A model generated the notes under the pieces. That model saw only the letters and a program-made list of their open reading frames with translations, was not told where the DNA came from and did not search any database. The translations under genes were made by a program, and so were the position numbers. A stretch of 64,000 nt of DNA from Pseudomonadota bacterium (GTDB lineage Bacteria > Desulfobacterota > Desulfobulbia > Desulfobulbales > Desulfocapsaceae), in NCBI GenBank assembly GCA_018821985.1, contig JAHJKP010000012.1:62001-126000 (forward strand). Direction: 5' to 3'. Positions within the stretch are counted from its first letter, which is position 1, and each line of letters begins with the position of its first letter. Shown one piece after another: positions 1 through 64,000 of the stretch.

Positions 1-26
1 TTACCACAAAACATATCGCCCCGTTC

Positions 27-1640
27 TCAGGAAAACTGTTCCCGCAACTGGGCCACACCTTCATCTTCCAGATAATCATCAAAGGGCATCATTTTATCAA
101 TAACACCACCGGGCAGGATCTCCATAATCCGGTTGGCGATGGTGGCTACAAACTGATGATCATGGGAGGCAAAAAGGAGCACCTCAGGAAAGGCAATGAG
201 CGCGTCATTTAAGGCAGTGATCGATTCCAGATCAAGATGATTGGTAGGTTCATCAAGGATCAGGGCATTGGCATCAGAAAGCATCATCTTCGAGAGCATA
301 CAGCGCACGCGCTCTCCCCCTGAGAGGACACTGATCTTTTTCAGGGCCTCATCGCCTGAAAAGAGCATCTTGCCGAGAAAGCCCCGGGCAAAGGTCTCAC
401 CCTCGGTAATGGGGGTATACTGCCCCAGCCAATCAACCAGGGTCATATCCTGGGTAAAATAAGAGCTGTTATCCATAGGAAAATAGGAAGTGCTCATGGT
501 CACACCCCAACGAAAGGTGCCGCTGTCCGGCTCAATCTCTCCAACCAGTATCTGGAACAAGGTGGTCTTGGCCACACTGTTGGTGCCGACAAAGGCAACC
601 TTATCACCCGGCCGCAGGGTGAAATCCAGGTCTTTAAAAAGAAGAACACCATCAACCGTCTTGGACAGCCCCTTGACCTCAAGGATAATATCGCCACAGG
701 GACGTCCCGCCTTGAATGAGACAAAGGGGTACTTTCGGGAAGAAACCGGCATATCCTCAATCTGCAGCTTATCAAGCAGTTTTTTCCGGGAGGTGGCCTG
801 CTTGGACTTGGAGGCATTGGCGGAAAAGCGCAAGATAAACTCCTTGAGTTCCTTGGCCTTGTCGGTCACCTTTTTATTGTCGCTCTGCCGCTGTTTCAGG
901 CTGAGCTGGCTGGCCTGATACCAGAAGTCATAGTTGCCCACATAGACCTGAATCTTGCCAAAATCAATGTCAGCCACGTGGGTACAGACCTGATTGAGAA
1001 AATGACGATCATGGGAGACGATGATCACCGTATTCTGGAAACGGGCAAGAAAGTCTTCAAGCCAGGTGATCGACTGGAGATCCAGATGGTTGGTCGGTTC
1101 ATCCAGCAGCAGGATATCCGGATTACCGAACAGGGCCTGGGCCAGCAGCACCCGCACCTTTTCTCCGCCCTCCAGCTCCTTCATCTTTTTATGCAGGAGT
1201 TCTTCTGTAATCCCCAGACCGCTAAGGAGCACAGAGGCCTCAGACTCGGCCTCATAACCATTCATCTCGCCAAACTCTGCCTCCAGTTCACCGCTACGGA
1301 TACCATCTTCTTCAGTAAAATCGGCCTTGGCATAAAGGGCCTCACGCTCGGCCATCAACTGGTACAGTCTGGCATGCCCCATGATCACCGTATTGAGCAC
1401 GGTCTCTTCGTCAAAGGCAAAATGATCCTGCCTGAGCATGGCGATCCGTTCCCGGGGACTCACAGAGATTTCCCCTTTATCCGGTTGAAAATCTCCGGCC
1501 AGGATCTTCAGAAAGGTGGACTTTCCCGCCCCATTGGCGCCGATCAGACCATAGCAGTTACCTGGGGTGAACTTAATATTGACATCTTGAAAAATAACCC
1601 TCTTGCCATAGGAGAGGGCCACGTTGGAAGCATTGATCAT
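27..1640 (-). CDS. ABC-F family ATPase (YbiT-like)
   Basis: A soluble protein of 537 residues with two ABC nucleotide-binding domains and no membrane segments, which is the ABC-F layout. Members of this family bind the ribosomal E site and act in translation control or ribosome rescue. NBD1 has Walker A GANGAGKST at residues 34-42, a signature LEGGE near 156-160, and DEPTNHLD with catalytic Glu at about 181. NBD2 has LSGGE and a second DEPTNHLD. The length and the charged linker at about 240-300 (KQRQSDNKKVTDKAKELK) fit the YbiT branch. Odd: the second Walker A reads GTNSVAKTT (about 352-360), with Ala in place of the last Gly before Lys, so NBD2 may bind ATP differently. The start overlaps nothing and lies next to an AT-rich gap. 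The family is secure; the exact subgroup is less so. Confidence 0.9.
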   Translation of the reverse strand: MINASNVALSYGKRVIFQDVNIKFTPGNCYGLIGANGAGKSTFLKILAGDFQPDKGEISVSPRERIAMLRQDHFAFDEETVLNTVIMGHARLYQLMAEREALYAKADFTEEDGIRSGELEAEFGEMNGYEAESEASVLLSGLGITEELLHKKMKELEGGEKVRVLLAQALFGNPDILLLDEPTNHLDLQSITWLEDFLARFQNTVIIVSHDRHFLNQVCTHVADIDFGKIQVYVGNYDFWYQASQLSLKQRQSDNKKVTDKAKELKEFILRFSANASKSKQATSRKKLLDKLQIEDMPVSSRKYPFVSFKAGRPCGDIILEVKGLSKTVDGVLLFKDLDFTLRPGDKVAFVGTNSVAKTTLFQILVGEIEPDSGTFRWGVTMSTSYFPMDNSSYFTQDMTLVDWLGQYTPITEGETFARGFLGKMLFSGDEALKKISVLSGGERVRCMLSKMMLSDANALILDEPTNHLDLESITALNDALIAFPEVLLFASHDHQFVATIANRIMEILPGGVIDKMMPFDDYLEDEGVAQLREQFS

Positions 1641-2043
1641 AATAAAATCTCTTTTTACGTAATAGTATGGTGATTCTGAGTGGTTACGGCTCAGGCAACT
1701 CTTTGCACTGAGTGGAGAAAAACCTAAATTTTAGCACGAGGAGAGACAGAGGCGCAAGCTTAATCTGGGAGAACTATATTCATCACTCAACGGAAAGCAA
1801 GAAATCGTTCTGCAAAACCTATCACATCGACTCCTTAAGGAAGCCCGTCCCACTGATGAGAAAGATGGAATTCTTGTTTTTTAAAATAAAATGATTATTC
1901 TTTTATTAAATTTGTATTCCAAAAGAATGTTGTTATCTGGATGGCAAAATCGGGAGATGGTCAGGAGGAGAATGCTTCTTGGAAAGCGAGATCTTCAACA
2001 TTTCCTCATTCCTTAAACTTCTTCCCTGGTTCCACCTTAACAC
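1641..2043. other. Intergenic gap, no gene recognised
   Basis: About 400 bases between two divergent genes. It is AT-rich around 1870-1925, where AATAAAA and TTTTATT runs could pair. The short open frames here have no recognisable protein content. It should hold the promoters of both neighbours, but I could not assign a convincing -35/-10 pair. Confidence 0.4.
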
Positions 2044-3921
2044 ATGTCGAAAAAAAACAGTCTCCTTGCCCTGATTCTGCCTGCCATTTCAACAAGCCTG
2101 GCCTATATCCTCGCATACCTGATCAGTAGGTTGTTCTTCTCGGTTACCATCTTACCTCTTGGTTTACTCCGGGATTTTCCTGTCATCCTGGCCATCTCTT
2201 ACCTCATTTTTTTCTTATCCCGCAGTATCTGGACCTTCATTGCTCTTCAGTGGCTGCTGATTGCCATCCTCTACATCGGCAATGCGGCAAAGCTCGCTTT
2301 TTTTGGCGGCCCCATGGTACCAGATGATGTCTATGCCCTGCGCTCTCTCCTCCTTATTTTGGATGGCTGGCAACGCCTGCTGGTCGGCGGAGCTCTGACC
2401 GGACTGGCCGTACTGCTGCTCTTTAACTTTCATTTCAGACGTCGGAAGGCATGGCTGGCCCTGGGACTCATCCTGGTCCTGGCACTGAGCCTGATCCAGT
2501 ACCCCCAACCCATTGTCGCCGCACTCGATAAACGTGTTGGCAACTCCGTCTGGGATCAGCGCGCCAACTACGTTCATAAAGGGGCAACCCTCTATTCCCT
2601 GCAGGAGACAGCCCGTTTCTTCAAGGATGACGAACAAACACCGGACAGACAACAGGCATTAAATGCCGCGTCTTCCTTGCGGGCAATCTCCTCTGCCACT
2701 GCCCCCGCCGCCACTCAGGCCCCACGCAACGTCTATGTCATCCTCCTCGAATCCTTCTGGGACCCGCTTTTGCTGAAAGGCATCCATTTTAATCAGGACC
2801 CCCTAGATCCCTCATTCAGAAAGCTATGGAAGGCCACCGGCCATTCAACGATCATGAGTCCGGTCTTTGGCGGCTACACGGCCAACGCCGAATTCGAAAG
2901 TATGTGCGGATTCCCGGTGGTATCTGATGACGTCAAATTTGAACGGAAGATGATCAATGCAGCACCATGCCTGCCGGCAGTCCTAGAAGAACATGGCTTT
3001 GACACGGTGGTTTCCCATCCCAACATCGCCGCCTTTTGGAATCGGACCAATGCCTACAGGCGGATGGGATTCAATACCTACTGGTCCATCAATGATTTCA
3101 CCCTTGATGACATGAACTACAAATTCCTCTCAGACGCCTCCTTGTACCGGCAGGTTGTGCAGAAATCGGTTCAACGGGAAAGGCCAAAAAAAGCGGTGTT
3201 CAACTATATCGTGACCTACTTCGGCCACTGGGACGGTTCCCGCACCTACCCTCGCAACGAGGAGTCGAGACCACAGGTTATCCACTGTGTGGAGGAATGC
3301 ACAACCCCGGAGATCGAATCGTATGCCAACGCCGTCCACTACAAGGCAAAGGAGCTGATGGCCTTTCTTGATGATCTCCGCATAAGCGATCCTGATGCCC
3401 TCATCGTCGCCTTTGGCGACCATCTCCCCTTCCTTGGCGGAAACTTTCAAGGCTATGTGGAAGCGGGTACCCTAGCCGGCGCCAGAGACCAGTTCACCCC
3501 TGAGATGTTTCTCACCTATGTGAGCACCCCGCTCATCGTCATCGACGGGAAGCGTGGTCCTGTAAGCCTGGGAAGCCTCCCCCTTTATCAACTGCCAGGG
3601 AAGATCCTTGAACTATTAGGCATGAGCGAACCAACCATCATGAGCTATGCTGAAGGCAACAGCGGCGTCGGGGTTCGTCCCTTATGGGGTGTGCACTTCA
3701 TCAACTCGGCCCCTGGCAAAGTCGAGATGTGCAAAAACAGCGAACAATCAGCCACCTGTGAGGCCTCAACGACATGGCTGGATCAGATACTGACCGTGGG
3801 TGTTGATATCTTTCAGGGGAAACAATACAGCCTGCCCGTATCGACGGGAGATATCTCTCCTAGAGCCACGGCAAAGATACTTGGAATCAGTGAAATGCCA
3901 ACACATAAAACCATTCAATAA
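2044..3921 (+). CDS. LtaS-type membrane phosphoglycerol transferase / sulfatase-fold protein
   Basis: A 625-residue inner-membrane enzyme. Four or five hydrophobic helices lie in residues 5-165, followed by a periplasmic alkaline-phosphatase-superfamily domain at about 225-540. Landmarks are VILLESFWDP (metal-ligand Glu), GGYTANAEFE with the likely nucleophile Thr, and VAFGDHLPFLGG with the Asp-His metal pair. LtaS and OpgB relatives transfer glycerol phosphate or other alcohol phosphates onto envelope glycans; this Gram-negative context makes periplasmic glucan or LPS modification likelier than lipoteichoic acid. The substrate cannot be told from sequence. No strong Shine-Dalgarno precedes the ATG, but the N-terminus fits a first membrane helix. 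It stands alone. Confidence 0.85.
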   Translation: MSKKNSLLALILPAISTSLAYILAYLISRLFFSVTILPLGLLRDFPVILAISYLIFFLSRSIWTFIALQWLLIAILYIGNAAKLAFFGGPMVPDDVYALRSLLLILDGWQRLLVGGALTGLAVLLLFNFHFRRRKAWLALGLILVLALSLIQYPQPIVAALDKRVGNSVWDQRANYVHKGATLYSLQETARFFKDDEQTPDRQQALNAASSLRAISSATAPAATQAPRNVYVILLESFWDPLLLKGIHFNQDPLDPSFRKLWKATGHSTIMSPVFGGYTANAEFESMCGFPVVSDDVKFERKMINAAPCLPAVLEEHGFDTVVSHPNIAAFWNRTNAYRRMGFNTYWSINDFTLDDMNYKFLSDASLYRQVVQKSVQRERPKKAVFNYIVTYFGHWDGSRTYPRNEESRPQVIHCVEECTTPEIESYANAVHYKAKELMAFLDDLRISDPDALIVAFGDHLPFLGGNFQGYVEAGTLAGARDQFTPEMFLTYVSTPLIVIDGKRGPVSLGSLPLYQLPGKILELLGMSEPTIMSYAEGNSGVGVRPLWGVHFINSAPGKVEMCKNSEQSATCEASTTWLDQILTVGVDIFQGKQYSLPVSTGDISPRATAKILGISEMPTHKTIQ

Positions 3922-3962
3922 TTAGAGGTTATAGACTTGAATAACGGCCTTTTCAAGTCTAC

Positions 3963-4011
3963 TCCAAAAAAAAAAGAACGGGGCCAGATTTATAATCTGG
4001 CCCCGTTCTTT
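3963..4011 (-). terminator. Intrinsic terminator of the pilin gene
   Basis: A perfect 18-bp inverted repeat (3973-3990 with 3994-4011, loop of three bases) whose core is GAACGGGGCCAGATT. Read on the minus strand it is followed by a run of ten T (3972-3963). It lies 76 bases past the pilin stop codon. On the plus strand it also sits 50 bases after the sulfatase gene, so it may work in both directions, although the plus-strand T-run is short. Confidence 0.85.
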
Positions 4012-4035
4012 CGTAACTCACGAAAATAATAACTT

Positions 4036-4088
4036 TCTAGATTCCTCGTTTCTTCAAAGAGGAATCTAGAGAAATGAACTTTTTTTTT
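4036..4088 (+). terminator. Possible plus-strand terminator hairpin
   Basis: A 12-bp inverted repeat TCTAGATTCCTC (4036-4047) with its complement (4059-4070), then nine T starting ten bases later (4080-4088). The distance between stem and T-run is longer than usual, so this is a weaker call than the neighbouring hairpin. It would act on transcripts from the sulfatase gene. Confidence 0.35.
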
Positions 4089-4764
4089 ACAAGGTACGAC
4101 AAATAGTATACTGGGAATCCTCATTATATAATGGGGCAACAACACCAGGAGCAGTATTCACTCCAACAGCACCTAACGTAGCTCGAAGAGAACCAGTATT
4201 AGGCAATCCGTCATCCAGCTGGTTATCAAGAGTAGTAGCCAGTTTACCGGGAACCTGACTCAAACAGACCTTATTACCCGACAATTCGGTACCGGCACCT
4301 CCGCTGGCCATAATAGCCGCATTCGTAATACCCATCAAGCCGCCAAAGGGATTTCGAATCATCGCATTAGCACCAGCGTCGGCCGGATTGCCATTGATAA
4401 AACCGGCCGCCTTCAAATGCTGCCAAAAATTATCACTTTCACCACCACCATTCCAGGTATTAGCTGCAGTCGAGGTAATAACACCATTATTATTGCCAAA
4501 CTGAGTCACATTAACCCAACTTCCTCCCCGATTCGTCAAATCAAGAAGCGCAGGACCATCATCGCCAGGTAAGCGATTATAGCGATCAGTATAAGAATGA
4601 TAGGCAGCAACAACCCCATTCATATCATTGGCCGCTCTTTTTACCTTTCCGTTCTCAATCAACTCCTGCCCCTTGAGCACCCCGCCCAGCAGCAGACCGA
4701 TGATAACCAGGACGATGGCGATCTCCACCAGGGTAAAGCCTTGCTGATTTTTAACTTGTTTCAC
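4087..4764 (-). CDS. Type IV prepilin, likely major MSHA-type pilin
   Basis: A 225-residue prepilin. The short basic leader ends in Gly before FTLVEIAIVLVIIGLLLGG, with the Glu at +5 that prepilin peptidase substrates carry. The helix continues through VLKGQELIENGKVKR, and a globular part follows. Two Cys near the C-terminal end (CLSQV and ICRTL) could form the disulfide loop usual in pilins. The start is GTG, chosen because AGGAG lies six bases upstream and because it yields the right leader length. It is the last gene of the msh cluster but has its own promoter-like sequence and a strong terminator, which fits separate high-level expression of a major subunit. Which Msh pilin it corresponds to is uncertain. 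Confidence 0.9.
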   Translation of the reverse strand: MKQVKNQQGFTLVEIAIVLVIIGLLLGGVLKGQELIENGKVKRAANDMNGVVAAYHSYTDRYNRLPGDDGPALLDLTNRGGSWVNVTQFGNNNGVITSTAANTWNGGGESDNFWQHLKAAGFINGNPADAGANAMIRNPFGGLMGITNAAIMASGGAGTELSGNKVCLSQVPGKLATTLDNQLDDGLPNTGSLRATLGAVGVNTAPGVVAPLYNEDSQYTICRTL

Positions 4765-4840
4765 TTTTTTCTCCTTTCGTGTCGTTTACGTTGCGTCCTT
4801 GAATTACAAAACATTATTCACAACTTATGTTCATTGTTTA

Positions 4841-4869
4841 TATATAACTCTGCCCTCTTAACAAGGCAA
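4841..4869 (-). promoter_or_regulatory. Candidate sigma-70 promoter for the pilin
   Basis: On the minus strand TTGCCT (4864-4869) and TATATA (4841-4846) are separated by 17 bases, about 75 bases upstream of the pilin start. Both boxes are imperfect. Position and spacing support the call. Confidence 0.35.
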
Positions 4870-4973
4870 GGTCAAGTTTTTTCCAGTCCCTGTTTCATTT
4901 CTTGCCAACCCCGCTCCATACGAACACTCACCTGAAGATCCTATATTAGAAAGAAGTCTCTTCCAGCCATCAA

Positions 4974-5192
4974 TCAAGGTACCAAGCGACTCAACAAGGC
5001 CACAAAAAAACCGGCAACCAGCAGGGCCATCCCTACAAACGCGCGAGGAATCGCCCTGTCCATAGACGTCTCTGGCGGAACCGCCAAGACTACGCAACCA
5101 GCAACAGTCAAAAGCACAGCGATGGCAAGCACTATCCAGCGCACGATCCGCCGACGGCGCTCCAGTTGTTCATAAGTCAGATCGAACTTCAT
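4974..5192 (-). CDS. Small two-helix membrane protein of the msh cluster
   Basis: A 72-residue protein of unknown function. A charged N-terminus (MKFDLTYEQLERRRR) is followed by one hydrophobic helix (VLAIAVLLTVAGCVVLAV) and, after a short polar loop, a second (GMALLVAGFFVALLSRLV). The start is the ATG because GAGG sits seven bases before it; a GTG one codon earlier is the alternative. It lies 61 bases after mshK and 210 bases before the pilin on the same strand. Its conserved position at the end of the assembly genes suggests a membrane accessory of the pilus, but this is inference. Confidence 0.6.
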   Translation of the reverse strand: MKFDLTYEQLERRRRIVRWIVLAIAVLLTVAGCVVLAVPPETSMDRAIPRAFVGMALLVAGFFVALLSRLVP

Positions 5193-5253
5193 CACAAATC
5201 CTCAGCTACGATCATACATACAAACATGACTCCCATGTCTCCTCCTATTACCC

Positions 5254-5826
5254 CTATTTTACGGGTAATGAAGATGCCGGATTCTGAGCAGGGACAACCT
5301 TGGGACTAACAATACTCTCTTCAACAGGAAGCTCTTGAGAACCAGGATCTTCAGGGGTGGCATTGCCAGGCACAGAAAGCCCGGCACCATGCTCATACGA
5401 TTCGCTGACTTGGCCACTGTCAACATCCAGGGTCTGCCCAGGCCGAAGCAGATAGAACGTCCCTTTTTGCTCCTCTCGAAGCTCAACCTGCCCGGAGATA
5501 AAAGGTTGCGACACTCGCACATTCGCCGGAAGATCCGCTCCGTTATAGGACACCCCGTTCAACCAGACAATTTGCGCACCATCAGACCGCGTCACCGTAC
5601 CACCTAAGGTAATGACTGCAGGTTTGCTGTCGGGGGCCATCACCTTTTCCTCTTGCTGCTCAGGGATAAGAGGTAAAGATTCAGGGGATGCCCAGCGAAG
5701 CTGTTCCAGATAGACACGATCCTGTGGCGTAAAGAAAAGACGCCCCAGCGTTTCCGCCCCTGCGGCAGTTGGACAAGACAAGCAGATCAGCAGGATCAAA
5801 AGCGCCCTCGACTGCAAAATCTTCAT
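5254..5826 (-). CDS. mshK: MshK-like pilus biogenesis protein
   Basis: A 190-residue exported protein. The signal peptide is MKILQSRALLILLICLSC followed by PTAAGA. A helical stretch (FFTPQDRVYLEQLRW) precedes a small beta-rich segment, LGGTVTRSDGAQIVWLNG, that resembles the GspC/MshK-type domain; the rest is Pro/Glu-rich. The start was placed at the ATG overlapping the TGA of mshJ (ATGA) with GGGGAG about nine bases upstream; a longer frame exists but would put residues before the signal peptide. In MSHA systems MshK is a periplasmic assembly factor thought to work with MshI and MshJ. The family call rests mainly on gene order and the short domain. Confidence 0.65.
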   Translation of the reverse strand: MKILQSRALLILLICLSCPTAAGAETLGRLFFTPQDRVYLEQLRWASPESLPLIPEQQEEKVMAPDSKPAVITLGGTVTRSDGAQIVWLNGVSYNGADLPANVRVSQPFISGQVELREEQKGTFYLLRPGQTLDVDSGQVSESYEHGAGLSVPGNATPEDPGSQELPVEESIVSPKVVPAQNPASSLPVK

Positions 5827-6485
5827 GATCCAGACTCCCCAAGGGGAGGCGCTACCCTCTCCTCTGATTTCAAGGTCAACCACAGAATTTTGCAGGACGC
5901 ACTCAGATTTTCGCTCAATTTCAGAATCTCGCCCTCCACCACACTGCCAGTACGGCTAACGGAACACTCTTCAACCACAAACATGCCACGGCCAACACCT
6001 CGCAGCTCAGCAAGCAGCCAGGCAAGATCGTCTTCATGCAGTAAGGCCAGGGCAATCTGGATTCGACTAACCCGCAACGAAAGTGAAGGTCCTGCATCTT
6101 CCGATTCACCTTCTTGCAAGGGAAGTACCGACTGCTGTTCGATATCAAACTGAATCGGATAAAGATTGTGGTGGGCGCGAATACGACCAAGGGCCTCCAC
6201 CAACTCCAGGCGATCCTCGTCGCCGATCACCCCGCTGGTCTGTAAATGGCGATACCGATCACTATAGACGTGAATAGTTTTTTCCTCATCTTTGGTCTGC
6301 CGTATCAAGGTGTCCATCTGCCCCCAATTTGCCAGGGCTGCCTGCATGGCCAGAGTACTGTTCTCCCGAAACTTATAGGCTCCTCCCCACCACAGCACAC
6401 TGACCACGACGGAGACTACCATCAGCAACACCGGCCATTTCAACAGCAACAGATCCGGGGACAAAAAAGGACGTTTCATCTTCAT
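5823..6485 (-). CDS. mshJ: MshJ-like (PilO/GspM-type) inner-membrane protein
   Basis: A 220-residue bitopic protein with a short cytoplasmic tail, one membrane helix (WPVLLMVVSVVVSVLWWGG, about residues 18-36), a helical segment, and an alpha/beta periplasmic domain, the form of PilO and GspM. It should pair with MshI to make the inner-membrane alignment platform of the pilus machine. It starts inside the mshI stop (ATGA overlap) and ends inside the mshK start, so the three genes are translationally coupled. Sequence identity to known MshJ cannot be judged by eye; topology and position support the name. Confidence 0.7.
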   Translation of the reverse strand: MKMKRPFLSPDLLLLKWPVLLMVVSVVVSVLWWGGAYKFRENSTLAMQAALANWGQMDTLIRQTKDEEKTIHVYSDRYRHLQTSGVIGDEDRLELVEALGRIRAHHNLYPIQFDIEQQSVLPLQEGESEDAGPSLSLRVSRIQIALALLHEDDLAWLLAELRGVGRGMFVVEECSVSRTGSVVEGEILKLSENLSASCKILWLTLKSEERVAPPLGESGS

Positions 6486-8104
6486 GGCTTCCCTGGATAG
6501 GCTAGCAGGAGTGTGAACCCGGCCGGAATCGCCGCACCGTCCAAGGTGGCTTTCATGGAGCTGCCAGGACTCGTTTCCGTGGGCATAACTAGCGGGGTGA
6601 CCTTCAGCCCTGGAATCTGTTCCAGGGCCGTGATAAAACGGATAACACTCTGATGGGCATTCAGATATCCGCCACCGGGATAAACAATCCCATCGAAGGT
6701 GGTAACCACCCTGGTCTTACCTCCAAGCATAGCGAGCAGTAAGGCGGGCACCGCCACCTCTTCACTCACCACCGGTTGTCCCGCACCTGCTGTTCCTTCT
6801 GCCCCCGCCTCGCTACCGCTGGTAACAACAGCCAGCTTCCAATCAAGTTTCTGTAAACGGATATCAGGACAAACCGCCAGGGCCCGGCTCACCAGACCCA
6901 TCATCTCCATGGGAGAAACAGCTTGCCGCTGGATTTTCTCAACCGACTCCACCACATTCTGCATGGCCTTGGCCGGGAGTGGGTTCTCAGGAAGGTTTTG
7001 TTGCAGGGCGTGGTATTGCTGTTCAAGCTGTTTCGCCTCCTGCTCCAGCCGTTTTTGTTCGCCCCGCTGTTTGAATCCATCTGCCAGCAGGGAAAATCCA
7101 ATCACCAGCGCCACGGCAAAAAACAAGGAGGTGCCGACAATCAACCCCCGGCGGATCTGGCGCAGACGATAATAACGAGTGACCGATCCTGAGCCATATA
7201 TATTAAACAACCCCTTGGTGCGCAGGGCCTGCATCAGAGCCAGGAAGACCACTCCCTGACCATTTTCGAGCACCGGGTCAATCCCGAATTCAGCGGCCAC
7301 AATCTCGGTTTCATGGAAATGAAAGCGGAACAACGCGCTATTCTCCAACCCCTCACCAATCTCTTCTTCGATTTCACCTTGAACAGAGATATGGATATCG
7401 AGTGGCTGATCACGGGGAAGAAGTTTCAACCTCTCCAGATATTGCCGGGTATGACTGCATTCCGAAACTATCGTTTCTGCAAGACTGCCGGCCCGGGCTG
7501 TAACCAGCGAGGTCACACGACTGAATTTCAAGCGCCCATCCTGGATATAGGTCTGACGCAGGCCACTCTGCAGTTCCAGGTTCAGCAGCAGGAGATGCGG
7601 AATCTGGTCAAGATGCTGAAATCCGGCAAACAACTCCATCAACCACGGGACAGAGAGGATCCCTTGCAGGGGGACTTTTTGCGCAAGTATGAGCTTGACC
7701 CAGAAGGCAATCTGTTCATTGTTGGTCAGGGCACTGAACAGTACCTGATCATCCCGCCGCCCGCTTTCCTCCCGCCCCTGAACCCGGGCAGAGCGATATT
7801 CAGTAGTACGGAAGAACTGGGCAAGTTTTCTCTCCAACAGCGCGCTGCGGTCTTTACCAAGGACATGGGCGACATTCTCCAGACGGAAGTCCTCTTCAAT
7901 AACATCAGCAACAAGATACAGAGGGCTATCGGGTGGGGAACTCAGATAACGTTTGAAGTCGTCCTGCCCCTGTTCATCGGCAGCAAACTTCCCGGTTGGT
8001 ATAAGGACACTGTCCTGCCAGGTGAAGGCACGCAGCTCCTGTGAGGTCAGAAGCAGAACGCGGACGGTGGTCGAGATTTGAAAGAGGCCCATGGGATCAC
8101 TCAC
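6482..8104 (-). CDS. mshI: MshI-like pilus assembly protein (PilM-PilN type)
   Basis: A 540-residue inner-membrane protein. Residues 1-300 form a cytoplasmic domain of the degenerate actin-like PilM type, a single membrane helix lies at about 325-345 (GLIVGTSLFFAVALVIGFSL), a coiled coil follows (KQRGEQKRLEQEAKQLEQQY), and the rest is a periplasmic PilN-like domain. The fusion of PilM- and PilN-like parts is usual for MshI, though this copy is longer. It would link the cytoplasmic ATPase to the periplasmic platform. The start is GTG, overlapping the mshG TGA as GTGA. The periplasmic part has a Gly/Ala-rich insert (SGSEAGAEGTAGAG). Confidence 0.75.
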   Translation of the reverse strand: MSDPMGLFQISTTVRVLLLTSQELRAFTWQDSVLIPTGKFAADEQGQDDFKRYLSSPPDSPLYLVADVIEEDFRLENVAHVLGKDRSALLERKLAQFFRTTEYRSARVQGREESGRRDDQVLFSALTNNEQIAFWVKLILAQKVPLQGILSVPWLMELFAGFQHLDQIPHLLLLNLELQSGLRQTYIQDGRLKFSRVTSLVTARAGSLAETIVSECSHTRQYLERLKLLPRDQPLDIHISVQGEIEEEIGEGLENSALFRFHFHETEIVAAEFGIDPVLENGQGVVFLALMQALRTKGLFNIYGSGSVTRYYRLRQIRRGLIVGTSLFFAVALVIGFSLLADGFKQRGEQKRLEQEAKQLEQQYHALQQNLPENPLPAKAMQNVVESVEKIQRQAVSPMEMMGLVSRALAVCPDIRLQKLDWKLAVVTSGSEAGAEGTAGAGQPVVSEEVAVPALLLAMLGGKTRVVTTFDGIVYPGGGYLNAHQSVIRFITALEQIPGLKVTPLVMPTETSPGSSMKATLDGAAIPAGFTLLLAYPGKP

Positions 8105-9306
8105 ATCTTGATTTTACTGATCGTATCGTAGATCGGACCCAGCACCGAGAGCATCACCCAGCCCAGAACCGCACCCAAGACAACGGTCATGATCGGCTCA
8201 ATCAAGGCCTGGACCTTGCCAATAGCATCCTTTATATCCCGGTCATAGAAATAACTGATATTCAACAGGGCATTATCAAGGGCTCCGGTGGACTCTCCTA
8301 TCTTCAACATCCGCACCACCAGAGGCGGGAACAGGCCACTGTTTTCAAATCCGGAAGCAATGCCAATCCCCTCACGGATACTTGTTTCCACTTCCTGCAA
8401 GGCCTCTTTAATGACCATATTACCCACTATTCCTTCTGAAATCTCCAGACAATGGAGGATTGGAATCCCCGCCGCATACATCATGGCAAAAAAATTAGCA
8501 AAACGAGAAAGCAGAATCTTTTTCAGCACTGGGCCAATCATCCAGATTCTCAGTTTCCAGTCATCAAACAGGTAGCGCGCCTTGGAATTGGTAGCCGTCA
8601 GGACCTTGATACCAAAGAACAAAGACAAGGGTACGATCAAGAGCAGATACCAGTAATTCACACAAACATTTGACACCGCGATCAAGGCTCTGGTATGAAA
8701 AGGCAGCGTTCCCCCCATCTCCTTGATAAATCCCACCAACTGCGGTACCAGATAGACCATCAGGAAAAAAGTAACCCCGAATACCACCGTGCCGACAAAG
8801 GCTGGAAAGATCAATATCTTCTTGGTTGTGGATGCCAGCTCATCCTGCCATTTAATGGTCTTGGTCAGGGAGGCAAAGACATCCCCCAATTGACCGGTAA
8901 TCTCACCAGCCTTGATCAGATTAACAAACAAGACATCGAATACCACCGGATGTTCGGCCATGGCCGCAGAAAGGGTCTTCCCCCCTTCCACTTCATCAAT
9001 AAGATTGGCAATCACCTCGCGGAAGCGGGGATGCTCCATGCTATCACGCAGATCAGCCAAGCCCTCCAGCAACGGCACTCCTGCCTGAATCAACTGCTCC
9101 ATATGAAAGCAGAAGTTGATCAGGTCTATCCGCTGTACCTTGCGCACACCCAGCGTCGGTATCGTCTGATTGCGAATACGGCAGGTAACCAGATCAAGCC
9201 CCATGCGCAGCAACCGTTGTTCCAGATCGGCAACATTGGCGGCATCTATGTTGCCCGTTCTGACTTTTCCTCTGCTGGTGATGGCCTTGTATTGAAAAAG
9301 TGGCAT
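8101..9306 (-). CDS. mshG: GspF/PilC-type inner-membrane platform protein MshG
   Basis: A 401-residue polytopic protein of the GspF family. It has two repeated T2SSF domains (about 65-190 and 270-395), each ending in membrane helices, and the family motif GESTGALDNALLNIS near the C-terminus. It is the core membrane platform that couples the MshE ATPase to pilin addition. The N-terminal MPLFQYKAITSRGKVRTG fixes the start, yet no Shine-Dalgarno is visible just upstream because a repeat-bounded four-helix-bundle gene has been placed between mshE and mshG. Translation of mshG may therefore be weaker than in an undisturbed operon. Confidence 0.92.
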   Translation of the reverse strand: MPLFQYKAITSRGKVRTGNIDAANVADLEQRLLRMGLDLVTCRIRNQTIPTLGVRKVQRIDLINFCFHMEQLIQAGVPLLEGLADLRDSMEHPRFREVIANLIDEVEGGKTLSAAMAEHPVVFDVLFVNLIKAGEITGQLGDVFASLTKTIKWQDELASTTKKILIFPAFVGTVVFGVTFFLMVYLVPQLVGFIKEMGGTLPFHTRALIAVSNVCVNYWYLLLIVPLSLFFGIKVLTATNSKARYLFDDWKLRIWMIGPVLKKILLSRFANFFAMMYAAGIPILHCLEISEGIVGNMVIKEALQEVETSIREGIGIASGFENSGLFPPLVVRMLKIGESTGALDNALLNISYFYDRDIKDAIGKVQALIEPIMTVVLGAVLGWVMLSVLGPIYDTISKIKM

Positions 9307-9318
9307 GGCAATAAACAG

Positions 9319-9350
9319 GTTGTTTAGACTGTAGGTTGTTTAGACTTTAG
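9319..9350. repeat. Left tandem repeat bounding the four-helix-bundle gene
   Basis: Two adjacent 16-base units, GTTGTTTAGACTGTAG (9319-9334) and GTTGTTTAGACTTTAG (9335-9350), differ at one position. On the minus strand they encode the last residues and stop codon of the four-helix-bundle protein. The units recur in inverted orientation at the other end of the gene (9727-9757). Confidence 0.7.
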
Positions 9351-9710
9351 GTTATCAGAACTTCGAAAAGAACGAATCAATGCCCCCAACACTTTTTCAG
9401 CCTCTACAATTTTTAACTCATGACCGGCAAAACCATCTTCACTAACAAATCCTAAGCGTCTCGACAAATCAAACTGATAATGTAACTCCCGTAAAGAAGC
9501 AAAAGCAATGTCAAGAAAACGGACAAACTCTGCCTGACTTCGCCGCGCGCATCCCTCCACAATATTTGAAGGCACAGAAACCGCCGCTCTTCTCATCTGC
9601 GAAATCAATCCGTACAATTCGTCTTTAGGGAAATCTCTCGTTGCAGAATAGGTAAGAAGCACAACTTGATCTGCCAGTTCAAACGCTCTAAGCTTTCTGT
9701 GGTCTCGCAT
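9324..9710 (-). CDS. Four-helix-bundle protein (23S rRNA intervening-sequence type)
   Basis: A 128-residue helical protein of the S23/TIGR02436 family, recognised by FELADQVVLLTYSATRDFP near the start, SQMRRAAVSVPSNIVEGCAR in the middle, and EFVRFLDIAFASLRELHYQF. These proteins occur in intervening sequences of 23S rRNA genes and as scattered single genes; structures show pentameric four-helix bundles of unknown role. Here the gene interrupts the msh operon between mshE and mshG. Its 3' end, including the stop codon, is made of a short tandem repeat whose inverted partner covers the mshE stop, so gene plus repeats looks like a small inserted cassette. No catalytic motif is visible. Confidence 0.85.
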   Translation of the reverse strand: MRDHRKLRAFELADQVVLLTYSATRDFPKDELYGLISQMRRAAVSVPSNIVEGCARRSQAEFVRFLDIAFASLRELHYQFDLSRRLGFVSEDGFAGHELKIVEAEKVLGALIRSFRSSDNLKSKQPTV

Positions 9711-9726
9711 GTTTCTCCCTACTAAT

Positions 9727-9757
9727 AGTCTACAGACTAAGCACCTTCAGACTAAAC
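9727..9757. repeat. Right inverted copy of the cassette repeat
   Basis: Read on the minus strand this carries GTTTAGTCTGAAG and then GCTTAGTCTGTAG, imperfect copies of the left units (GTTTAGACTGTAG). The mshE stop codon is the TAG of the first GTTTAG. Together with 9319-9350 it forms imperfect inverted ends around the small gene. Confidence 0.6.
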
Positions 9758-11464
9758 AGAGAGCCGGTACGTCAAATCCACCACCCGGCTGATCTCATCC
9801 AGACTGGTAGTGCCATCCAGCACCCGGCGACAGGCATCATCGGCCAAAGGCCGGAAGCCCCCGGCCAGGGCCTTGTTCAACAGCTCACGGGTGCTGACCC
9901 GCCGGGCGATCAGATCTTCCAGCTCCGCATTGATTCGCAACAGCTCCATAACCGTAGTTCGGCCTTTATATCCCTGTTGCTCACACGCCTTACACCCCAC
10001 CGGCTGATAAAGGACAACCTCTTTCCCTTCCGCCGCATCGACCCCAAGCAACTTCAACTCCAGTTCCCCTGCATAATAGGCATATTTACACTCTGGGCAC
10101 AGGCGTCGGATCAAACGTTGGGCCACAATGCCGATGATATTTCCTGCCATGATATCCGGCAGCACCCCAATATCCAGAAGACGGGGAATAGAGCCAACCG
10201 CCGAGTTGGTATGCAAAGTGGAAAACACCTGATGCCCGGTCATGGCGGCACGAAAGGCCATCTCCGCTGTTTCATGATCACGGATCTCACCGACCAGAAT
10301 AACATCCGGGTCCTGCCGCATCATCGACCGGATGCCATCAGCAAACCCCATCTTAGCCGACTCATTAATTGAGGATTGACGGATCATAGCCATGGGATAC
10401 TCAACCGGATCCTCCATGGTCATGATATTCACCGCCTCGGTATTGACATGACTCAACACTGAATAGAGGGTGGTGGTCTTGCCGCTGCCGGTCGGACCAG
10501 TCACCAGGATAATACCTTCCGGCCGGGCCAGCATCAATTTGAGTTGGTCAAGATTTTCATCGGTCAGCCCCAGTTTATGCAAAGGGACAAGACCTTTCTG
10601 ACGATCAAGGATACGGAGAACAATATTCTCACCATGGAGCGTGGGTTGGGCCGCGACCCGGAAATCAATCTGGCGGCCGACAAGAGACAGAGAGATGCGG
10701 CCATCCTGGGGAGCGCGAGATTCAGCGATATTCATATTGCTGACCACCTTGAGACGCACTACCATAGCCGACCAGTAGCTTTTGTGCAGACTGCGAACCT
10801 GACGGAGCACGCCGTCAATCCGGTAGCGGATACGCAGGAAACCCGCCTCCGGTTCAAAGTGGATATCAGAGGCCCCCCGCGACACCGCATCCGCCAGCAG
10901 GGCATCAATGAGCCGCACCATGGGATGACTATACTCATCATTGCCCAGTTGCAGGCTCTGGTAGTCAATCTCACCCGTCTCAATCTCCTGAAGGATGCCG
11001 TCAATAGAGAGTTCAAAGCCATAAAACTGTTCAATGGCGCGCAGGATATCAGCCTCGCCACCAAGCACGGCAGTAATCTGTAATGTCCCGCCATGCAGGG
11101 CTCGGATCTGATCGATGGCCACGACATTGAAGGTATCCGCCATGGCAAGGACAAGCTGATTTTTACTTTTCTCAAGGGAAAGGGGTAAAATATTATGCCG
11201 GCGGGCCAACTCCTGGGGTACCATCCTCAGCGTCTCGGCATCAATAACCGTATTGGTCAGATCAACACTGCCTTGACCGATATTCTCACTCAAGGCATCG
11301 CGGATAATGGCATCGGTGACGAAACCCAGTTCGATCAACACCTTACCAAGTGGTTTATTCGTCTGTTTCTGCTCCAACAGGGCAATACGCAACTGATCCT
11401 CAGAGATAAATCCCTGGTCGACCAGCACCGCGCCCAGCGGTTTTTTCTTTCCTGGCATGGTCAT
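9752..11464 (-). CDS. mshE: Pilus extension ATPase MshE
   Basis: A 570-residue GspE/PilB-family ATPase. An N-terminal MshEN domain (about 8-61) precedes the N2 domain and the C-terminal RecA-like ATPase with Walker A GPTGSGKTTTLYS, the Asp box, Walker B LVGEIRDHETAEMA, and the His box GHQVFSTLHTN. Four Cys in two pairs (CPEC and CKAC) make the zinc-binding clip. The MshEN motif of Vibrio cholerae binds cyclic di-GMP through two 24-residue repeats that begin RLG. Here both repeats keep their length and 5-residue spacer but begin PLG (residues 9-11 and 38-40), and the last residue of the second is Asn, not Gln. The ATG overlaps the mshN TGA. Confidence 0.93.
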   Translation of the reverse strand: MTMPGKKKPLGAVLVDQGFISEDQLRIALLEQKQTNKPLGKVLIELGFVTDAIIRDALSENIGQGSVDLTNTVIDAETLRMVPQELARRHNILPLSLEKSKNQLVLAMADTFNVVAIDQIRALHGGTLQITAVLGGEADILRAIEQFYGFELSIDGILQEIETGEIDYQSLQLGNDEYSHPMVRLIDALLADAVSRGASDIHFEPEAGFLRIRYRIDGVLRQVRSLHKSYWSAMVVRLKVVSNMNIAESRAPQDGRISLSLVGRQIDFRVAAQPTLHGENIVLRILDRQKGLVPLHKLGLTDENLDQLKLMLARPEGIILVTGPTGSGKTTTLYSVLSHVNTEAVNIMTMEDPVEYPMAMIRQSSINESAKMGFADGIRSMMRQDPDVILVGEIRDHETAEMAFRAAMTGHQVFSTLHTNSAVGSIPRLLDIGVLPDIMAGNIIGIVAQRLIRRLCPECKYAYYAGELELKLLGVDAAEGKEVVLYQPVGCKACEQQGYKGRTTVMELLRINAELEDLIARRVSTRELLNKALAGGFRPLADDACRRVLDGTTSLDEISRVVDLTYRLSV

Positions 11465-13275
11465 GGCCTCTCTCCCTGTTCAAGGATCTTCAACCTGGCG
11501 CGCAGAAGATCCGGTTCAAAACCAGCCGACCGATCCACAGCACACTGCAAGGCTTCCCGGTAGAAGCTTGTGGCCGATTTTAATTGCCCCATATGTTCAA
11601 GGCTGACGGCCAGATTAAAAGGATAGTCAGGATGAACGCAGGGCTTGGATATTGCAGTACCGCTCGATCCAGTCGTAGCCCCGGAAGTACCCATGGGGTT
11701 CAAAGCGGCGTTCTTTGCCGCCTGCAAGGCATTAAAGTAGGCCTGCTGCGCCTCACTCCACCGCTGACCGGCAGCATAGACATTCCCCAGAGAAAAGAAA
11801 AGTGGAGCGATATTGGGGTGCCGCTCAAGAAGCAGTTTCAACTCACTTTCCTGCTGCACCAGATCGCCCATTGGCGCAATGGCCAGTAAACCGGCCCTGG
11901 CCAGGGGATCGCCGGGATCCTGATCCAGCACCCGCAGATAGAGATCCCGAGCCAGAGATTTCTCACTCCAATGCATGGCAATATCAGCCAGACCAAGCAA
12001 GGCAGCACGATGTTGCGGGTCGGCCTGCAAGACCTGCTGATATTCTTGTCTTGCCTGTTCGAAATCACCCTTCTGATAAGCGCCATATGCAGCGGCCAAC
12101 AACGGACTCACCTGGGGTTGCGCCGCACGATGGGTTATGACAATTGGCATAGAAGCAGGGCTTTCAGGTTCATTGACTGAATCTGACAACAACGGTGTCT
12201 CTGATTCACCTCTGCTGGGTGCAGACACTCCCTGATTCACCGGCAAAGATGGAGACGCTAAGGTGGCCACGGATGCAGACACAGATGTTGATACGGCACC
12301 CGGTAAAAGAGCTGCAGCAGGGGGAGGAGAGAGGTCTGGTGCACTCTGAGACGTAGAGATACCGGGGACACTCGGCAGATTTTGGGAGGTAGGCTCAACA
12401 TCCTTGCCAGCAGATTCAGTTTCAACTTTTCCAGCTCCAGCCCCGGAAGAAGACAAAGCAGGTGCCTCCCCTACTGCAGGTAGCGATTCTGGCCTCAGCT
12501 CTGATACGGCAGCATCTCCTAAACCCTGTTGAGAAATATTTGTCTTCTCCGCAACAACAGAAATGGCAGATGTCATCATGGTATGATAGGCAAAATACAA
12601 AAATCCAGCCATAGCGAAAAGCGCAACTCCACCCACAAACCCCACAATAAGCAAACGACGATTACGACTACGGCGCTGATACTCTTTTTTAGCGGTAAAG
12701 ACCGTGCGAGCAGTCCTCCTGGAAGACTCCGCCGAACTAATGGCAGGATAAATGGCCGCAACTTCGGGGACACCCCGCTCCGGCAAGATTTCAGGCCCAG
12801 ATTTTCCCACATCCTCAGATGACGATGCCGCACCATCTGTCACTGGGATTTCAACAGATAATCCAGGTTCACTAGCCATGCCGACTTCCCGTTCAGGAGT
12901 TCCATCCAGATCGGATGGAGCGCAGGCATCCACCACCATCATATCTGCCACCTCCCCATCAGCCGCCAGAACACTCTGCTGCCCACCGGCACCTGCTTCT
13001 GCCTGTTCAATCTTCCCGTCTGCACTCGGGCTTGCCTGACTTACCTGACGCTCTCCACCCTGATCATTCGCCACCGCGTCAACAGCAATGGCAACATTCA
13101 CCCCAGAGGGGCTACCTTGAGGGTGATCCTGCCGTTCCAGAGAAAGATGCAGCTCAGGCGATACCTGCTCCTCATTCTGACCTACCGGTGAATCACCAGA
13201 TGTAGCGACAGGGGCCCCTGCAGCCTGTTTTTTGGCCTGTTCCGCCTTTCGCAAGGCTTCCATCAATAGGCTCAT
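11461..13275 (-). CDS. mshN: MshN-like TPR pilus protein
   Basis: A 604-residue protein in three parts: a cytoplasmic acidic and Ser/Pro-rich N-terminal region beginning MSLLMEALRKAEQAKKQ, one membrane helix at about 207-228 (LLIVGFVGGVALFAMAGFLY), then a long low-complexity periplasmic linker and C-terminal TPR repeats (AAYGAYQKGDFEQARQEYQQ and following). The N-terminal MSLLxxALRKAE signature is shared by MshN and related general secretion proteins and probably contacts the ATPase. It sits 17 bases after mshL with GAGG five bases before its ATG, and ends in an ATGA overlap with mshE. The name rests on architecture and order. Confidence 0.75.
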   Translation of the reverse strand: MSLLMEALRKAEQAKKQAAGAPVATSGDSPVGQNEEQVSPELHLSLERQDHPQGSPSGVNVAIAVDAVANDQGGERQVSQASPSADGKIEQAEAGAGGQQSVLAADGEVADMMVVDACAPSDLDGTPEREVGMASEPGLSVEIPVTDGAASSSEDVGKSGPEILPERGVPEVAAIYPAISSAESSRRTARTVFTAKKEYQRRSRNRRLLIVGFVGGVALFAMAGFLYFAYHTMMTSAISVVAEKTNISQQGLGDAAVSELRPESLPAVGEAPALSSSGAGAGKVETESAGKDVEPTSQNLPSVPGISTSQSAPDLSPPPAAALLPGAVSTSVSASVATLASPSLPVNQGVSAPSRGESETPLLSDSVNEPESPASMPIVITHRAAQPQVSPLLAAAYGAYQKGDFEQARQEYQQVLQADPQHRAALLGLADIAMHWSEKSLARDLYLRVLDQDPGDPLARAGLLAIAPMGDLVQQESELKLLLERHPNIAPLFFSLGNVYAAGQRWSEAQQAYFNALQAAKNAALNPMGTSGATTGSSGTAISKPCVHPDYPFNLAVSLEHMGQLKSATSFYREALQCAVDRSAGFEPDLLRARLKILEQGERP

Positions 13276-13292
13276 CCGTGCCTCACTGTCAT

Positions 13293-14960
13293 TTAGGAGC
13301 CTGTCGGCCCGGCAAAGGGCAGAGAAGGGATGGGCTGTTGTGGGGATAAAAACTTCCTGAACTGCCGCAGGTCGCCTTCACCATTCACATCAGCCTGTTT
13401 AATCACCACCGGCCGCAAAAAGATAATCAACTCGGTTTTCGTTGCGGTATCATCCCGATAGCTGAAGAGACTCCCGAACCAGGGAATCCTGGAAAGACCT
13501 GGAATCCCGTCAGTTTTTTTGTCCAACGTATCCTGCATCAGCCCACCAAGCACCCCGATCTGGCCACTCGCCACCTTTAAAATCGACTCCACTTCCCGAA
13601 CCTGCACCTCCGGCACCAGACTGATCACATCAGCTTCGGCCAAAGCAGGGCTTGGATCCTCAACATAGCCAATAATCCGGGAGATGGTTGGCCGCACGTT
13701 GAGAGTTACCTGTTCCCCTTCACTGACCTGCGGGGTCACCGCCATCACAAACCCGACCGGCACACTGTGAACGGTGCTGGTATAGGTGATCAATCTGGGG
13801 CTGGTATCAGTGGCCGCTTCAATATCGACCTCTATGGTGAAATAGACCTTATTGTCCACCACCTTGAGCATGGCCGTCTGATTATTCAAGGCCATCACCT
13901 TGGGGCTGGACAAGACCTTGAGATCACCAAACTGTTCCAGCAACTTGATGGTTCCCGTCAGGGCATCTGGATCAGCACTTTTATCGATGGTAAGCGTCGT
14001 CACTGGCGGAGCTGCCATATTGACTCCCAGAAGACTCTGGACAAAGCCAAACCGCCCCCCGTCTCGAGCAAGAGAACTCCAATCCACCCCGGCCTGATAC
14101 CGATCGTTCAGCTTCACCTCAACCACGGTGGCCTCAATCAATACTTGTTGCAGGGAACGGGTCATCACCAGATCAATAAATCGCTGGATTTCCTCGTGCT
14201 GGCGGGTTGTGGCCCGGACTGTGATCAGTCCACTTTCAGGATTACTGATGATAGAGCTGGACGTGCCTCCTGCTGCAGCCTCGGCACCGCCTGCTGCTCC
14301 TCCATCTTCACCAAGAATGGCATGCAGATTGGCCACCAGAGTAGCCCAGAACATATTATTAGATTCCTGACTGAGAACCGTTGTTGAGTTATTGCTGCCG
14401 GCAGCCCCCCCTCCACCACCGCTATCCCCCACTGCTGCAGAACCGGTGGTGGAGATAGAGGTGGCGACGCTCACCTCTCCTTTCGACTTCCGGGCTATAT
14501 TGACATAATCGATACGATAGGTGCGCAGGATTGGTTTGTCCGGCTCGACAATGAGATTAGGGCGATCCAGATTCCAGCGGATATCCACCTGTCTGGCAAT
14601 CCTGGTCAGGATCTGTGGCAGAGTCTGATCAATAGCATTCAGGGTAACATTGCCGGTAATCTCCGGATGGACATCAATATTAAGGGAGGCATCGCGGGCT
14701 ATGGCAAAGAGCAGTTCCCGCACCGGAACATTCTGAACAACTACGGAATAGAGTTCAACCTTCGCCTCAGGTGCAGGAGGAAGAACGAGGGAAGGAGTGC
14801 GAACCACTTCCGGTATGGACGGCACTGCCTGAGCATCAGAAGCCGCAAGATGCCGACCATCGACAGGACGCTCAGGCAGGTTGGCACTACAACCCACGAC
14901 AAGGGCCATCAGGACGACTAAAAGAAAACAGTTAAGATAGAGTGCTCTTCGCATGACCAT
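13293..14960 (-). CDS. mshL: MSHA-type secretin MshL
   Basis: A 555-residue outer-membrane secretin that should form the pore for the pilus. A lipoprotein signal ends in ALVVGC (lipid-anchored Cys at about residue 24). A secretin N0/STN domain follows (ARDASLNIDVHPEITGNVTL), then a variable part with Gly-rich insertions (GDSGGGGGAAGSN and GGAAGGAEAAAGG), an N1 domain and the secretin core (TISRIIGYVEDPSPA; VLGGLMQDTLDKKTDGIPGL; ELIIFLRPVVI). GGAG six bases before the first ATG supports the start. The Gly-rich loops lie where secretins usually carry an N1-N3 linker and may be flexible. Confidence 0.92.
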   Translation of the reverse strand: MVMRRALYLNCFLLVVLMALVVGCSANLPERPVDGRHLAASDAQAVPSIPEVVRTPSLVLPPAPEAKVELYSVVVQNVPVRELLFAIARDASLNIDVHPEITGNVTLNAIDQTLPQILTRIARQVDIRWNLDRPNLIVEPDKPILRTYRIDYVNIARKSKGEVSVATSISTTGSAAVGDSGGGGGAAGSNNSTTVLSQESNNMFWATLVANLHAILGEDGGAAGGAEAAAGGTSSSIISNPESGLITVRATTRQHEEIQRFIDLVMTRSLQQVLIEATVVEVKLNDRYQAGVDWSSLARDGGRFGFVQSLLGVNMAAPPVTTLTIDKSADPDALTGTIKLLEQFGDLKVLSSPKVMALNNQTAMLKVVDNKVYFTIEVDIEAATDTSPRLITYTSTVHSVPVGFVMAVTPQVSEGEQVTLNVRPTISRIIGYVEDPSPALAEADVISLVPEVQVREVESILKVASGQIGVLGGLMQDTLDKKTDGIPGLSRIPWFGSLFSYRDDTATKTELIIFLRPVVIKQADVNGEGDLRQFRKFLSPQQPIPSLPFAGPTGS

Positions 14961-15048
14961 TTATTTCTCCAACTTTCTCCGAGTAAAGGAAGATATGTAG
15001 CAAGACAAAATATTCTATTTCGCACTCTCGCCGCAAGCGACTCAAGGT

Positions 15049-16698
15049 TCAACCCTTAACGCCATCAATATTACCGGCACGCCACGCTTTATCAAAACGC
15101 CGGACAAAAGGTTGAAATCGGCGCAACTCTGGAGGCAAGGCCTCAATGGCCTTGCGGGCAGGAATAAGCTCCGGGAAATCGTCATACACAATCACCCACA
15201 TATGACGTTCCTCTCGCGAATCCTGACAGACATAGATCCGATCCAGCAAAGAGACTGGCCGGACTTTTTGCAAAAACCTTTCAACCTCCACATCAACCTC
15301 ACTATTCATTGCAACTGCCATCAACTGAATTGTATAGTTCTTCGCCTCTCCTTGTTCCATCCACTGACTACAGGCCTGACGGCGCTGTTCCATCAAAGTT
15401 CCGGCAGATTTGTCAACAGCACCCTGAGACAGTTCAGGAGTTAATGTTTCGGTTGCTTGAGCATCCACCACAAGAGATGATATGTTGATCGTTTCCGGTG
15501 ACAAAAAGTCAGGAAATACGGCAAAGGTAGGAATTGCTGAAGCAGTGAAGGCTGATCTGTTGCCAATTTCAACTTCTGCGGGAAGAGCAGAAAGGTCAGC
15601 TTCCTGCTCCTTAAGCTCGGCTGGGACCCCTGAAGCCACTCCCTCCTCCTCGATCCCCTTTCCAGGACGGGCCTCATTTCCAGCCAGGGCCGATTCAGTC
15701 TGCCCCCCCATCTCAACAGGAGCCGACAATAGTGGATTTCCCGTCCAAAAGACTGAAAATCCCTTTGTTGAGGAGAATTGGTTCCATCCAAAAATAAGCG
15801 TTAGCACAACAAGCAGAGAAATCAAGCCAAGAGCCGTAACCCAGGCCGAACGGAAGAATGGTAGGTGAAACTCACTATCACGAATCGCGGCCCGCACATG
15901 ACGGGCATGAACCATTGCCCGCGTGGAGCCTGAGATGCTCCTGACAGCAGAATCAGCATAGGCAGCGAGCATGGCCTTGTCTGCCAGGATATTGATCCTG
16001 CGGATAAGGCCACAGGACACCCTGGAGATCAACCGTTCCGCACCTGCACTGAAGACTCCCGACTTACCACAGCCAGCGGCCTGGAGTCGAAAACGCATAT
16101 ACTCACTGGTCTCTGCTGTGGTCAAGGGTCCTAAATGAAAACTGTGGGTGATCCGCTCCTTTAACTGACGGATATCACGTTTCCGCAGATTTTTTTCTAG
16201 TTCCGGCTGTCCAAAGAGCACAATCTGCAACAGCTTATGTCGATGGGTCTCCAGATTACTAAGTAAGCGAATCTCTTCAAGAGTATCCAAGGCCATTCCT
16301 TGGGCCTCTTCGATAAAAACAACCACACTCTGATTGGCAGCATGCTGGCCCAGAAGATAGAGCTGTAACTGCTGCATCACCACCAGACGTTCGGTCTCAG
16401 AGTTTACTGGAAGTTTCAGCTCAAAGGCAATAGCGTAGAGAATATCACGGGGTGACAATTTCGGATTGGCCAGATAAACGATCTCCACCGATTCCGGCAG
16501 ACGCTCTTCCAGAATACGGCAGAGCATTGTCTTACCGCTGCCCACCTCACCCACCACCTTAACTATGCCCTCACCAGTGGTAATGGCATAGATCAACGCA
16601 TCCAGTATCTCACCACGCCCACCGCCGGGACAAAAAAGAGTCGGATCAGGAGTAATCCGAAAGGGATGGCGTTTCAGGTCAAAGTAGTCAAGATACAT
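15049..16698 (-). CDS. mshM: MshM-like AAA ATPase with C-terminal SPOR-like domain
   Basis: A 549-residue protein of the ExeA/MshM group. MYLDYFDLKRHPFRITPDP opens the AAA domain, Walker A is GEVGSGKT (50-57), and Walker B is VVVFIEEAQ. A membrane helix lies at about 285-305 (ALGLISLLVVLTLIFGW), followed by a long linker and a C-terminal domain of about 80 residues (YTIQLMAVAMNSEVDVEV, then VIVYDDFPELIPARKAI) resembling SPOR domains that bind denuded peptidoglycan. That AAA-TM-SPOR order matches DamX/ExeA-type proteins and suggests a role in passing or fixing the secretin through the cell wall. It is the first gene of the minus-strand operon. The SPOR assignment is by pattern only. Confidence 0.8.
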   Translation of the reverse strand: MYLDYFDLKRHPFRITPDPTLFCPGGGRGEILDALIYAITTGEGIVKVVGEVGSGKTMLCRILEERLPESVEIVYLANPKLSPRDILYAIAFELKLPVNSETERLVVMQQLQLYLLGQHAANQSVVVFIEEAQGMALDTLEEIRLLSNLETHRHKLLQIVLFGQPELEKNLRKRDIRQLKERITHSFHLGPLTTAETSEYMRFRLQAAGCGKSGVFSAGAERLISRVSCGLIRRINILADKAMLAAYADSAVRSISGSTRAMVHARHVRAAIRDSEFHLPFFRSAWVTALGLISLLVVLTLIFGWNQFSSTKGFSVFWTGNPLLSAPVEMGGQTESALAGNEARPGKGIEEEGVASGVPAELKEQEADLSALPAEVEIGNRSAFTASAIPTFAVFPDFLSPETINISSLVVDAQATETLTPELSQGAVDKSAGTLMEQRRQACSQWMEQGEAKNYTIQLMAVAMNSEVDVEVERFLQKVRPVSLLDRIYVCQDSREERHMWVIVYDDFPELIPARKAIEALPPELRRFQPFVRRFDKAWRAGNIDGVKG

Positions 16699-17279
16699 GC
16701 AAACCCTTTACGGTCTTAACGGAAATTTGTGCCACTTCTCTCCGCACCAACCGGTACAGGACATTTTACACCTGATTTTTTCCATGACACGTCACAAGAA
16801 GGGGAAAAATACGAACAAGCAACAACAAGGCAAAAGCAAGAATAGAGCAAGAAACCATACAAGAGTATCGACCAAGCAACCAAAACCGTTAAAATTTAAA
16901 ATCGGAATGGTAAGGTTTCATTTTCTAATTTTCATGATCGGGAAAATCTAACCCCCCATATCAAAACAACAAAGAGTATCAATGATATTATCAATTTTGT
17001 CAAGAAAGACAATATCTTTTCCGTTCGGTTAAGCCTCTTGTATAACTAATCAGAAACGTATGCACAAAAACATCCGGACTGAAGACTGATGATTTCAAAA
17101 AAAGTTGATTTATCCTCGTTCCGACACTATAAAAGATTTAGTATACTCTTCAAAAAGACACTATCCCAACCGCTGCAAAAAGCTCCACACAGCCCCAACC
17201 AAATGACAGACGAGCAGACAGTGACCAGACAACAGGACAAGAAAAGTGTAACCCTGACCGAGATGGCGGTGGTGTAAAT
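16699..17279. other. Divergent intergenic region between the two pilus operons
   Basis: About 580 bases, AT-rich from 16850 to 17060. It must carry promoters for mshM (minus) and the minor pilin genes (plus). A TGGCAC on the minus strand at 16729-16734 suggests the -24 box of a sigma-54 promoter, but the -12 GC is absent. The open frame 17089-17277 ends in VTLTEMAVV and a stop, which resembles the cleavage site and first residues of a prepilin; it may be a prepilin remnant. Confidence 0.4.
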
Positions 17280-18557
17280 TTGAAATACCCAGCAATAAAT
17301 TTCAACAATAAAATTTTCAAAAGGCTGCAATCTCAAGAAGGTGCGGCGTTGCTGATTATGTTTTTAACATTATTCATGGTCAGCGCAGCGGTATTACTTA
17401 AGGGATTGGGAAGTAGAAACCCCATCCTGAAGCAACATGCCTCTACCACCAAAGCACTGGCAATGGCTAAAGAGCTGGTAATCGCCCATGCCGTTACCAA
17501 CACCCTAACACCAGGTGGCCTGACGTTTCCAGACCGCAACAGTGACAATAATTATGACGGCAACGGTGACTGCGTCTCGTCCGGCTTCAACGAAACGCTG
17601 CATCTCCTCGGGAAATGGCCTTATCTAGACGAGCAAGGCTGCGGTGTTGCAGTGCCTGCCTTTGATAAACCACTACAAGACGGAAGCGGCGAAACCCTCT
17701 GGTACGCCGTTTCGCGTCACCTGGTAAAAGTAAATAGCTCTTATCCAGTGCTCAATTCGGAAATTTTGAACCAAAACAATGGCTGGCTGACAGTGGTCAA
17801 CGGACAGGGTACAGTGTTAACCAACCGAGCGGCAGTGGTGATCATGGCCCCTGGAGGCGTGATCCAGACCCAGGATCGCGCAGGGGCAGCTCCCGCTGCT
17901 ACCCAATTTTTAGAGGGAATCACCATTAATGGAACGACCTTCACCAATTATGCCTTCGAAACCGGGGATACCGGTTTTGTGGCACGACCAGCCGACGACA
18001 CGACAAACGACCAACTTATCTATATCACCATAGATGAACTGATGACTGCGGTGGAACAACGGGTAACTGGGGAGTTCAAAAAACTAATAAATGATTATCA
18101 TACCGCTTGCGGAAAATACCCCTGGCCGCGGCCTTACTCCGACCCCCGGACTGCATCAGATTTTAATAGTGTAATCGGCACAATGGAAGGTTTACTACCA
18201 ACAGGAACTGCCTCACCCAGCAACTGGGGGGACGTCGGCATCACCGTCCCGACATGGTTGCTGCTCAACTACTGGCACCACCTCTGCTATTACGCCTTAG
18301 CATCTACTACCGTCCAAGATGGCGGCACGTGTACACCTGGCCTCGACTGTCTAACCGTCGACGGGCTAGATCTACCCAATGACGACAAAAAAGCGCTCGT
18401 CATTCTGGCTGGCAAAGAATTGAGCGGCCAAACCCGTAACACCTTTACCGGACTGACTGATTATTTCGAGGGCCAGAATGCCAGTTCCGGCGACAACACT
18501 TTTGAGACTAAAGCAGCTGACTCAACTTTCAATGACCGATTGGAGGTAGTACAATAA
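17280..18557 (+). CDS. Minor pilin-like protein (PilX/MshP type)
   Basis: A 425-residue protein with a short N-terminal tail, the hydrophobic helix EGAALLIMFLTLFMVSAAVL (about 20-39), and a long polar domain rich in Asn, Thr and Asp. It lacks the canonical Gly/Phe prepilin site; the EGAALLI start of the helix is the pattern of PilX and MshP, minor pilins that prime or tip the fibre. Six or more Cys, several spaced in loops (GNGDCVSSG, DEQGCGV, CTPGLDC), suggest disulfides. The start appears to be TTG: no ATG lies upstream in frame, and the first ATG (within LLIM) falls inside the membrane helix. The following prepilin gene overlaps its stop codon. The specific role is not certain. Confidence 0.7.
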   Translation: MKYPAINFNNKIFKRLQSQEGAALLIMFLTLFMVSAAVLLKGLGSRNPILKQHASTTKALAMAKELVIAHAVTNTLTPGGLTFPDRNSDNNYDGNGDCVSSGFNETLHLLGKWPYLDEQGCGVAVPAFDKPLQDGSGETLWYAVSRHLVKVNSSYPVLNSEILNQNNGWLTVVNGQGTVLTNRAAVVIMAPGGVIQTQDRAGAAPAATQFLEGITINGTTFTNYAFETGDTGFVARPADDTTNDQLIYITIDELMTAVEQRVTGEFKKLINDYHTACGKYPWPRPYSDPRTASDFNSVIGTMEGLLPTGTASPSNWGDVGITVPTWLLLNYWHHLCYYALASTTVQDGGTCTPGLDCLTVDGLDLPNDDKKALVILAGKELSGQTRNTFTGLTDYFEGQNASSGDNTFETKAADSTFNDRLEVVQ

Positions 18558-19294
18558 AGATTAATACTTACACAATACACAACAGGAAAGGCTTCACTCT
18601 CGTTGAAATGGCCATTGTTCTGGTAATTGTCGGTTTAATGCTGGGTGGCCTGATGATGTCTCTCACTCAAACCCGCGAAGGCACCAACCGTAGCGAAGCT
18701 GTCACCCAGCTAGCTGAAATAGAGGAAGCTCTGTATGGTTTTACTCAGGCCAATGGCAGACTGCCATGCCCAGCCACTCCCACCAGTAACGGTGCGGAGG
18801 CTCCGGCAGGAGGTGGGGTCTGCACACTACAACATGGTTTTGTACCTTCCATTACCCTTGGCCTCAGAGGGTCGGTTAATGCCGATGGCCTGTTGCTCGA
18901 TCCATGGAACAATCCGCTACGCTTTTCAGTAACAACTGCCAACGGCAATGCCTTTACCACCAGTAACCAGATAAAATCAGTTGGCATGACTGCCTTAACT
19001 CCTAATCTGCGCGTTTGCCGGGAAGCTGCCTGTACCAATAACATTACCACTACCGCTCCGGTAATAGTGCTATCCATGGGAAAGAATTGGGCTATCTTCA
19101 CCCATGCGGACGAAGTAGAAAATGCTGGTGAAGCTACTTTAGGTGGAGGACCATCAGGACTGACTTATCGAATTGGCAACGACAACGACTTTGTCTCTGC
19201 CGGGTACAGCGAAACCAATTTTGATGATCTCATTACCTGGCTATCACCCAATATCCTTTACGCCAAGATGTTCGCCGCAAACCAACTTCCATAA
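18554..19294 (+). CDS. Minor prepilin with apparent ATA start codon
   Basis: A prepilin of about 246 residues. In frame from ATA at 18554 the leader reads (M)KINTYTIHNRKG, followed by FTLVEMAIVLVIVGLMLGG, a textbook class III prepilin with Glu+5. The first ATG (18608) lies inside the helix after the cleavage site and would give a non-processable protein. GGAGG at 18542-18546 is seven bases before ATA, and the ATA overlaps the upstream stop as ATAA, like the ATGA overlaps elsewhere in this cluster. An AUU at 18560 is the only other near-cognate option and is spaced badly. Cys pairs (CREAAC, CPATP, GVCTL) suggest a disulfide-stabilised head. A sequencing error turning ATG into ATA cannot be excluded. 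Confidence 0.8.
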   Translation: MKINTYTIHNRKGFTLVEMAIVLVIVGLMLGGLMMSLTQTREGTNRSEAVTQLAEIEEALYGFTQANGRLPCPATPTSNGAEAPAGGGVCTLQHGFVPSITLGLRGSVNADGLLLDPWNNPLRFSVTTANGNAFTTSNQIKSVGMTALTPNLRVCREAACTNNITTTAPVIVLSMGKNWAIFTHADEVENAGEATLGGGPSGLTYRIGNDNDFVSAGYSETNFDDLITWLSPNILYAKMFAANQLP

Positions 19295-19520
19295 ACCCCA
19301 GACACCAAGCGTACCTGGTTTCCAGAACCCCCATACCGCCGGCTTACACCATCCACAAAGCTACCGTCCGGCAATTTGCAGAGCAAATCGCCCTCTCTAA
19401 AGCAGGAAAATTATTTGACAGCCATCACCCTGCATGTTGTATGATTAGTTATCAGGATCCTGTCCCGGGATCGGTCATCATTCTTTTTCGCCAAAAAAAA
19501 AATCATCAAGGAGGCCAAAC

Positions 19521-20000
19521 ATGTCCCTCTCCATCAGTTCACCAGCATTTGTAGATAGCTTACAAATCCCGGTCATCTATACCTGCGACGGCCGGAATAT
19601 CTCTCCTCCCCTGCAATGGACCGGGATTCCTGCAAGCACTAAGAGCCTGGCGCTGATCATTGATGACCCTGACGCCCCTGATCCGGCGGCCCCCAGGATG
19701 ACATGGGTACACTGGCTCCTCTACAATATTCCGATCACGACCTCCGGCTTGGCGGAAGGCATTGCCCCCAATGCCCTGCCGAAAGGAACCCTGTCCGGCC
19801 GGGGTGACAACAAGAAAACAACCTACGGCGGCCCCTGTCCACCCATCGGCTGCCATCGCTACTTCCATAAACTCTATGCCCTGGACATAATCCTGCCGGA
19901 TCTGCAGCAACCCACGAAAAGCACCCTGCTCCAGGCAATGGAAGGCCACATCCTTGCCCACGCGGAGATCATTGGTCTGTACCAACGACCTCCCAAATAG
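19521..20000 (+). CDS. YbhB/YbcL-type PEBP (Raf-kinase-inhibitor-like) protein
   Basis: A 159-residue cytoplasmic protein of the phosphatidylethanolamine-binding family. Landmarks are YTCDGRNISPPLQWTGIP, DDPDAPDPAAPRMTWVHWLL with the ligand-pocket DPDAP and HW, and GPCPPIGCHRYFHKLYALD. Bacterial members are small anion-binding proteins with no settled function. AAGGAGG precedes the ATG by seven bases. It stands alone between the minor pilins and a convergent methyltransferase gene. The 226-base gap upstream holds an 8-9 bp hairpin at 19371-19391 and nothing else I recognise. Confidence 0.93.
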   Translation: MSLSISSPAFVDSLQIPVIYTCDGRNISPPLQWTGIPASTKSLALIIDDPDAPDPAAPRMTWVHWLLYNIPITTSGLAEGIAPNALPKGTLSGRGDNKKTTYGGPCPPIGCHRYFHKLYALDIILPDLQQPTKSTLLQAMEGHILAHAEIIGLYQRPPK

Positions 20001-20015
20001 TCGCTATACGGACTA

Positions 20016-20037
20016 AGGGTTGTGAAGAAACAACCCT
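20016..20037. terminator. Hairpin between convergent genes
   Basis: AGGGTTGT (20016-20023) pairs with ACAACCCT (20030-20037) around a six-base loop. It lies between the stop codons of two convergent genes and could end both transcripts, though no T-run follows on either strand. Confidence 0.4.
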
Positions 20038-20879
20038 CAAAGATGCGGTTGTTCCTGAACAGCCCCTGCATAAAACCGCGTTGCCATCTCTTCCAGGCCG
20101 AGGAGATGGAGCAGTTTCTCCAGACGCTCACTTGGGCGTCGGCGCGGCAGATCTTTATATGTGGCAATAATCAGCTCATTTTTCATCGAGTGCTCCCAAC
20201 CTACAAGTTCTGTGACGTTCACCTGATAGCCATGAGCCTCAAGCTGCAAGCAGCGCAGGACATTGGTGACATGACTGCCGAATTCCCGGGTATGCAGCGG
20301 GTGTCGCCAGATTTCAGTGAGGACATCGCCGCCCAGTCTCTTACCCTTGTTTTTTCTCAGTACCGACGCCACTTCCGCCTGACAGCAGGGCACCAGCACC
20401 ACAAATTGCGCCTCTTTCTGCAAGGCAAATTGGATGGCATCATCGGTTGCTGTATCGCAGGCATGGAGGGCAGTTACCATGTCAACATGCGCCGGCAACA
20501 AGGAGGAATGCGTTGAATCCGCCACTGACAGGGTTAGAAAAGACATGTTGGGAAACCCCAATCGCAGAGCCAGATCCCGAGATTTTTGCACCAGCTCATC
20601 CCGAGTCTCAATGCCATAAATGTGTGACCCATCCTCCAGCATTTTAAAAAAAAGATCGTAGAGAATAAATCCCAGATATGATTTCCCGGCCCCATGATCA
20701 ACGAGCCGAATATCTTGCCGCTCCTTCTGGATCTCCTGCAGGAGCGGCTCAATAAACTGGGTGAGATGATAGACCTGCTTCAGCTTACGCCTGCTGTCCT
20801 GATTCATCTTCCCGTCTCGGGTCAGAATATGCAGCTCTTTCAACAGTTCGATAGATTGGCCGGGTTTTATCTCATGCAT
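20037..20879 (-). CDS. Class I SAM-dependent methyltransferase (Methyltransf_32 type)
   Basis: A 280-residue protein with a Rossmann methyltransferase core. The SAM-binding motif I is DHGAGKSYLGFILYD, the acidic motif II is YGIETRDEL, and TALHACDTATDDAI plus VPCCQAEV are the hallmarks of the family that includes the domain of eukaryotic GSTCD and Trm13-like proteins. The double Cys in VPCC is typical. The substrate is unknown; relatives are often annotated as RNA methyltransferases without proof. The gene is monocistronic, with only a weak ribosome site before its ATG. Confidence 0.85.
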   Translation of the reverse strand: MHEIKPGQSIELLKELHILTRDGKMNQDSRRKLKQVYHLTQFIEPLLQEIQKERQDIRLVDHGAGKSYLGFILYDLFFKMLEDGSHIYGIETRDELVQKSRDLALRLGFPNMSFLTLSVADSTHSSLLPAHVDMVTALHACDTATDDAIQFALQKEAQFVVLVPCCQAEVASVLRKNKGKRLGGDVLTEIWRHPLHTREFGSHVTNVLRCLQLEAHGYQVNVTELVGWEHSMKNELIIATYKDLPRRRPSERLEKLLHLLGLEEMATRFYAGAVQEQPHL

Positions 20880-21023
20880 GATATTAAAAAAGTTTTAAGT
20901 TTTATATGGTAAATGTTAGAGTGAAGGGTCTATAGGTGTTTAGGTGGATGATGAACAGAGAGACGATCCTGACAGAATAAGCCGCTGTCCAGCAAACAAC
21001 ATGGCTAAGCGAATGACCAAGAC

Positions 21024-21081
21024 GGCATAAGGGGCCGTAAAGAAATAGGTATAAAAGACCAGGTTATTTCTTAACGGCCTC
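21024..21081. repeat. Intergenic palindromic repeat (CGGCATAAGG type)
   Basis: ACGGCATAAGGGGCCGTAA starts at about 21022. GGGGCCGTAAAGAAATA (from 21031) pairs with TATTTCTTAACGGCCTC (to about 21081) with few mismatches around a loop of roughly 15-20 bases. The leading CGGCATAAGGxGCCGTAA recurs at 41157-41173 and, in part, at 40979 and in reverse near 28050, each time followed by unrelated sequence. Confidence 0.55.
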
Positions 21082-21110
21082 TAAAAATACGATAAACTAA
21101 ACAACCTTGC

Positions 21111-23159
21111 ATGCAACGACTCATTCAATCATTCCTTCTGCTCTGCATCCTGATCACCACAGCCCCTAGCCCTGCAAATGCCGCAACCGTTGAGCTGCCG
21201 CTTTTTCTCCGTACACAGATTTTACAGAACGCCCTGGTAGAGTCTCTCACCCCGCAACCTGACCGCCCCACTGTACTCTTTCAGGAGGGCTCTTACAACT
21301 ATCTTCATATTTCTGAACCCCAGTTATCCATCCGTGATGGACAGCCCTACTTCAGTTGCAATGCGACCGCCGGCATGGGGTTCGACTCTCTCGGTCTCCT
21401 GCCGTCGGTGGTCAAATGGAGTGGCTCCATTCTCATGCGATTGAACTTTTATGTGGATCCACAATGGCAGTTACGCTATCGCATTATTGACTCCGCCATC
21501 TACAATGAAAAGGGCGGCAAGCCAGTGGTAACCGGATTTGCCTGGGAGCTCTGCAAGCGCTTCCTCCATCCACGCCTGGAACAGTACGCATTTGATCTTG
21601 CCATGCCTCAAAAAGAAATCATGATCTTGCTTCGTGCCTGCGCCTCCCCAACTGATACAGCGCCACTTGAGGCAGCTCTGAATACACTCACCGTTGGAAC
21701 CCTGCGAACCAACGCTGACGGCCTGATCGTTCCCCTGCTCCTGACGGTGGCTGACACGCAGACACAGACAGTAGCACCTCTGCCTGCTCAGGCCCCGCTC
21801 GGCTTTGAAGAATTAGAAAAGCTCCAGCATGTCTTTGAACCGCTCGATGCCTTTATGGTCTTTGTCATCAAAAGTCTCAGCGGCAACATGGGTAATTCTC
21901 TGCACCAGGAGCAGCTCTTTGACCTGCTGATCACCAGCCGCTATCAACTGCTGATGATCCTGACCGGCCAGACTCCCGTAGAGGCCGAAGACCCACTACG
22001 ACTTTTATTTATCGATGCCTGGCAACAATTACGACCCATCATCGAAAGCAGCAGTGGGGAAAATGGACTGATGCAGAAACAGCTGCTGCGCTTCATGACC
22101 TTTATCAATGCCGGAGACGCCCTGCTGGCATTGGATGCCGCCGCCCCTGGCCTTGGAATACATGTTACCAGCAATGGCCTGCGGCGACTGGCGAGGATGC
22201 TGCAACCAGGTACAGGAGAAGACCCCCTGCGCTTTGACTGGCAGATCGATCCTGCCCTTCGCGATCTGTTTCAATTTCAACCGGAAGAACCAGAACAAAA
22301 GACTCAAGAGGCACTGCCAGAATTACCGCCAGAGCTACTGCAACAAAACCCACCAGCAGAATTACCAGCAGAGCCTCCGCAACAAAAAACACCAGTAGAA
22401 TTTCCACCGGAGACGCCGCAACAAAAACCACCAGCAGAGTTTCCACCGGAGACGCCGCAACAAAAACCACCAGCAGAATTTCCACCGGAGACACCGCAAA
22501 GCTCAACAACAGGCCGCCGCCTTCTTGATTTTCTGGTGGGAGTCGCCTATGCCACAGAGCCACCGGCCCCAGCCCTTACCAATTCGAACAAACGTCTGGA
22601 TAACTGGATACCAAGTTCGGATGAGCTTGATGAATACAAACAAATTATCGAAAAACTACTGGCAACATCTGCCCTCAGGCAGGTAAAAAAAGCCAACCTT
22701 GATCCTCGCTATGCCACGATCTACCAGCATCTTATCCCTGCCACAGCCATGATTGAAAGCTGCTGGCAGCAATTTACACGAAAAGACGACAAGATCATCA
22801 CCCTGCGATCTCCAGCGGGCGGGATTGGCATCATGCAGATCAATCAGCATGTCTGGCGGGGCTTTTACGACATAGAACGACTACAAAGGGACGTGACCTA
22901 CAATATCCAGGCAGGAAATCAGATCATGATGCGCTACTTTCAGCAATATGGCATTCAAATAGCCAAAGAGAAAAACAATCCCCACCTTGCTGCCCGCGCC
23001 GCCTATGCAACATACAACGCCGGACCACGTGCCAGCCGCCGGTTTTTAAAAGCAGAGGCCAGTGTGCGCCAGAAACGGGTGGATGAACACCTATGGGACC
23101 TCTATCAGAAGGTCAGTGCTGGTGGTAGCGCCGATTTGCAAAACTGCAGTATTTTGTAA
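21111..23159 (+). CDS. Exported lytic transglycosylase with C-terminal SLT domain
   Basis: A 682-residue periplasmic or envelope-bound murein hydrolase. The signal peptide is MQRLIQSFLLLCILITTAPS with cleavage after NAA. An N-terminal domain of about 380 residues has no family I recognise, then comes a Pro/Glu/Gln repeat linker at about 400-463, then an SLT goose-lysozyme-like domain at about 535-670. The likely catalytic Glu is in TAMIESCW (about 549); GGIGIMQINQHVWRG and ARAAYATYNAGP are the other SLT signatures. It would cleave the MurNAc-GlcNAc bond to give anhydro-muropeptides. The linker may let the domain reach through the cell wall. The gene is monocistronic. Confidence 0.88.
   Translation: MQRLIQSFLLLCILITTAPSPANAATVELPLFLRTQILQNALVESLTPQPDRPTVLFQEGSYNYLHISEPQLSIRDGQPYFSCNATAGMGFDSLGLLPSVVKWSGSILMRLNFYVDPQWQLRYRIIDSAIYNEKGGKPVVTGFAWELCKRFLHPRLEQYAFDLAMPQKEIMILLRACASPTDTAPLEAALNTLTVGTLRTNADGLIVPLLLTVADTQTQTVAPLPAQAPLGFEELEKLQHVFEPLDAFMVFVIKSLSGNMGNSLHQEQLFDLLITSRYQLLMILTGQTPVEAEDPLRLLFIDAWQQLRPIIESSSGENGLMQKQLLRFMTFINAGDALLALDAAAPGLGIHVTSNGLRRLARMLQPGTGEDPLRFDWQIDPALRDLFQFQPEEPEQKTQEALPELPPELLQQNPPAELPAEPPQQKTPVEFPPETPQQKPPAEFPPETPQQKPPAEFPPETPQSSTTGRRLLDFLVGVAYATEPPAPALTNSNKRLDNWIPSSDELDEYKQIIEKLLATSALRQVKKANLDPRYATIYQHLIPATAMIESCWQQFTRKDDKIITLRSPAGGIGIMQINQHVWRGFYDIERLQRDVTYNIQAGNQIMMRYFQQYGIQIAKEKNNPHLAARAAYATYNAGPRASRRFLKAEASVRQKRVDEHLWDLYQKVSAGGSADLQNCSIL
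22316..22499 (+). repeat. 39-bp coding tandem repeat (Pro-rich linker)
   Basis: Two nearly identical 39-base units (22398-22436 and 22437-22475) and a partial third (to 22499) encode FPPETPQQKPPAE. Diverged units with the same PQQ/PAE pattern precede them from about 22316. They form the linker of the lytic transglycosylase and could vary in number by slippage. Confidence 0.8.
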
Positions 23160-23284
23160 GAGGGAATGAGTGAGTAGTGAACGGTGAGTAAGTAGTGGGT
23201 TGAGCCCCTTCAATCCTTAAGCAAGATTAGGGTGAGCGATAGTTTGGATGAGATGAGACCAAAGGGCGGGTGTTCTATGCCAAC

Positions 23285-23932
23285 TTACTTTTCCCAGCCA
23301 TACTCCCCGACCAGATTGACAAAGCGGACACGTTCCAGGATTTCCACATGAACAAGGCCATCTTTTTTGGTGACAAGTTGTAATTCCTGGATTTCCTGAT
23401 CACCCACCGGAATCACCATCCTGCCGGGATCTGCCAGTTGGGCTACTAATGGCTCTGGGATCTCAGGACCTCCAGCCGTCACCATAATGGCGTCATAGGG
23501 AGCATGATCCGGCCAGCCCAGAGTACCATCATCAAGTTTTGATTGGATATTATAACAGCGAAGGCGGTCAAAGAGTCGACGAGCCCCGGAGAGCAGGTTA
23601 TTGTGCCGTTCAACCGTATAGAGCTTGGCGCAGAGCCGGGAAAGAATAACCGACTGATACCCTGATCCTGTCCCGATTTCCAGGACGTTCTCCATCCCTG
23701 TCAACTGCAGGGCCTGGGTCATGTAGGCCACAATAAAAGGTTGGGAAATGGTCTGCCCGTCTACAATAGGCAGGGGATGGTCGCCATAGGCATTGGCCTG
23801 CATGGCATCATCCACAAAGAGATGGCGCGGCACCTCAGCCATGACCGTAAGTACCCGTGGATCATGAATACCGCGGCAGCTCAGTTGCTCCTGCACCATC
23901 CGCTGGCGAATAGTCTCAAAACTATCTGTCAC
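23285..23932 (-). CDS. pcm: Protein-L-isoaspartate O-methyltransferase
   Basis: A 215-residue SAM-dependent repair enzyme that methylates isoaspartyl residues in damaged proteins. Diagnostic segments are [20 protein letters not shown], the SAM motif [18 protein letters not shown], and [19 protein letters not shown]. Length and all motifs are normal. The GTG start overlaps the TGA of the upstream lipoprotein gene (GTGA), so the two are probably cotranslated. In many bacteria pcm sits with surE or nlpD; that pairing is not seen here. Confidence 0.96.
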
Positions 23933-24366
23933 TGGTCAGTCTTTTTTTCAGGTTTCTGATCAATCTTCTGCCAGCGATAATCATCCTGCCAGTCAAATTC
24001 ATCCTTATCATAAGCGCCATAACGACTACCAGCAACGATATCGCCATTCAGGAGCAGAACAACCGTATTATACCCTTTGGAAGAAAAAGCCCCGCCCATT
24101 AAAGGCGTCTTCTGCAACAGGGATTTATCCTCATCATAGTAGGTCCACTCTTCAGTGGTGGCAGAGACCATCCGCGTGGAATCCGGATCTCCCAGCAGGG
24201 AAATAACCTCCTGACGAGTGGTTTCGCCAACCTTGATCAGACCGACATCCGACGCCAGATGACGCACAGGATGATTATGACAGCCAGAGATGGCCATAAG
24301 GAGCAAGACGCTTATCGACAAAATAACAAAACGACGTATAGAGACAAACAGCATGCAGGTGGACAT
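23929..24366 (-). CDS. Lipoprotein of the BamE/OmlA-like fold
   Basis: A 145-residue lipoprotein. The signal peptide ends LLMAISGC with the lipid-anchored Cys at about 29. The mature part has the SmpA/OmlA-like segment [20 protein letters not shown] followed by a beta-strand EEWTYYD, the pattern seen in small BamE-type and related outer-membrane lipoproteins. The ATG has GGAGAG seven bases upstream. It is cotranscribed with pcm. It could be a true BamE of the outer-membrane assembly complex or a general member of the fold; sequence alone does not decide. Confidence 0.7.
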
Positions 24367-24416
24367 TGCATTCTCTCCGTTAAAAAGGGGAAACTAATAA
24401 ATAAAACAGGTAACTA

Positions 24417-24479
24417 CTCAGGTAGATAAACTATAGCCTTGTAGACTGTCAGCTACCGTCTATAGACTATCTACCTGAG
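24417..24479. repeat. 20-bp imperfect inverted repeat downstream of htpG
   Basis: Left arm 24417-24436 and right arm 24460-24479 match at 18 of 20 positions; the outer part is CTCAGGTAGAT and the loop is 23 bases containing TGTAGACTGTCAGCTACC. It starts 26 bases past the htpG stop codon and could end or protect that transcript. The TAGACT/TCTATAGACT words resemble those around the four-helix-bundle cassette. Confidence 0.6.
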
Positions 24480-24504
24480 CAATCACCTTTTTTCAACAGT
24501 TATG

Positions 24505-26388
24505 TCATACTCCACCCACGGCGCGGTTCAGGATCTTATAATTCCGCTCCACCATGGCCAGAGGATCAACCACCAGTCCGGCCTGGATCATGGCATTATC
24601 GTAGATCTGGGCAGCCACCTCTGCCGCAAAGGACTGATCGCTTTTCTGCAATTCCGCCAACTGCTTGATCAGTGGATTGGCGGTATTGATCTCCAGATTC
24701 TTCTTACTGCTCGTCTGCGCCTGCCCTTTTTCCCTCCGACTGGCAGCCATAATCCGCTCCATGGAGGAGGTCATATAGCCATCGGGATTGACAATCATGG
24801 CCGGGGCCTCAACCAGACGTTTGGATTCAACAACATCGGCAACCTTATCGCCCAGAGTCTCTTTCAACCAGCTGATCAAAACTGCCTTGGCACCCTGTTC
24901 CAGCTGTTCTGCCTCCGGCTTGCCAGCCTCTTCCTTGCCCTCAGACACATCCCCCGTACCCAGATCCAGATCGGCCCGGTCGGCAGAAAGCAATTTTTTG
25001 CCATCAAACTCGGCCAGATGACTTAGTACAAAGTCATCAATGGGTTCCATAGTGTAGAGGATCTCGATATCTTTGCGGGTGAACATCTCCACATAAGGCC
25101 CGGCTTCGATGGCCTCACGACTGGGTCCATTGATGTAATATATGGCCTCCTGCCCCTCTTTCATCCGCTCCACATAAGCGGCAAGGGATGTGGGTTTCCC
25201 CTCTTCAGAGCGGGAAGACTCAAAACGAACCAGCTTACCCAACTCTTTCTGAAACTCATAATCAGAGGTAATGCCTTCTTTCAGATAAATGCCGAAGGTA
25301 TTCCAGAAGACAAGGTAGGCCTCCGGATCTTCCTGGGCCTGCTCATCCAGGAATTTAAGAAAACGCTTGGTGATGACTTTGCGCAGTTTGGCCAGCAGGG
25401 CATTATCCTGCAGGGACTGGCGGGAGATATTAAGGGGCAGGTCCTCGCTGTCCACTACGCCTTTGAGGAATCGAAGCCATTCAGGCAGCACATTCTCCGA
25501 ATGCTGATCGATGAGAATCCGCTGACAATAGAGATTGACCCCGGAATCAACACGGCCAAAACCCATGATCTCAAAATTCTCTTTGGGCACAAAAAGCAGG
25601 GCATTGATGGCCAGCGGCGCATCGGCGGAAAAATGGAGACGGTACAGGGGTTCATCATGGGCCGTACCGATGAATTTGTAAAAATCAGTATACTCCTGCT
25701 CGGTGATCTCGCTCTTGCTGCGGGTCCACAGGGCCTGTACCGTATTCACGATCTCCCCGGCCAACTTGATCGGGAAAGGCACAAAGGATGAATATTGTTT
25801 GATAATATTCTCAACCTTCCACTTCATCGCATAGTCATGGGCATCATCCTTCAGCTCCATGATGATCCGGGTGCCCCGATGCAGCCCCGGCAACTCGCTG
25901 ATTGTATAACTGCCCGTGCCATCGGAGACCCACTCATGCCCTTCCGATCCGTCCCAGGAGCGGCTCTGCACCCGAACCTTTGTGGCGGCCATAAAGGCGG
26001 CATAAAAGCCCACCCCGAACTGACCGATCAGACTCACATCCTTCTTGGCCGCCTCGGCAAGACCGGTCATAAAGGTGCTGGAACCGGAGTGGGCAATGGT
26101 GCCCAGATTGGCCTCCAGTTCGGACCTGCTCATGCCGATACCGGTATCGGTAATGGTCATGACATGCTTCTCTTCATCAAGATCAATGGTGATCTCAAGA
26201 GGCATATGGGAATCAAAGACATCGCCTGCGGTAAGACTCTCGTGCCGAAATTTTTCCAGGGCATCCGAGGCATTGGAGATCAACTCCCGGACAAAGATAT
26301 CACGCTCGGTATAAAGTGAATGAATAACGATATCGAGAAGTTTTTTGGTCTCGGCCTGAAATTCATGGGTTGTGGTCTGACTGGTCAT
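24505..26388 (-). CDS. htpG: Hsp90-family chaperone HtpG
   Basis: A 627-residue ATP-dependent chaperone. The GHKL ATP-binding domain has RELISNASDALEKFRHE, ITDTGIGMSRSELEANLG, GQFGVGFYAAFM and GTRIIMELK. Middle and C-terminal dimer domains follow, with DLPLNISRQSLQ. The start is the ATG giving MTSQTTTHEFQAETKKLL, because GAGG lies eight bases upstream and the family begins there; a frame extending 28 residues further has no support. A good sigma-70 promoter lies about 150 bases upstream. No CIRCE element was found. Monocistronic, ended by a large inverted repeat. Confidence 0.97.
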   Translation of the reverse strand: MTSQTTTHEFQAETKKLLDIVIHSLYTERDIFVRELISNASDALEKFRHESLTAGDVFDSHMPLEITIDLDEEKHVMTITDTGIGMSRSELEANLGTIAHSGSSTFMTGLAEAAKKDVSLIGQFGVGFYAAFMAATKVRVQSRSWDGSEGHEWVSDGTGSYTISELPGLHRGTRIIMELKDDAHDYAMKWKVENIIKQYSSFVPFPIKLAGEIVNTVQALWTRSKSEITEQEYTDFYKFIGTAHDEPLYRLHFSADAPLAINALLFVPKENFEIMGFGRVDSGVNLYCQRILIDQHSENVLPEWLRFLKGVVDSEDLPLNISRQSLQDNALLAKLRKVITKRFLKFLDEQAQEDPEAYLVFWNTFGIYLKEGITSDYEFQKELGKLVRFESSRSEEGKPTSLAAYVERMKEGQEAIYYINGPSREAIEAGPYVEMFTRKDIEILYTMEPIDDFVLSHLAEFDGKKLLSADRADLDLGTGDVSEGKEEAGKPEAEQLEQGAKAVLISWLKETLGDKVADVVESKRLVEAPAMIVNPDGYMTSSMERIMAASRREKGQAQTSSKKNLEINTANPLIKQLAELQKSDQSFAAEVAAQIYDNAMIQAGLVVDPLAMVERNYKILNRAVGGV

Positions 26389-26429
26389 TGAAGATACCTC
26401 TTTTCCTCTGATTTCTCTGATTATGGTGC

Positions 26430-26457
26430 GGAACAGCGATATTCCACTGTTCGCGCG
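26430..26457. repeat. Dispersed repeat copy A (htpG leader)
   Basis: GAACAGCGATATTCCACTGTTC can fold on itself (GAACAG with CTGTTC) and lies in the htpG 5' leader. On the minus strand it reads CGCGCGAACAGTGGAATATC, close to the copy at 28069-28096 and more distantly to those at 30490-30511 and 41014-41040. Confidence 0.45.
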
Positions 26458-26539
26458 AACCAAGGGTGACAAAAAAGCGACACCAGGTGACAGCCATCAT
26501 CATCCTATTCCGTTGCTTTTTTACCTGAATTCGGCCAAA

Positions 26540-26567
26540 ATGATAAACATCGAAGCCAAAGTGTCAA
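26540..26567 (-). promoter_or_regulatory. Sigma-70 promoter of htpG
   Basis: On the minus strand TTGACA (26562-26567) and TATCAT (26540-26545) are separated by 16 bases. The -35 is perfect and the -10 has five of six consensus bases. The transcript would have a leader of about 145 bases before the htpG ATG. Confidence 0.6.
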
Positions 26568-26610
26568 GATTTCTTCCCTATTCACTTTTTCACAGCTGCT
26601 CACGAAAACC

Positions 26611-28008
26611 ATGGATACCCTTATCATTGGCGGTGGACTCTCGGGCCTGACCGTGGCCCATAAACTGCAACAGCTCTGCCCCGGTCAGCAGACCCTTATC
26701 CTGGAAAAATCCGGCAGGGCAGGCGGGGTCATCTGGAGCCATGCCGAAGATGGTTTTCTGGCCGAAAACGGCCCCCACGGTTTTCTCGACAATTGCCCGG
26801 AGAGTCAACTGCTCTTGCAGGAAACCGGCCTTGACCAGGAATGCGTGAAGGCACCACTCAGTAAATTTGTCCGCTATGTCTGCATGAATGGCGACCTGCG
26901 CTGTATTCCGCAGAGCCCGCCAAAAATCATCATGGCTCCCTTGATCTCACCGCTGGCCAAGCTTCGGGTCTTGGCTGAACTCTTCAAAAAACCACTTACG
27001 GGCGAACCGACGGTGGCTGAATGGGTGGAACACCGTTTTGGCCCGGCCCTGCTGCCCTATGTTGACGCGGTCTTCACCGGCACCTACGCCGGCGACCTCA
27101 ACCGACTGGTTATCGACGGGGTCATGCCGGGAGTGCGCCGCCTGGAGATGACGCATGGTTCGGTGCTTCGTGGCCTGATTGCCAAGATGAAACAGGCAAG
27201 AAAAGATAAAACCAGTAAGAGCGGAGAAAAAAAGGGGCTACCTGCCATGACCAGTTTTCCCGGCGGCATGGGTCGGCTCCCGGAAAGGCTGGCCGAATCG
27301 CTGCAAGCAGGTCGTGACATCCTGCTGAACTGCGGAGTTCTGGCCATCCGCAAGAGCCATTCAGGCTGGGTAGTGGAATCAGAGCAAGGAAGCCATGAGG
27401 CCAGAAATCTGGTACTGGCCCTGCCGATCAATCCGTCTTTAGGCCTGCTCCACACCTTTACGCCACGACTACCCCAGAATTCTGTCCCTGAGGCCCGGAT
27501 TGTAACCATTGCCATGGGCTTTGGCCCCGGATCGACACTACCACCCGGATTTGGCTATCTGGCTCCGGAACAGGAAAAACGCTTCTGCCTGGGGGCACTC
27601 TTTTCATCCAATATGTTTCCCGCCAGAGCACCTCAAGACCATATCCTCCTTGAGGCTCTGGTCGGCGGACGTAGACATCCGGAACGGCTTGACCTTGATG
27701 ATGCCACCCTGATCCGCCATGCTCTGCAAGACCTGCGAGAGCTGCTGCCCCTGCAGGGAGAACCCGTCTACGCCAGAGTTCTGCGCCCCAAAGGCGGAAT
27801 CCCCCAACTGGAGACAGGCTACCCCGCCTTGCTGAGCTGGCGTGACCAGTTGATGCAAGAACATCAAGGGCTGTTCATTCACGGCTTTGGCTGGGAAGGT
27901 ATCGGGCTCAATGACATGATCAAAAGCGCCAGCCGGGTCGCTGAATCCATCAAGAAGAATTCCGGGACCGCCAGAGAAGAGGCCGCAGTCAAAGGAATCT
28001 ATTTTTAG
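26611..28008 (+). CDS. hemG: Protoporphyrinogen oxidase (HemY type)
   Basis: A 465-residue FAD enzyme of haem synthesis that oxidises protoporphyrinogen IX (or coproporphyrinogen) to the porphyrin. The N-terminal dinucleotide-binding motif is IIGGGLSGLTVAHKL; LILEKSGRAGGVIWS binds FAD, and GFGWEGIGLNDMIKSA is the C-terminal FAD motif. DAVFTGTYAGDLNRL is a family block. The oxygen-linked HemY family occurs in many anaerobic Desulfobacterota, where another acceptor must serve. A Lys-rich insert lies near residue 200. It is divergent from htpG and alone. The many cytochromes in this window explain the need for haem. Confidence 0.92.
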   Translation: MDTLIIGGGLSGLTVAHKLQQLCPGQQTLILEKSGRAGGVIWSHAEDGFLAENGPHGFLDNCPESQLLLQETGLDQECVKAPLSKFVRYVCMNGDLRCIPQSPPKIIMAPLISPLAKLRVLAELFKKPLTGEPTVAEWVEHRFGPALLPYVDAVFTGTYAGDLNRLVIDGVMPGVRRLEMTHGSVLRGLIAKMKQARKDKTSKSGEKKGLPAMTSFPGGMGRLPERLAESLQAGRDILLNCGVLAIRKSHSGWVVESEQGSHEARNLVLALPINPSLGLLHTFTPRLPQNSVPEARIVTIAMGFGPGSTLPPGFGYLAPEQEKRFCLGALFSSNMFPARAPQDHILLEALVGGRRHPERLDLDDATLIRHALQDLRELLPLQGEPVYARVLRPKGGIPQLETGYPALLSWRDQLMQEHQGLFIHGFGWEGIGLNDMIKSASRVAESIKKNSGTAREEAAVKGIYF

Positions 28009-28068
28009 GGGCTGGTAAAAATATAACCTTAACAATTTCAGCTAGTCCCTTACGGCCCCTTACGTATA

Positions 28069-28096
28069 GAGCAGGGATATTCCAGTGTCGCTCGCG
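28069..28096. repeat. Dispersed repeat copy B
   Basis: GAGCAGGGATATTCCAGTGT and the following CGCTCGCG; its reverse complement begins CGCGAGCGACACTGGAATAT, matching copy A and, in GCGAGCGACACT..CCCTG, copies C and D. Just left of it, TTACGGCCCCTTACG (28050-28064) is the reverse complement of the CGGCATAAGG-type repeat core. It lies in the 226-base gap between hemG and the large fusion gene, which otherwise holds nothing I recognise. Confidence 0.45.
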
Positions 28097-28234
28097 AAGT
28101 GGACGCCCCGAAGGAAGTGCCTTGGGGTATGGATGAAAAGCGACTGCCGTTAATACTTCCGGAATGTTACAGTTATTTTTTTAACAACGGCTTAGTTCCC
28201 TTAAACTGACAAAACAACTCTCTAACGAACGACC

Positions 28235-31200
28235 ATGACCATAGCAAACCTTGCAAGCCCCTCCCGCACGGGAAACAGTCCCCAAGGGTGGAAAAGAATA
28301 AAACATGAGGGCCGCACCATTTATATCCAGCCGGAGACACCGGACTGGCTGGTGCCAACCGATTATGGTGATCAATTACTACAGGCGCTGGCAGGCACTG
28401 AAAGCCTCGCCGATGCATTCAGAAATCTGCAGGATACCTTTCCCCGCACAGGATCGGAAACTCCAAACAATGAACACCAGCTCCTGCTTGAGCTGGACCG
28501 CCTGCGACAGACACTGAACACCAGCAGACAAAAAGGCTATGCTGGACGCGGCAAGGAACTGACCCTGGATCGCCTGAAGGAGTGCTGGTTTCATCTGACC
28601 GACCGCTGTAACCTCAGCTGCAGCCACTGCCTGTTTGCCTCCTCTCCGGCCAAGAGTCGTACTCTGCCCATGGCCCATCTTGACAGCGCTATCCGTCAGG
28701 CCCTGGAACTTGGCTGCCAACTTTTTTATTTCACCGGCGGCGAGCCCTTTCTCTATCCTGATTTTTTCCCCTGGCTGGCCCTCTTTTTGTCCGAGACCCC
28801 CCTGGCCCATGCTGCTATTCTGACCAACGGCATGCTCCTGGCAAAAAATATTCACCTGCTGCAAGGCCTTGACCGCCTGCATCTGCAGGTCAGTCTCGAT
28901 GGGCTGGAACAGGCCCATGACAGCCTGCGAGGCAAGGGTGCCTATCAGATACTTCTGACCAATCTCACAGCCCTGCATCAGGCGGAAATACCCTTTACCC
29001 TCTCTATTGCCATCAGTCGGGCCAATGTTACAGATCTGGCTGATCTGGTTGACTTGGCGTCCAGCATCGGGGCCGCGAGCATCCATCTTCTCTACCACTT
29101 TATCCGCGGCAATGGCAGCCGGGAACAATTTGTCCCACCGGCAGAGATCTTCTCCCATCTGAAACAGGCCTGGCAACGGGCCGAGCAGTGCGGACTCCCC
29201 ATTGACAATATCGAGACCATCCGTGCTCAGGTCTTCTCCACCCCCGGCACCCGTCATGATCTGTCCAATAGTGGCTGGGAATCCTTGGCAATAGGGCCGG
29301 ACAGTATAATCTATCCCTCACCTGCCTTGGTGGGACTGGCAGAGACCGCCTGCGGCGATCTGGCAGAGGGGCTGGCCACGGTCTGGCGGACCAGCCCGGT
29401 CCTTACGACCCTGCGCAACACCTCCCTGATCGATCCCCCCCACTATCAGGACAATCCCCTGAGGTTCATCATCGGCGGCGGGGATACTGATCATAGTTTT
29501 CTCACTGGCGGTGAGTGGGTCGGCCATGACCCTTATATAGTGCTTTATGACAAGATTGCCCTGCACCTGATCAGCAAGCAGACTGAGGCCTCACAGGGTG
29601 AGAGCCGTGGTGCCATAACCCTGCGCATGGGAGATGTCCGTCATGACTGCCCTGACCCCGAGGCAGCGGGCCGTAACGTGACCCTGACCCACTGCAACTG
29701 TTTGATTTCGCTGGCCTCAGACCATGGGCATGCTCAGGTGCGTGAATTTTATGGCCAGGCAGCCCTCTCCGCCAATGAGGATATTGTCAACCCCCTGGCC
29801 CCGGCGCAAGGCCTGGCCGTCTTTATTCCCGAGGATTCCCGAAAACGCTCTTACGGCTGCGGCAGTCCGGTGACGGACGCGGCCCCGCAACCAGGCGAGA
29901 CCCTGGTGGATCTGGGTTCCGGTTCGGGCGTCGAATGCTTCATGGCAGCCGCTGCCGTCGGTGCCCAGGGACAGGTCTTTGGCATTGATATGACTACGGA
30001 GATGCTCCGCCTGGCCACCGCTTCAAAACAGGAAGTAACAGCCCGTCTTGGCTATGATAATGTGGAGTTCCGCAAGGGATTTCTGGAGCAGATCCCCCTT
30101 GATGCTGATTGTGCCGATATTGTTATCTCCAACTGTGTCATCAACCTCAGCCCCGATAAACGCCAGACCTACCGGGAAATCTTCCGGGTTCTGAAACCGG
30201 GCGGCAGGATGGTGATCTCTGATATCATTACCGATACCCCCATTCCTCCGAGCATCAAGAACAACGTGCTCTATCGCGGAGAATGTCTGGGAGGGGCCAT
30301 GCAACAGGAAGAGCTGATGGCTATGCTTACGGCAGCCGGATTCGTGGCTATACGTCTAGTGAAACGTTTCCCGTATCGTCAGGTGGAGGGAATGGATTTT
30401 TTTTCTCTCACCTACCAGGCACAACGGCCAGAACAGGAAGAAAGACAGGGGGCCGAAGGCGTTGGTAACTCTTCGGCCATCCCTGGCACCCGCGACACTA
30501 GGCCATCCCTGACCGTCGTCTACCGGGGGCCGTACGGGGCCGTTTTTACTGAGAATGGTATCCTGTTGGTCAAAGGCAGGCGCACCGTAATCCCTGATGC
30601 CGACGTTGCCCTCCTTGATGATTCGGTTTTCCTGCTCAATGAAGAAGGGGCTGTCACCAATCTAGCCATGACCAATTCCTGCTGTGCCCCACCTTCCAGC
30701 CCCGCTTCCGCAGCCTCCTGCTGCACGCCCACGAAAGATGCCGCAGCACATACAACCCGACAGAACTCCGGCTGTATGTGCTGCGGCGAAGAACTACACT
30801 ATTTTACTGAACCCCGGGAAATGGCATGTCATTATTGCGGTAAGACACGATTTGCCGATGGTTGCTGCGCGAAAGAGCATTTTGTCTGCAACCGCTGTCA
30901 CCAGGAAAACGGACTGGAGGTCATCAAGTCCATCTGTACCACCACCAATGAACAGGATATGATCGGACTGCTCAAGCTCATCCGCAGCCACCCGTCGATC
31001 CCTATGCACGGCCCGGAACATCATGCCATGATCCCCGGAATTCTGCTCGCCTGTTACCGTAATTGCGGCGGTGCGATCAGTTCCAAAGAGATTTTGACTG
31101 CTATCAACCGTGGCGCCGATGTACCGGGCGGAGTCTGTGGCTTCTGGGGTGCATGCGGTGCGGCCATTGGTATTGGCATTGGTGTGGCCACAATTTTTTC

Positions 31201-31501
31201 GGCAACACCTCTAACGCCTGGACCGCGTCAACTGGCCCAGGAATTCTCCGGCCGGATCCTTCTGGCCCTTGCCGCGCGCAAGGGCGGCCGCTGCTGTCAG
31301 CGTGAGACCTATATCGCCCTCAGCGAGACAGCCAGACTCTCAACTGAAATGCTTTCCATATCCTTGCGGGCCGAAGCAGAGCTCCACTGTGATCAGTATC
31401 TGCACAACAAGGAGTGTATCCGCAAACAGTGCCCGCTCTGGGAGCAAAGGGCACACATCACTGAAAAGACAGCCATCCCCATGGCGACCTCATTTTCCTG
31501 A
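28235..31501 (+). CDS. PqqD-like / radical SAM / ArsM-like methyltransferase / DUF5714 fusion
   Basis: A 1088-residue multidomain protein. Residues about 18-95 resemble a PqqD-like peptide-recognition domain (DWLVPTDYGDQLLQALAG). Radical SAM follows, with CNLSCSHC giving cluster Cys 125, 129, 132 and FTGGEPFLYPD, and ends near 400. A Gly-rich bridging block (GGGDTDHSFLTGG) leads to an ArsM-like methyltransferase (about 505-725): YGCGSP, LVDLGSGSGVECF near 560, GIDMTTEML, ISNCVINLSPDK and GECLGGAM keep two of the Cys that ArsM uses to bind arsenite. Residues about 843-1075 are a Cys-rich DUF5714-type domain (CMCCGEELHYF, CHYCGKTRFADGCC, CGFWGACGAAIGIG). It probably methylates a metalloid, thiol or peptide substrate after radical chemistry; the product is unknown. 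A dispersed repeat lies in the 730-780 linker. Confidence 0.8.
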   Translation: MTIANLASPSRTGNSPQGWKRIKHEGRTIYIQPETPDWLVPTDYGDQLLQALAGTESLADAFRNLQDTFPRTGSETPNNEHQLLLELDRLRQTLNTSRQKGYAGRGKELTLDRLKECWFHLTDRCNLSCSHCLFASSPAKSRTLPMAHLDSAIRQALELGCQLFYFTGGEPFLYPDFFPWLALFLSETPLAHAAILTNGMLLAKNIHLLQGLDRLHLQVSLDGLEQAHDSLRGKGAYQILLTNLTALHQAEIPFTLSIAISRANVTDLADLVDLASSIGAASIHLLYHFIRGNGSREQFVPPAEIFSHLKQAWQRAEQCGLPIDNIETIRAQVFSTPGTRHDLSNSGWESLAIGPDSIIYPSPALVGLAETACGDLAEGLATVWRTSPVLTTLRNTSLIDPPHYQDNPLRFIIGGGDTDHSFLTGGEWVGHDPYIVLYDKIALHLISKQTEASQGESRGAITLRMGDVRHDCPDPEAAGRNVTLTHCNCLISLASDHGHAQVREFYGQAALSANEDIVNPLAPAQGLAVFIPEDSRKRSYGCGSPVTDAAPQPGETLVDLGSGSGVECFMAAAAVGAQGQVFGIDMTTEMLRLATASKQEVTARLGYDNVEFRKGFLEQIPLDADCADIVISNCVINLSPDKRQTYREIFRVLKPGGRMVISDIITDTPIPPSIKNNVLYRGECLGGAMQQEELMAMLTAAGFVAIRLVKRFPYRQVEGMDFFSLTYQAQRPEQEERQGAEGVGNSSAIPGTRDTRPSLTVVYRGPYGAVFTENGILLVKGRRTVIPDADVALLDDSVFLLNEEGAVTNLAMTNSCCAPPSSPASAASCCTPTKDAAAHTTRQNSGCMCCGEELHYFTEPREMACHYCGKTRFADGCCAKEHFVCNRCHQENGLEVIKSICTTTNEQDMIGLLKLIRSHPSIPMHGPEHHAMIPGILLACYRNCGGAISSKEILTAINRGADVPGGVCGFWGACGAAIGIGIGVATIFSATPLTPGPRQLAQEFSGRILLALAARKGGRCCQRETYIALSETARLSTEMLSISLRAEAELHCDQYLHNKECIRKQCPLWEQRAHITEKTAIPMATSFS
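30490..30511. repeat. Dispersed repeat copy D inside a coding linker
   Basis: GCGACACTAGGCCATCCCTG (30492-30511) is identical over 20 bases to 41020-41039 in a non-coding repeat region. Here it encodes part of the linker between the methyltransferase and DUF5714 domains. A partial copy, GGCCATCCCTGGC, lies just upstream (about 30475-30487). Confidence 0.6.
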
Positions 31502-31516
31502 AAGGAGTTTCAATCC

Positions 31517-32065
31517 ATGGCACAGTCACTGCGGGACCAATTCTTAAAAATGGGGTTGGTCGACAAGAAACAGGCCACTCAGGCCAAAAAGACCACCTAT
31601 AAAAAAACCAAAGAACAGGACAAAGGTCGCATTCAGGCCCCGGACGAAAACAAGATCCGAGCTCAGCAGGCCCTGGCAGAGAAAAAGAAACAGACACAAA
31701 GCGCCAACCAGAAACAAAAGGAAGCAGCCAAAAAAGCTGAAAAGATCGCCCAGATCAGACAGCTCATCACCACCAATCGTCTGCCCCTGAAAGATGCCAT
31801 CATTGCCTACCGCTTCACAGACAGCAACAGGATAGCAAGGATCTTTGTGCCGACAAAGGAGATGGTGGACGAATTGAGCCAGGGGAAACTGGCCATCGTC
31901 AGAGAAAAAAACAGTTATGCCGTAGTGCCGTCAACAATTGCCGAAAAGATCCGGGAATGGCAGCCGGAGCTCATTGTCCTCTCCAATGCTGCGCCACAAA
32001 AGTCAGAGGAGGATCCCGACGATCCCTATGCAGCCTACAAAATTCCGGATGACTTAATCTGGTAA
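31517..32065 (+). CDS. DUF2058 (YaiL-like) protein
   Basis: A 182-residue soluble protein. MAQSLRDQFLKMGLVDKKQA and the long Lys/Gln-rich helix (about 20-90) are typical of DUF2058, once called nucleoprotein/polynucleotide-associated enzyme. The C-terminal half (IAYRFTDSNRIARIFVPTKE, NSYAVVPSTIAEKI) is the compact domain. Its biochemical role is not known; the basic coiled region suggests nucleic-acid binding. AAAGGAG precedes the ATG, and the gene follows the fusion gene by only 15 bases, so the two are probably cotranscribed. Confidence 0.88.
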   Translation: MAQSLRDQFLKMGLVDKKQATQAKKTTYKKTKEQDKGRIQAPDENKIRAQQALAEKKKQTQSANQKQKEAAKKAEKIAQIRQLITTNRLPLKDAIIAYRFTDSNRIARIFVPTKEMVDELSQGKLAIVREKNSYAVVPSTIAEKIREWQPELIVLSNAAPQKSEEDPDDPYAAYKIPDDLIW

Positions 32066-32183
32066 TCCGGCGTTCTGAAACCAAGAAAGTGATCGACAAA
32101 ACTGGAAAAAATTGTTCAACTATCGAAGCATAAAGACAGTGAGCGTCAAATAACCTTAAAAGCAAACAAACGGGAGAGGAAAG

Positions 32184-32309
32184 ATGAGTGGACACGAGCA
32201 TCATGAGGTAATTGTGCATGAAGAGGATCATTCAATCAATATAAAGGTTGGTGTTTTTTTTGTTTTTGTCCTCATATCACTCTTTGTTATTGCCATGATC
32301 AGTTCATGA
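32184..32309 (+). CDS. 41-residue His-rich single-span membrane peptide
   Basis: ATG at 32184 after GAGAGGAAAG opens a 41-codon gene ending in TGA. The peptide starts MSGHEHHEVIVHEEDHSI with five His and several Glu in the first 17 residues, and ends in one membrane helix (VGVFFVFVLISLFVIAMI). A strong terminator follows 35 bases later, so it looks like a real small gene. The His/Glu tail facing one side of the membrane suggests metal binding or packing against a larger membrane complex; this is inference. I know of no named family. Confidence 0.6.
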   Translation: MSGHEHHEVIVHEEDHSINIKVGVFFVFVLISLFVIAMISS

Positions 32310-32343
32310 GAAGAATGCAAGGTGGTTTGGTAGTGATCAAAGA

Positions 32344-32383
32344 AACCGTTCGGGCAAGGATAGACTTCCCGGACGGTTTTTTT
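32344..32383 (+). terminator. Intrinsic terminator after the small membrane peptide
   Basis: AACCGTTCGGG (32344-32354) pairs with CCCGGACGGTT (32368-32378), ten of eleven positions, and runs into seven T. It ends only 18 bases before rnhA, so rnhA needs its own promoter or read-through. Confidence 0.85.
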
Positions 32384-32400
32384 GTTACCAGGAAGTTTTC

Positions 32401-33099
32401 ATGACCAAAAAGAAGGTTTATGCCGTTGCCGCCGGACTCAAACCCGGAATTTACGACAACTGGCCAGAGGCAGAGAAACAGGTAAAAGGCTATGCCGGGG
32501 CCAAATTTAAAGGCTTTACCGACAGGGATGAGGCCGAGGCCTGGCTCAAGAATCGCCAATACAATTTTGCTCCAGTAAAAAAAGAGGGCAGGGAAAAGAC
32601 GGGGCCTATGGCCGTACGTCCACCCCGCGACGGGGAGATCAACATCTATACCGACGGGGGCTGCAGCAACAACCCCGGTCCTGGCGGCTATGGCGCCATT
32701 ATCGTCTCTGACGGCCAAGAACAGGAGATTTCAGGCGGCTTCCGGCTGACCACCAATAACCGGATGGAACTCATGGCCTGTATTGTCGCCTTGCGCTCAC
32801 TGGAAGACAGGGATCGCCCGATAACCGTCTGGTCCGACTCCAGTTATGTGGTAAATGGAATAAGTAAAGGCTGGGCCAGAGGGTGGCGTAGGAGGGGCTG
32901 GATAAAATCCGACAAACAACCGGCAGTCAACCCCGACCTCTGGGCTGAGCTGCTGGAGCTGGTGGAAGAGTTGGATGTCACCTTTCAATGGGTCAGAGGG
33001 CATGCAGGCCACCCCCTCAATGAACGTTGCGATCAATTGGCGGTGGCGGCTTTAAAAGAAAAAAACCTGCCGGTGGATAAAGGATACCCAGGACAATGA
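32401..33099 (+). CDS. rnhA: Ribonuclease HI with N-terminal viroplasmin domain
   Basis: A 232-residue enzyme that cleaves RNA in RNA-DNA hybrids. Residues 4-55 form the caulimovirus viroplasmin-like hybrid-binding domain (VYAVAAGLKPGIYDNWPEAE), usual in eukaryotic RNase H1 and some bacterial ones. The catalytic domain (about 75-225) has IYTDGGCSNNPGPGGYGA with the first Asp, NRMELMA with Glu, WSDSSYVVNG with Asp, and GHAGHPLNERCDQLA with His and the last Asp. All four acidic residues are present. It overlaps srkA by four bases (ATGA). Confidence 0.95.
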   Translation: MTKKKVYAVAAGLKPGIYDNWPEAEKQVKGYAGAKFKGFTDRDEAEAWLKNRQYNFAPVKKEGREKTGPMAVRPPRDGEINIYTDGGCSNNPGPGGYGAIIVSDGQEQEISGGFRLTTNNRMELMACIVALRSLEDRDRPITVWSDSSYVVNGISKGWARGWRRRGWIKSDKQPAVNPDLWAELLELVEELDVTFQWVRGHAGHPLNERCDQLAVAALKEKNLPVDKGYPGQ

Positions 33100-34106
33100 A
33101 AGATCTTGCAGCAAATCCCGGGAAACATGCCTTTCACGGACTGACCCCGGATACGATCATCACCCTGGCGGAAAAGGCTCTCGGTGTGCGCTGTACCAAT
33201 CTCTGCCGCCCCTTGAACAGCTACATCAACCGGGTTTACGAGCTTGAATATGAGGACAGAACAGGTCTGGTGATCAAGTTTTACCGGCCAGGACGGTGGG
33301 CGAAGAACGCCTTGCTCGATGAACACACCTTCCTTCTGGAACTCCAGGCCATGGAAATCCCGGTTATCGCCCCCCTGAAGATGGCAGATGGCGGAACCCT
33401 GGGCCAATTCGGCAAGATCCTGTTTGCCTGCTTTCCCAAGTGCGGCGGCCGCAGTTATGACGAGTACTCTGAGGATCAATGGCTGGAGCTTGGCCGCCTC
33501 ATCGGCCGCGTCCATGCGGTCGGGGCCACCCATCTGCCCCAGGACCGGATCACCATGGCCCCCGGCAGTTCCACCCAGGCCCAGGTTGACACCCTGCTCG
33601 CCTCCAATCTGATTCCTGCTGAAATGCGCCAGAAATTTGCAGAGCTGACCAGCTCCCTGATCAAGGAAATCAGTCCCCTCTTTGAGAGCACCCGGATGAT
33701 CCGCATCCATGGCGATTGCCATTTCTCGAACCTCATCTATCGGCCTGATCAATCCTTTTACATCATCGACTTTGACGATATGGCCGTGGGGCCGCCCGTT
33801 CAGGATTTCTGGATGCTGCTTCCCGGACTCGTGGAGGATTCCTGGCGAGAGATCAACCTCTTTCTTGAGGGCTATGAGACCTTTATGGATTTTGACCAAC
33901 GCAGTCTGGCCCTGATCGAGCCCCTGCGAGCCATGCGCTATATCCATTATATTGCCTGGTGCGCCCATCAGTTCAGCGAGGACGGGGAATCGCGGGTGGC
34001 CCCCAATTTCGGTACCCGGGAATACTGGCAGCAAGAGATGGGAGACCTGGACGATCAACTGGAACGCATCCGTAATACGCCCCAGCAGACCGGGAATATG
34101 ATCTAA
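33096..34106 (+). CDS. srkA: Stress response kinase A (SrkA/YihE family)
   Basis: A 336-residue protein kinase-like enzyme of the APH fold. LCRPLNSYINRVYELEYED is the nucleotide-binding beta sheet, IKFYRPGRWAKNALLDEH holds the ATP Lys, RIHGDCHFSNLIYRP is the catalytic loop (Asp in HGDCHFSN), and YIIDFDDMAVGPPVQDFWML has the metal Asp. SrkA in E. coli is a Ser/Thr kinase that counters stress-induced cell death. Coupled to rnhA by an ATGA overlap. The following 168 bases to the convergent nap operon show no feature I can name. Confidence 0.92.
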   Translation: MKDLAANPGKHAFHGLTPDTIITLAEKALGVRCTNLCRPLNSYINRVYELEYEDRTGLVIKFYRPGRWAKNALLDEHTFLLELQAMEIPVIAPLKMADGGTLGQFGKILFACFPKCGGRSYDEYSEDQWLELGRLIGRVHAVGATHLPQDRITMAPGSSTQAQVDTLLASNLIPAEMRQKFAELTSSLIKEISPLFESTRMIRIHGDCHFSNLIYRPDQSFYIIDFDDMAVGPPVQDFWMLLPGLVEDSWREINLFLEGYETFMDFDQRSLALIEPLRAMRYIHYIAWCAHQFSEDGESRVAPNFGTREYWQQEMGDLDDQLERIRNTPQQTGNMI

Positions 34107-34274
34107 AACCGTTGTTTCTAGAGCTGTTCTCCTTACTTTTGCAAGCTCAGTGTCAGATAGACACTAAAATCATTCACTCCAGAAGTCCATTCTTCATATA
34201 GCTCATATACATTGCGCTGATAATGGCCATTTCCAACTTCCTGCATATTATCGTCGGACCTTCAGCCTTTCACC

Positions 34275-35498
34275 TCACGTCTTCGCTTCCTTAAATTTAA
34301 TAAGAATAGTGAGAGCCGGTTTTATGAGCAAGGTCACCACCAACACTCCTGTTGCCAGTACCCCCAGGGTAATAAGGATTTCATTGGCGGTCGGAGTATA
34401 ATCAACAACCTCACCCATGGGCGAAGGGATAAAACCAGGAATAATAAGACCAAAACCTTTTTCAATCCAGATCCCGGTGAACAGACTTATTGCTGCTACC
34501 ATAAGGTAACGGGGGTTACATTTTGTCGGATCAAAGGCAAAAAGAAGCGTTCCCAGGATGTTGAGACTGATGGCAGTCCATATCCAGGGCACGAGGGAAT
34601 TATGTCCTTCAAGCCCGAAGAAAAGGTATTGGGCAGAAAGACTGTGGTGCGTGAAGGTATAGAATTCCTTAAAAATCTCAGAAAACAGCATCAGCAGATT
34701 AATGACTGCAGAAACAACGATGATTCTTTTGATTTTAAAGAAAATCTGGATATCAACCGGGTATTTGCTCCACTGTTTAATGGCAATGAGCACCATCATA
34801 ATGACCGCCGGTCCTGCAGCAAAGGCTGAGGCCAGAAAACGGGGACCAAGGAGCGGGTTGTTCCAGAATGGTCTGGCCGGCAGCCCCTGGTACAGGAACG
34901 CAGTGGTCATATGGATGGAAACAGCCCAGAGAATGGAGAGGAAGACAAAGGGCTTATACTTCCACCCCACAGGTTCCCTATCGTGGTAGTTGCAGTAAAG
35001 AATATAAAGCGGTACCAGACTGTTTAAGGCCAGATAGCCATTCAACACAAGCACATCCCAGGTGAGAATGGAGGAAGGCCAGTTAAACAGGCCGATTCCC
35101 GGCATCATATGCCATACCTTCAATGGCCCGCCCATATCCATGGTGATAAACATCAGACACATGATCAGGGCACCCACAGCCACGCATTCACCGATGATAA
35201 CGACTTCATGCAAGTCCTTATCTTTTAAGATATAGGCGGGGACGATCAGCATGACTGCGGCGGCGGCCACACCGACAAAAAAAGTAAAGTTGGATATATA
35301 CAATCCCCAGCTGACGATATCCGACATGCCGGTGATAATCAGGCCTTCCTGAAACTGCTTTACATAGGAAAAGAGTCCAGCGCCCATAACAACAAGCAAG
35401 GCAACAAGGTAGACCTTATATCCTTTTCCCCCAGACAGTGACCAGCACACGCAGTCCGAGATAAAAGCAGAGATTCCTTTTTTAGGGTTCGTAATCAT
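34275..35498 (-). CDS. NrfD/PsrC-type quinone-interacting membrane subunit of the nap operon
   Basis: A 407-residue polytopic protein with eight to ten membrane helices and family segments such as GLYISNFTFFVGVAAAAVML, FNWPSSILTWDVLVLNGYLA and ARPFWNNPLLGPRFLASAFA. PsrC/NrfD subunits exchange electrons between menaquinol and a partner FeS subunit. The ATG giving MITNPKKGIS was chosen because AAGGAAG sits five to eight bases upstream; a TTG start overlapping the previous stop is possible. It is the last gene of napD-A-B-cyt-FeS-nrfD and would replace NapC/NapH as the quinol dehydrogenase feeding NapA. Confidence 0.88.
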   Translation of the reverse strand: MITNPKKGISAFISDCVCWSLSGGKGYKVYLVALLVVMGAGLFSYVKQFQEGLIITGMSDIVSWGLYISNFTFFVGVAAAAVMLIVPAYILKDKDLHEVVIIGECVAVGALIMCLMFITMDMGGPLKVWHMMPGIGLFNWPSSILTWDVLVLNGYLALNSLVPLYILYCNYHDREPVGWKYKPFVFLSILWAVSIHMTTAFLYQGLPARPFWNNPLLGPRFLASAFAAGPAVIMMVLIAIKQWSKYPVDIQIFFKIKRIIVVSAVINLLMLFSEIFKEFYTFTHHSLSAQYLFFGLEGHNSLVPWIWTAISLNILGTLLFAFDPTKCNPRYLMVAAISLFTGIWIEKGFGLIIPGFIPSPMGEVVDYTPTANEILITLGVLATGVLVVTLLIKPALTILIKFKEAKT

Positions 35499-35557
35499 TA
35501 TTTCTTCCTTAGGGTTGCTCAATACAGAATAGAGTAGTCTCTTTTCTCCCGGTGCCA

Positions 35558-36520
35558 TCAATCAATGAAATACCAGAATTTTGGATCAGTGCCTAATTCC
35601 TCCTTAAACCGGAAAACCCTCTTGTTTTTAAGGACATAACGGATCTCACTATTTGGATCAAGGAGGTTACCGAAGACCCTGGAGCCAGTGGGACAGGCCT
35701 CGGCACAGGCCGGCAGCTTACCCTGACGGGTTCTCTGCACACAAAAGGTACATTTTTCCATGACCCCTTTCATCCGCATGCGGTTGCCGAGATAATGCTG
35801 TTTTGTGTTCATCTCTTCCTTGGGCACTTCAGGCTCACCCCAGTTAAAACGGCGCCCCCAATAGGGACAAGCAGCCAGACAATAACGGCAACCGATACAC
35901 CAGTCGTAATCAATGACAACGATACCGTCCGGCTCACGCCAGGTGGCCTTCGTCGGGCAGGCCTTGATACAGGGGGCATTCTCACAATGAAAACACTGGA
36001 CTCCCATGTAAAACTTCCCCTCCACCGGTACCTCGTGAAAGTATTTGCCATCACCGCTTGTGGGATCAAGTTGACCGGAATCCATCTCAAAGAGGCGGAT
36101 GTATTGGGTCTTTGATTTACGGTCAAGATTATTCTCTTTTACGCAGGCCTCAACACAGTCCATATACCCCTTGCAGCGTGAGATATTAAAGGCATAGCCG
36201 TAAAGAACATTTTCCCGTGGCTCCTGATTGGAAATCTGGATATCCGCGTCGTTCTTGATCTTAGCCAGTCGTACAAGACGGGCAACGGTTTCATCCTTTT
36301 CTTCCTGGGTCATCAACCGATAATTTTTCTTAAAATATTCTTCCCACTTCAACCCCATCTCTTCGGTTTTTCCGAGGGAAACACATCCTCCGGTCACAAG
36401 CCCTGCAGAACCTGCAGCCGCCGCAATGGACAGATTCTTCATGAAGGATCTGCGAGTACTTTTCTTTTCAAGGATATCTGTTATTTTCATCTCGTCTTCT
36501 TTTTTACCGCTGGAATTCAT
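35558..36520 (-). CDS. Tat-exported 4Fe-4S ferredoxin subunit (NrfC/PsrB-like)
   Basis: A 320-residue periplasmic iron-sulfur protein. The twin-arginine signal is STRRSFMKNLSIAAAAG, and Cys in GGCVS may be lipidated. Cys motifs for four clusters follow: RCKGYMDCVEACVKEN, CFHCENAPCIKACPTKA, CIGCRYCLAACPYW, and CTFCVQRTRQ with CAEACPTG. In the first motif the usual second Cys of CxxCxxCxxxC is Tyr, so one cluster may be 3Fe-4S or differently ligated. It should pass electrons between the NrfD-like membrane subunit and the multihaem cytochromes of the operon. GGGGG lies before the ATG. Confidence 0.9.
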   Translation of the reverse strand: MNSSGKKEDEMKITDILEKKSTRRSFMKNLSIAAAAGSAGLVTGGCVSLGKTEEMGLKWEEYFKKNYRLMTQEEKDETVARLVRLAKIKNDADIQISNQEPRENVLYGYAFNISRCKGYMDCVEACVKENNLDRKSKTQYIRLFEMDSGQLDPTSGDGKYFHEVPVEGKFYMGVQCFHCENAPCIKACPTKATWREPDGIVVIDYDWCIGCRYCLAACPYWGRRFNWGEPEVPKEEMNTKQHYLGNRMRMKGVMEKCTFCVQRTRQGKLPACAEACPTGSRVFGNLLDPNSEIRYVLKNKRVFRFKEELGTDPKFWYFID

Positions 36521-36529
36521 GGCTACCCC

Positions 36530-37147
36530 CTACTTGTCTAATGGCAGCGAGTAGGTCGCCGGCATTTTAGTTTCAAAGGCAGGGGAGTGCGGGCTATGAC
36601 AACTGGTACAATTTCGCACCACCCGTTCTCCAGCCCAATATGCCTCGCGTTTCCCATGAGCACCACCCAACCAGTCCCGCTTCTGACGGAAATGGCATTG
36701 TCCACAGAGTTGGTAGCTGTGATCAAAATCTATCTGCTTTCCCTCAGCATCTGACAAAAAATCACGATTTTTCTCGTCATGACACTCTATGCAAGCCAGC
36801 CTTTCGTTCCCTCTGCCATGGTTGATTACAATATCACCATGGGTAAAAAGGATGCCGTCACTGACCAACACCTTTTTATCAGTATGACAGACGCTGCAAC
36901 GAAACCGGGTTATGAAATCCTTACGGGCAAGCACTCTGAAAGTGCCTCCCTGATAGGATTCCTGTGCCAATACAGTCTTAACCGGCAAGTGATACGCTGT
37001 TTCAATTCCCATGCTATCAAAGGGTTTATCCGCGGCATGAATGCGATCCATCACCGAACTGCCTGAGGCCATGACCGCCTGAGAGGAGAGGAGCACTGTT
37101 CCCAGCACCAAAAAAAGCAGACCAGAACTCAAAAATATTTTTTTCAT
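36530..37147 (-). CDS. Periplasmic tetrahaem cytochrome c (NapM-like)
   Basis: A 205-residue exported cytochrome. The signal peptide is MKKIFLSSGLLFLVLGTVLL followed by SSQAVMA. Four CxxCH haem sites are present: CSVCH, CIECH, CGQCH, CTSCH. Position and haem number match NapM of Desulfovibrio-type nap operons, which relays electrons to NapA, but sequence kinship is not tested. The start was moved to this ATG because a longer frame adds residues before a perfect signal peptide. It lies between the tetrahaem NapB-like gene and the FeS gene. Confidence 0.85.
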   Translation of the reverse strand: MKKIFLSSGLLFLVLGTVLLSSQAVMASGSSVMDRIHAADKPFDSMGIETAYHLPVKTVLAQESYQGGTFRVLARKDFITRFRCSVCHTDKKVLVSDGILFTHGDIVINHGRGNERLACIECHDEKNRDFLSDAEGKQIDFDHSYQLCGQCHFRQKRDWLGGAHGKREAYWAGERVVRNCTSCHSPHSPAFETKMPATYSLPLDK

Positions 37148-37164
37148 AACTGTTCTCGTCCTGA

Positions 37165-37821
37165 TTATTTGTTTCTGGTAAACTCTTTCCTGGGCTCGGT
37201 GGCTATCATGGGGACATGACATTGACGGCAATTGCCACGCGATGCATGCTCAACCCGAATCTCTGCCACTGCTGCATTCCCTGTATGACAGGCAATGCAA
37301 TCTTCCCTGAGCTGAAGGGTGTGAGGGATTGGCGGAGGAGATCCTCCCATTTCCGACCTGCCCAACAGCGGCGGATTTATTGATTGCCAATCGGTTTCCA
37401 CAAAAAGTTTTTCCGTTCGCCGTGGAACATGGCATTGGAAACAATTTTCATACTCATGATGCGGTGTGACTGGTGCATAGGCATCGAGAGTGACATCGTA
37501 GCCGCCTCTGCCATGACAGGAGAGACATTTCAAGGTGTCCCCTGAAAAAGAGTCAGGGACATCGTGCGGGACCCGTGGTGGAGAGCCTGGATACTGGCGG
37601 AGTTCGTAGTACGTATTCAAGGTTCGTGTGCCATCTGTTCCAGTCGTGGCTGCCAGAGGAGTCTCATTAAATCTGTTAAAGATTTTTTCGCCGCCTGAAT
37701 CAAAGCCCTGGGCGATATCAGGCGCTCCCTTTGCCGGAAGCGCCATAAAGGCTCCTGATAAGCAGATAGCGGCAAAACCCATACCAACTTTGCCCAATAT
37801 TGTATCTGCCTTTTTCATCAT
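37165..37821 (-). CDS. NapB-like cytochrome c with four haem sites
   Basis: A 218-residue exported cytochrome beginning MMKKADTILGKVGMGFAAIC with cleavage near PAKGA. Four CxxCH sites are seen: CLSCH, CFQCH, CIACH, CRQCH. The last two lie in IPHTLQLREDCIACHTG and ASRGNCRQCHVPMI, which is the NapB pattern, but classical NapB is dihaem. So either NapB has gained two haems or this is a related periplasmic cytochrome. The ATG overlaps the napA stop (ATGA) with GGAG five bases upstream, which indicates translational coupling and a direct partnership with NapA. Confidence 0.82.
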   Translation of the reverse strand: MMKKADTILGKVGMGFAAICLSGAFMALPAKGAPDIAQGFDSGGEKIFNRFNETPLAATTGTDGTRTLNTYYELRQYPGSPPRVPHDVPDSFSGDTLKCLSCHGRGGYDVTLDAYAPVTPHHEYENCFQCHVPRRTEKLFVETDWQSINPPLLGRSEMGGSPPPIPHTLQLREDCIACHTGNAAVAEIRVEHASRGNCRQCHVPMIATEPRKEFTRNK

Positions 37822-40136
37822 ACTTTCTCCAGACGGACTGCACATTTTTTGTAATCAGGCTGCTTTGAGATCGGGCAGAAAGCATCCAGGGTAACCTCGT
37901 TGATCAGGTAAGATTCATCAAAGAAGGGCACAAAAACCATGCCTCGGGGCGGTACACCACGACCATTGATGGAGGCCTTCATGGTCACCGAGCCACGCCT
38001 GGAGATAATTTTCACCTTTTCACCGTTTACCACACCAAGATCCGCCGCATCCTCGGGGTTTATCTCCACATACGACTCTGGCATGGCATTGTGGAGGACA
38101 GGGATCCGCCGGGTCATGGAGCCCGTATGCCAGTGTTCGATAACCCGACCGGTATTGAGCCAGAAGTTGTATTCCTGATCCGGTGACTCGGCAGCAGGCT
38201 CATAGGGACGGGCCCAGATCCATGCCTTGCCATCTTTTTTACCGTAGAAATCAAAGTCGGTTCCCGGCTTACAGGCCGGATCATGCTTGGTGTTAAAACG
38301 CCACCTGGTCTCTTTGCCGTTGACAAAGGGCCATTGCACCCCCGACCGTTCCTTAAGCATCTCATATGATGCCATGTTATGTTTTGGACTATCGTGGAAG
38401 CGTCTGTACTCTTCCCAGATCTTCCCGATATACTCATCCTCTCCCCAGGGGAACTGTTTCTGGAAACCGAGCCTTCTGGCCACCTCGATGATCTGCCAGG
38501 TATCAGACATGGTGTCGCCGGGGCCAGGGACAATGCGGTCAAAATGCTGGGTACGGCGTTCGGAGTTACCAAACATGCCTTCCTGCTCAACCCACAAGGT
38601 TGCCGGCAGAATAACATCGGCAACAGCCGTGGTCGGGGTAGGATAAACATCGGAGACAACGATAAAACGGTCATCCTTCAAGGCACCGTTCCGGTAGCGG
38701 TTCAGATTGGGCATGGTGACCATGGGGTTGGTCACCTGTATCCACATGAATCTGATATCACCACGATCGAGGGCACGGAACATCTCCACCGTGTGATAGG
38801 TGGGCTTCGGGTCGATATTTGTTACCGGCACATCCCAGATCTTGGCGGCCATCTCCCTGTCATGCTCGTTCATGACGACCCCATGGGGCAGGGCATGGGT
38901 CAGGGTTCCTACTTCCCGGACCGTGCCGCAGGCGCTTGGCTGGCCGGTGAGAGAGAAGGGACTGTTACCGGGGGTCGATATCTTACCGGTGAGCAGATGG
39001 ATGTTGTAGACCAGGTTCTGGATCCAGGTTCCCCGCACATGCTGGTTCATTCCCATACACCAGAAGGACATAACCTTTTTGGTCGGATCACCATACAGAG
39101 AGGCCATGTACTTAATATCCTTAGCAGACACCCCGGAGATTTTTTCCACCTTTTCAGGGGTATAATCCGCCAGGAAGGTCTTGTACTGCTCAAAGGAGAT
39201 ATCTTCAGGTACATCCGTGAAGCTGAAATGATCCTCGGTGCCATAGCCGATATTGGTTTTTCCCTTATGAAAGGTGGTATGTTTCTTCACAAAGTCCCAG
39301 TTCACCCAGTCGTTGCGAATAATTTCGTAACAGATGGCGTTGGCAACCGCCAGGTCCGTACTGGGCTTAAAAAGAATCGATTTGTCGGCTGCCTGACTGC
39401 TTCTGGTGGTACGGGTGGCAAAATCAATGATGGTGACATTTTTTTTGCGCTTGCGGCTGGCCAGCATCCGGGAGAAAAGGACAGGATGCATTTCCGCCAT
39501 ATTATTGCCCCAGGTAACAAAGACATCCGCATGCTCGATATCTTCATAACAGCCCATGGGTTCGTCTATGCCAAAGCTGGTCATAAATCCGGTGACCGCG
39601 CTCGCCATGCACAACCGGGCATTGGCCTCAACATTGTTGGTGCCAATGCAGCCCTTAAAGAGCTTGGAGGCCACATAGCCATCAGGGATGGTCCACTGGC
39701 CGGAACCATACATGGCAACGGAATCTTTCCCGTGTTTTTCAATGGTCTCTTTCATCTTGGCGGCAATGAGATCCAAGGCCTCGGTCATGGGTACTTCGAC
39801 CATTTTTCCATTCCTGCGGACCTGGGCTTTTTTGATCCGATCCTTGCCATAGAGGGCCTGAACGGAATGAAATCCTTTCACGCAGCACAATCCTTTATTG
39901 ACACTGCAATTGGGATCACCTTTAACAGCAACGGCACGATCACCCGACACCCCGACCAGGACACCGCAACCGGTGCCGCAGAAACGGCAGGGAGCCTTCT
40001 GCCAGCTTATTTGCCCGGATGCGCCTTCCTGTTGCTGCCAACCGGCAAAGCTGATACCAGGGAAGATTGAACCAGCGGCTACAATCGCACTGCCTGCAGC
40101 GGCAGACTTAATGAATGCTCTTCTGTTTAGCTTCAT
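37818..40136 (-). CDS. napA: Periplasmic nitrate reductase catalytic subunit NapA
   Basis: A 772-residue Mo-bisMGD enzyme that reduces nitrate to nitrite in the periplasm. The Tat signal is KLNRRAFIKSAAAGSAIVAA. The 4Fe-4S cluster is held by CRFCGTGCG and, after about 30 residues, KGLCCVKG. The Mo-ligand Cys is in NARLCMASAV. Further molybdopterin motifs are TWGNNMAEMHPVLFSR and the C-terminal NTGRVIEHWHTGSMTRR. The length is close to the short monomeric NapA of Desulfovibrio and less than the enterobacterial form. A periplasmic formate dehydrogenase is excluded by the NapA-specific blocks and the napD neighbour. Confidence 0.95.
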   Translation of the reverse strand: MKLNRRAFIKSAAAGSAIVAAGSIFPGISFAGWQQQEGASGQISWQKAPCRFCGTGCGVLVGVSGDRAVAVKGDPNCSVNKGLCCVKGFHSVQALYGKDRIKKAQVRRNGKMVEVPMTEALDLIAAKMKETIEKHGKDSVAMYGSGQWTIPDGYVASKLFKGCIGTNNVEANARLCMASAVTGFMTSFGIDEPMGCYEDIEHADVFVTWGNNMAEMHPVLFSRMLASRKRKKNVTIIDFATRTTRSSQAADKSILFKPSTDLAVANAICYEIIRNDWVNWDFVKKHTTFHKGKTNIGYGTEDHFSFTDVPEDISFEQYKTFLADYTPEKVEKISGVSAKDIKYMASLYGDPTKKVMSFWCMGMNQHVRGTWIQNLVYNIHLLTGKISTPGNSPFSLTGQPSACGTVREVGTLTHALPHGVVMNEHDREMAAKIWDVPVTNIDPKPTYHTVEMFRALDRGDIRFMWIQVTNPMVTMPNLNRYRNGALKDDRFIVVSDVYPTPTTAVADVILPATLWVEQEGMFGNSERRTQHFDRIVPGPGDTMSDTWQIIEVARRLGFQKQFPWGEDEYIGKIWEEYRRFHDSPKHNMASYEMLKERSGVQWPFVNGKETRWRFNTKHDPACKPGTDFDFYGKKDGKAWIWARPYEPAAESPDQEYNFWLNTGRVIEHWHTGSMTRRIPVLHNAMPESYVEINPEDAADLGVVNGEKVKIISRRGSVTMKASINGRGVPPRGMVFVPFFDESYLINEVTLDAFCPISKQPDYKKCAVRLEKV

Positions 40137-40159
40137 ATTTTCCTCTTTTCACTCCCTCT

Positions 40160-40393
40160 TTATTGTTCTGCGTTATGGCCAAAGGTCATACTTATTGACT
40201 GCAGCGAAGGTAAATTTTTCAGCATTTCCTGCAGCTTATTTTCTGCTTCTTCATCAGGGGTATCGGTCACCAGCACCACTACCTCCTGATTATCGGATGG
40301 AATGATTTCACAGTGCTCCATGGCTGACAGGTCAGCACATAACTGTTCCATCGCTCCTGCCTGGGGCAGCACCAGAAAACTTAAAATCGGCAT
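40160..40393 (-). CDS. napD: NapD chaperone for NapA maturation
   Basis: A 77-residue cytoplasmic protein beginning MPILSFLVLPQAGAMEQLCA. NapD binds the Tat signal of NapA and holds it back until the cofactor is inserted. The ferredoxin-like fold is suggested by alternating strands (EIIPSDNQEVVVLVTDTP) and helices. The ATG was chosen for AGGGAG six bases upstream; the longer frame adds 17 residues and has no such site. First gene of the operon, 23 bases before napA. Confidence 0.82.
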   Translation of the reverse strand: MPILSFLVLPQAGAMEQLCADLSAMEHCEIIPSDNQEVVVLVTDTPDEEAENKLQEMLKNLPSLQSISMTFGHNAEQ

Positions 40394-40416
40394 ATCGACT
40401 CCCTGAAATTTGTATT

Positions 40417-40445
40417 TTATCTCTCTAAGGATCAATTCAATCAAG
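40417..40445 (-). promoter_or_regulatory. Candidate promoter of the nap operon
   Basis: On the minus strand TTGATT (40440-40445) and GATAAA (40417-40422) are 17 bases apart, giving a leader of about 20 bases before napD. TTGATTGAATTGATC hints at an Fnr/Crp-type half-site but is not palindromic. Confidence 0.3.
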
Positions 40446-40883
40446 AAAGAGGTGGTTTAATAAAAAGGCTATCATATTATGGAAAGATATAGCAAATCCT
40501 GTACCAATTTATTTTTCTCGCTTCTTCAGGGGATTACAGCAATGTCCTCAACGCCATGCGCAACCAAAAGGTAACATAAGGCACCTTAATCGCTACCGCG
40601 CGGTAACGCCCATGGCCGAAGCTGACGATGGCGCCTCCGGATCAGCTTCGCTCTGCCAGGGAGATGGTGATTTTTATAGTGATCAGTAGAGCAGAGTGGC
40701 AGAAAAGATTTGCCTGTTGGCACATGGATGAGCCGCCACCTGACTGGCGCGGATTTTTCATGTTATCAGCAACCAGATGGAGTTGAGGGGATACAGAGCC
40801 ATGAATGTACCGGTGGACCTTGAGGAAGGAAGGTTTTGTCAAAAACAGGGAGAAGGATTTTGATTACTTCGTTACGACACCTT

Positions 40884-40992
40884 GTCTGGTATCTGCCAGA
40901 CGCCACTCCAAGAAACAGCTCTAAAACCCCCTCCTTTTTTTAAGGAGGGGGCTGGGGGTGGTGCTGTTTCTTGAAAGCGGCATAAGGTGCCG
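40884..40992. repeat. Structured intergenic element, copy A (with inserted hairpin)
   Basis: It reads GTCTGG-tatctg-CCAGAC, then CGCCACTC, then the arm CAAGAAACAGC (40909-40919) and its mate GCTGTTTCTTG (40963-40973), then AAAGCGGCATAAGGTGCCG. The loop between the arms carries a second hairpin, CCCCCTCCTT (40927-40936) with AAGGAGGGGG (40942-40951) followed by CTGGGGGTGG. Copy B at 41093-41170 has the same layout. Confidence 0.75.
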
Positions 40993-41013
40993 GTCGCTCT
41001 TTATCCGTCCATG

Positions 41014-41040
41014 GAGCGAGCGACACTAGGCCATCCCTGG
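41014..41040. repeat. Dispersed repeat copy C
   Basis: GAGCGAGCGACACTAGG and the following CCATCCCTGG; 20 bases of it are identical to 30492-30511 inside the fusion gene. GTCGCTC at 40993-40999 can pair with GAGCGAC around it, and AGGCCA-TCCC-TGGCCT is a further small palindrome. Confidence 0.55.
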
Positions 41041-41092
41041 CCTGTGTAATAAAATAAGCAAAAAAAGAATGCTTATTTCATAACAACCATTT

Positions 41093-41170
41093 GCCTGGTA
41101 TCTGCCAGGCGCCACTCCAGGAAACAGCCGGAAAAAATTGGCTGTTTCCTGGAAGCGGCATAAGGTGCCG
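41093..41170. repeat. Structured intergenic element, copy B
   Basis: It reads GCCTGG-tatctg-CCAGGC, CGCCACT, CCAGGAAACAGCC (41117-41129), a ten-base loop, GGCTGTTTCCTGG (41140-41152), then AAGCGGCATAAGGTGCCG. Compared with copy A, a T-A pair in the first stem has become C-G and an A-T pair in the second has become G-C, both preserving pairing. Confidence 0.75.
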
Positions 41171-41218
41171 TAAATTCGAAGAGCAAGAAAAGGACCTTGC
41201 TCTTCGAATAACGGCACC
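41164..41218. terminator. Long hairpin downstream of the sucrose operon
   Basis: GGTGCCGT (41164-41171) pairs with ACGGCACC (41211-41218), and inside it ATTCGAAGAGCAAG (41174-41187) pairs perfectly with its complement (41196-41209). It touches the amylosucrase stop codon and shares its left end with element copy B. No T-run follows, so it may block 3' decay or end transcription by another route. Confidence 0.5.
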
Positions 41219-43170
41219 TAATCAGTCAGCCAGTAAAACTTGTATGGCGGAATCACCAGCTCTTCCTTGAACATGGCGGGCCGCTCCCCGGAGTACAGAT
41301 CCCTGACCGAACCATAGCGGAAATATCCTTTCCGGCCTATATCCTCCAGATTCAGGTGCTGGGGAGCACTGTCAAAATTCGCCACCACCAGCACCCGGTT
41401 GTTCGGCTGGTCAAAGTCAAAACGCGAGAAGACAAAGAGGTGCGGATTACCCACATCCAGCAGTTCGCGGTTGTTGAAATCGGCAAAGGCTGCCACCTCC
41501 TTGCGGACGGCGATCATCTTTTTGATGGCGGAGAACAACCGGTATTCCACGGTTCCCGGGACATTGCGTAATTCCGCCTTTTCCCAATCCATCCGCGGGC
41601 GGTGGGCCCAGCGGCTGTCGTTGGCCTTGGCCGGGTCGTCCAGATAGGTGCGGTCATTGAGCGTACCGACCGCATCACCGTAATATAGCAGCGGAATACC
41701 CCCAAAGGCCATGATCATGCCATGCAGCAGCAGGATGGTCTTGATGGCGACATCAATCTGCTCGGGGTCATCTGCCTCCAGGGCGCTTTCCAGTCCCGCC
41801 AGGGATGCCAGCGAACCGGAGATCCGCGTGTCGCCGGTCTTGTCATTGTGGCCGAAGGGCAGCCCGCGGGCCGGGGAGTCCTCGTAATTTCCGGTATAAT
41901 AGTCAATCAGAAACTGACGGTGCGCCTGGGGATCATACTCCACCGCCCGGATGTCATTATCGTCAAAGCCGAGCCCGATATCATCATGGCAGCGCAGGTA
42001 ATTGAGCCATGTAGCGCGATCCAGCTTGTCGGGCAGGCTCTTGACCCCCTGGGTCAGCAACCGGGCATTTTTGGTTGCCACCGCATCCCAGAGCAGCGCC
42101 ATGAAGGTGGCGTTGTAGGCAATCTCGCACTCCTTGGCATTGATGGCGTCTTCACCGAAATACTTGATGATCTCCACCGGGGCGACGATGGCCTCGGCAA
42201 TGAACAGGACCCCGGGGGCTGTCACCTGACAGCAATCCTTCATCAACTGCAGCAGCAGATGGGCCTCGCGCTCATTCTGGCAGATGCTGCCGATCTTTTT
42301 CCACAGAAAGGCAACCGCATCCAACCGCAGGATGTCGGCGCCCTGATTGGCCCAGTAGAGGATGATATCGAGCATCTCAATGAAAACCGCCGGATTGCTG
42401 TAATTCAGATCCCACTGGTAACTGTTGAAGACGGTCATCACCCATTTGCCCATGGCCTCGTCCCAGGTGAAATTGCCGGGGGCGGTCTCAGGGAAGATCT
42501 CCGGCATGCTGACCTCAAACATATCCGGCACTTCACGGTTATCGAAGATGTAGTAGTAATCCTGATAGCGGGTGTTACCTTCCCGCGCCAGCTGTGCCCA
42601 TTGATGCTCGTTGGAGGTATGATTGACCACGACATCGAGAGTCAGCAAGATGTTGCGCTTGCGCAGTTCCCCTGCCAGTTCCTGCAGATCTTCCATCTTG
42701 CCGAAACGGCTGTCGATCTGGCGAAAATCACTGATCGCATAGCCGCCGTCGCTGGCACCTTGCGGGCACTGCATCATTGGCATGAGATGGACCATGTTGA
42801 CGCCGAGCTCCGGAAAGTAATTGACACGCTGGATCAGGTCAGGCAGGTCGCGGGCAAAACCGTCAGCATAGAGCGCCATGCCCACCCACTCCTGACTGAG
42901 AAACCAGTTATGGTCCTTTTCCCGCTCAAGGTCGGACTGGCGCAGATAATCTGGCCGCTGCACATACTGCCGGGCCATGGTCTCCACCAGTGACTGTATC
43001 TGCGGTCGGAAATCGTCACGCCTGCCGTAAAGGATGGTGAAGAGGGAATAGATGGGGTAAAAATTCGCCCCCAGCCGGGTATAGAAATAACGCAAGCCAT
43101 CCCCTTGGATTTCCGGGTCGAGTTCGCTCAGGATGTCGTTCAAAAGGGAATGGGATACTTGTTCGTACAT
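41218..43170 (-). CDS. ams: Amylosucrase (GH13)
   Basis: A 650-residue cytoplasmic glycoside hydrolase family 13 enzyme that transfers glucose from sucrose to alpha-1,4-glucan, or splits sucrose, releasing fructose. The (beta/alpha)8 barrel has LTLDVVVNHTSNEH, GADILRLDAVAFLWK with the nucleophile Asp, LFIAEAIVAP with the acid Glu, and LRCHDDIGLGF with the transition-state Asp. The N-terminal helical domain (REKDHNWFLSQEWVGMALYA) is that of amylosucrases. The ATG was chosen for GAGG eight bases upstream; a longer frame runs back into the kinase gene. It is last in sps-spp-fructokinase-ams. Sucrose hydrolase or phosphorylase activity is the alternative. Confidence 0.9.
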   Translation of the reverse strand: MYEQVSHSLLNDILSELDPEIQGDGLRYFYTRLGANFYPIYSLFTILYGRRDDFRPQIQSLVETMARQYVQRPDYLRQSDLEREKDHNWFLSQEWVGMALYADGFARDLPDLIQRVNYFPELGVNMVHLMPMMQCPQGASDGGYAISDFRQIDSRFGKMEDLQELAGELRKRNILLTLDVVVNHTSNEHQWAQLAREGNTRYQDYYYIFDNREVPDMFEVSMPEIFPETAPGNFTWDEAMGKWVMTVFNSYQWDLNYSNPAVFIEMLDIILYWANQGADILRLDAVAFLWKKIGSICQNEREAHLLLQLMKDCCQVTAPGVLFIAEAIVAPVEIIKYFGEDAINAKECEIAYNATFMALLWDAVATKNARLLTQGVKSLPDKLDRATWLNYLRCHDDIGLGFDDNDIRAVEYDPQAHRQFLIDYYTGNYEDSPARGLPFGHNDKTGDTRISGSLASLAGLESALEADDPEQIDVAIKTILLLHGMIMAFGGIPLLYYGDAVGTLNDRTYLDDPAKANDSRWAHRPRMDWEKAELRNVPGTVEYRLFSAIKKMIAVRKEVAAFADFNNRELLDVGNPHLFVFSRFDFDQPNNRVLVVANFDSAPQHLNLEDIGRKGYFRYGSVRDLYSGERPAMFKEELVIPPYKFYWLTD

Positions 43171-43180
43171 GGTTTGTCCT

Positions 43181-44092
43181 CTAGGTAAGCTGCCACGCTG
43201 CAATGAATGTCTGGTAAAAATCACGCTGCCGGCTGGTCGCACCCCGCAGGCCGACCACGGCAGCGGCAAACTGCTGGGCACAACGCAAAGTCTGTTCCAT
43301 GGGCCAGTCTTTCAGCAGTCCCATAATCAGTACACTGCTGAAAGCATCACCAGCCCCGACGGTGTCAACCACCTGCACTGCCTCTTCCGGTCTAACCTGC
43401 AGACGTTCTCCATGTGCCGAGACAGCCAGGGAGCCTGCTTCCCCTTGCGTCACGATCAGCCATGCCAGCGGCAGGGTATCAAAGAGATGGTGGATACGGC
43501 TCTCGGTGTCGCGGACTTGCGGGACGATCTGCGCCAGCTCATCCGCATTGATCTTGAGCCAGTGCACGCCTGCCAGCAAATTGCCGATGGTTTCACGCTC
43601 CCACCATGGTTCACGCAGATTGATATCGATGAAACGGGGCACGCTGCTCTGTTGTTTCAGCCATTGCCAGCTTGTGCGGGAAACCACCTGTCGCAGGGCA
43701 AGACTACCATGATAGAGCAGGCCGTCTGCAGGAAATACAGGCAGCCCCTCATGGCGGATATAATCCCAGGCGCTGTCCTGCACGATATGATACTGCGGTT
43801 CACCCTGATGGAAGCTGACATCGACCACACCGGTAGGATAATGCGTGTCAGTCTGCAGACCGGAGAGATCCATTCCCCACTCCTGCATGGCGTGGCGAAC
43901 CTGCTCGCCCAGGGGATCAGTACCGACGCTGGAGATGAACAACGGTTTCAGGCCGAATGCCTGCAGGTGCCAGGCCACATTGAAGGGTGCGCCACCAAGA
44001 ATGGCTGTGCCATCGGAAAAGCGATCAAAGAGCACTTCACCGAAGATGAGCGGGCGGGAAGTGGTGGCTGATGCGATCGCGTCCCTGTCCAT
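43181..44092 (-). CDS. PfkB-family fructokinase
   Basis: A 303-residue ribokinase-fold sugar kinase. GGAPFNVAWHLQAFG is the substrate-binding block, and VDTVGAGDAFSSVLIMGLL holds the anion hole and catalytic Asp. With amylosucrase and sucrose-phosphate synthase as neighbours, fructose is the most likely substrate: it would recapture the fructose released from sucrose as fructose 6-phosphate. It starts two codons after spp ends and stops ten bases before the amylosucrase ATG. Confidence 0.9.
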   Translation of the reverse strand: MDRDAIASATTSRPLIFGEVLFDRFSDGTAILGGAPFNVAWHLQAFGLKPLFISSVGTDPLGEQVRHAMQEWGMDLSGLQTDTHYPTGVVDVSFHQGEPQYHIVQDSAWDYIRHEGLPVFPADGLLYHGSLALRQVVSRTSWQWLKQQSSVPRFIDINLREPWWERETIGNLLAGVHWLKINADELAQIVPQVRDTESRIHHLFDTLPLAWLIVTQGEAGSLAVSAHGERLQVRPEEAVQVVDTVGAGDAFSSVLIMGLLKDWPMEQTLRCAQQFAAAVVGLRGATSRQRDFYQTFIAAWQLT

Positions 44093-44938
44093 TTATTCAC
44101 TCTCCAACCGTGTCGTTATTGCAGAGTGGTAATGAGCCAACCCCTCCAGAATACCTGCCGCATAATTCCCGTTCATGTTGTGAAAGCCGCCCCGGGCCAG
44201 GTAGAGTGCCGCTGCCGTACCCGCCATCTTCGCCAGCTGCAGGGCCTCCAGTTTGATTTCAGGACTGGCATTGTGAACCAGAATGGCAGGAATCGGGCTG
44301 ACCAGAACCGGCAGGTCGTTGCCACTGTCGCCGGCAAAGACCGTATTCGCCAGACCAAAACCCTGCTGTTCCATGAGGAACTCAATGGCATGGCGCTTGG
44401 TGGCGCGGGCTGGCAGGACATCCAGCAGCCCAATGTCGGCAGGTTCATCAATGCTCCAGATCAGGCTGGCACGGATACCCTCTTGCCGCAGACGCATCTC
44501 CATTGCATCCATCAGTTCCCTATGGTTGACGCCCAGACTGACATAGTAGCTCAGCTTGTGGGTGTTCTGTTTTTCTTCTTCCTGAAGCTGCAGGGGCGGC
44601 AAACCTTGCAGCAGAGTGGCCAGTTCAGCATGGCTACGCCCTCCCCAGTCGGGAGCGATGTGCGCTTCCCATGCCTCCCAGTGCTGCCAGTTCCAGCCTT
44701 CGCAGGCATAGATGGTGGAACCCACATCCCCAAGCACGAAAGCAGGCAGGGGCAGCTCATATTCTTCGACAGCTTCCCTTACCAGTCCTTGATCACGCCC
44801 AGTGACATAGGCCAGTACGATTCCCGGCAAGGCTGCCAGCTTATGGAACCATATGCGGGCCTCGGGTGATTCCGCGTCAACCCCGTTGGGGATCAGGGTG
44901 CGGTCCAGATCGGTACAGATCAGCAGGCGCTCTCTCAT
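44093..44938 (-). CDS. spp: Sucrose-6-phosphate phosphatase
   Basis: A 281-residue HAD phosphatase that removes phosphate from sucrose 6-phosphate. LLICTDLDRTLIPNG is motif I with nucleophile and acid Asp, AYVTGRD is motif II, the Lys of RATKRHAIEFL is motif III, and FAGDSGNDLPVL is motif IV with the metal Asp pair. All catalytic residues are intact, in contrast to the HAD tail of the neighbouring synthase. The start overlaps the synthase stop by four bases. Confidence 0.92.
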   Translation of the reverse strand: MRERLLICTDLDRTLIPNGVDAESPEARIWFHKLAALPGIVLAYVTGRDQGLVREAVEEYELPLPAFVLGDVGSTIYACEGWNWQHWEAWEAHIAPDWGGRSHAELATLLQGLPPLQLQEEEKQNTHKLSYYVSLGVNHRELMDAMEMRLRQEGIRASLIWSIDEPADIGLLDVLPARATKRHAIEFLMEQQGFGLANTVFAGDSGNDLPVLVSPIPAILVHNASPEIKLEALQLAKMAGTAAALYLARGGFHNMNGNYAAGILEGLAHYHSAITTRLESE

Positions 44939-47085
44939 TTTGTCACCAAATAACAGCTCTGAAAGAAGTTGTAATGTTCAATGGCCTCCAGAATCCCTTC
45001 GGCGCAGGGGCGCGTGGCAAAGAAAATCTTCTCTGCGTTTTCCAGATCGGAGAGCTCTTCGTAATGACGGTTGGCCACCACGACGGCAAGGGTGTTGCCA
45101 CGCATCATGTCTTCGTCGCTGCCGGAACCGCCTGCGGCCAGGACTCGTTCCAGCGGAATATCCCGTTTGTCGGCCACCCAGCGCAACGCCAGCCCTTTAG
45201 AGGCACGTACCGGCACAATATCAAGGTATTGTCCGAATGAGAGCACGGCATTCACCGTCTGGCCCTCCTGATGGAGCAGGCTATTAATCTGCTGCATGTC
45301 CGGTGCGGTTTGCGGGTCAATATAATAACTCACCTTGAAACGGTTCTGTTCACTCTTGGGCTGCAGTTTCAGCCCCGGCAGTTCACTCAGGATGCTACGA
45401 ATGATGCGCGGATGCCAGAGATGGTCGATATGCCGTTCCCATGCCGTATCCGGCACCAAATTTGGGGCGTAATGGATCTCCGTGCCAAGGCTGGTAACCA
45501 ACACATCCGGCATGGGAATCCGCTGTTTCTTCAGGATCTTGATGGCGGAATCCAGCCGCCGTCCGGTGGCAATGCCGAACAGGACGCACCTGCGGTTAGC
45601 CTGCAGGGCTTCGATAAAGCAAGCAAGCCCCTGAGGGTCCCCCAGCAGGTTATGGTCAAGACTGGAGAACAGTGCCCGGTCATGATGCAGCTGTTGGCGA
45701 CGTCTGGTGCGTAACGACGGGGAGGCTTCTGTCCGGGCAATCAGCGGCCGCAACACCTCAAGATATTTTTCCGTATGCGCCTGCCATGAATAATGCTTGC
45801 GCACCCCCTGCAGCCCATTAGCAACGAATTGCGCCCACTGTTGCGGTTCACTCAGTACGCACAGCAGTTTACCAATAATATCGGTACGGTCCAACGGGTC
45901 GATCAGATAACCGTTCCGGCAGTTGCCGATGATGTCGGTGGGACCACCGTCTTCAGTGGCGACAATCGGTACCCCGCTGGCAGCCGCCTCGATCAGGGTC
46001 AGTCCGAAAGGTTCGGTCAGCGCAGGATTGACAAAGACGCCTTTACTCAGAGCCGCAAGACGGTAAAGAATTGACACCTCAGAGGCTTGGTGATGCTTAG
46101 GATAGGCCACTTTCCCGTACAGGTCATACTGGTCAACGGTCAGCAGAATATCATTCAGTACCTCCTGGGCGCCGGTATCCATGTCGCTGATATCATCACG
46201 GTTCCCGGCAATGATGACAAGATTTGCCAGCTGCTGCAACTCTGGTGATTCCCCATAGGCGCTGACCAGTTGCACGATATTCTTGCGCGGGTCAGGCCGC
46301 GACAGGGCCAGGATCATCGGTTTGGCGGGATCTTGCAGAAAACGGGCAATCTCGGCGGCAATCGCCGTGCTCTCTTCGTCACCCTGGGGGGCATGAAACT
46401 GCTGCAGATCCGTCCCCGGCGGCACGACACGCATCCGTTCGGGCTGATAGTGGTCGTAGAGCGCATACTGTTCCGTCACCTCCTGCCGGGTACTGGTGAT
46501 AACGCGCTCGGCCACACTCAAGGTGGTCTCTTCGGCCTCGATGCGGCGGGTGATATTGTAGCGAGTTTCCAGGGATGCCTTGCTGTGCCCCGCAGCCAAG
46601 AGCTGGCGGCGCTTGCTGCGTCCTAGGGAATGGCCGGTATGAACCAGCGGAATGCCAAGCTGGTGGGAAATACGGGTGCCCACATAGCCGGCATCGGCAT
46701 AGTGGCTGTGGATGATGGCGGGTTTCCTGACCTGCTGTTTGAAATAATCAAGGACTGAGTCGGCGAAGTTATCCAGACAGTCCCACAACTGTTCCTTCGG
46801 TAGATACATTTCCTCACCACAGTCAATACGGACGATCTGCACATTATCACCAAGCCTTTCAACCGGCTGAGCGTAATCCACACTGACAGAAGGATCAACC
46901 ACTCTACGGGTCAGAAGATCAACATGTCCGACATCAGGATGCGCCCCCAATGCCCGCGCCAGTTCCACCACATATTTGGTTTGACCTCCGGTATCGGCAT
47001 CGCGCCCGAGTTCAAGATTTTGACCGCGGATCAGACCGTGGATGCTGATCAGGACAATGTAAGGTTTGTTGTTATCATTTGTCAT
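44935..47085 (-). CDS. sps: Sucrose-phosphate synthase with degenerate HAD tail
   Basis: A 716-residue enzyme joining UDP- or ADP-glucose to fructose 6-phosphate. The GT-B part (1-465) begins ISIHGLIRGQNLELGRDADT with the family GGQTKYVVELARAL, and has ALSRPDPRKNIVQLVSAYGE and NPALTEPFGLTLIEAAASG with the sugar-nucleotide Glu. A C-terminal HAD domain (about 480-710) follows. Its motif I reads FSSLDHNLLGD where active phosphatases have DxDxT, so the nucleophile Asp is Ser and the domain is probably regulatory. GGAG is five bases before the ATG. First gene of the operon. Confidence 0.93.
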   Translation of the reverse strand: MTNDNNKPYIVLISIHGLIRGQNLELGRDADTGGQTKYVVELARALGAHPDVGHVDLLTRRVVDPSVSVDYAQPVERLGDNVQIVRIDCGEEMYLPKEQLWDCLDNFADSVLDYFKQQVRKPAIIHSHYADAGYVGTRISHQLGIPLVHTGHSLGRSKRRQLLAAGHSKASLETRYNITRRIEAEETTLSVAERVITSTRQEVTEQYALYDHYQPERMRVVPPGTDLQQFHAPQGDEESTAIAAEIARFLQDPAKPMILALSRPDPRKNIVQLVSAYGESPELQQLANLVIIAGNRDDISDMDTGAQEVLNDILLTVDQYDLYGKVAYPKHHQASEVSILYRLAALSKGVFVNPALTEPFGLTLIEAAASGVPIVATEDGGPTDIIGNCRNGYLIDPLDRTDIIGKLLCVLSEPQQWAQFVANGLQGVRKHYSWQAHTEKYLEVLRPLIARTEASPSLRTRRRQQLHHDRALFSSLDHNLLGDPQGLACFIEALQANRRCVLFGIATGRRLDSAIKILKKQRIPMPDVLVTSLGTEIHYAPNLVPDTAWERHIDHLWHPRIIRSILSELPGLKLQPKSEQNRFKVSYYIDPQTAPDMQQINSLLHQEGQTVNAVLSFGQYLDIVPVRASKGLALRWVADKRDIPLERVLAAGGSGSDEDMMRGNTLAVVVANRHYEELSDLENAEKIFFATRPCAEGILEAIEHYNFFQSCYLVTK

Positions 47086-47120
47086 CTCAACTCCGGAATG
47101 GATTATAATTCACGTACCAT

Positions 47121-48392
47121 TTATTTCTGAACAGTCATCTGACAATCAGGTGAGATACTGGGGAGATGCAGATCATAACCCGACGGGTACTGAAATATCC
47201 GCAGACCAAATTCAGGGGCAATTGCCAGGAGATGGTCAAAGATATCAGCCTGAATCTCTTCGTAATTCGCCCAGACCTTGTCAGCACTAAAGACATATAT
47301 TTCCAGAGGCAGCCCCTGGGGGGTGGGGGCAAGGTGACGCACCAGAAAAGTCAGATCCTGATTGATTTTAGGATTATTGTGCAAATACGATTTGATGTAG
47401 GCGCGGAACACACCGATATTGGTCTGCCGCCTGCCGCCGAGTTTCTCGGGCTCCGGATGATGTGTTCTGTTGTATTCTGCAATTTCTTCTTCTTTTTCTT
47501 TAAGATAGTTTTCCAGAAGGGTATATTTTTTGAATTCCTCCAGCATGGTATCGGTACAAAAATGAATAGAGTTTGTATCGATATAAAGGGCACGCTTGAT
47601 ACGCCTTCCCCCTGATTCAGACATTCCCCGCCAGTTTTTAAAGGCATCATTCACCATCTGATGCGTCGGAATGGTAGTGATGGTTTTATCCCAGTTCTGG
47701 ACCTTCACGGTATGCAGTGAGATATCTATGACATCTCCATCAGCACCATATTTTTCCATTTCAATCCAGTCACCAACATTAATCATATCATTGGCCGTCA
47801 GCTGCAGATTGGCCACAAATCCCAGGATCGTATCCTTGAAAATAAGAAGGAGAATGGCAGTCAGACCGCCAAAGACACTGATAATACCCCATGGGGATTT
47901 ATTGGTCAGAATCGCGATAATGAAGATGAAAGCAAGGATATATGAAATGATTTTAAAGGCGTCGAGATAACTCTGAACAGGCCAGTCGCCGGCAATCCCG
48001 CTTGTATGATAAATATCCTTGCCTGAACGTAATACTGCGTCAAGAATACGGAGACCGGCAAGGACAAAACAGATAAGCGAGGCCCGGCGCAAAAATTCTG
48101 CTGTGCCTGGGAAGTCGGCAAAAACCAGATCCGCAGCCGTATGAATCAAAATAAGCGGAACCAGTATAGCCAGACGTTTGAAAAAAAGATTATGGATGAA
48201 GATATCATCCCATTGAAATGTACTTTTGTGGGCAATCTTTTCTAGAATCCCGACGAGATACTTACGCGATATCCAGTATGCTAACAGGACGGTTATGGTC
48301 AGCAGGAACAACAAGACAAACAGATGCGTCATCGGTATCAGGGACGGGGGAAAAGCAGACTGCTGTAAAAACGTATCAAAACCTTGAAACAT
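47121..48392 (-). CDS. MscS-family mechanosensitive channel (YbdG-like)
   Basis: A 423-residue inner-membrane protein with five or so N-terminal helices and the MscS pore and beta domain: FGGLTAILLLIFKDTILGFVANLQLTAND is split over about 175-205, with the conserved NVGDWIEM after it and the vestibule part VQNWDKTITTIPTHQMVNDA. YbdG relatives open under osmotic downshock. It ends 36 bases before the sucrose-phosphate synthase on the same strand, so solute release and solute synthesis genes are neighbours. GAGG precedes the ATG by five bases. Confidence 0.9.
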   Translation of the reverse strand: MFQGFDTFLQQSAFPPSLIPMTHLFVLLFLLTITVLLAYWISRKYLVGILEKIAHKSTFQWDDIFIHNLFFKRLAILVPLILIHTAADLVFADFPGTAEFLRRASLICFVLAGLRILDAVLRSGKDIYHTSGIAGDWPVQSYLDAFKIISYILAFIFIIAILTNKSPWGIISVFGGLTAILLLIFKDTILGFVANLQLTANDMINVGDWIEMEKYGADGDVIDISLHTVKVQNWDKTITTIPTHQMVNDAFKNWRGMSESGGRRIKRALYIDTNSIHFCTDTMLEEFKKYTLLENYLKEKEEEIAEYNRTHHPEPEKLGGRRQTNIGVFRAYIKSYLHNNPKINQDLTFLVRHLAPTPQGLPLEIYVFSADKVWANYEEIQADIFDHLLAIAPEFGLRIFQYPSGYDLHLPSISPDCQMTVQK

Positions 48393-48601
48393 GAAACCTC
48401 ATTGTCAATGAATTAACATTCCTGGATGGCAAACTGCTCCCACATACCTTGCAAGGCCATAATCAATTTTTCTAACAAATTTTGTTTACAGGGCAAACAA
48501 TACGGGCTTAGCCAAAGGAGATCCTGGCACTTTTACAGGAACAAAGGAACAACATTCAACCAGCCTGAGTCAGGCTTTTACCCTGACGATTCGTAACAGT
48601 C

Positions 48602-49444
48602 CTACTTATTTTGCTGGGTCACCACACGATGGAGGATGATAAAAAAGGCGTGAGGATCCATGTTGATCGATCCAGCGATCTCCCGGATCGTCTGCTCCGG
48701 AATGGCTGTGATATTCTCTCTGGCCAGACCCTGAACAATCACGGCTGGCTGGAGATTGTACTCAGTACAGATCTCTGCCAGGGTCTTATGACCGAATCCT
48801 GCCATCGGTTCGTCCGGGAAGCTGGCCGAGCTTGTTTCAACGGCAGTTGAGGCAGGCTTGATAATATCATACAGAGCCTTGGGGGTCAGATGGTTACGGG
48901 CAGCAATGGCAGCGATGGTCTCTTTATCATTCTCCATGATAATTTCGGCCTTGGCAAGCAGCTCCAAAGCCTTCACCGGATCAATCTCCGCTTTCTTGAA
49001 GAAAGAGTGCAGAGGGGAAAGTTCGGCATGTCCATAAGGTGGTTCGCCATATCTTTTCGCCGCTGCATCCTTGAAGGAATGGCCGACATTCAGGATAGTG
49101 GACAAGGGGGGTATCTGCCAGTAGGTGCCCAGCCCCACCACTAGGGTCAGGATCAAAGCGACATTAAAACTGGAAGTAAAGATCTTCATTTCCCTGGCCT
49201 TGTTTTTCATATAGGCGGCAACCACACTCCAGTTATAGAAGAGGTGGAGCAGGCCGGCGACAAGAAAAAGAAAGCCGAGGTTGATATGAAGGTTCCCCCA
49301 CTCGCTCTTGGACAGACCCCACAAGCGCCACTCTGCCCAGTAGGCAATTCGCCCTTCCGGAACAATATAGAGAATGATACTGGTGAGAATACAGAGCACG
49401 AAGGAAAGCAGCATGGTCAACGAGGTGATTTTCCGCAGATTCAT
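48602..49444 (-). CDS. DUF4405-type membrane protein, possible cytochrome b
   Basis: A 280-residue protein with a four-helix membrane N-terminal half and a soluble C-terminal half. Helices run from MNLRKITSLTMLLSFVLCIL through LHINLGFLFLVAGLLHLFYN, IFTSSFNVALILTLVVGLGT and onward. His in LHINLG, LLHLFY, NVGHSFKD and GHAEL are placed as haem ligands would be, which is the DUF4405 pattern (related to cytochrome b561/NapH-like domains). The C-terminal part holds two degenerate repeats (AIAARNHLTPKALYDIIKPA and EICTEYNLQPAVIVQGLARE) that resemble the small helical motifs of this group. The electron partner is not adjacent. Confidence 0.75.
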   Translation of the reverse strand: MNLRKITSLTMLLSFVLCILTSIILYIVPEGRIAYWAEWRLWGLSKSEWGNLHINLGFLFLVAGLLHLFYNWSVVAAYMKNKAREMKIFTSSFNVALILTLVVGLGTYWQIPPLSTILNVGHSFKDAAAKRYGEPPYGHAELSPLHSFFKKAEIDPVKALELLAKAEIIMENDKETIAAIAARNHLTPKALYDIIKPASTAVETSSASFPDEPMAGFGHKTLAEICTEYNLQPAVIVQGLARENITAIPEQTIREIAGSINMDPHAFFIILHRVVTQQNK

Positions 49445-49494
49445 TGCTATTTCCCTGTTAGTTCAAATAAAGAATTATGCCCTTCATAAATAAG

Positions 49495-49528
49495 GGGAAC
49501 ATCATGTGTGAATACTCACGATGTTCCC
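49495..49528 (-). terminator. Hairpin after the DAHP synthase gene
   Basis: GGGAACATC (49495-49503) pairs perfectly with GATGTTCCC (49520-49528), with further pairing of GTG and CAC in the loop. It lies 25 bases past the DAHP synthase stop on the minus strand; the tail CCTTATTTATG is only modestly T-rich. Confidence 0.55.
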
Positions 49529-49552
49529 TGGAGTTCATTCAAAGTTTTTGGT

Positions 49553-50902
49553 TCAACTTCTGATCATCTCGGCAATCTGAAAGGCAACCTCCAGACTCTG
49601 TTCCGCGTTCAACCGGGGATCACAGGTGGTCAGGTAGTTGTTGGCAAGCTCAGCGTCAATGATGTTACGGGCACCACCGGTACACTCGGTCACATTTTCA
49701 CCGGTCATCTCCAGGTGGATGCCGCCGGGGATGGTCCCCTCGGCCCAATGGGTCTCGAAAAAGCAGGTAATCTCAGAGAGGATATCGTTGAAATTTCGGG
49801 TCTTGTGACCTGACTCGGCGGTATAGGTGTTGGCATGCATGGGGTCACAGCTCCATACGATTTTATAGCCCTCTTTCTTTACCTCACGGAGCAGGGGAGG
49901 CAGCACCTTTTCAATTTTTTTCATCCCCAGACGGGTAATCAGGGTCAGCCTGCCCGCCTCATTATCTGGGTTCAGGATCTCGATCAGCCGCTTCACATTC
50001 TCCAGATCATAATCAGGCCCGATCTTGACCCCGATCGGGTTCAACACCCCACGCAGAAACTCCACATGGGCGCTATCCAGCTGTCGGGTGCGTTCACCGA
50101 TCCACAGCATATGGGCAGAGCAGTCATACCAGCCGCCGCTGGTCGAATCTTCACGGGTCAGTGCCTCCTCGTAACCAAGGAGCAGGGCCTCATGCGAGGT
50201 AAAAAAATTGGCCTCATTGATCTGGGGGCTATGGGTGGGAATACCGATAGTCTCCATGAAGCGGATGGCCTGGCTGATCTGTTTGGCCAGACGGTCATAG
50301 GAGCGCCCCATGGGTGACTGCACCACAAATTCCTGGTTCCAGGCCTGGACCCGGTGCAGGGCGGCAAATCCCCCGCGGGTATAGGCTCGCAGCAGATTCA
50401 AAGTGGCAGCGGCCATATTATATCCCTGCAACATCCGCTTGGGGTCAGGAATACGGGCAGCGGCAATGGGCTCCGGACTGTTGACCATATCCCCCCGATA
50501 GGAGGAAAGCTCGACGCCATTGACCATCTCCGTGTCGGCCGAACGCGGCTTGGCAAACTGACCGGCGATGCGGCCAAGCTTGATGACCGGCTTACCACCG
50601 GCATAGGTGAGGACAACCGCCATCTGCAGGAGCACCTTCAACGTCTCCCTGATCTTGGGAGCCGTAACCTGGGAAAAATCTTCTGAGCAGTCACCGCCCT
50701 GGAGGAGAAAGGCATCCCCCACCACGGCCTTGGCCAGCATCGCCTTCAGATCACGAATCTCGCCGGCAAAGACTAAGGGAGGCAGACGGGCAATATCTGC
50801 AAGGACCTTGTCATGCACCTCGAGGTCCGGCCATTTTGGCTGCTGCAGGGCAGTAAAATTCTTCCAGCTTGATTTTGTCCAATTTTTCTGTGCTGTTACC
50901 AT
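49553..50902 (-). CDS. Class II 3-deoxy-7-phosphoheptulonate synthase
   Basis: A 449-residue plant-type DAHP synthase, the first enzyme of the shikimate pathway, joining phosphoenolpyruvate and erythrose 4-phosphate. Marks are LLQGGDCSEDF, GRIAGQFAKPRSAD, GRSYDRLAKQISQAIRFMET, SAHMLWIGERTRQLDSAHVE, KIGPDYD, and WSCDPMHANTY with GGIHLEMTGENVTEC. The length is normal. Start from AAGGAA upstream of the ATG. Monocistronic as far as can be seen. Confidence 0.95.
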   Translation of the reverse strand: MVTAQKNWTKSSWKNFTALQQPKWPDLEVHDKVLADIARLPPLVFAGEIRDLKAMLAKAVVGDAFLLQGGDCSEDFSQVTAPKIRETLKVLLQMAVVLTYAGGKPVIKLGRIAGQFAKPRSADTEMVNGVELSSYRGDMVNSPEPIAAARIPDPKRMLQGYNMAAATLNLLRAYTRGGFAALHRVQAWNQEFVVQSPMGRSYDRLAKQISQAIRFMETIGIPTHSPQINEANFFTSHEALLLGYEEALTREDSTSGGWYDCSAHMLWIGERTRQLDSAHVEFLRGVLNPIGVKIGPDYDLENVKRLIEILNPDNEAGRLTLITRLGMKKIEKVLPPLLREVKKEGYKIVWSCDPMHANTYTAESGHKTRNFNDILSEITCFFETHWAEGTIPGGIHLEMTGENVTECTGGARNIIDAELANNYLTTCDPRLNAEQSLEVAFQIAEMIRS

Positions 50903-51620
50903 GATTATTCCTTACGATTAGATATCAAAAAATTACCTATTTGATGCTTTCCATGCACAACAAGTACTTATAATACGCGAGTATTTTCTTAAAACAGTTC
51001 CTTTTCTCATCCTGTGACAAACCACCAATTCGCGAAAAAATTTCTTTTTTCCAAGCAGTTATTGATGTCTCATGATCACCCTATTCCAGCTGAATATGTG
51101 AAGGAGCGTATTTTTTATTATCGTTCGCCCTATTTTGTTACTTTACCATGAACCTCTTCATTGTCAAACAGTTACAATCCAGCTCTGCTGCACCCGCAAC
51201 ATCACAATTCCTTATCTTGCCCGATGTTAGAGTATGGACAATAAAGACCCGGATCAAGTGGGTGTTCACCCTTTTCCCCCATCGGGTAAACTATAGCCAG
51301 ACCCGATCGTTGCCACAGATATTGACAAAGAGACGTTCACGGACAACATCATGAACAGATCAAGAGCCACTCGTTAGCCTTGACAATAAAATTTTTCCAA
51401 TGGATACTCCTAGCGAATTCATCAGATCAGGTGGCGGGACTAAACCAAAGATACGCTTCAGCCAAAGCCCCTTGCTATTCGGCATCTGCCTACTGTATTA
51501 TTATTATTCAGTATCCATTCAGGACTGGTCCTTCACCCGCTTTCTGAATGGACACTCAACAAGCTTTTCATTAAATTTTTCGCTAAATGGCCAATGCTAT
51601 CTACCAAGGTGCAAAAAACA
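50903..51620. other. Long intergenic region before pagL
   Basis: About 720 bases, AT-rich at both ends. The short open frames here (such as 51148-51354) show no protein-like pattern. A TTGACA/GATACT promoter-like pair lies at 51380-51408. CCATTCAG near 51512 and CTGAATGG near 51542 form an 8-bp inverted repeat. I see no RNA gene. Confidence 0.35.
51380..51408 (+). promoter_or_regulatory. Candidate promoter of pagL
   Basis: TTGACA (51380-51385) and GATACT (51403-51408) are 17 bases apart. The -35 is perfect and the -10 has four of six bases. The leader to pagL would be about 200 bases, which is long. Confidence 0.35.
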
Positions 51621-52244
51621 ATGATCATACAACAAGCCTTGCAGGAAAAAAATGCTGATGGCAGAGGCGCAGCCTTCTTGTTTTTATTATTTCTCCTGTT
51701 TTTGAGTTCCGCTTCCCTGGCTGATTCTGCTGACGCCGCCGTCATTGATACGTCAAAAGACAGTTGGGGAGTGCTGGGCGGCTATGGTCAGAGTTTTCCC
51801 GGTTGGGGCCAAACCACCCAACGGGTCCAAACCCTTGATCTTGTCCCGCGTTACAATCATCTCATCTTTGACGACATCGGTTCCGGGTGGTATCGCGGCT
51901 TTCACTCCCTCTTGCTGGAAGTTCCCCTTCACCTTGTCGTCAGCCCCGATGTCTCCAGCATGATTGGTATGAATTTTCTGGCCACTTATACCTTTACAGC
52001 CGGTCGAGAGATGCGTCCCTATCTTTTTGGCGGCGGTGGCCCTGTCTACAGTTTTGCAGATATCCCCGGCATGGGAGCCGACTTAAACGGCAACTATCAG
52101 TTCGGAGTAGGGCTTGAATATGAGACAATCCCGAGCCACAATCTCTTGTTTGAACTTCGCTACCATCACATCTCCAATGCAGGAAGTGATGAACCCAATG
52201 AGCCTCTGAACTCCTGCAAACTACTGTTCGGCATCACCTTTTAA
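51621..52244 (+). CDS. pagL: Lipid A 3-O-deacylase (PagL-type acyloxyacyl hydrolase)
   Basis: A 207-residue outer-membrane beta-barrel that removes the 3-O acyl chain of lipid A. After an N-terminal hydrophilic stretch comes the signal helix FLFLLFLLFLSSASLADSAD. The barrel ends with the family active-site block RYHHISNAGSDEPNEPLN, which holds the catalytic His and Ser, and closes on a terminal Phe (LLFGITF). The ATG at 51621 was preferred because AAGGTG is nine bases upstream; an ATG 27 bases earlier lacks any such site. Its GC content is lower than in the 26-50 kb genes. Confidence 0.85.
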   Translation: MIIQQALQEKNADGRGAAFLFLLFLLFLSSASLADSADAAVIDTSKDSWGVLGGYGQSFPGWGQTTQRVQTLDLVPRYNHLIFDDIGSGWYRGFHSLLLEVPLHLVVSPDVSSMIGMNFLATYTFTAGREMRPYLFGGGGPVYSFADIPGMGADLNGNYQFGVGLEYETIPSHNLLFELRYHHISNAGSDEPNEPLNSCKLLFGITF

Positions 52245-52273
52245 CTGACACACATAAGAGACAAGAAAACCTC

Positions 52274-53056
52274 ATGATTATTACGCTGTCTCCCTCAAAA
52301 GGACTGGACTTTGAAACACCAACACCTTCGAGCATTCATACTATTCCTGATCAACTCGAAGACTCACAACTTCTTGTCAATGAAGCTAAAAAGCTTGATA
52401 TAAAAGCCAGTTGCGAATTGATGGATGTCAGCGAAAACATTTCTATTTTAAATGTTCAACGCTTTAAACAATGGAATATCCCGTTTACTACCGACAATGC
52501 AAAAGCTGCCTTGTTTGCCTTTAAAGGCGCTGCTTATTCAGCCATTGAAAAAGAAAAATACGACGAGAGCGATCTTGCCTATGCCCAGGATCACCTACGT
52601 ATTTTATCCGGACTCTATGGCATACTGCGTCCTATGGATCTAATCCAACCGTACCGACTGGAGATGAAAACCAGATTAGAAAATCCGCGCGGTGATAATC
52701 TCTATCTGTTCTGGGGTGATCGGATCACGCAAAAGCTCAATGAGATTCTGGAAGAGCAAACTGAACAAGTCTTAGTTAACCTTGCCTCAAATGAGTACTT
52801 CAAGTCTGTTAACCCAAAACTTCTCAATGGTAGACTACTCAATATCACTTTCAAGGAAAGTAAAGAGGGTCAAACTCGAGTAATCGCCATTTTTGCCAAA
52901 AGAGCTCGTGGCATGATGACAGACTTTATTCTTAGAAACCGATTAGAGCATGCTGAAGATATGAAGGACTTTGGGACAGCTGGATATAAATATTCCGCAA
53001 AGGAATCGACGGAAGACAATTGGGTTTTCACCAGACCACAAACTGATAAGAAATAA
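52274..53056 (+). CDS. yaaA: YaaA-family peroxide stress protein
   Basis: A 260-residue protein of the YaaA (DUF328) family, which in E. coli limits intracellular iron and DNA damage under H2O2 stress and has a DNA-binding fold. Segments are MIITLSPSKGLDF, FKGAAYSAIEKEKYDESDLA, HLRILSGLYGILRPMDLIQP, YRLEMKTRL, NLASNEYFKSV and FAKRARGMMTDFI. It follows pagL by 29 bases and may share its transcript. Lower GC than the surrounding sucrose and htpG genes. Confidence 0.94.
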   Translation: MIITLSPSKGLDFETPTPSSIHTIPDQLEDSQLLVNEAKKLDIKASCELMDVSENISILNVQRFKQWNIPFTTDNAKAALFAFKGAAYSAIEKEKYDESDLAYAQDHLRILSGLYGILRPMDLIQPYRLEMKTRLENPRGDNLYLFWGDRITQKLNEILEEQTEQVLVNLASNEYFKSVNPKLLNGRLLNITFKESKEGQTRVIAIFAKRARGMMTDFILRNRLEHAEDMKDFGTAGYKYSAKESTEDNWVFTRPQTDKK

Positions 53057-53212
53057 CATCTATCTCTTCGTAAAAACATTCTATCCCGCCCCTACTACTC
53101 CCAGTCATTCAAGATCACTCGCGGTATCACGTGACCAGCCTGATTCGGGCATCACCATTATTCCGCATAACCACAAGGAATACTATAACATTTCACAATC
53201 AGATTTTTGACA

Positions 53213-53449
53213 CTACCGAATTGCAGGCAGCAGGGACAGAGTGGAAAGCATTTGCCTGGTGGACTGAGTAATACGATTTTGCGCTTCGGCCATCGTGTGG
53301 GTCAGAAGCAAAACATCCTGTGTGGCGTTTTCAATGGACTGCCGCCGCTGCTCCAGACCAGTATACAAAAGAATGACCATGGCAGACAGAACCGCAAGCA
53401 TTATCAATAGAGCCAGTTTATTATGATATCCCAGCTGGACAAAAACATA
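53213..53449 (-). pseudogene. Frameshifted, truncated N-terminus of a membrane sensor
   Basis: GGAGG five bases before ATG (53447-53449) starts MFLSSWDI, but this frame soon stops. The next frame continues as NKLALLIMLAVLSAMVILLY, then TGLEQRRQSIENATQDVLLL and STRQMLSTLSLLPAIR, then TAG. One helix followed by this coiled region is the N-terminal part of many PAS/GGDEF or histidine-kinase sensors. A one-base shift near ATCATAATAAAC would restore the gene start. All downstream domains are missing. It is the relic of a sensor next to a transposase remnant. Confidence 0.6.
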
Positions 53450-53479
53450 CGTACCTCCAAGCCTCCAACAACGGCCAGA

Positions 53480-53790
53480 CAATCACTATTGTGCGTTCTC
53501 ACATGAAACCGCGTAGTAATAACGGGCAGAGCCCTGAAGATCACGTTTTTTCTGACCAGCCCGCTCAATCTTCCGCTGGAAACGATGCCTCGAGAGTAGG
53601 CGTAGAGTACGATCTTAAGAATAATTCCGGGAGCAAGAACGACAGCTCAGCTGGCGTCCTTCTTGATACGATCATCAAAGCGGGAAGGGTCCATCTCGTG
53701 ATCCATGAGATGGTTCAGGGAATATTCGACGGTACCAAGGAGAATCTCAAGAAGGATCTTGGCGCCGGAGATAAGACAATTATGCCCTTA
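53480..53790 (-). pseudogene. Remnant of an IS1182-type transposase N-terminus
   Basis: Read on the minus strand from about 53760: KILLEILLGTVEYSLNHLMD, HEMDPSRFDDRIKKDAS, an in-frame TGA (53647-53649 region), then APGIILKIVLYAYSRGIVSS, GRLSGLVRKNVIFRAL and a degraded end. This follows the N-terminal block of IS1182/DUF772 transposases (GTxEYxLNxLxDHExD ... YxPxxLLKVxLxAYSRGIVSSR). The catalytic part is gone. A plus-strand open frame over the same bases (53491-53829) is its antisense shadow. Confidence 0.7.
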
Positions 53791-53836
53791 TTCTTATGGA
53801 GAGGGGAAAAAACTCTGCCTTTTCCCTGACATAGTC

Positions 53837-54436
53837 TTACACTTTTATTTCTTTTTCTGCGGCAATCAGCTGGTGTTGGATCTCCTTGAAATTTTCAGCT
53901 GAAATTTCACTATCTGGGGTGTGAGATACACGTAGATCATGAAGACCATCCACCGCCTGCTGGAGATAATCCCGGGTTGTTGTAATTTTTTTTTCCAAAT
54001 AAGCTGACATGATATTAAAATCATGTGCCACCATGTGCAGGGGATCAATTCGACGAGAATGAATTACTTGAGGAATCAAATGCCCACTCATTGTATCAAG
54101 ATGGGTGGAAAATCGTCGTAATGATCCGGAAACAAGCCTTAAATGAAAAAATATAAAGACGATAGTCAGAAGAGTAAGTAGTGCCATAAAAGACAGATTA
54201 ATCCAGAGAAGAGCTGGCCCTAGTAGTTCTCCGGAACTTAAAGCTGATACATGCGATGAATAAAGTTGTTTTTCAACAATTTTATTTAAAACCTGATAGG
54301 AGACAGTAGCGATAATCCCAGTCGACAACAACATAATGCCAATAAACAGCCCGACAAATTTCAACTGAAAGGTCCTATCAATTAGATAAATACTTCGTTT
54401 GAACTTTTGCCCCACAATCTTCTGTTCCTTTATCAA
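53837..54436 (-). CDS. Two-helix HAMP-like membrane protein downstream of the seven-haem cytochrome
   Basis: A 199-residue protein. Membrane helices are at about 27-49 (FVGLFIGIMLLSTGIIATVS) and 75-100 (WINLSFMALLTLLTIVFIFF), followed by a HAMP-like region (RLVSGSLRRFSTHLDTMSGH) and a C-terminal helix; no output domain. The start is TTG with AAGG nearby. It resembles the protein at 55348-55941 in size and layout, and the two enclose the cytochrome gene. They may anchor or sense the state of that cytochrome; this is inference from position. Confidence 0.65.
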   Translation of the reverse strand: MIKEQKIVGQKFKRSIYLIDRTFQLKFVGLFIGIMLLSTGIIATVSYQVLNKIVEKQLYSSHVSALSSGELLGPALLWINLSFMALLTLLTIVFIFFHLRLVSGSLRRFSTHLDTMSGHLIPQVIHSRRIDPLHMVAHDFNIMSAYLEKKITTTRDYLQQAVDGLHDLRVSHTPDSEISAENFKEIQHQLIAAEKEIKV

Positions 54437-54476
54437 AAATATTATCCCTTAAACCTCTTCCTGCTTTCGTCTTCTT

Positions 54477-55358
54477 TTATCTCTTATGACAAGTCAGACA
54501 TAAGCGACTGCCATAGTTTGTGACCGTGAGCAGGTTTTCCTCTCTGGCGTACAAGTTATGACAAGAGACACATTCCACCTTGCCATCCGGCAAAAGAATA
54601 GTTCGCGGGAGCGATGAGATCGCATTTATTCCCCGCGGATCACGTCTGAAGGCATCATTGTAGTCAATGCCGATGGGGTGACTGGAGGCCCCTCCATAAT
54701 TTTGACCTTGACCTTGATGATCCCACACCCCACTACTGCGTTGCATACCATCCACACCTTTCGTCCCACTATCACTGGCAATGGTACCATCATGACAACT
54801 AAGACACACAGAGGATGAAGCTCCCAGTAACTCTCCAGTATCAAACTCACTGAATTGTTTAGTGTGGGCAACATCAGTGGCCAGGGCGTGATTCAGTCCT
54901 TTCTGGTTCAGAAAACCCTGTTGATGGCATTCAAAGCAGAAATCCTTTCCTTTTGAATCTCGCCGTAAATACATATCATTGCCGCCAGCGTAAACACCAT
55001 CCTTCTGATGATGCATATAGTGACAGGTGGTACAGGTCATTTGTCCTCTCCAGTCCAAATACATATCCACGGGGAGCGGAAAGGTTGGTTTCATCCCGAT
55101 AGGATGAGACATTGACAGGGTCATGTCTGTATGACAGCCCAGGCAAATTGTTTCAATATCGGCAAGGAAAAGGTTCGTTCCACTTTCTTTACTGGTAATC
55201 GGTACAGGGTCACTGAGATGGCAGTCATTGCAGGCGCTCATTTTATCAATGTGTGGATTAGGGCCATCTGCAACAGCAATACAGAGCCACCAACCAGCAC
55301 TACATAATACAATAAACAACAAGAATGCTTTATTATGGTATTTGTCTCTACCATTCAT
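54477..55358 (-). CDS. Seven-haem periplasmic c-type cytochrome
   Basis: A 293-residue exported cytochrome. The signal helix is AFLLFIVLCSAGWWLCIAVA. Seven CxxCH sites are present: CNDCH, CLGCH, CTTCH, CFECH, CLSCH, CVSCH and CLTCH, the last five residues from the end. The spacing, with paired motifs and HPIG segments (SMSHPIGMKPTFPLP and ASSHPIGIDYND), is that of the doubled-CxxCH family. The ATG was chosen over a GTG three codons upstream because AGG lies eight or nine bases before it. It overlaps the upstream HAMP-like gene by eleven bases, so the two are translationally coupled. The redox partner is not known. Confidence 0.88.
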   Translation of the reverse strand: MNGRDKYHNKAFLLFIVLCSAGWWLCIAVADGPNPHIDKMSACNDCHLSDPVPITSKESGTNLFLADIETICLGCHTDMTLSMSHPIGMKPTFPLPVDMYLDWRGQMTCTTCHYMHHQKDGVYAGGNDMYLRRDSKGKDFCFECHQQGFLNQKGLNHALATDVAHTKQFSEFDTGELLGASSSVCLSCHDGTIASDSGTKGVDGMQRSSGVWDHQGQGQNYGGASSHPIGIDYNDAFRRDPRGINAISSLPRTILLPDGKVECVSCHNLYAREENLLTVTNYGSRLCLTCHKR

Positions 55359-55941
55359 TGTTATCACCTGTTCTCTTCATCTGCTCCAATATCTTATGAA
55401 GACGTGCCTCACAGTCTTGAAGTCTGCGTCCCGTTTCATTTGAATCTTGCTTGGAACATTCTTCAGCTAACAGCTCGACCTCACACCTGATCGCCACTAT
55501 TTCCTTGTTTATCCGAAGAAAACGATCCCTGACTTGTTGCAAATAGGAATTAAATATTGCCGGAATGGTCTGGAGTTGGTCAGCACTCCTGAAACGGGTA
55601 ACAATGGTAAGATCTCCGGTTGCAATTTGCAAAAAAGACTTACGCAGTCGATACAATGGGCCGGCAATTTTATGGGTCCAGAGAATCGATGCAAACCAGA
55701 TAAGAAGAGTAAAAAAAAGAGACTGAGCCATTACAGAAAAGATTATTCCGTAACGCATCTCCCGGTTCAGTTGTTCAAGGGTTGACAGAACGTCAATATA
55801 TTTATCATCAAATGATTTATCAAAATGTACATAGAACGCGACAGCACTGACCAAAATAATCAAAATAAAACCAAAGCAAATCTTGAAAAGAAAATCTCTT
55901 CTATAGGAAGGCTCAAGAATATTTGTCTGTTTTGGTGTCAT
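55348..55941 (-). CDS. Two-helix HAMP-domain membrane protein upstream of the seven-haem cytochrome
   Basis: A 197-residue protein with membrane helices at about 18-39 (IRFGF-type FKICFGFILIILVSAVAFYV) and 68-90 (SVMAQSLFFTLLIWFASILW), a HAMP segment (THKIAGPLYRLRKSFLQIAT, then GDLT), and a C-terminal coiled coil. There is no kinase, cyclase or chemotaxis output domain. HAMP domains normally relay periplasmic signals; here the periplasmic loop is only about 28 residues. The stop codon lies inside the cytochrome gene start. Confidence 0.72.
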   Translation of the reverse strand: MTPKQTNILEPSYRRDFLFKICFGFILIILVSAVAFYVHFDKSFDDKYIDVLSTLEQLNREMRYGIIFSVMAQSLFFTLLIWFASILWTHKIAGPLYRLRKSFLQIATGDLTIVTRFRSADQLQTIPAIFNSYLQQVRDRFLRINKEIVAIRCEVELLAEECSKQDSNETGRRLQDCEARLHKILEQMKRTGDNNEW

Positions 55942-56374
55942 AATATTTGTTTAAATTATATTTTTTGAAGAATGGTACGAAAACTGACCGCCACTGTTCC
56001 ATATGCAGCATGAATAGAAAAAATATATCTATTACACATAGATGGACAGCTAGTGGAGAGTTTCCTTGGAAAATTATTTTCAGCTGGGCAAATCCCTGGG
56101 ATTACTCAGCCTAAATATTCTACTTTAAGCAATAACCACGAAACTTGTTCTGTCAAATATCGTGAGAAGCTGGATTTTATGACACCCGTTCTCTGGACGG
56201 ACAAATTCCTGAGCAGAACCAGCAGCTACCTCCCTTCCCGCTTCCTGGCTTCCATCCTCTCGCGAAAAACCAAGGTGGAAAAAGGTCGTGCGTCTGCAGG
56301 TAATCAAGGGCAATAAGGGGGGAAAGACTATGTTTTCTGGCGTGATATAAAACCGTGGTGCTTTCTATGATCCA
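55942..56374. other. Gap between the HAMP/cytochrome genes and the DsrE-like gene
   Basis: About 430 bases. It contains a degraded HsdR_N fragment (56221-56315, listed separately) and a short hairpin ATCTAT-tacac-ATAGAT (56027-56043) that on the minus strand is followed by ATATTTTTTC and could end the DsrE-like transcript. A plus-strand open frame at 56053-56316 is not convincing. Confidence 0.4.
56221..56315 (-). pseudogene. Fragment homologous to the 3' part of the HsdR_N gene at 59194-59739
   Basis: The plus-strand string TCCCGCTTCCTGG, the following TTCCATCC, CTCG, GAAA, ACCA and GGTGGAAAAAG align base for base with about 59247-59312 of the intact gene, roughly four of five bases identical over some 65 positions, with one base missing (a frameshift). 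In protein terms it matches LFPTLVFHEGMESKKRERE. The rest of the gene is absent. Confidence 0.65.
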
Positions 56375-56692
56375 TTAAAACGAGAGAACCCGATCACTGT
56401 TGACTATTAATTCATACAAATCATTCTGTTTACCGCGACTGTGATATCCATCCTCCACTCCATGGAGGTCGAGGCACTTGCCTCAGGCCAGCAAAACACC
56501 TTCAGAGAGAGTAAAGAGTTTTGCAAGATCCAAAAGAGGAAATTCTTGAGTAGCGATCTGGCTGTAAGAAACTGAAGGCCCATTAAGAAAAATGGTTACA
56601 TCGTCCATTTTTTCAAGCATGAGATTTCCCAAGCGAAATACATTCCATAAAATTTCCGGATTATCACTACAGGCCACCAAGGTGATATTCAA
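56375..56692 (-). CDS. DsrE-like protein with in-frame TGA, probable selenoprotein
   Basis: A frame of 106 codons read through one TGA at 56483-56485. The first 69 residues (MNITLVACSDNPEILWNVFR, GNLMLEKMDDVTIFLNGPSV, ending TLSEGVLLA) are a DsrE/DsrF-like sulfur-relay fold. After TGA the same frame continues GKCLDLHGVEDGYHSRGKQN and DLYELIVNSDRVLSF, then TAA, which is exactly the C-terminal half expected (DsrE-like proteins usually read ...LLACGxC... and end SDRVxxF). The TGA replaces the first Cys of the CxxC, giving UxxC. A SECIS-like hairpin follows. TTG start with AGGAGG seven bases upstream. The alternative is a recent nonsense mutation. Confidence 0.75.
56452..56468 (-). promoter_or_regulatory. 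SECIS-like hairpin of the DsrE-like gene
   Basis: On the minus strand CCTCCA (56468-56463) and TGGAGG (56457-56452) pair perfectly around the loop TGGAG (56462-56458). The loop begins 20 bases after the in-frame TGA, inside the 16-37 base window of bacterial SECIS elements, and has G at its second and third positions, as those elements need. The stem is short, and CTCCATGGAG offers a competing fold. Confidence 0.55.
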
Positions 56693-56923
56693 GATTTTCC
56701 CTCCTGTAAATGAGTTGAGATGAGAATTTTATAAAAAACTGGTGGGGTCGGACCAAGCTATCCATTCACTCTTTCAGGATATTGATCCTATAACTAAGGC
56801 ACCGACCTCAGATTATCTAATAGTCTCACAAGACACCGTGGTCTGTCCACCGATATTCTACTATCCTCCGTTTTCTAGATTCTTAATGGCTAGAAGAGAA
56901 GTGGCCCGGACAGAACTGACTGC

Positions 56924-58159
56924 TCAGGTCGTGCTCATGGCTCGCAGCCTTTGCAGGAGGGGGGGATGGGAGTAGTGGAAAAAGACATAGGCCGGGTGCG
57001 GGGTAAGGTTACTGAGGTTGCCCACGGAAAGCTTTTTCAAGGCCGATCCCAAGGCGGCAGCGTCAAAATGGTGGGCGGCAAAGCAGTCCGCCTCATACTC
57101 ATTCTTGCGGGAGAAGCTGTTCATGGCCAGCCCCATGACCGTGGAGAGTGGCGAATAGAGAAGAGCAAAGCTGATCAGGGCCAGATGGAAGCTATGGATA
57201 TCGGTGCCCAGGGCCGCCGACAGCAGCGGGTTGGCAATAAATAGCGACAGGATATAAAGCATGATACCGGTCTGACAGAGCGCGAGGATAATACCCTTGA
57301 TGGTGTGCTTTTTCTTATAATGGCCGATCTCATGGGCCAGCACCGCCACCAGTTCCTCCACCTCCAGGTCGTTAATCAGGGTGTCATAGAGGACAATGCG
57401 CTTTTTGGCACCCAGGCCGGAGAAATAGGCATTGGCCTTGGTGGAGCGGCGGGAGCCGTCAATGACAAAGACATTATCCAGCTGAAAACCGGCCTTGGTG
57501 CTGAAGGCCTCGATTGCGTCGCGCAGCTCACCCTGCTCAAGGGGGGTCTGCTTATTAAAGAGGGGCACGATCAGGGTGGAGTAGAACATGGTCATGAAGA
57601 TCATGAAGCCACTCATCAACAGCCAGGCAGAGATCCAAAAATTGTCCTGGGTGAGCTGGTAAAACCAGATCACCGCCGCCAGCAAGGGGCCGCCTAGGAG
57701 GACGATGAGAAGCCAGCCCTTGATCTTGTCGGTGATAAAGGTGACAAGAGTGGTCTTGTTAAAGGCAAAGCGCTCCTCAAGGACAAAGGTGTGATAGAGG
57801 GCAAAGGGCAGAAAGAGAATTTCCGAGGCAAAGAGAAGCAGGGCAAAGAAGAGCAGGGAGACCAGCAACTCCGCCTGCACCATGCCCCGGGCCAGCCCGT
57901 CTATAAAGGCAAAGCCGCCACCCATAAGCAGGGCCAGGAGGAGCACAAGCTTCAGGCTGGCGGTGACCAGCTCAAAGCGGCAGTTTGCCCTCTTGTACTC
58001 TTGGGACTGCTGATACTTCTCCTCACTGTAAATCCCCTTCACCTCCTCAGGCAGTTGCGTGCTAATACTCCGGCAGTTGAGAAAGCTGAGCCCCCTTTCA
58101 AGGAGATAATCAGCAAGAACGATGGCGATAATGACAGAAAGGATGGTGGTGGCATTCAT
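56924..58159 (-). CDS. M48 family (Ste24/CAAX-type) membrane metallopeptidase
   Basis: A 411-residue zinc peptidase with several membrane helices. The zinc site is VAVLAHEIGHYKKKHTIKG (HExxH), and the third ligand Glu is in RKNEYEADCFAAHHF. VFVIDGSRRSTKANAYFSG and IVLYDTLINDL are typical of the Ste24-like branch and set it apart from HtpX. Bacterial members act in membrane protein quality control. The ATG is taken where the first helix starts (MNATTILSVIIAIVLADYLL). It is a single gene. Confidence 0.92.
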   Translation of the reverse strand: MNATTILSVIIAIVLADYLLERGLSFLNCRSISTQLPEEVKGIYSEEKYQQSQEYKRANCRFELVTASLKLVLLLALLMGGGFAFIDGLARGMVQAELLVSLLFFALLLFASEILFLPFALYHTFVLEERFAFNKTTLVTFITDKIKGWLLIVLLGGPLLAAVIWFYQLTQDNFWISAWLLMSGFMIFMTMFYSTLIVPLFNKQTPLEQGELRDAIEAFSTKAGFQLDNVFVIDGSRRSTKANAYFSGLGAKKRIVLYDTLINDLEVEELVAVLAHEIGHYKKKHTIKGIILALCQTGIMLYILSLFIANPLLSAALGTDIHSFHLALISFALLYSPLSTVMGLAMNSFSRKNEYEADCFAAHHFDAAALGSALKKLSVGNLSNLTPHPAYVFFHYSHPPLLQRLRAMSTT

Positions 58160-58223
58160 AGCATGTTTTTATAAAATATTAAGGTGCTTGTCTGGAACGA
58201 CTCGTCAACACGTCCATGCCTTT

Positions 58224-59093
58224 TCAAAGATTTAGAAACCAATCTTTATCAATTGTTACTTTTTCAACCATCTCTATTTCCACGCCCAAACTCAATTCTT
58301 TTAATTTTTCGGCGAGATTATCACCATCAACTAAATCAATTGGTGGTGCACCATCTCTTGTAGCTTCTTTAATTGCTGCTGGTGTAAATGTACCCGTTGT
58401 AATAAATAGCCCTTTATCTGCTCTGCCTACCATAGCGCCACGAAAATCTCGGATTGCACCTGCCGAAACAGAACCTTGATATTTCTTACATTGAAAAATC
58501 ACATGAAAACTCATTAAGCCATTAATTCTAGCAATACCTTTCCCATCTATTCCGCCATCTCCAGTTTTTCCAGTAACCTCTACTTGAACAAAACCTGATT
58601 CTCTTAATAGTCTTTGTGTGAGGCGTTCGAATGCGTCAGGGCTGATTTCCTGCGTAAGTAGGTGGTGCAACTCTTCCCTCCACGCTTTGGCTTCTTCTGG
58701 GACATCATTTTCTGCTAATTCAATATTGCTTTCAGATTTTTTCTTTTTTTGATTTGGTTCCTTTTTATCTAATTGGCGAACGTACTTCACTACTTCTGGT
58801 GGTATTACGTCTTTTTGTTCTTTGGCCTTCTGTGTCAGAGTCCATATTCCTCTGCTTGAATTCTCAAGGAAGCCATACTTTCTCAAATAAGTTCTTGCCC
58901 ACGCTAACCTATACGCAACCTCGGTTTGATTGCTTTTTTCTGGATTATGAGGAGTTGAAAGGACTTCTTCTTCAATATCTTCTAGCTCTGCGACCTTTTC
59001 ATAAATTTCATCGATTGAGCCAGAGCCACCAAGATGGCTTAGTGCATTCAGTAATGGATTCATCAATGAATCAAATGTTGGTATTTCTTTCAT
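58224..59093 (-). CDS. mrr: Mrr-type restriction endonuclease
   Basis: A 289-residue type IV-like restriction enzyme. The N-terminal Mrr_N winged-helix domain (about 1-95: LLNALSHLGGSGSIDEIYEK, YGFLENSSRGIWTLT) is followed by a Lys-rich linker and the catalytic domain (about 150-270) with ESGFVQVEVTGKTGDGGIDG, the D-QxK nuclease motif FHVIFQCKKYQGSVSA, and IRDFRGAMVGRADKGLFITT. All nuclease residues are present. It is clearly more AT-rich than the genes on either side, which suggests recent acquisition. No methylase is adjacent, as expected for Mrr. Confidence 0.94.
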   Translation of the reverse strand: MKEIPTFDSLMNPLLNALSHLGGSGSIDEIYEKVAELEDIEEEVLSTPHNPEKSNQTEVAYRLAWARTYLRKYGFLENSSRGIWTLTQKAKEQKDVIPPEVVKYVRQLDKKEPNQKKKKSESNIELAENDVPEEAKAWREELHHLLTQEISPDAFERLTQRLLRESGFVQVEVTGKTGDGGIDGKGIARINGLMSFHVIFQCKKYQGSVSAGAIRDFRGAMVGRADKGLFITTGTFTPAAIKEATRDGAPPIDLVDGDNLAEKLKELSLGVEIEMVEKVTIDKDWFLNL

Positions 59094-59193
59094 GTGTTTC
59101 CTTTCAAAACATAATGGCTAAGCTAAGGGGCACGAAGCGCTCCAGTATCATGCACACAGCACATGAAAACTTCAAGAAATCCTGCTAAACCCT

Positions 59194-59739
59194 CTATCTC
59201 CGACAGCAGATCTCCACATCAAAGGTATTGAGAATCCGCAGTTCCCGCTCCCGCTTCTTGGATTCCATCCCCTCGTGAAAGACCAGGGTGGGAAAAAGCT
59301 CACGCGCCTGCCGGCAGTCAGGGATGGCCTCCATGCCGGTTGCCATGACCTGGCCAGTGGCGGTATCGAGCAGCTCCGCGTCCCGGCCGTTGGTGACCAC
59401 GGCCAGCGGGATCTGATAGTCATTTTCCAGCACCCTGGCCGCGGCAATGGCCGAACGTTCGCGGGTGACCAGGGAACCGGGGCCGTAGCGGATAATCATG
59501 AACCGCTTTCCCTCGAGGCTGACCACAAGCTCAATGGTGGAGCGGACAAACTGGCTGGAAAAGAGGGTCTCGATAAAGCGGCGGGGTTCAAGATCCTCCT
59601 TGGCATAGCCCTTTTCCTCAACCATCATGCGGGCCAGCTGCTGCCTGTTCCGCTCGTCATCGGTGTCAGTCAGCTCCTCACCGGTGATATAATCCCGGAA
59701 AGAGCCATAGACGAGATGATGTGATGAGACCCGCAACAT
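59194..59739 (-). CDS. HsdR N-terminal-like domain protein
   Basis: A 181-residue stand-alone protein matching the N-terminal nuclease-like domain of type I restriction R subunits: MMVEEKGYAKEDLEPRRFIE, RFMIIRYGPGSLVTRERSAI and ENDYQIPLAVVTNGRDAELL. Such short HsdR_N proteins are common in Desulfobacterota and have no helicase. The PD-(D/E)xK core looks incomplete, so nuclease activity is doubtful. A frameshifted fragment of the same gene lies 3 kb away. The neighbour mrr is a defence gene, but base composition here matches the host. Confidence 0.8.
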   Translation of the reverse strand: MLRVSSHHLVYGSFRDYITGEELTDTDDERNRQQLARMMVEEKGYAKEDLEPRRFIETLFSSQFVRSTIELVVSLEGKRFMIIRYGPGSLVTRERSAIAAARVLENDYQIPLAVVTNGRDAELLDTATGQVMATGMEAIPDCRQARELFPTLVFHEGMESKKRERELRILNTFDVEICCRR

Positions 59740-59760
59740 AGTTTCCGCCCTCCTGAAACG

Positions 59761-59794
59761 ACGATGCCCCTTGGCATAAGCGAAGGGGCATCGT
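59761..59794. terminator. Perfect 12-bp hairpin after acsE
   Basis: ACGATGCCCCTT (59761-59772) pairs with AAGGGGCATCGT (59783-59794) around a ten-base loop. It is 24 bases past the acsE stop. A T-run lies before, not after, the stem on the minus strand, so it is not a standard intrinsic terminator for acsE and may instead stabilise the 3' end. Confidence 0.5.
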
Positions 59795-59817
59795 CAAAAA
59801 AATGTATCAGTTAAATC

Positions 59818-60714
59818 TTACAGCTCAAGCCACGACTCGGAGAAGACCGACTGACCGGACAGGGCCTTGTAGGTCTTGTAGTGCTGTATAGCCACTTTGT
59901 CGAGGGTTGAAGGATCGGGATCATCACCATCCATCATGGCATGAACCATATCGACATGGGCCTGACGCTCGCCCTTACAGATGGCCATCAGCTCGGTATC
60001 GTAGGCATTGACGATGGCGGTGGTGATGCCGTATTTCATCAGCATGATCAGATAAGTGCGATCCAGATACTTGCGCAGATGCTCGGCCACGCCGTTGGAG
60101 ACGTTGGACAGACCGACGGTGGAGCCGGCGCCCGGAGCTATATCTCCAAGCATCATCATGAATTCAAGACCGGAGGCAATCTGGTCGGCGCCAAGGGTAA
60201 TGGGGGTGCCGATGGGATCAAAGAGCATCTTCTCATTGGGAATACCGGCCTCGCTCAGGGCCATCATCAGGTCAACTGCCATGGAGGCGCGCTCGTTTGA
60301 ATCGCGGGGCATACCCTCTGGTCCCCAGAGCAGGGCGATAACATTGCATCCGGCCTCGGCAGCCACCGGGATCAGATTCTTCATCCGCTCGGGCTGGGCG
60401 GAAATGGAGTTCATGATGGTCAGTTCTTTATTTTTCACCACCTTGAAACCGGCGGTCATGGCATCCATATTGGTGGTATCGAGACAGAGAGGGACATCGG
60501 TAACGGCCTCAACGGTCTGTACAACCCAAGGCATCAGCTCAACACCATCTTTCCGTGCAGGTCCGATATTGAGGTCAAGGTAGGAGGCACCGGCCACCGC
60601 TTCTTCCTTTGCCATCTCCTGAATAGGACCCTGAATCCGCTCTTTCATGGCGGTTCCACTGCGTTTTCCCATGATATTGATGCTTTCGGCTATTGCCATT
60701 ACTTTCTGTGACAT
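59818..60714 (-). CDS. acsE: Methyltetrahydrofolate:corrinoid/iron-sulfur protein methyltransferase
   Basis: A 298-residue TIM-barrel enzyme of the pterin-binding family that moves the methyl group of methyl-tetrahydrofolate to the corrinoid protein in the Wood-Ljungdahl pathway. ESINIMGKRSGTAM and SYLDLNIGPARKDG line the pterin site; PLCLDTTNMDAMTAGFKVVK and NSISAQPERM follow. Dihydropteroate synthase is excluded by these AcsE-type blocks and by the neighbour acsV. AAGGAGA is upstream of the ATG. It lies 287 bases after acsV on the same strand; that gap contains the hairpin element listed separately. Confidence 0.93.
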   Translation of the reverse strand: MSQKVMAIAESINIMGKRSGTAMKERIQGPIQEMAKEEAVAGASYLDLNIGPARKDGVELMPWVVQTVEAVTDVPLCLDTTNMDAMTAGFKVVKNKELTIMNSISAQPERMKNLIPVAAEAGCNVIALLWGPEGMPRDSNERASMAVDLMMALSEAGIPNEKMLFDPIGTPITLGADQIASGLEFMMMLGDIAPGAGSTVGLSNVSNGVAEHLRKYLDRTYLIMLMKYGITTAIVNAYDTELMAICKGERQAHVDMVHAMMDGDDPDPSTLDKVAIQHYKTYKALSGQSVFSESWLEL

Positions 60715-60888
60715 ACTGTTCTCCTTGTCTCGATGAGTTATCTCGTAATTATCTCTTAAATAGAGGGATTGATATCAATAAAGCTCTTTCTTTTACCCAT
60801 TATTCACTCTTCTGTCAATGTCAGGGCCACTCTCAGACCAGGCCGATTTAATGGTCTTTTAAAAAGTCCTCAAGGGGAAGGCTAAGCT

Positions 60889-60991
60889 AAAAGGCCAAAA
60901 GACGAGGCACGCCAATCCTGAGGAATGAGGCGTACTTTTGGGTACGCCGCAGTGACGAAGGATGCAGCGCAACGAAGTATTTGGGCCTTTT
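60889..60991. repeat. Long imperfect cruciform between acsV and acsE
   Basis: Outer arms AAAAGGCCAAAA (60889-60900) and TTTGGGCCTTTT (60980-60991), inner stem GGCGTAC (60929-60935) with GTACGCC (60942-60948). Between them lie GAGGAATGAG and GCAGTGACGAAGGATGCAGCG. From memory, near-identical elements with differing outer arms recur in intergenic regions of many Desulfobacterota and Geobacter-type genomes. Only this copy lies in the window. Confidence 0.6.
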
Positions 60992-61001
60992 GGCGACGCC
61001 A

Positions 61002-62924
61002 TTATTTCTTGATTTTCACCGATGGGAATAAACTCATGTCGGTGTGGGGCAGAAAAAGGGCGGCCATATAATGATTCATAAAATCAGCATTCTCTGACAA
61101 CTCGATATTGGTCATCAGCTTGCGAACATCGACCCGATCGCGGAAACGACGATGATCAAGCAGGCTGATCTGGCAACCGAGCTGCGAGGCATTGCCGATA
61201 TAATAATAACGTTCCCGCTCGATATCCGGCAGCAGCCCGATGCAGATAGCCCGTTCCAGATCGATATAGGCACCGAAGTTGCCAGCCAGGATAATCCGGT
61301 CCAGATCGCCGAATCCCAGCCCCACGGACTCCAGCAGGGTCTGGTAGCCTGCATACATGGCGCCCTTGGCCCGCATCAGGTTATCAAGATCCACCTCGGT
61401 GATGACAATATCCTCACCGGTCATGGAGTTCTGCCCCCAGGCCAGCACATACTCCCAGCGATCCTCGCCCTCACGGATGCGGGGATTATTCAGCTCCCGG
61501 TTGAATTTTCCCTGGGGATCAATAACGCCCGCCTCAAGCAGTTCGGAGACAATGGAGATCAGGCCGGAGCCACAGATGCCCCGGGGTTTGGTCTGACCGA
61601 TGGTGACGATCATCGGATCCAGGGTTTCCGGCTCGATATGGAAATTTTCAATGGCCCCCTGACTGGCCCGCATCCCATGTTTGATCCCGCCGCCCTCAAA
61701 GGCCGGGCCGGCCGAGCAGGCGGCACAGACCATCCAGTCCTCATTGCCGACCACGATCTCACCATTGGTGCCGATATCAATGAACAGCGAGATCTGATCA
61801 CTTTTGTGCATCTGACAGGCATGGACCCCAGCGACAATATCGCCCCCCACATAGGAGGAGATGCAGGGATAGAGGAAAAGCCTGACCGAGGGATGGGCCA
61901 TGATACCGAGCTCGGCGGCCTTGGTCAGGGGAAACTGACTGACGCTGGGCACATAGGGGGCCTCACGGATATAGCGGGGATTGATGCCCAGCAGCAGATG
62001 GGACATGACCGTATTGCCGGCAGTCATGATATAACTGATATCGCTGGGACTGATCACTACCTTGCGGCACATCTCTTCAATGATGCCGTTGATAGTGGAA
62101 ACCACCTTTTCCTGCAGGGTCTTGAGTCCGCCGGGACGTGCGGCATAGATCATGCGGGAGATGACATCCTCGCCATAGCCGATCTGGGCATTATAGCCGG
62201 AACCGTCGGCAATGACCTCACCGCTGCCCAGATCAATGAGGATTCCGTTGACCGTAGTGGTACCGATATCAATGGCCAGACCATAGAGACGGTCGGTGGT
62301 ATCCCCCGGCTCGACGGCAATAATCCGGTCAGGCTCGGTCGAGCCCTTGCCATGCAGGAGGATGACCGTGACCTCCCAGTCCGCCTCGCGCAGGATGCCG
62401 GAGAGTTCCCGGATCAGCTGGGGGTGGTCATAGTTCGGTTCGGGATTATCCGGCAGCGCGATTTTAATGGCGCGCATCAGGCGCTGCATATCAGAGACAT
62501 TGTCATCCATGGTTGGCGGCGGCAGCTTGAGAAAGAGCTTGCCCACCGGCGGATCAATCTGCCAGGTACCGACCAGGGTTTCCATGGAGCGGGCCGAGAT
62601 AGCGCGGGTGGTCTTGGGTTCCCGTTTCAGGGCCTTGCCATCCGCCTTGATCGTCTCGGGAATGCGTATAGTAATATCAGAGATGACCCGGGTTTTACAG
62701 GCCAACCGAACCCCCCGCTCATAGTCGGCCTGTTTCAGCGTGGCCGCATGATCAGTCTCCACCTCTCCCTGTTCCAGATGCACCTTACACTTGCCGCAGA
62801 CCCCGTCTCCTCCGCAGTAGGCATGGATATAAACCCCGGCGGCAGCAGCGGCGGTCAGTAAATTTTCTCCGGATGCCACTTTGACACGGATATCATCGGG
62901 TAAAAAGTGTATGGTATGTTCCAT
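61002..62924 (-). CDS. acsV: Corrinoid activation protein with [2Fe-2S] and ASKHA domains
   Basis: A 640-residue ATP-dependent reactivator of the corrinoid/iron-sulfur protein. The N-terminal ferredoxin domain (1-90) has the 2Fe-2S Cys in AYCGGDGVCGKCKVHLEQ with a later Cys in LACKTRV. The middle and C-terminal ASKHA domains have GLAIDIGTTTVNGILIDLGS, IMTAGNTVMSHLLLGINP, SLFIDIGTNGEIVVGNEDW and IILAGNFGAYIDLERAICIG. The ATG giving MEHTIHFLPDDIRVKV was preferred over one 14 residues earlier because the ferredoxin fold starts there. It restores Co(I) in the methyl acceptor used by AcsE. Confidence 0.92.
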   Translation of the reverse strand: MEHTIHFLPDDIRVKVASGENLLTAAAAAGVYIHAYCGGDGVCGKCKVHLEQGEVETDHAATLKQADYERGVRLACKTRVISDITIRIPETIKADGKALKREPKTTRAISARSMETLVGTWQIDPPVGKLFLKLPPPTMDDNVSDMQRLMRAIKIALPDNPEPNYDHPQLIRELSGILREADWEVTVILLHGKGSTEPDRIIAVEPGDTTDRLYGLAIDIGTTTVNGILIDLGSGEVIADGSGYNAQIGYGEDVISRMIYAARPGGLKTLQEKVVSTINGIIEEMCRKVVISPSDISYIMTAGNTVMSHLLLGINPRYIREAPYVPSVSQFPLTKAAELGIMAHPSVRLFLYPCISSYVGGDIVAGVHACQMHKSDQISLFIDIGTNGEIVVGNEDWMVCAACSAGPAFEGGGIKHGMRASQGAIENFHIEPETLDPMIVTIGQTKPRGICGSGLISIVSELLEAGVIDPQGKFNRELNNPRIREGEDRWEYVLAWGQNSMTGEDIVITEVDLDNLMRAKGAMYAGYQTLLESVGLGFGDLDRIILAGNFGAYIDLERAICIGLLPDIERERYYYIGNASQLGCQISLLDHRRFRDRVDVRKLMTNIELSENADFMNHYMAALFLPHTDMSLFPSVKIKK

Positions 62925-63014
62925 AACGTCTGCCTTTTTGTATTTGAACAACGGCGTAGTAAACAATCTGTTTATTAAAGCATTATTTGGGGAAAAATAA
63001 CAGTTAGCAGTCCC

Positions 63015-63043
63015 TTGTCAAGAAATATCCTTGATAGTATTTA
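63015..63043 (+). promoter_or_regulatory. Candidate promoter of prmA
   Basis: TTGTCA (63015-63020) and TATTTA (63038-63043) are 17 bases apart, giving a leader of about 70 bases before prmA. Both boxes have two or fewer mismatches to consensus. Confidence 0.35.
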
Positions 63044-63116
63044 TAAAAATATTTGATCAAAGCAGACGGCAGCCCTGTAATGGCAGCTGTCACCTCAATA
63101 CCAGGAGAACCTACAA

Positions 63117-64000
63117 ATGACTTCAGAGCAAGACCAAGGCCGCCAGTGGCTCAAAATTTCGATTACCACCGACCCGGTTCTCATTGATGCCATTGAAGAT
63201 TTCATGGTGGGGATAACCGACGCAGGAGTGGAGTTGAGCCTCGACCAACCGGGAAACAAGGCCCTGATCAATGCCTATTTCGACAAGGGCCAGGAGGATC
63301 AGCCGGGAACCGACCTCACCCTGAGCCAACTCAACAGCTATCTTCTCGATCTGGCCGATATCTTTGAGGTGGCCGTACCCACCGTCGAGACCAGCTTTAT
63401 TGAGGATGAGGACTGGTCAAAAACCTGGAAAGAACACTTCAAGCCTTTTGCCATTATTCCGGGCCTGATCATTGCCCCCACCTGGGAGCCCTATGAGCCT
63501 CTAGAAAACGAGCAGGTCATTGTTATGGATCCGGGCATGGCCTTTGGCACCGGACATCATGCCACCACCAGCCTCTCCTTGCAGCTTTTGCAGGAAGCGC
63601 TGAGAGGGAAATCCAACAGCAGCGTCCTCGATGTGGGTACCGGTACCGGAATATTGGGGATGGCCGCCGCCCTCTTTGGTGCCTCCAGAGTCATGGCCAT
63701 TGACAACGACCCCCTTGCGGTGACCGCGACCAGAGAGAACATTACCCGCAACCAGCTGCAACGGATCATGGAGGTAGCCATCACCCCGCTCGCCACTCTA
63801 ACAACACCTTATTCCCTGGTGATCGCCAATATTGTCCATGACGTGTTGCTGGAGCTGGCCCCTGATCTTGGCCGATTAACCGAGAACGGCGGCCAACTGC
63901 TCCTCTCCGGTATCCTCCACGGACTGCAGGTAACCAATATCATCGCATGTTTTGAGAACTTAGGTTTTTCCCTGAAGCGGCAGGAAGAAAAAAAGGAATG
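63117..64000 (+). CDS. prmA: Ribosomal protein L11 methyltransferase, 3' end beyond the window
   Basis: An open frame of 294 codons running off the right edge without a stop. It starts MTSEQDQGRQWLKISITTDP after AGGAG nine bases upstream. DWSKTWKEHFKPFAI is the linker block, VMDPGMAFGTGHHATT is the PrmA signature, and VLDVGTGTGILGMAAALFGA is the SAM motif. PrmA trimethylates L11 in the large ribosomal subunit. The family is about 290-300 residues, so only about ten residues are likely missing. Confidence 0.93.
   Translation, partial: MTSEQDQGRQWLKISITTDPVLIDAIEDFMVGITDAGVELSLDQPGNKALINAYFDKGQEDQPGTDLTLSQLNSYLLDLADIFEVAVPTVETSFIEDEDWSKTWKEHFKPFAIIPGLIIAPTWEPYEPLENEQVIVMDPGMAFGTGHHATTSLSLQLLQEALRGKSNSSVLDVGTGTGILGMAAALFGASRVMAIDNDPLAVTATRENITRNQLQRIMEVAITPLATLTTPYSLVIANIVHDVLLELAPDLGRLTENGGQLLLSGILHGLQVTNIIACFENLGFSLKRQEEKKE

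What the first reader, a model, noticed from the sequence alone, without database searches (positions are those of the whole stretch)
56375..56692. DsrE-like gene with TGA in place of the redox Cys: probable unannotated selenoprotein
An ordinary gene caller sees a 69-residue truncated DsrE-like protein. Reading through the TGA at 56483-56485 restores a full-length protein whose second half (GKCLDLHG ... DLYELIVNSDRVLSF) is just what the family requires. The TGA sits at the first Cys of the LLACGxC motif, giving UxxC, the usual Sec/Cys replacement. A 6-bp hairpin with loop TGGAG begins 20 bases after the TGA, as in bacterial SECIS elements. The gene has a perfect AGGAGG. As I recall, Sec-containing DsrE-like proteins have been reported in marine selenoproteome surveys, and Desulfobacterota are rich in selenoproteins.
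Basis: partly seen in the sequence, partly recalled or inferred. Interest (0 to 1): 0.92.

Follow-up and report, generated by a model that had tools for sequence, protein, structure and literature searches.

The report
DsrE-like selenoprotein gene, recoded UGA
A small bacterial gene that looks cut short by a stop codon almost certainly uses that codon to insert the rare amino acid selenocysteine into a protein of a sulfur-handling family; the kind of protein is already known, and some of its relatives have dropped the partner cysteine usually found next to the selenium.

Summary
The minus-strand gene at 56375-56692 reads through an in-frame TGA (56483-56485) into a 105-residue protein. In surveys of 257 genomes of the order and 395 of the phylum (overlapping), all 45 close homologues (157 bits or more) carry that TGA, and the frame behind it is under purifying selection. 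A hairpin CCUCCAU-GGA-GUGGAGG lies 14 nt after the UGA, fits the published bacterial SECIS model and covaries (24 double-changed cells, 2.8 in shuffles, 0 of 500). selA, selB, selD and a tRNA-Sec are in the same genome. More distant homologues have Cys at the site (14 of 120). The read-through protein is predicted to fold as DsrE (pLDDT 98.3; YchN Z 16.8, TusD 15.0, DsrE 14.6). DsrE-like selenoproteins have been listed since 2005 (PMC1088965), so this is a new member of a known kind. 35 of 99 Sec homologues, not the window's own, lack the second Cys of UxxC. That favours a one-residue sulfur or selenium carrier over a dithiol enzyme, but function is inferred.

The parts
56375..56692 (-). DsrE-like selenoprotein gene, 105 codons plus TAA, TTG start
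56483..56485 (-). UGA codon 70, read as selenocysteine
   Evidence: TGA in 45 of 45 close homologues; Cys in 14 of 120 distinct hits
56452..56468 (-). SECIS hairpin: stem 56468-56462 with 56458-56452, loop GGA 56461-56459
   Evidence: bSECIS constraints in PMC13188914
56700..56705 (-). Shine-Dalgarno AGGAGG, 7 nt before the TTG

Best explanation
The locus encodes a 105-residue DsrE-fold selenoprotein. A SECIS hairpin just after UGA codon 70 recruits SelB with Sec-tRNA-Sec, so the ribosome inserts selenocysteine at the catalytic Cys position of the DsrE fold, at the join of a beta strand and the following helix. Shown: conserved UGA, conserved frame, covarying hairpin, complete set of Sec genes, Cys homologues; DsrE fold by prediction. 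Inferred: decoding as Sec itself (from these), and that the protein works as a small chalcogen carrier, holding sulfane sulfur (or selenium) on the Sec and passing it on, as DsrE and TusD do with one Cys; the second Cys of UxxC, present in the window protein, is optional in the family. Odds: selenoprotein about 0.95, carrier role about 0.5. The confidence below is for the selenoprotein with a DsrE fold, not for the carrier role.
For: All 41 matches of 157 bits or more in 257 genomes of the order, and the 4 further ones in 395 genomes of the phylum, have exactly one internal stop, TGA, at codon 70. dN/dS median 0.149 before and 0.176 after the TGA (0.203 for codons 86-105). SECIS stem: 7 of 7 pairs in 44 of 49 core sequences, 6 or more in 48 of 49; 98.6% of cells paired against 40-60% when slid, 24 double-changed cells against 2.8 shuffled, 0 of 500. 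Codon choice inside the stem departs from the rest of the gene in 39 related sequences: Val79 GTG 38 of 38 (usage 0.31), Leu76 CTC 34 of 39 (0.26), Glu80 GAG 31 of 32 (0.40). selA, selB, selD and tRNA-Sec over the families' cut-offs; the genome's selD has its own in-frame TGA. Fold: pLDDT 98.3, YchN Z 16.8, TusD 15.0, DsrE 14.6; the profile aligns codon 70 with the first Cys of CKTC in YchN. Only column 70 and Arg20 are invariant in the 80-row alignment, Sec written as Cys. Second Cys absent in 35 of 99 Sec sequences. One Cys of DsrE is the sulfur-transfer residue in DsrEFH type II, by mutagenesis (PMC13293266, abstract and passages read).
Against: No protein-level evidence. The single-sequence fold is modest against dinucleotide shuffles (z -1.40, 16 of 200 as good), and with 22 rows alone covariation was not significant (48 of 500). 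Many single homologues are unremarkable against codon shuffles. selB does not discriminate: over cut-off in 38 of 43 genomes with the gene and 38 of 43 without. The window protein alone matches no family model. The gene is patchy (4 of 17 same-genus genomes, some incomplete) and some copies are broken, so it is dispensable. The carrier role rests on analogy; no recognisable tusA, dsrC or dsrFH was found among the ten neighbouring ORFs scanned. The equivalence of Sec70 with DsrE Cys78 was not seen residue by residue, only through YchN and the shared fold.
Confidence: 0.9

Rival explanations
1. Same selenoprotein, but a UxxC thiol-disulfide-type oxidoreductase: Sec attacks a disulfide or oxidant and Cys73 resolves the selenenyl-sulfide.
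For: The window protein and its nearest relatives have UGKC; 64 of 99 Sec sequences keep the Cys; the GOS survey marks DsrE among homologues of thiol oxidoreductases or Trx-like fold proteins (PMC2398784, passages).
Against: 35 of 99 Sec sequences have Leu, Ile, Ala or Ser there while the Sec stays; the best solved relatives are DsrE-type (YchN, TusD, DsrE), not thioredoxins.
Confidence: 0.35
2. TGA is a nonsense mutation or sequencing error in a Cys gene.
For: The ORF list stops at 69 aa; broken copies do exist elsewhere (L107, L174, L175, L176).
Against: Same TGA in 45 of 45 close homologues; purifying selection behind it; covarying hairpin.
Confidence: 0.02
3. UGA mainly terminates: a 69-residue product is the functional one and read-through is regulatory.
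For: Sec insertion competes with termination in general (established knowledge, not tested here).
Against: A helix, strand, helix and final strand of the predicted fold lie after the UGA and are conserved with dN/dS 0.18.
Confidence: 0.03

Closest known systems
DsrE-like selenoproteins (Sargasso Sea 2005, PMC1088965; 'DsrE 1' and 'DsrE 2' of the GOS survey, PMC2398784; Desulfovibrio vulgaris, PMC1794560)
   Same: Sec in a DsrE-type protein at the first position of UxxC, with a bacterial SECIS; GOS 'DsrE 1' likewise had no Pfam domain and no Cys homologue there (passages read)
   Different: None of those sequences was available for comparison; the passages give only UxxC, whereas 35 of 99 Sec sequences here lack that Cys, though not the window protein
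E. coli YchN (1JX7)
   Same: Fold over the whole length (Z 16.8); first Cys of CKTC aligns with codon 70
   Different: Cys in place of Sec; 23% identity
DsrE of DsrEFH, TusD of TusBCD, DsrEFH type II (PMC13293266)
   Same: Fold (Z 14.6 and 15.0); in type II one Cys carries the sulfur
   Different: No recognisable partner subunit genes beside it; Sec instead of Cys
YedF (TIGR03527)
   Same: Its C-terminal DsrE-like domain: 14 of 80 aligned members match at E 0.01 or less
   Different: No N-terminal SirA/TusA domain here; the window protein itself does not match

Membership tests
SECIS-dependent bacterial selenoprotein gene | In-frame UGA with conserved coding sequence behind it | tested here: met
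   45 of 45 close homologues; dN/dS 0.149 and 0.176
SECIS-dependent bacterial selenoprotein gene | bSECIS: loop 3-9 nt, stem 4-16 bp, G in the first two loop bases, 16-37 nt from UGA to loop, MFE -7.5 or lower (PMC13188914, section 5 read) | tested here: met
   loop GGA, 7 bp, 21 nt, -8.7 kcal/mol; covariation
SECIS-dependent bacterial selenoprotein gene | selA, selB, selC, selD in the genome | tested here: met
SECIS-dependent bacterial selenoprotein gene | Cys at the position in homologues | tested here: met
   14 of 120 distinct hits TGC or TGT; highest-scoring L083
SECIS-dependent bacterial selenoprotein gene | Selenium in the protein | not testable with these tools
   needs 75Se labelling or mass spectrometry
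DsrE-fold superfamily | DsrE/DsrF fold with the catalytic residue at the end of a strand before a helix | tested here: met
   predicted model pLDDT 98.3, strand 66-70, helix 71-77; Z 14.6-16.8 to DsrE, TusD, YchN
PF02635 as detected by Pfam | Score over the gathering cut-off (a detection criterion) | tested here: not met
   window protein alone: no PF02635 match; 65 of 80 aligned homologues match at E 0.01 or less, L033 and L019 over cut-off
DsrEFH sulfurtransferase (type I or II, YTD cluster) | dsrF/dsrH or yedE/tusA partners beside it | tested here: not met
   none recognisable by Pfam among ten neighbouring ORFs; nearest are an M48 peptidase, a protein without Pfam match and a multihaem cytochrome. 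Very divergent partners among the three ORFs without a match are not excluded
YedF | N-terminal SirA/TusA domain | tested here: not met
   105-residue single domain

The most novel reading that the evidence does not exclude
A large clade of DsrE-like selenoproteins in Desulfobacterota has kept Sec but dropped the resolving Cys, so a lone selenocysteine acts as a dedicated sulfane-sulfur or selenium carrier: a chalcogen-transfer role for Sec rather than a UxxC redox role.
Probability: 0.3. Interest if true: 0.6.

Novelty: new member of a known kind. Interest (0 to 1): 0.35.

Why it matters
The gene looks like a 69-residue fragment if UGA is read as stop, and the window protein matches no Pfam or NCBIfam model, so a conserved protein of these bacteria is probably overlooked. 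The UxxL, UxxI and UxxA relatives give a natural test of whether Sec in a DsrE fold needs a second thiol, which bears on how DsrE-type proteins work. The covarying SECIS set could also serve as a reference set for bacterial SECIS prediction.

Tried and rejected
Rejected: nonsense mutation or sequencing error. Co-occurrence with selB as a test: uninformative, because selB is near universal in the order (38 of 43 against 38 of 43 over cut-off). In the with-gene set, 3 of the 5 genomes under the cut-off show C-terminal selB pieces (G012, G095, G220); the other two (G162, G229) show none in the listed part, which was capped.

Position near selB: in 9 of the 13 genomes of one genus (g29) that have the gene, it lies tail to tail 0.74-0.82 kb from selB; in the other four the two are on different contigs. 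Not so in the window's genome, where selB is on contig C2 and selC on C6 outside the window. Conserved neighbourhood: a crude ORF clustering of flanks of 3 kb or less, printing only the 25 largest clusters, gave nothing but ORFs over the gene itself and one ORF shared within the genus. In G002 the gene adjoins the same cytochrome block as in the window, but the peptidase block lies 12 kb off. Viral collection: none. Rfam on the gene region: only matches far below cut-off. Promoter scan: nothing above chance on the gene's strand. Structure from 22 close rows was poor (pLDDT 66.7); the 80-row alignment gave 98.3. In one search the ten top rows (Z 13.3-16.8) are DsrE-type or of unknown function, one a designed cage; the next is Z 6.9.

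Rows left out: a script fault lost two hits (L097 TGA, the L136 Cys copy TGC); one search recounts 122 distinct hits, 104 TGA, 14 Cys, 2 without that column, and two odd ones: L117 (CCA, near a contig end, homology starts at codon 71) and L148 (TTG, a degenerate copy misplaced by the alignment). A3 holds 61 of the 103 TGA sequences kept; the 42 others are mostly the UGVC group, whose hairpin has another geometry, plus L095, L082 and L107. A4 holds 80 rows chosen from these. dN/dS: 262 and 272 of 741 pairs were usable. The tree (112 rows of at least 95 residues) is a quick one with few columns; many forks are weak. L096 and L087-type rows near long branches may be misplaced there.

Full report
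What is there. On the minus strand a TTG codon preceded by AGGAGG starts an open frame that meets TGA at codon 70 and, read through, runs to TAA after codon 105. The ORF list stops it at 69 residues.

Conservation of the TGA. A search of genome contigs found 17 loci at 68-95% identity, 17 of 17 with the TGA. In 257 genomes of the order, 64 had a match; the 41 matches of 157 bits or more, in 40 genomes, all have exactly one internal stop, TGA. In 395 genomes of the phylum, 74 had a match, adding four of that class, again all TGA; the two sets overlap. The codon at column 70 was then read in the fetched loci. Of 120 distinct hits with a codon there, 104 are TGA, 14 Cys (10 TGC, 4 TGT), and two are artefacts. 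In the close clade no Cys form was seen; the best-scoring Cys form, L083 (ACGKC, 119.7 bits), belongs to the next tier. Purifying selection is similar before and after the TGA. The Sec/Cys state needs at least five changes on a quick, weakly resolved tree.

SECIS. The hairpin CCUCCAU-GGA-GUGGAGG starts 14 nt after the UGA and satisfies the constraints quoted in PMC13188914 (section 5 read): 7 bp, loop GGA with G first, 21 nt from UGA to loop, -8.7 kcal/mol. On its own it is only moderately unusual against dinucleotide shuffles, though strong against codon shuffles that keep the protein (z -3.16, 0.5% of 200 as stable; the 7-bp stem itself is reached in 2%). Many single homologues are unremarkable by that test (core mean z -1.5). 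The comparative evidence decides it: with 22 rows covariation was not significant (48 of 500), with 61 rows it was (24 double-changed cells against 2.8; 0 of 500; cells count sequences, not events). In seven sequences one C-G pair has become U-A although this changes Glu80 to Lys. Codon choice in the stem is strongly biased. At that fixed place 11 of 13 Cys homologues form only 2-3 of 7 pairs (L122 5, L083 6, perhaps a remnant); this is a weak control, because the UGVC group, which has TGA, forms 3.1 there on average and has its hairpin in another geometry.

Machinery. selB (391 bits), selA (628) and selD (380) are over their cut-offs, and a tRNA-Sec at 58.7 bits (cut-off 47) has UCA in the anticodon loop, by eye; ARAGORN did not report it. 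selD itself has an in-frame TGA, so the genome seems to recode UGA elsewhere too. selB presence does not separate genomes with and without this gene.

Family and fold. The window protein alone matches nothing convincing in Pfam or NCBIfam. Of 80 aligned homologues, 65 match PF02635 at E 0.01 or less, some over the cut-off. AlphaFold2 on the 80-row alignment gives pLDDT 98.3, pTM 0.91 (Sec modelled as Cys). The best solved relatives are YchN, a Sulfolobus DsrE/DsrF-like protein, TusD and DsrE. Residue 70 ends the strand 66-70 before helix 71-77, and the profile aligns it with the first Cys of CKTC in YchN. PF02635 finds four other DsrE-type genes in the genome, none with a stop inside the match.

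How it probably works. Sec at the catalytic position is well supported. Beyond that: DsrE-type proteins move sulfur on one Cys (Cys67 of DsrEFH type II, by mutagenesis; PMC13293266, abstract and passages read). Here 35 of 99 Sec sequences lack the second Cys of UxxC (31 Leu, 2 Ala, 1 Ile, 1 Ser), and in the close clade none has lost Sec. I therefore favour a carrier over a dithiol oxidoreductase, at modest confidence. The window protein itself keeps UGKC, and no recognisable sulfur-transfer partner gene lies next to it.

What is known. DsrE-like selenoproteins with UxxC appear in the Sargasso Sea study (PMC1088965), a 2006 survey including D. vulgaris (PMC1794560), the GOS survey as DsrE 1 (no Pfam, 2 sequences, no Cys homologue) and DsrE 2 (PMC2398784), and reviews (PMC9312934, PMC13188914); passages read. 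Three papers on DsrE in sulfur-cycling bacteria contain no word starting with 'seleno' in the main text (PMC13293266, PMC13047784, PMC12998232). The listings of searches showed no title or abstract start about a DsrE selenoprotein without the second Cys; other full texts were not read, and the library lacks most subscription journals.

Spread. The gene is patchy: 4 of 17 genomes of the window's genus, some of them incomplete. The nearest relatives are named Desulfocapsa sp., Desulfocapsaceae and Desulfobulbaceae MAGs (93-95% identity). Degenerate copies occur.

Noticed in passing
L099, L119, L131, L136: Four genomes carry two DsrE-like genes side by side on one strand, one with Cys and one with TGA (matches 36-193 bases apart), as if a Cys/Sec pair of subunits; two of the Sec copies (L119, L136) have UKKA.
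   Followed up: partly
L020, L032, L066, L067, L068, L070, L071, L072, L074 (genus g29): The Sec-DsrE gene lies tail to tail near selB in 9 of 13 gene-bearing genomes of one genus, with a hydrolase-like ORF between them in L067 (by eye).
   Followed up: partly
L083 1501-1818: A Cys homologue still forms 6 of 7 pairs of the SECIS stem at the same place, perhaps a remnant of Sec to Cys reversion.
   Followed up: partly
L107, L117/L176, L174, L175, L148, L097, L081: Broken or odd copies in other genomes: truncations, a frame offset just before the UGA, and TAG codons (at Trp16 in L081, in the stem region in L097).
   Followed up: partly
window 56057-56309: Stretch just downstream of the gene matches several places in same-genus genomes (about 74-86% identity): a dispersed repeat.
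   Followed up: no
window 58224-59739: Mrr-type restriction endonuclease next to an HSDR_N_2 protein.
   Followed up: no
window 53837-55941: Multihaem cytochrome c between two proteins without Pfam match, on the same strand.
   Followed up: no
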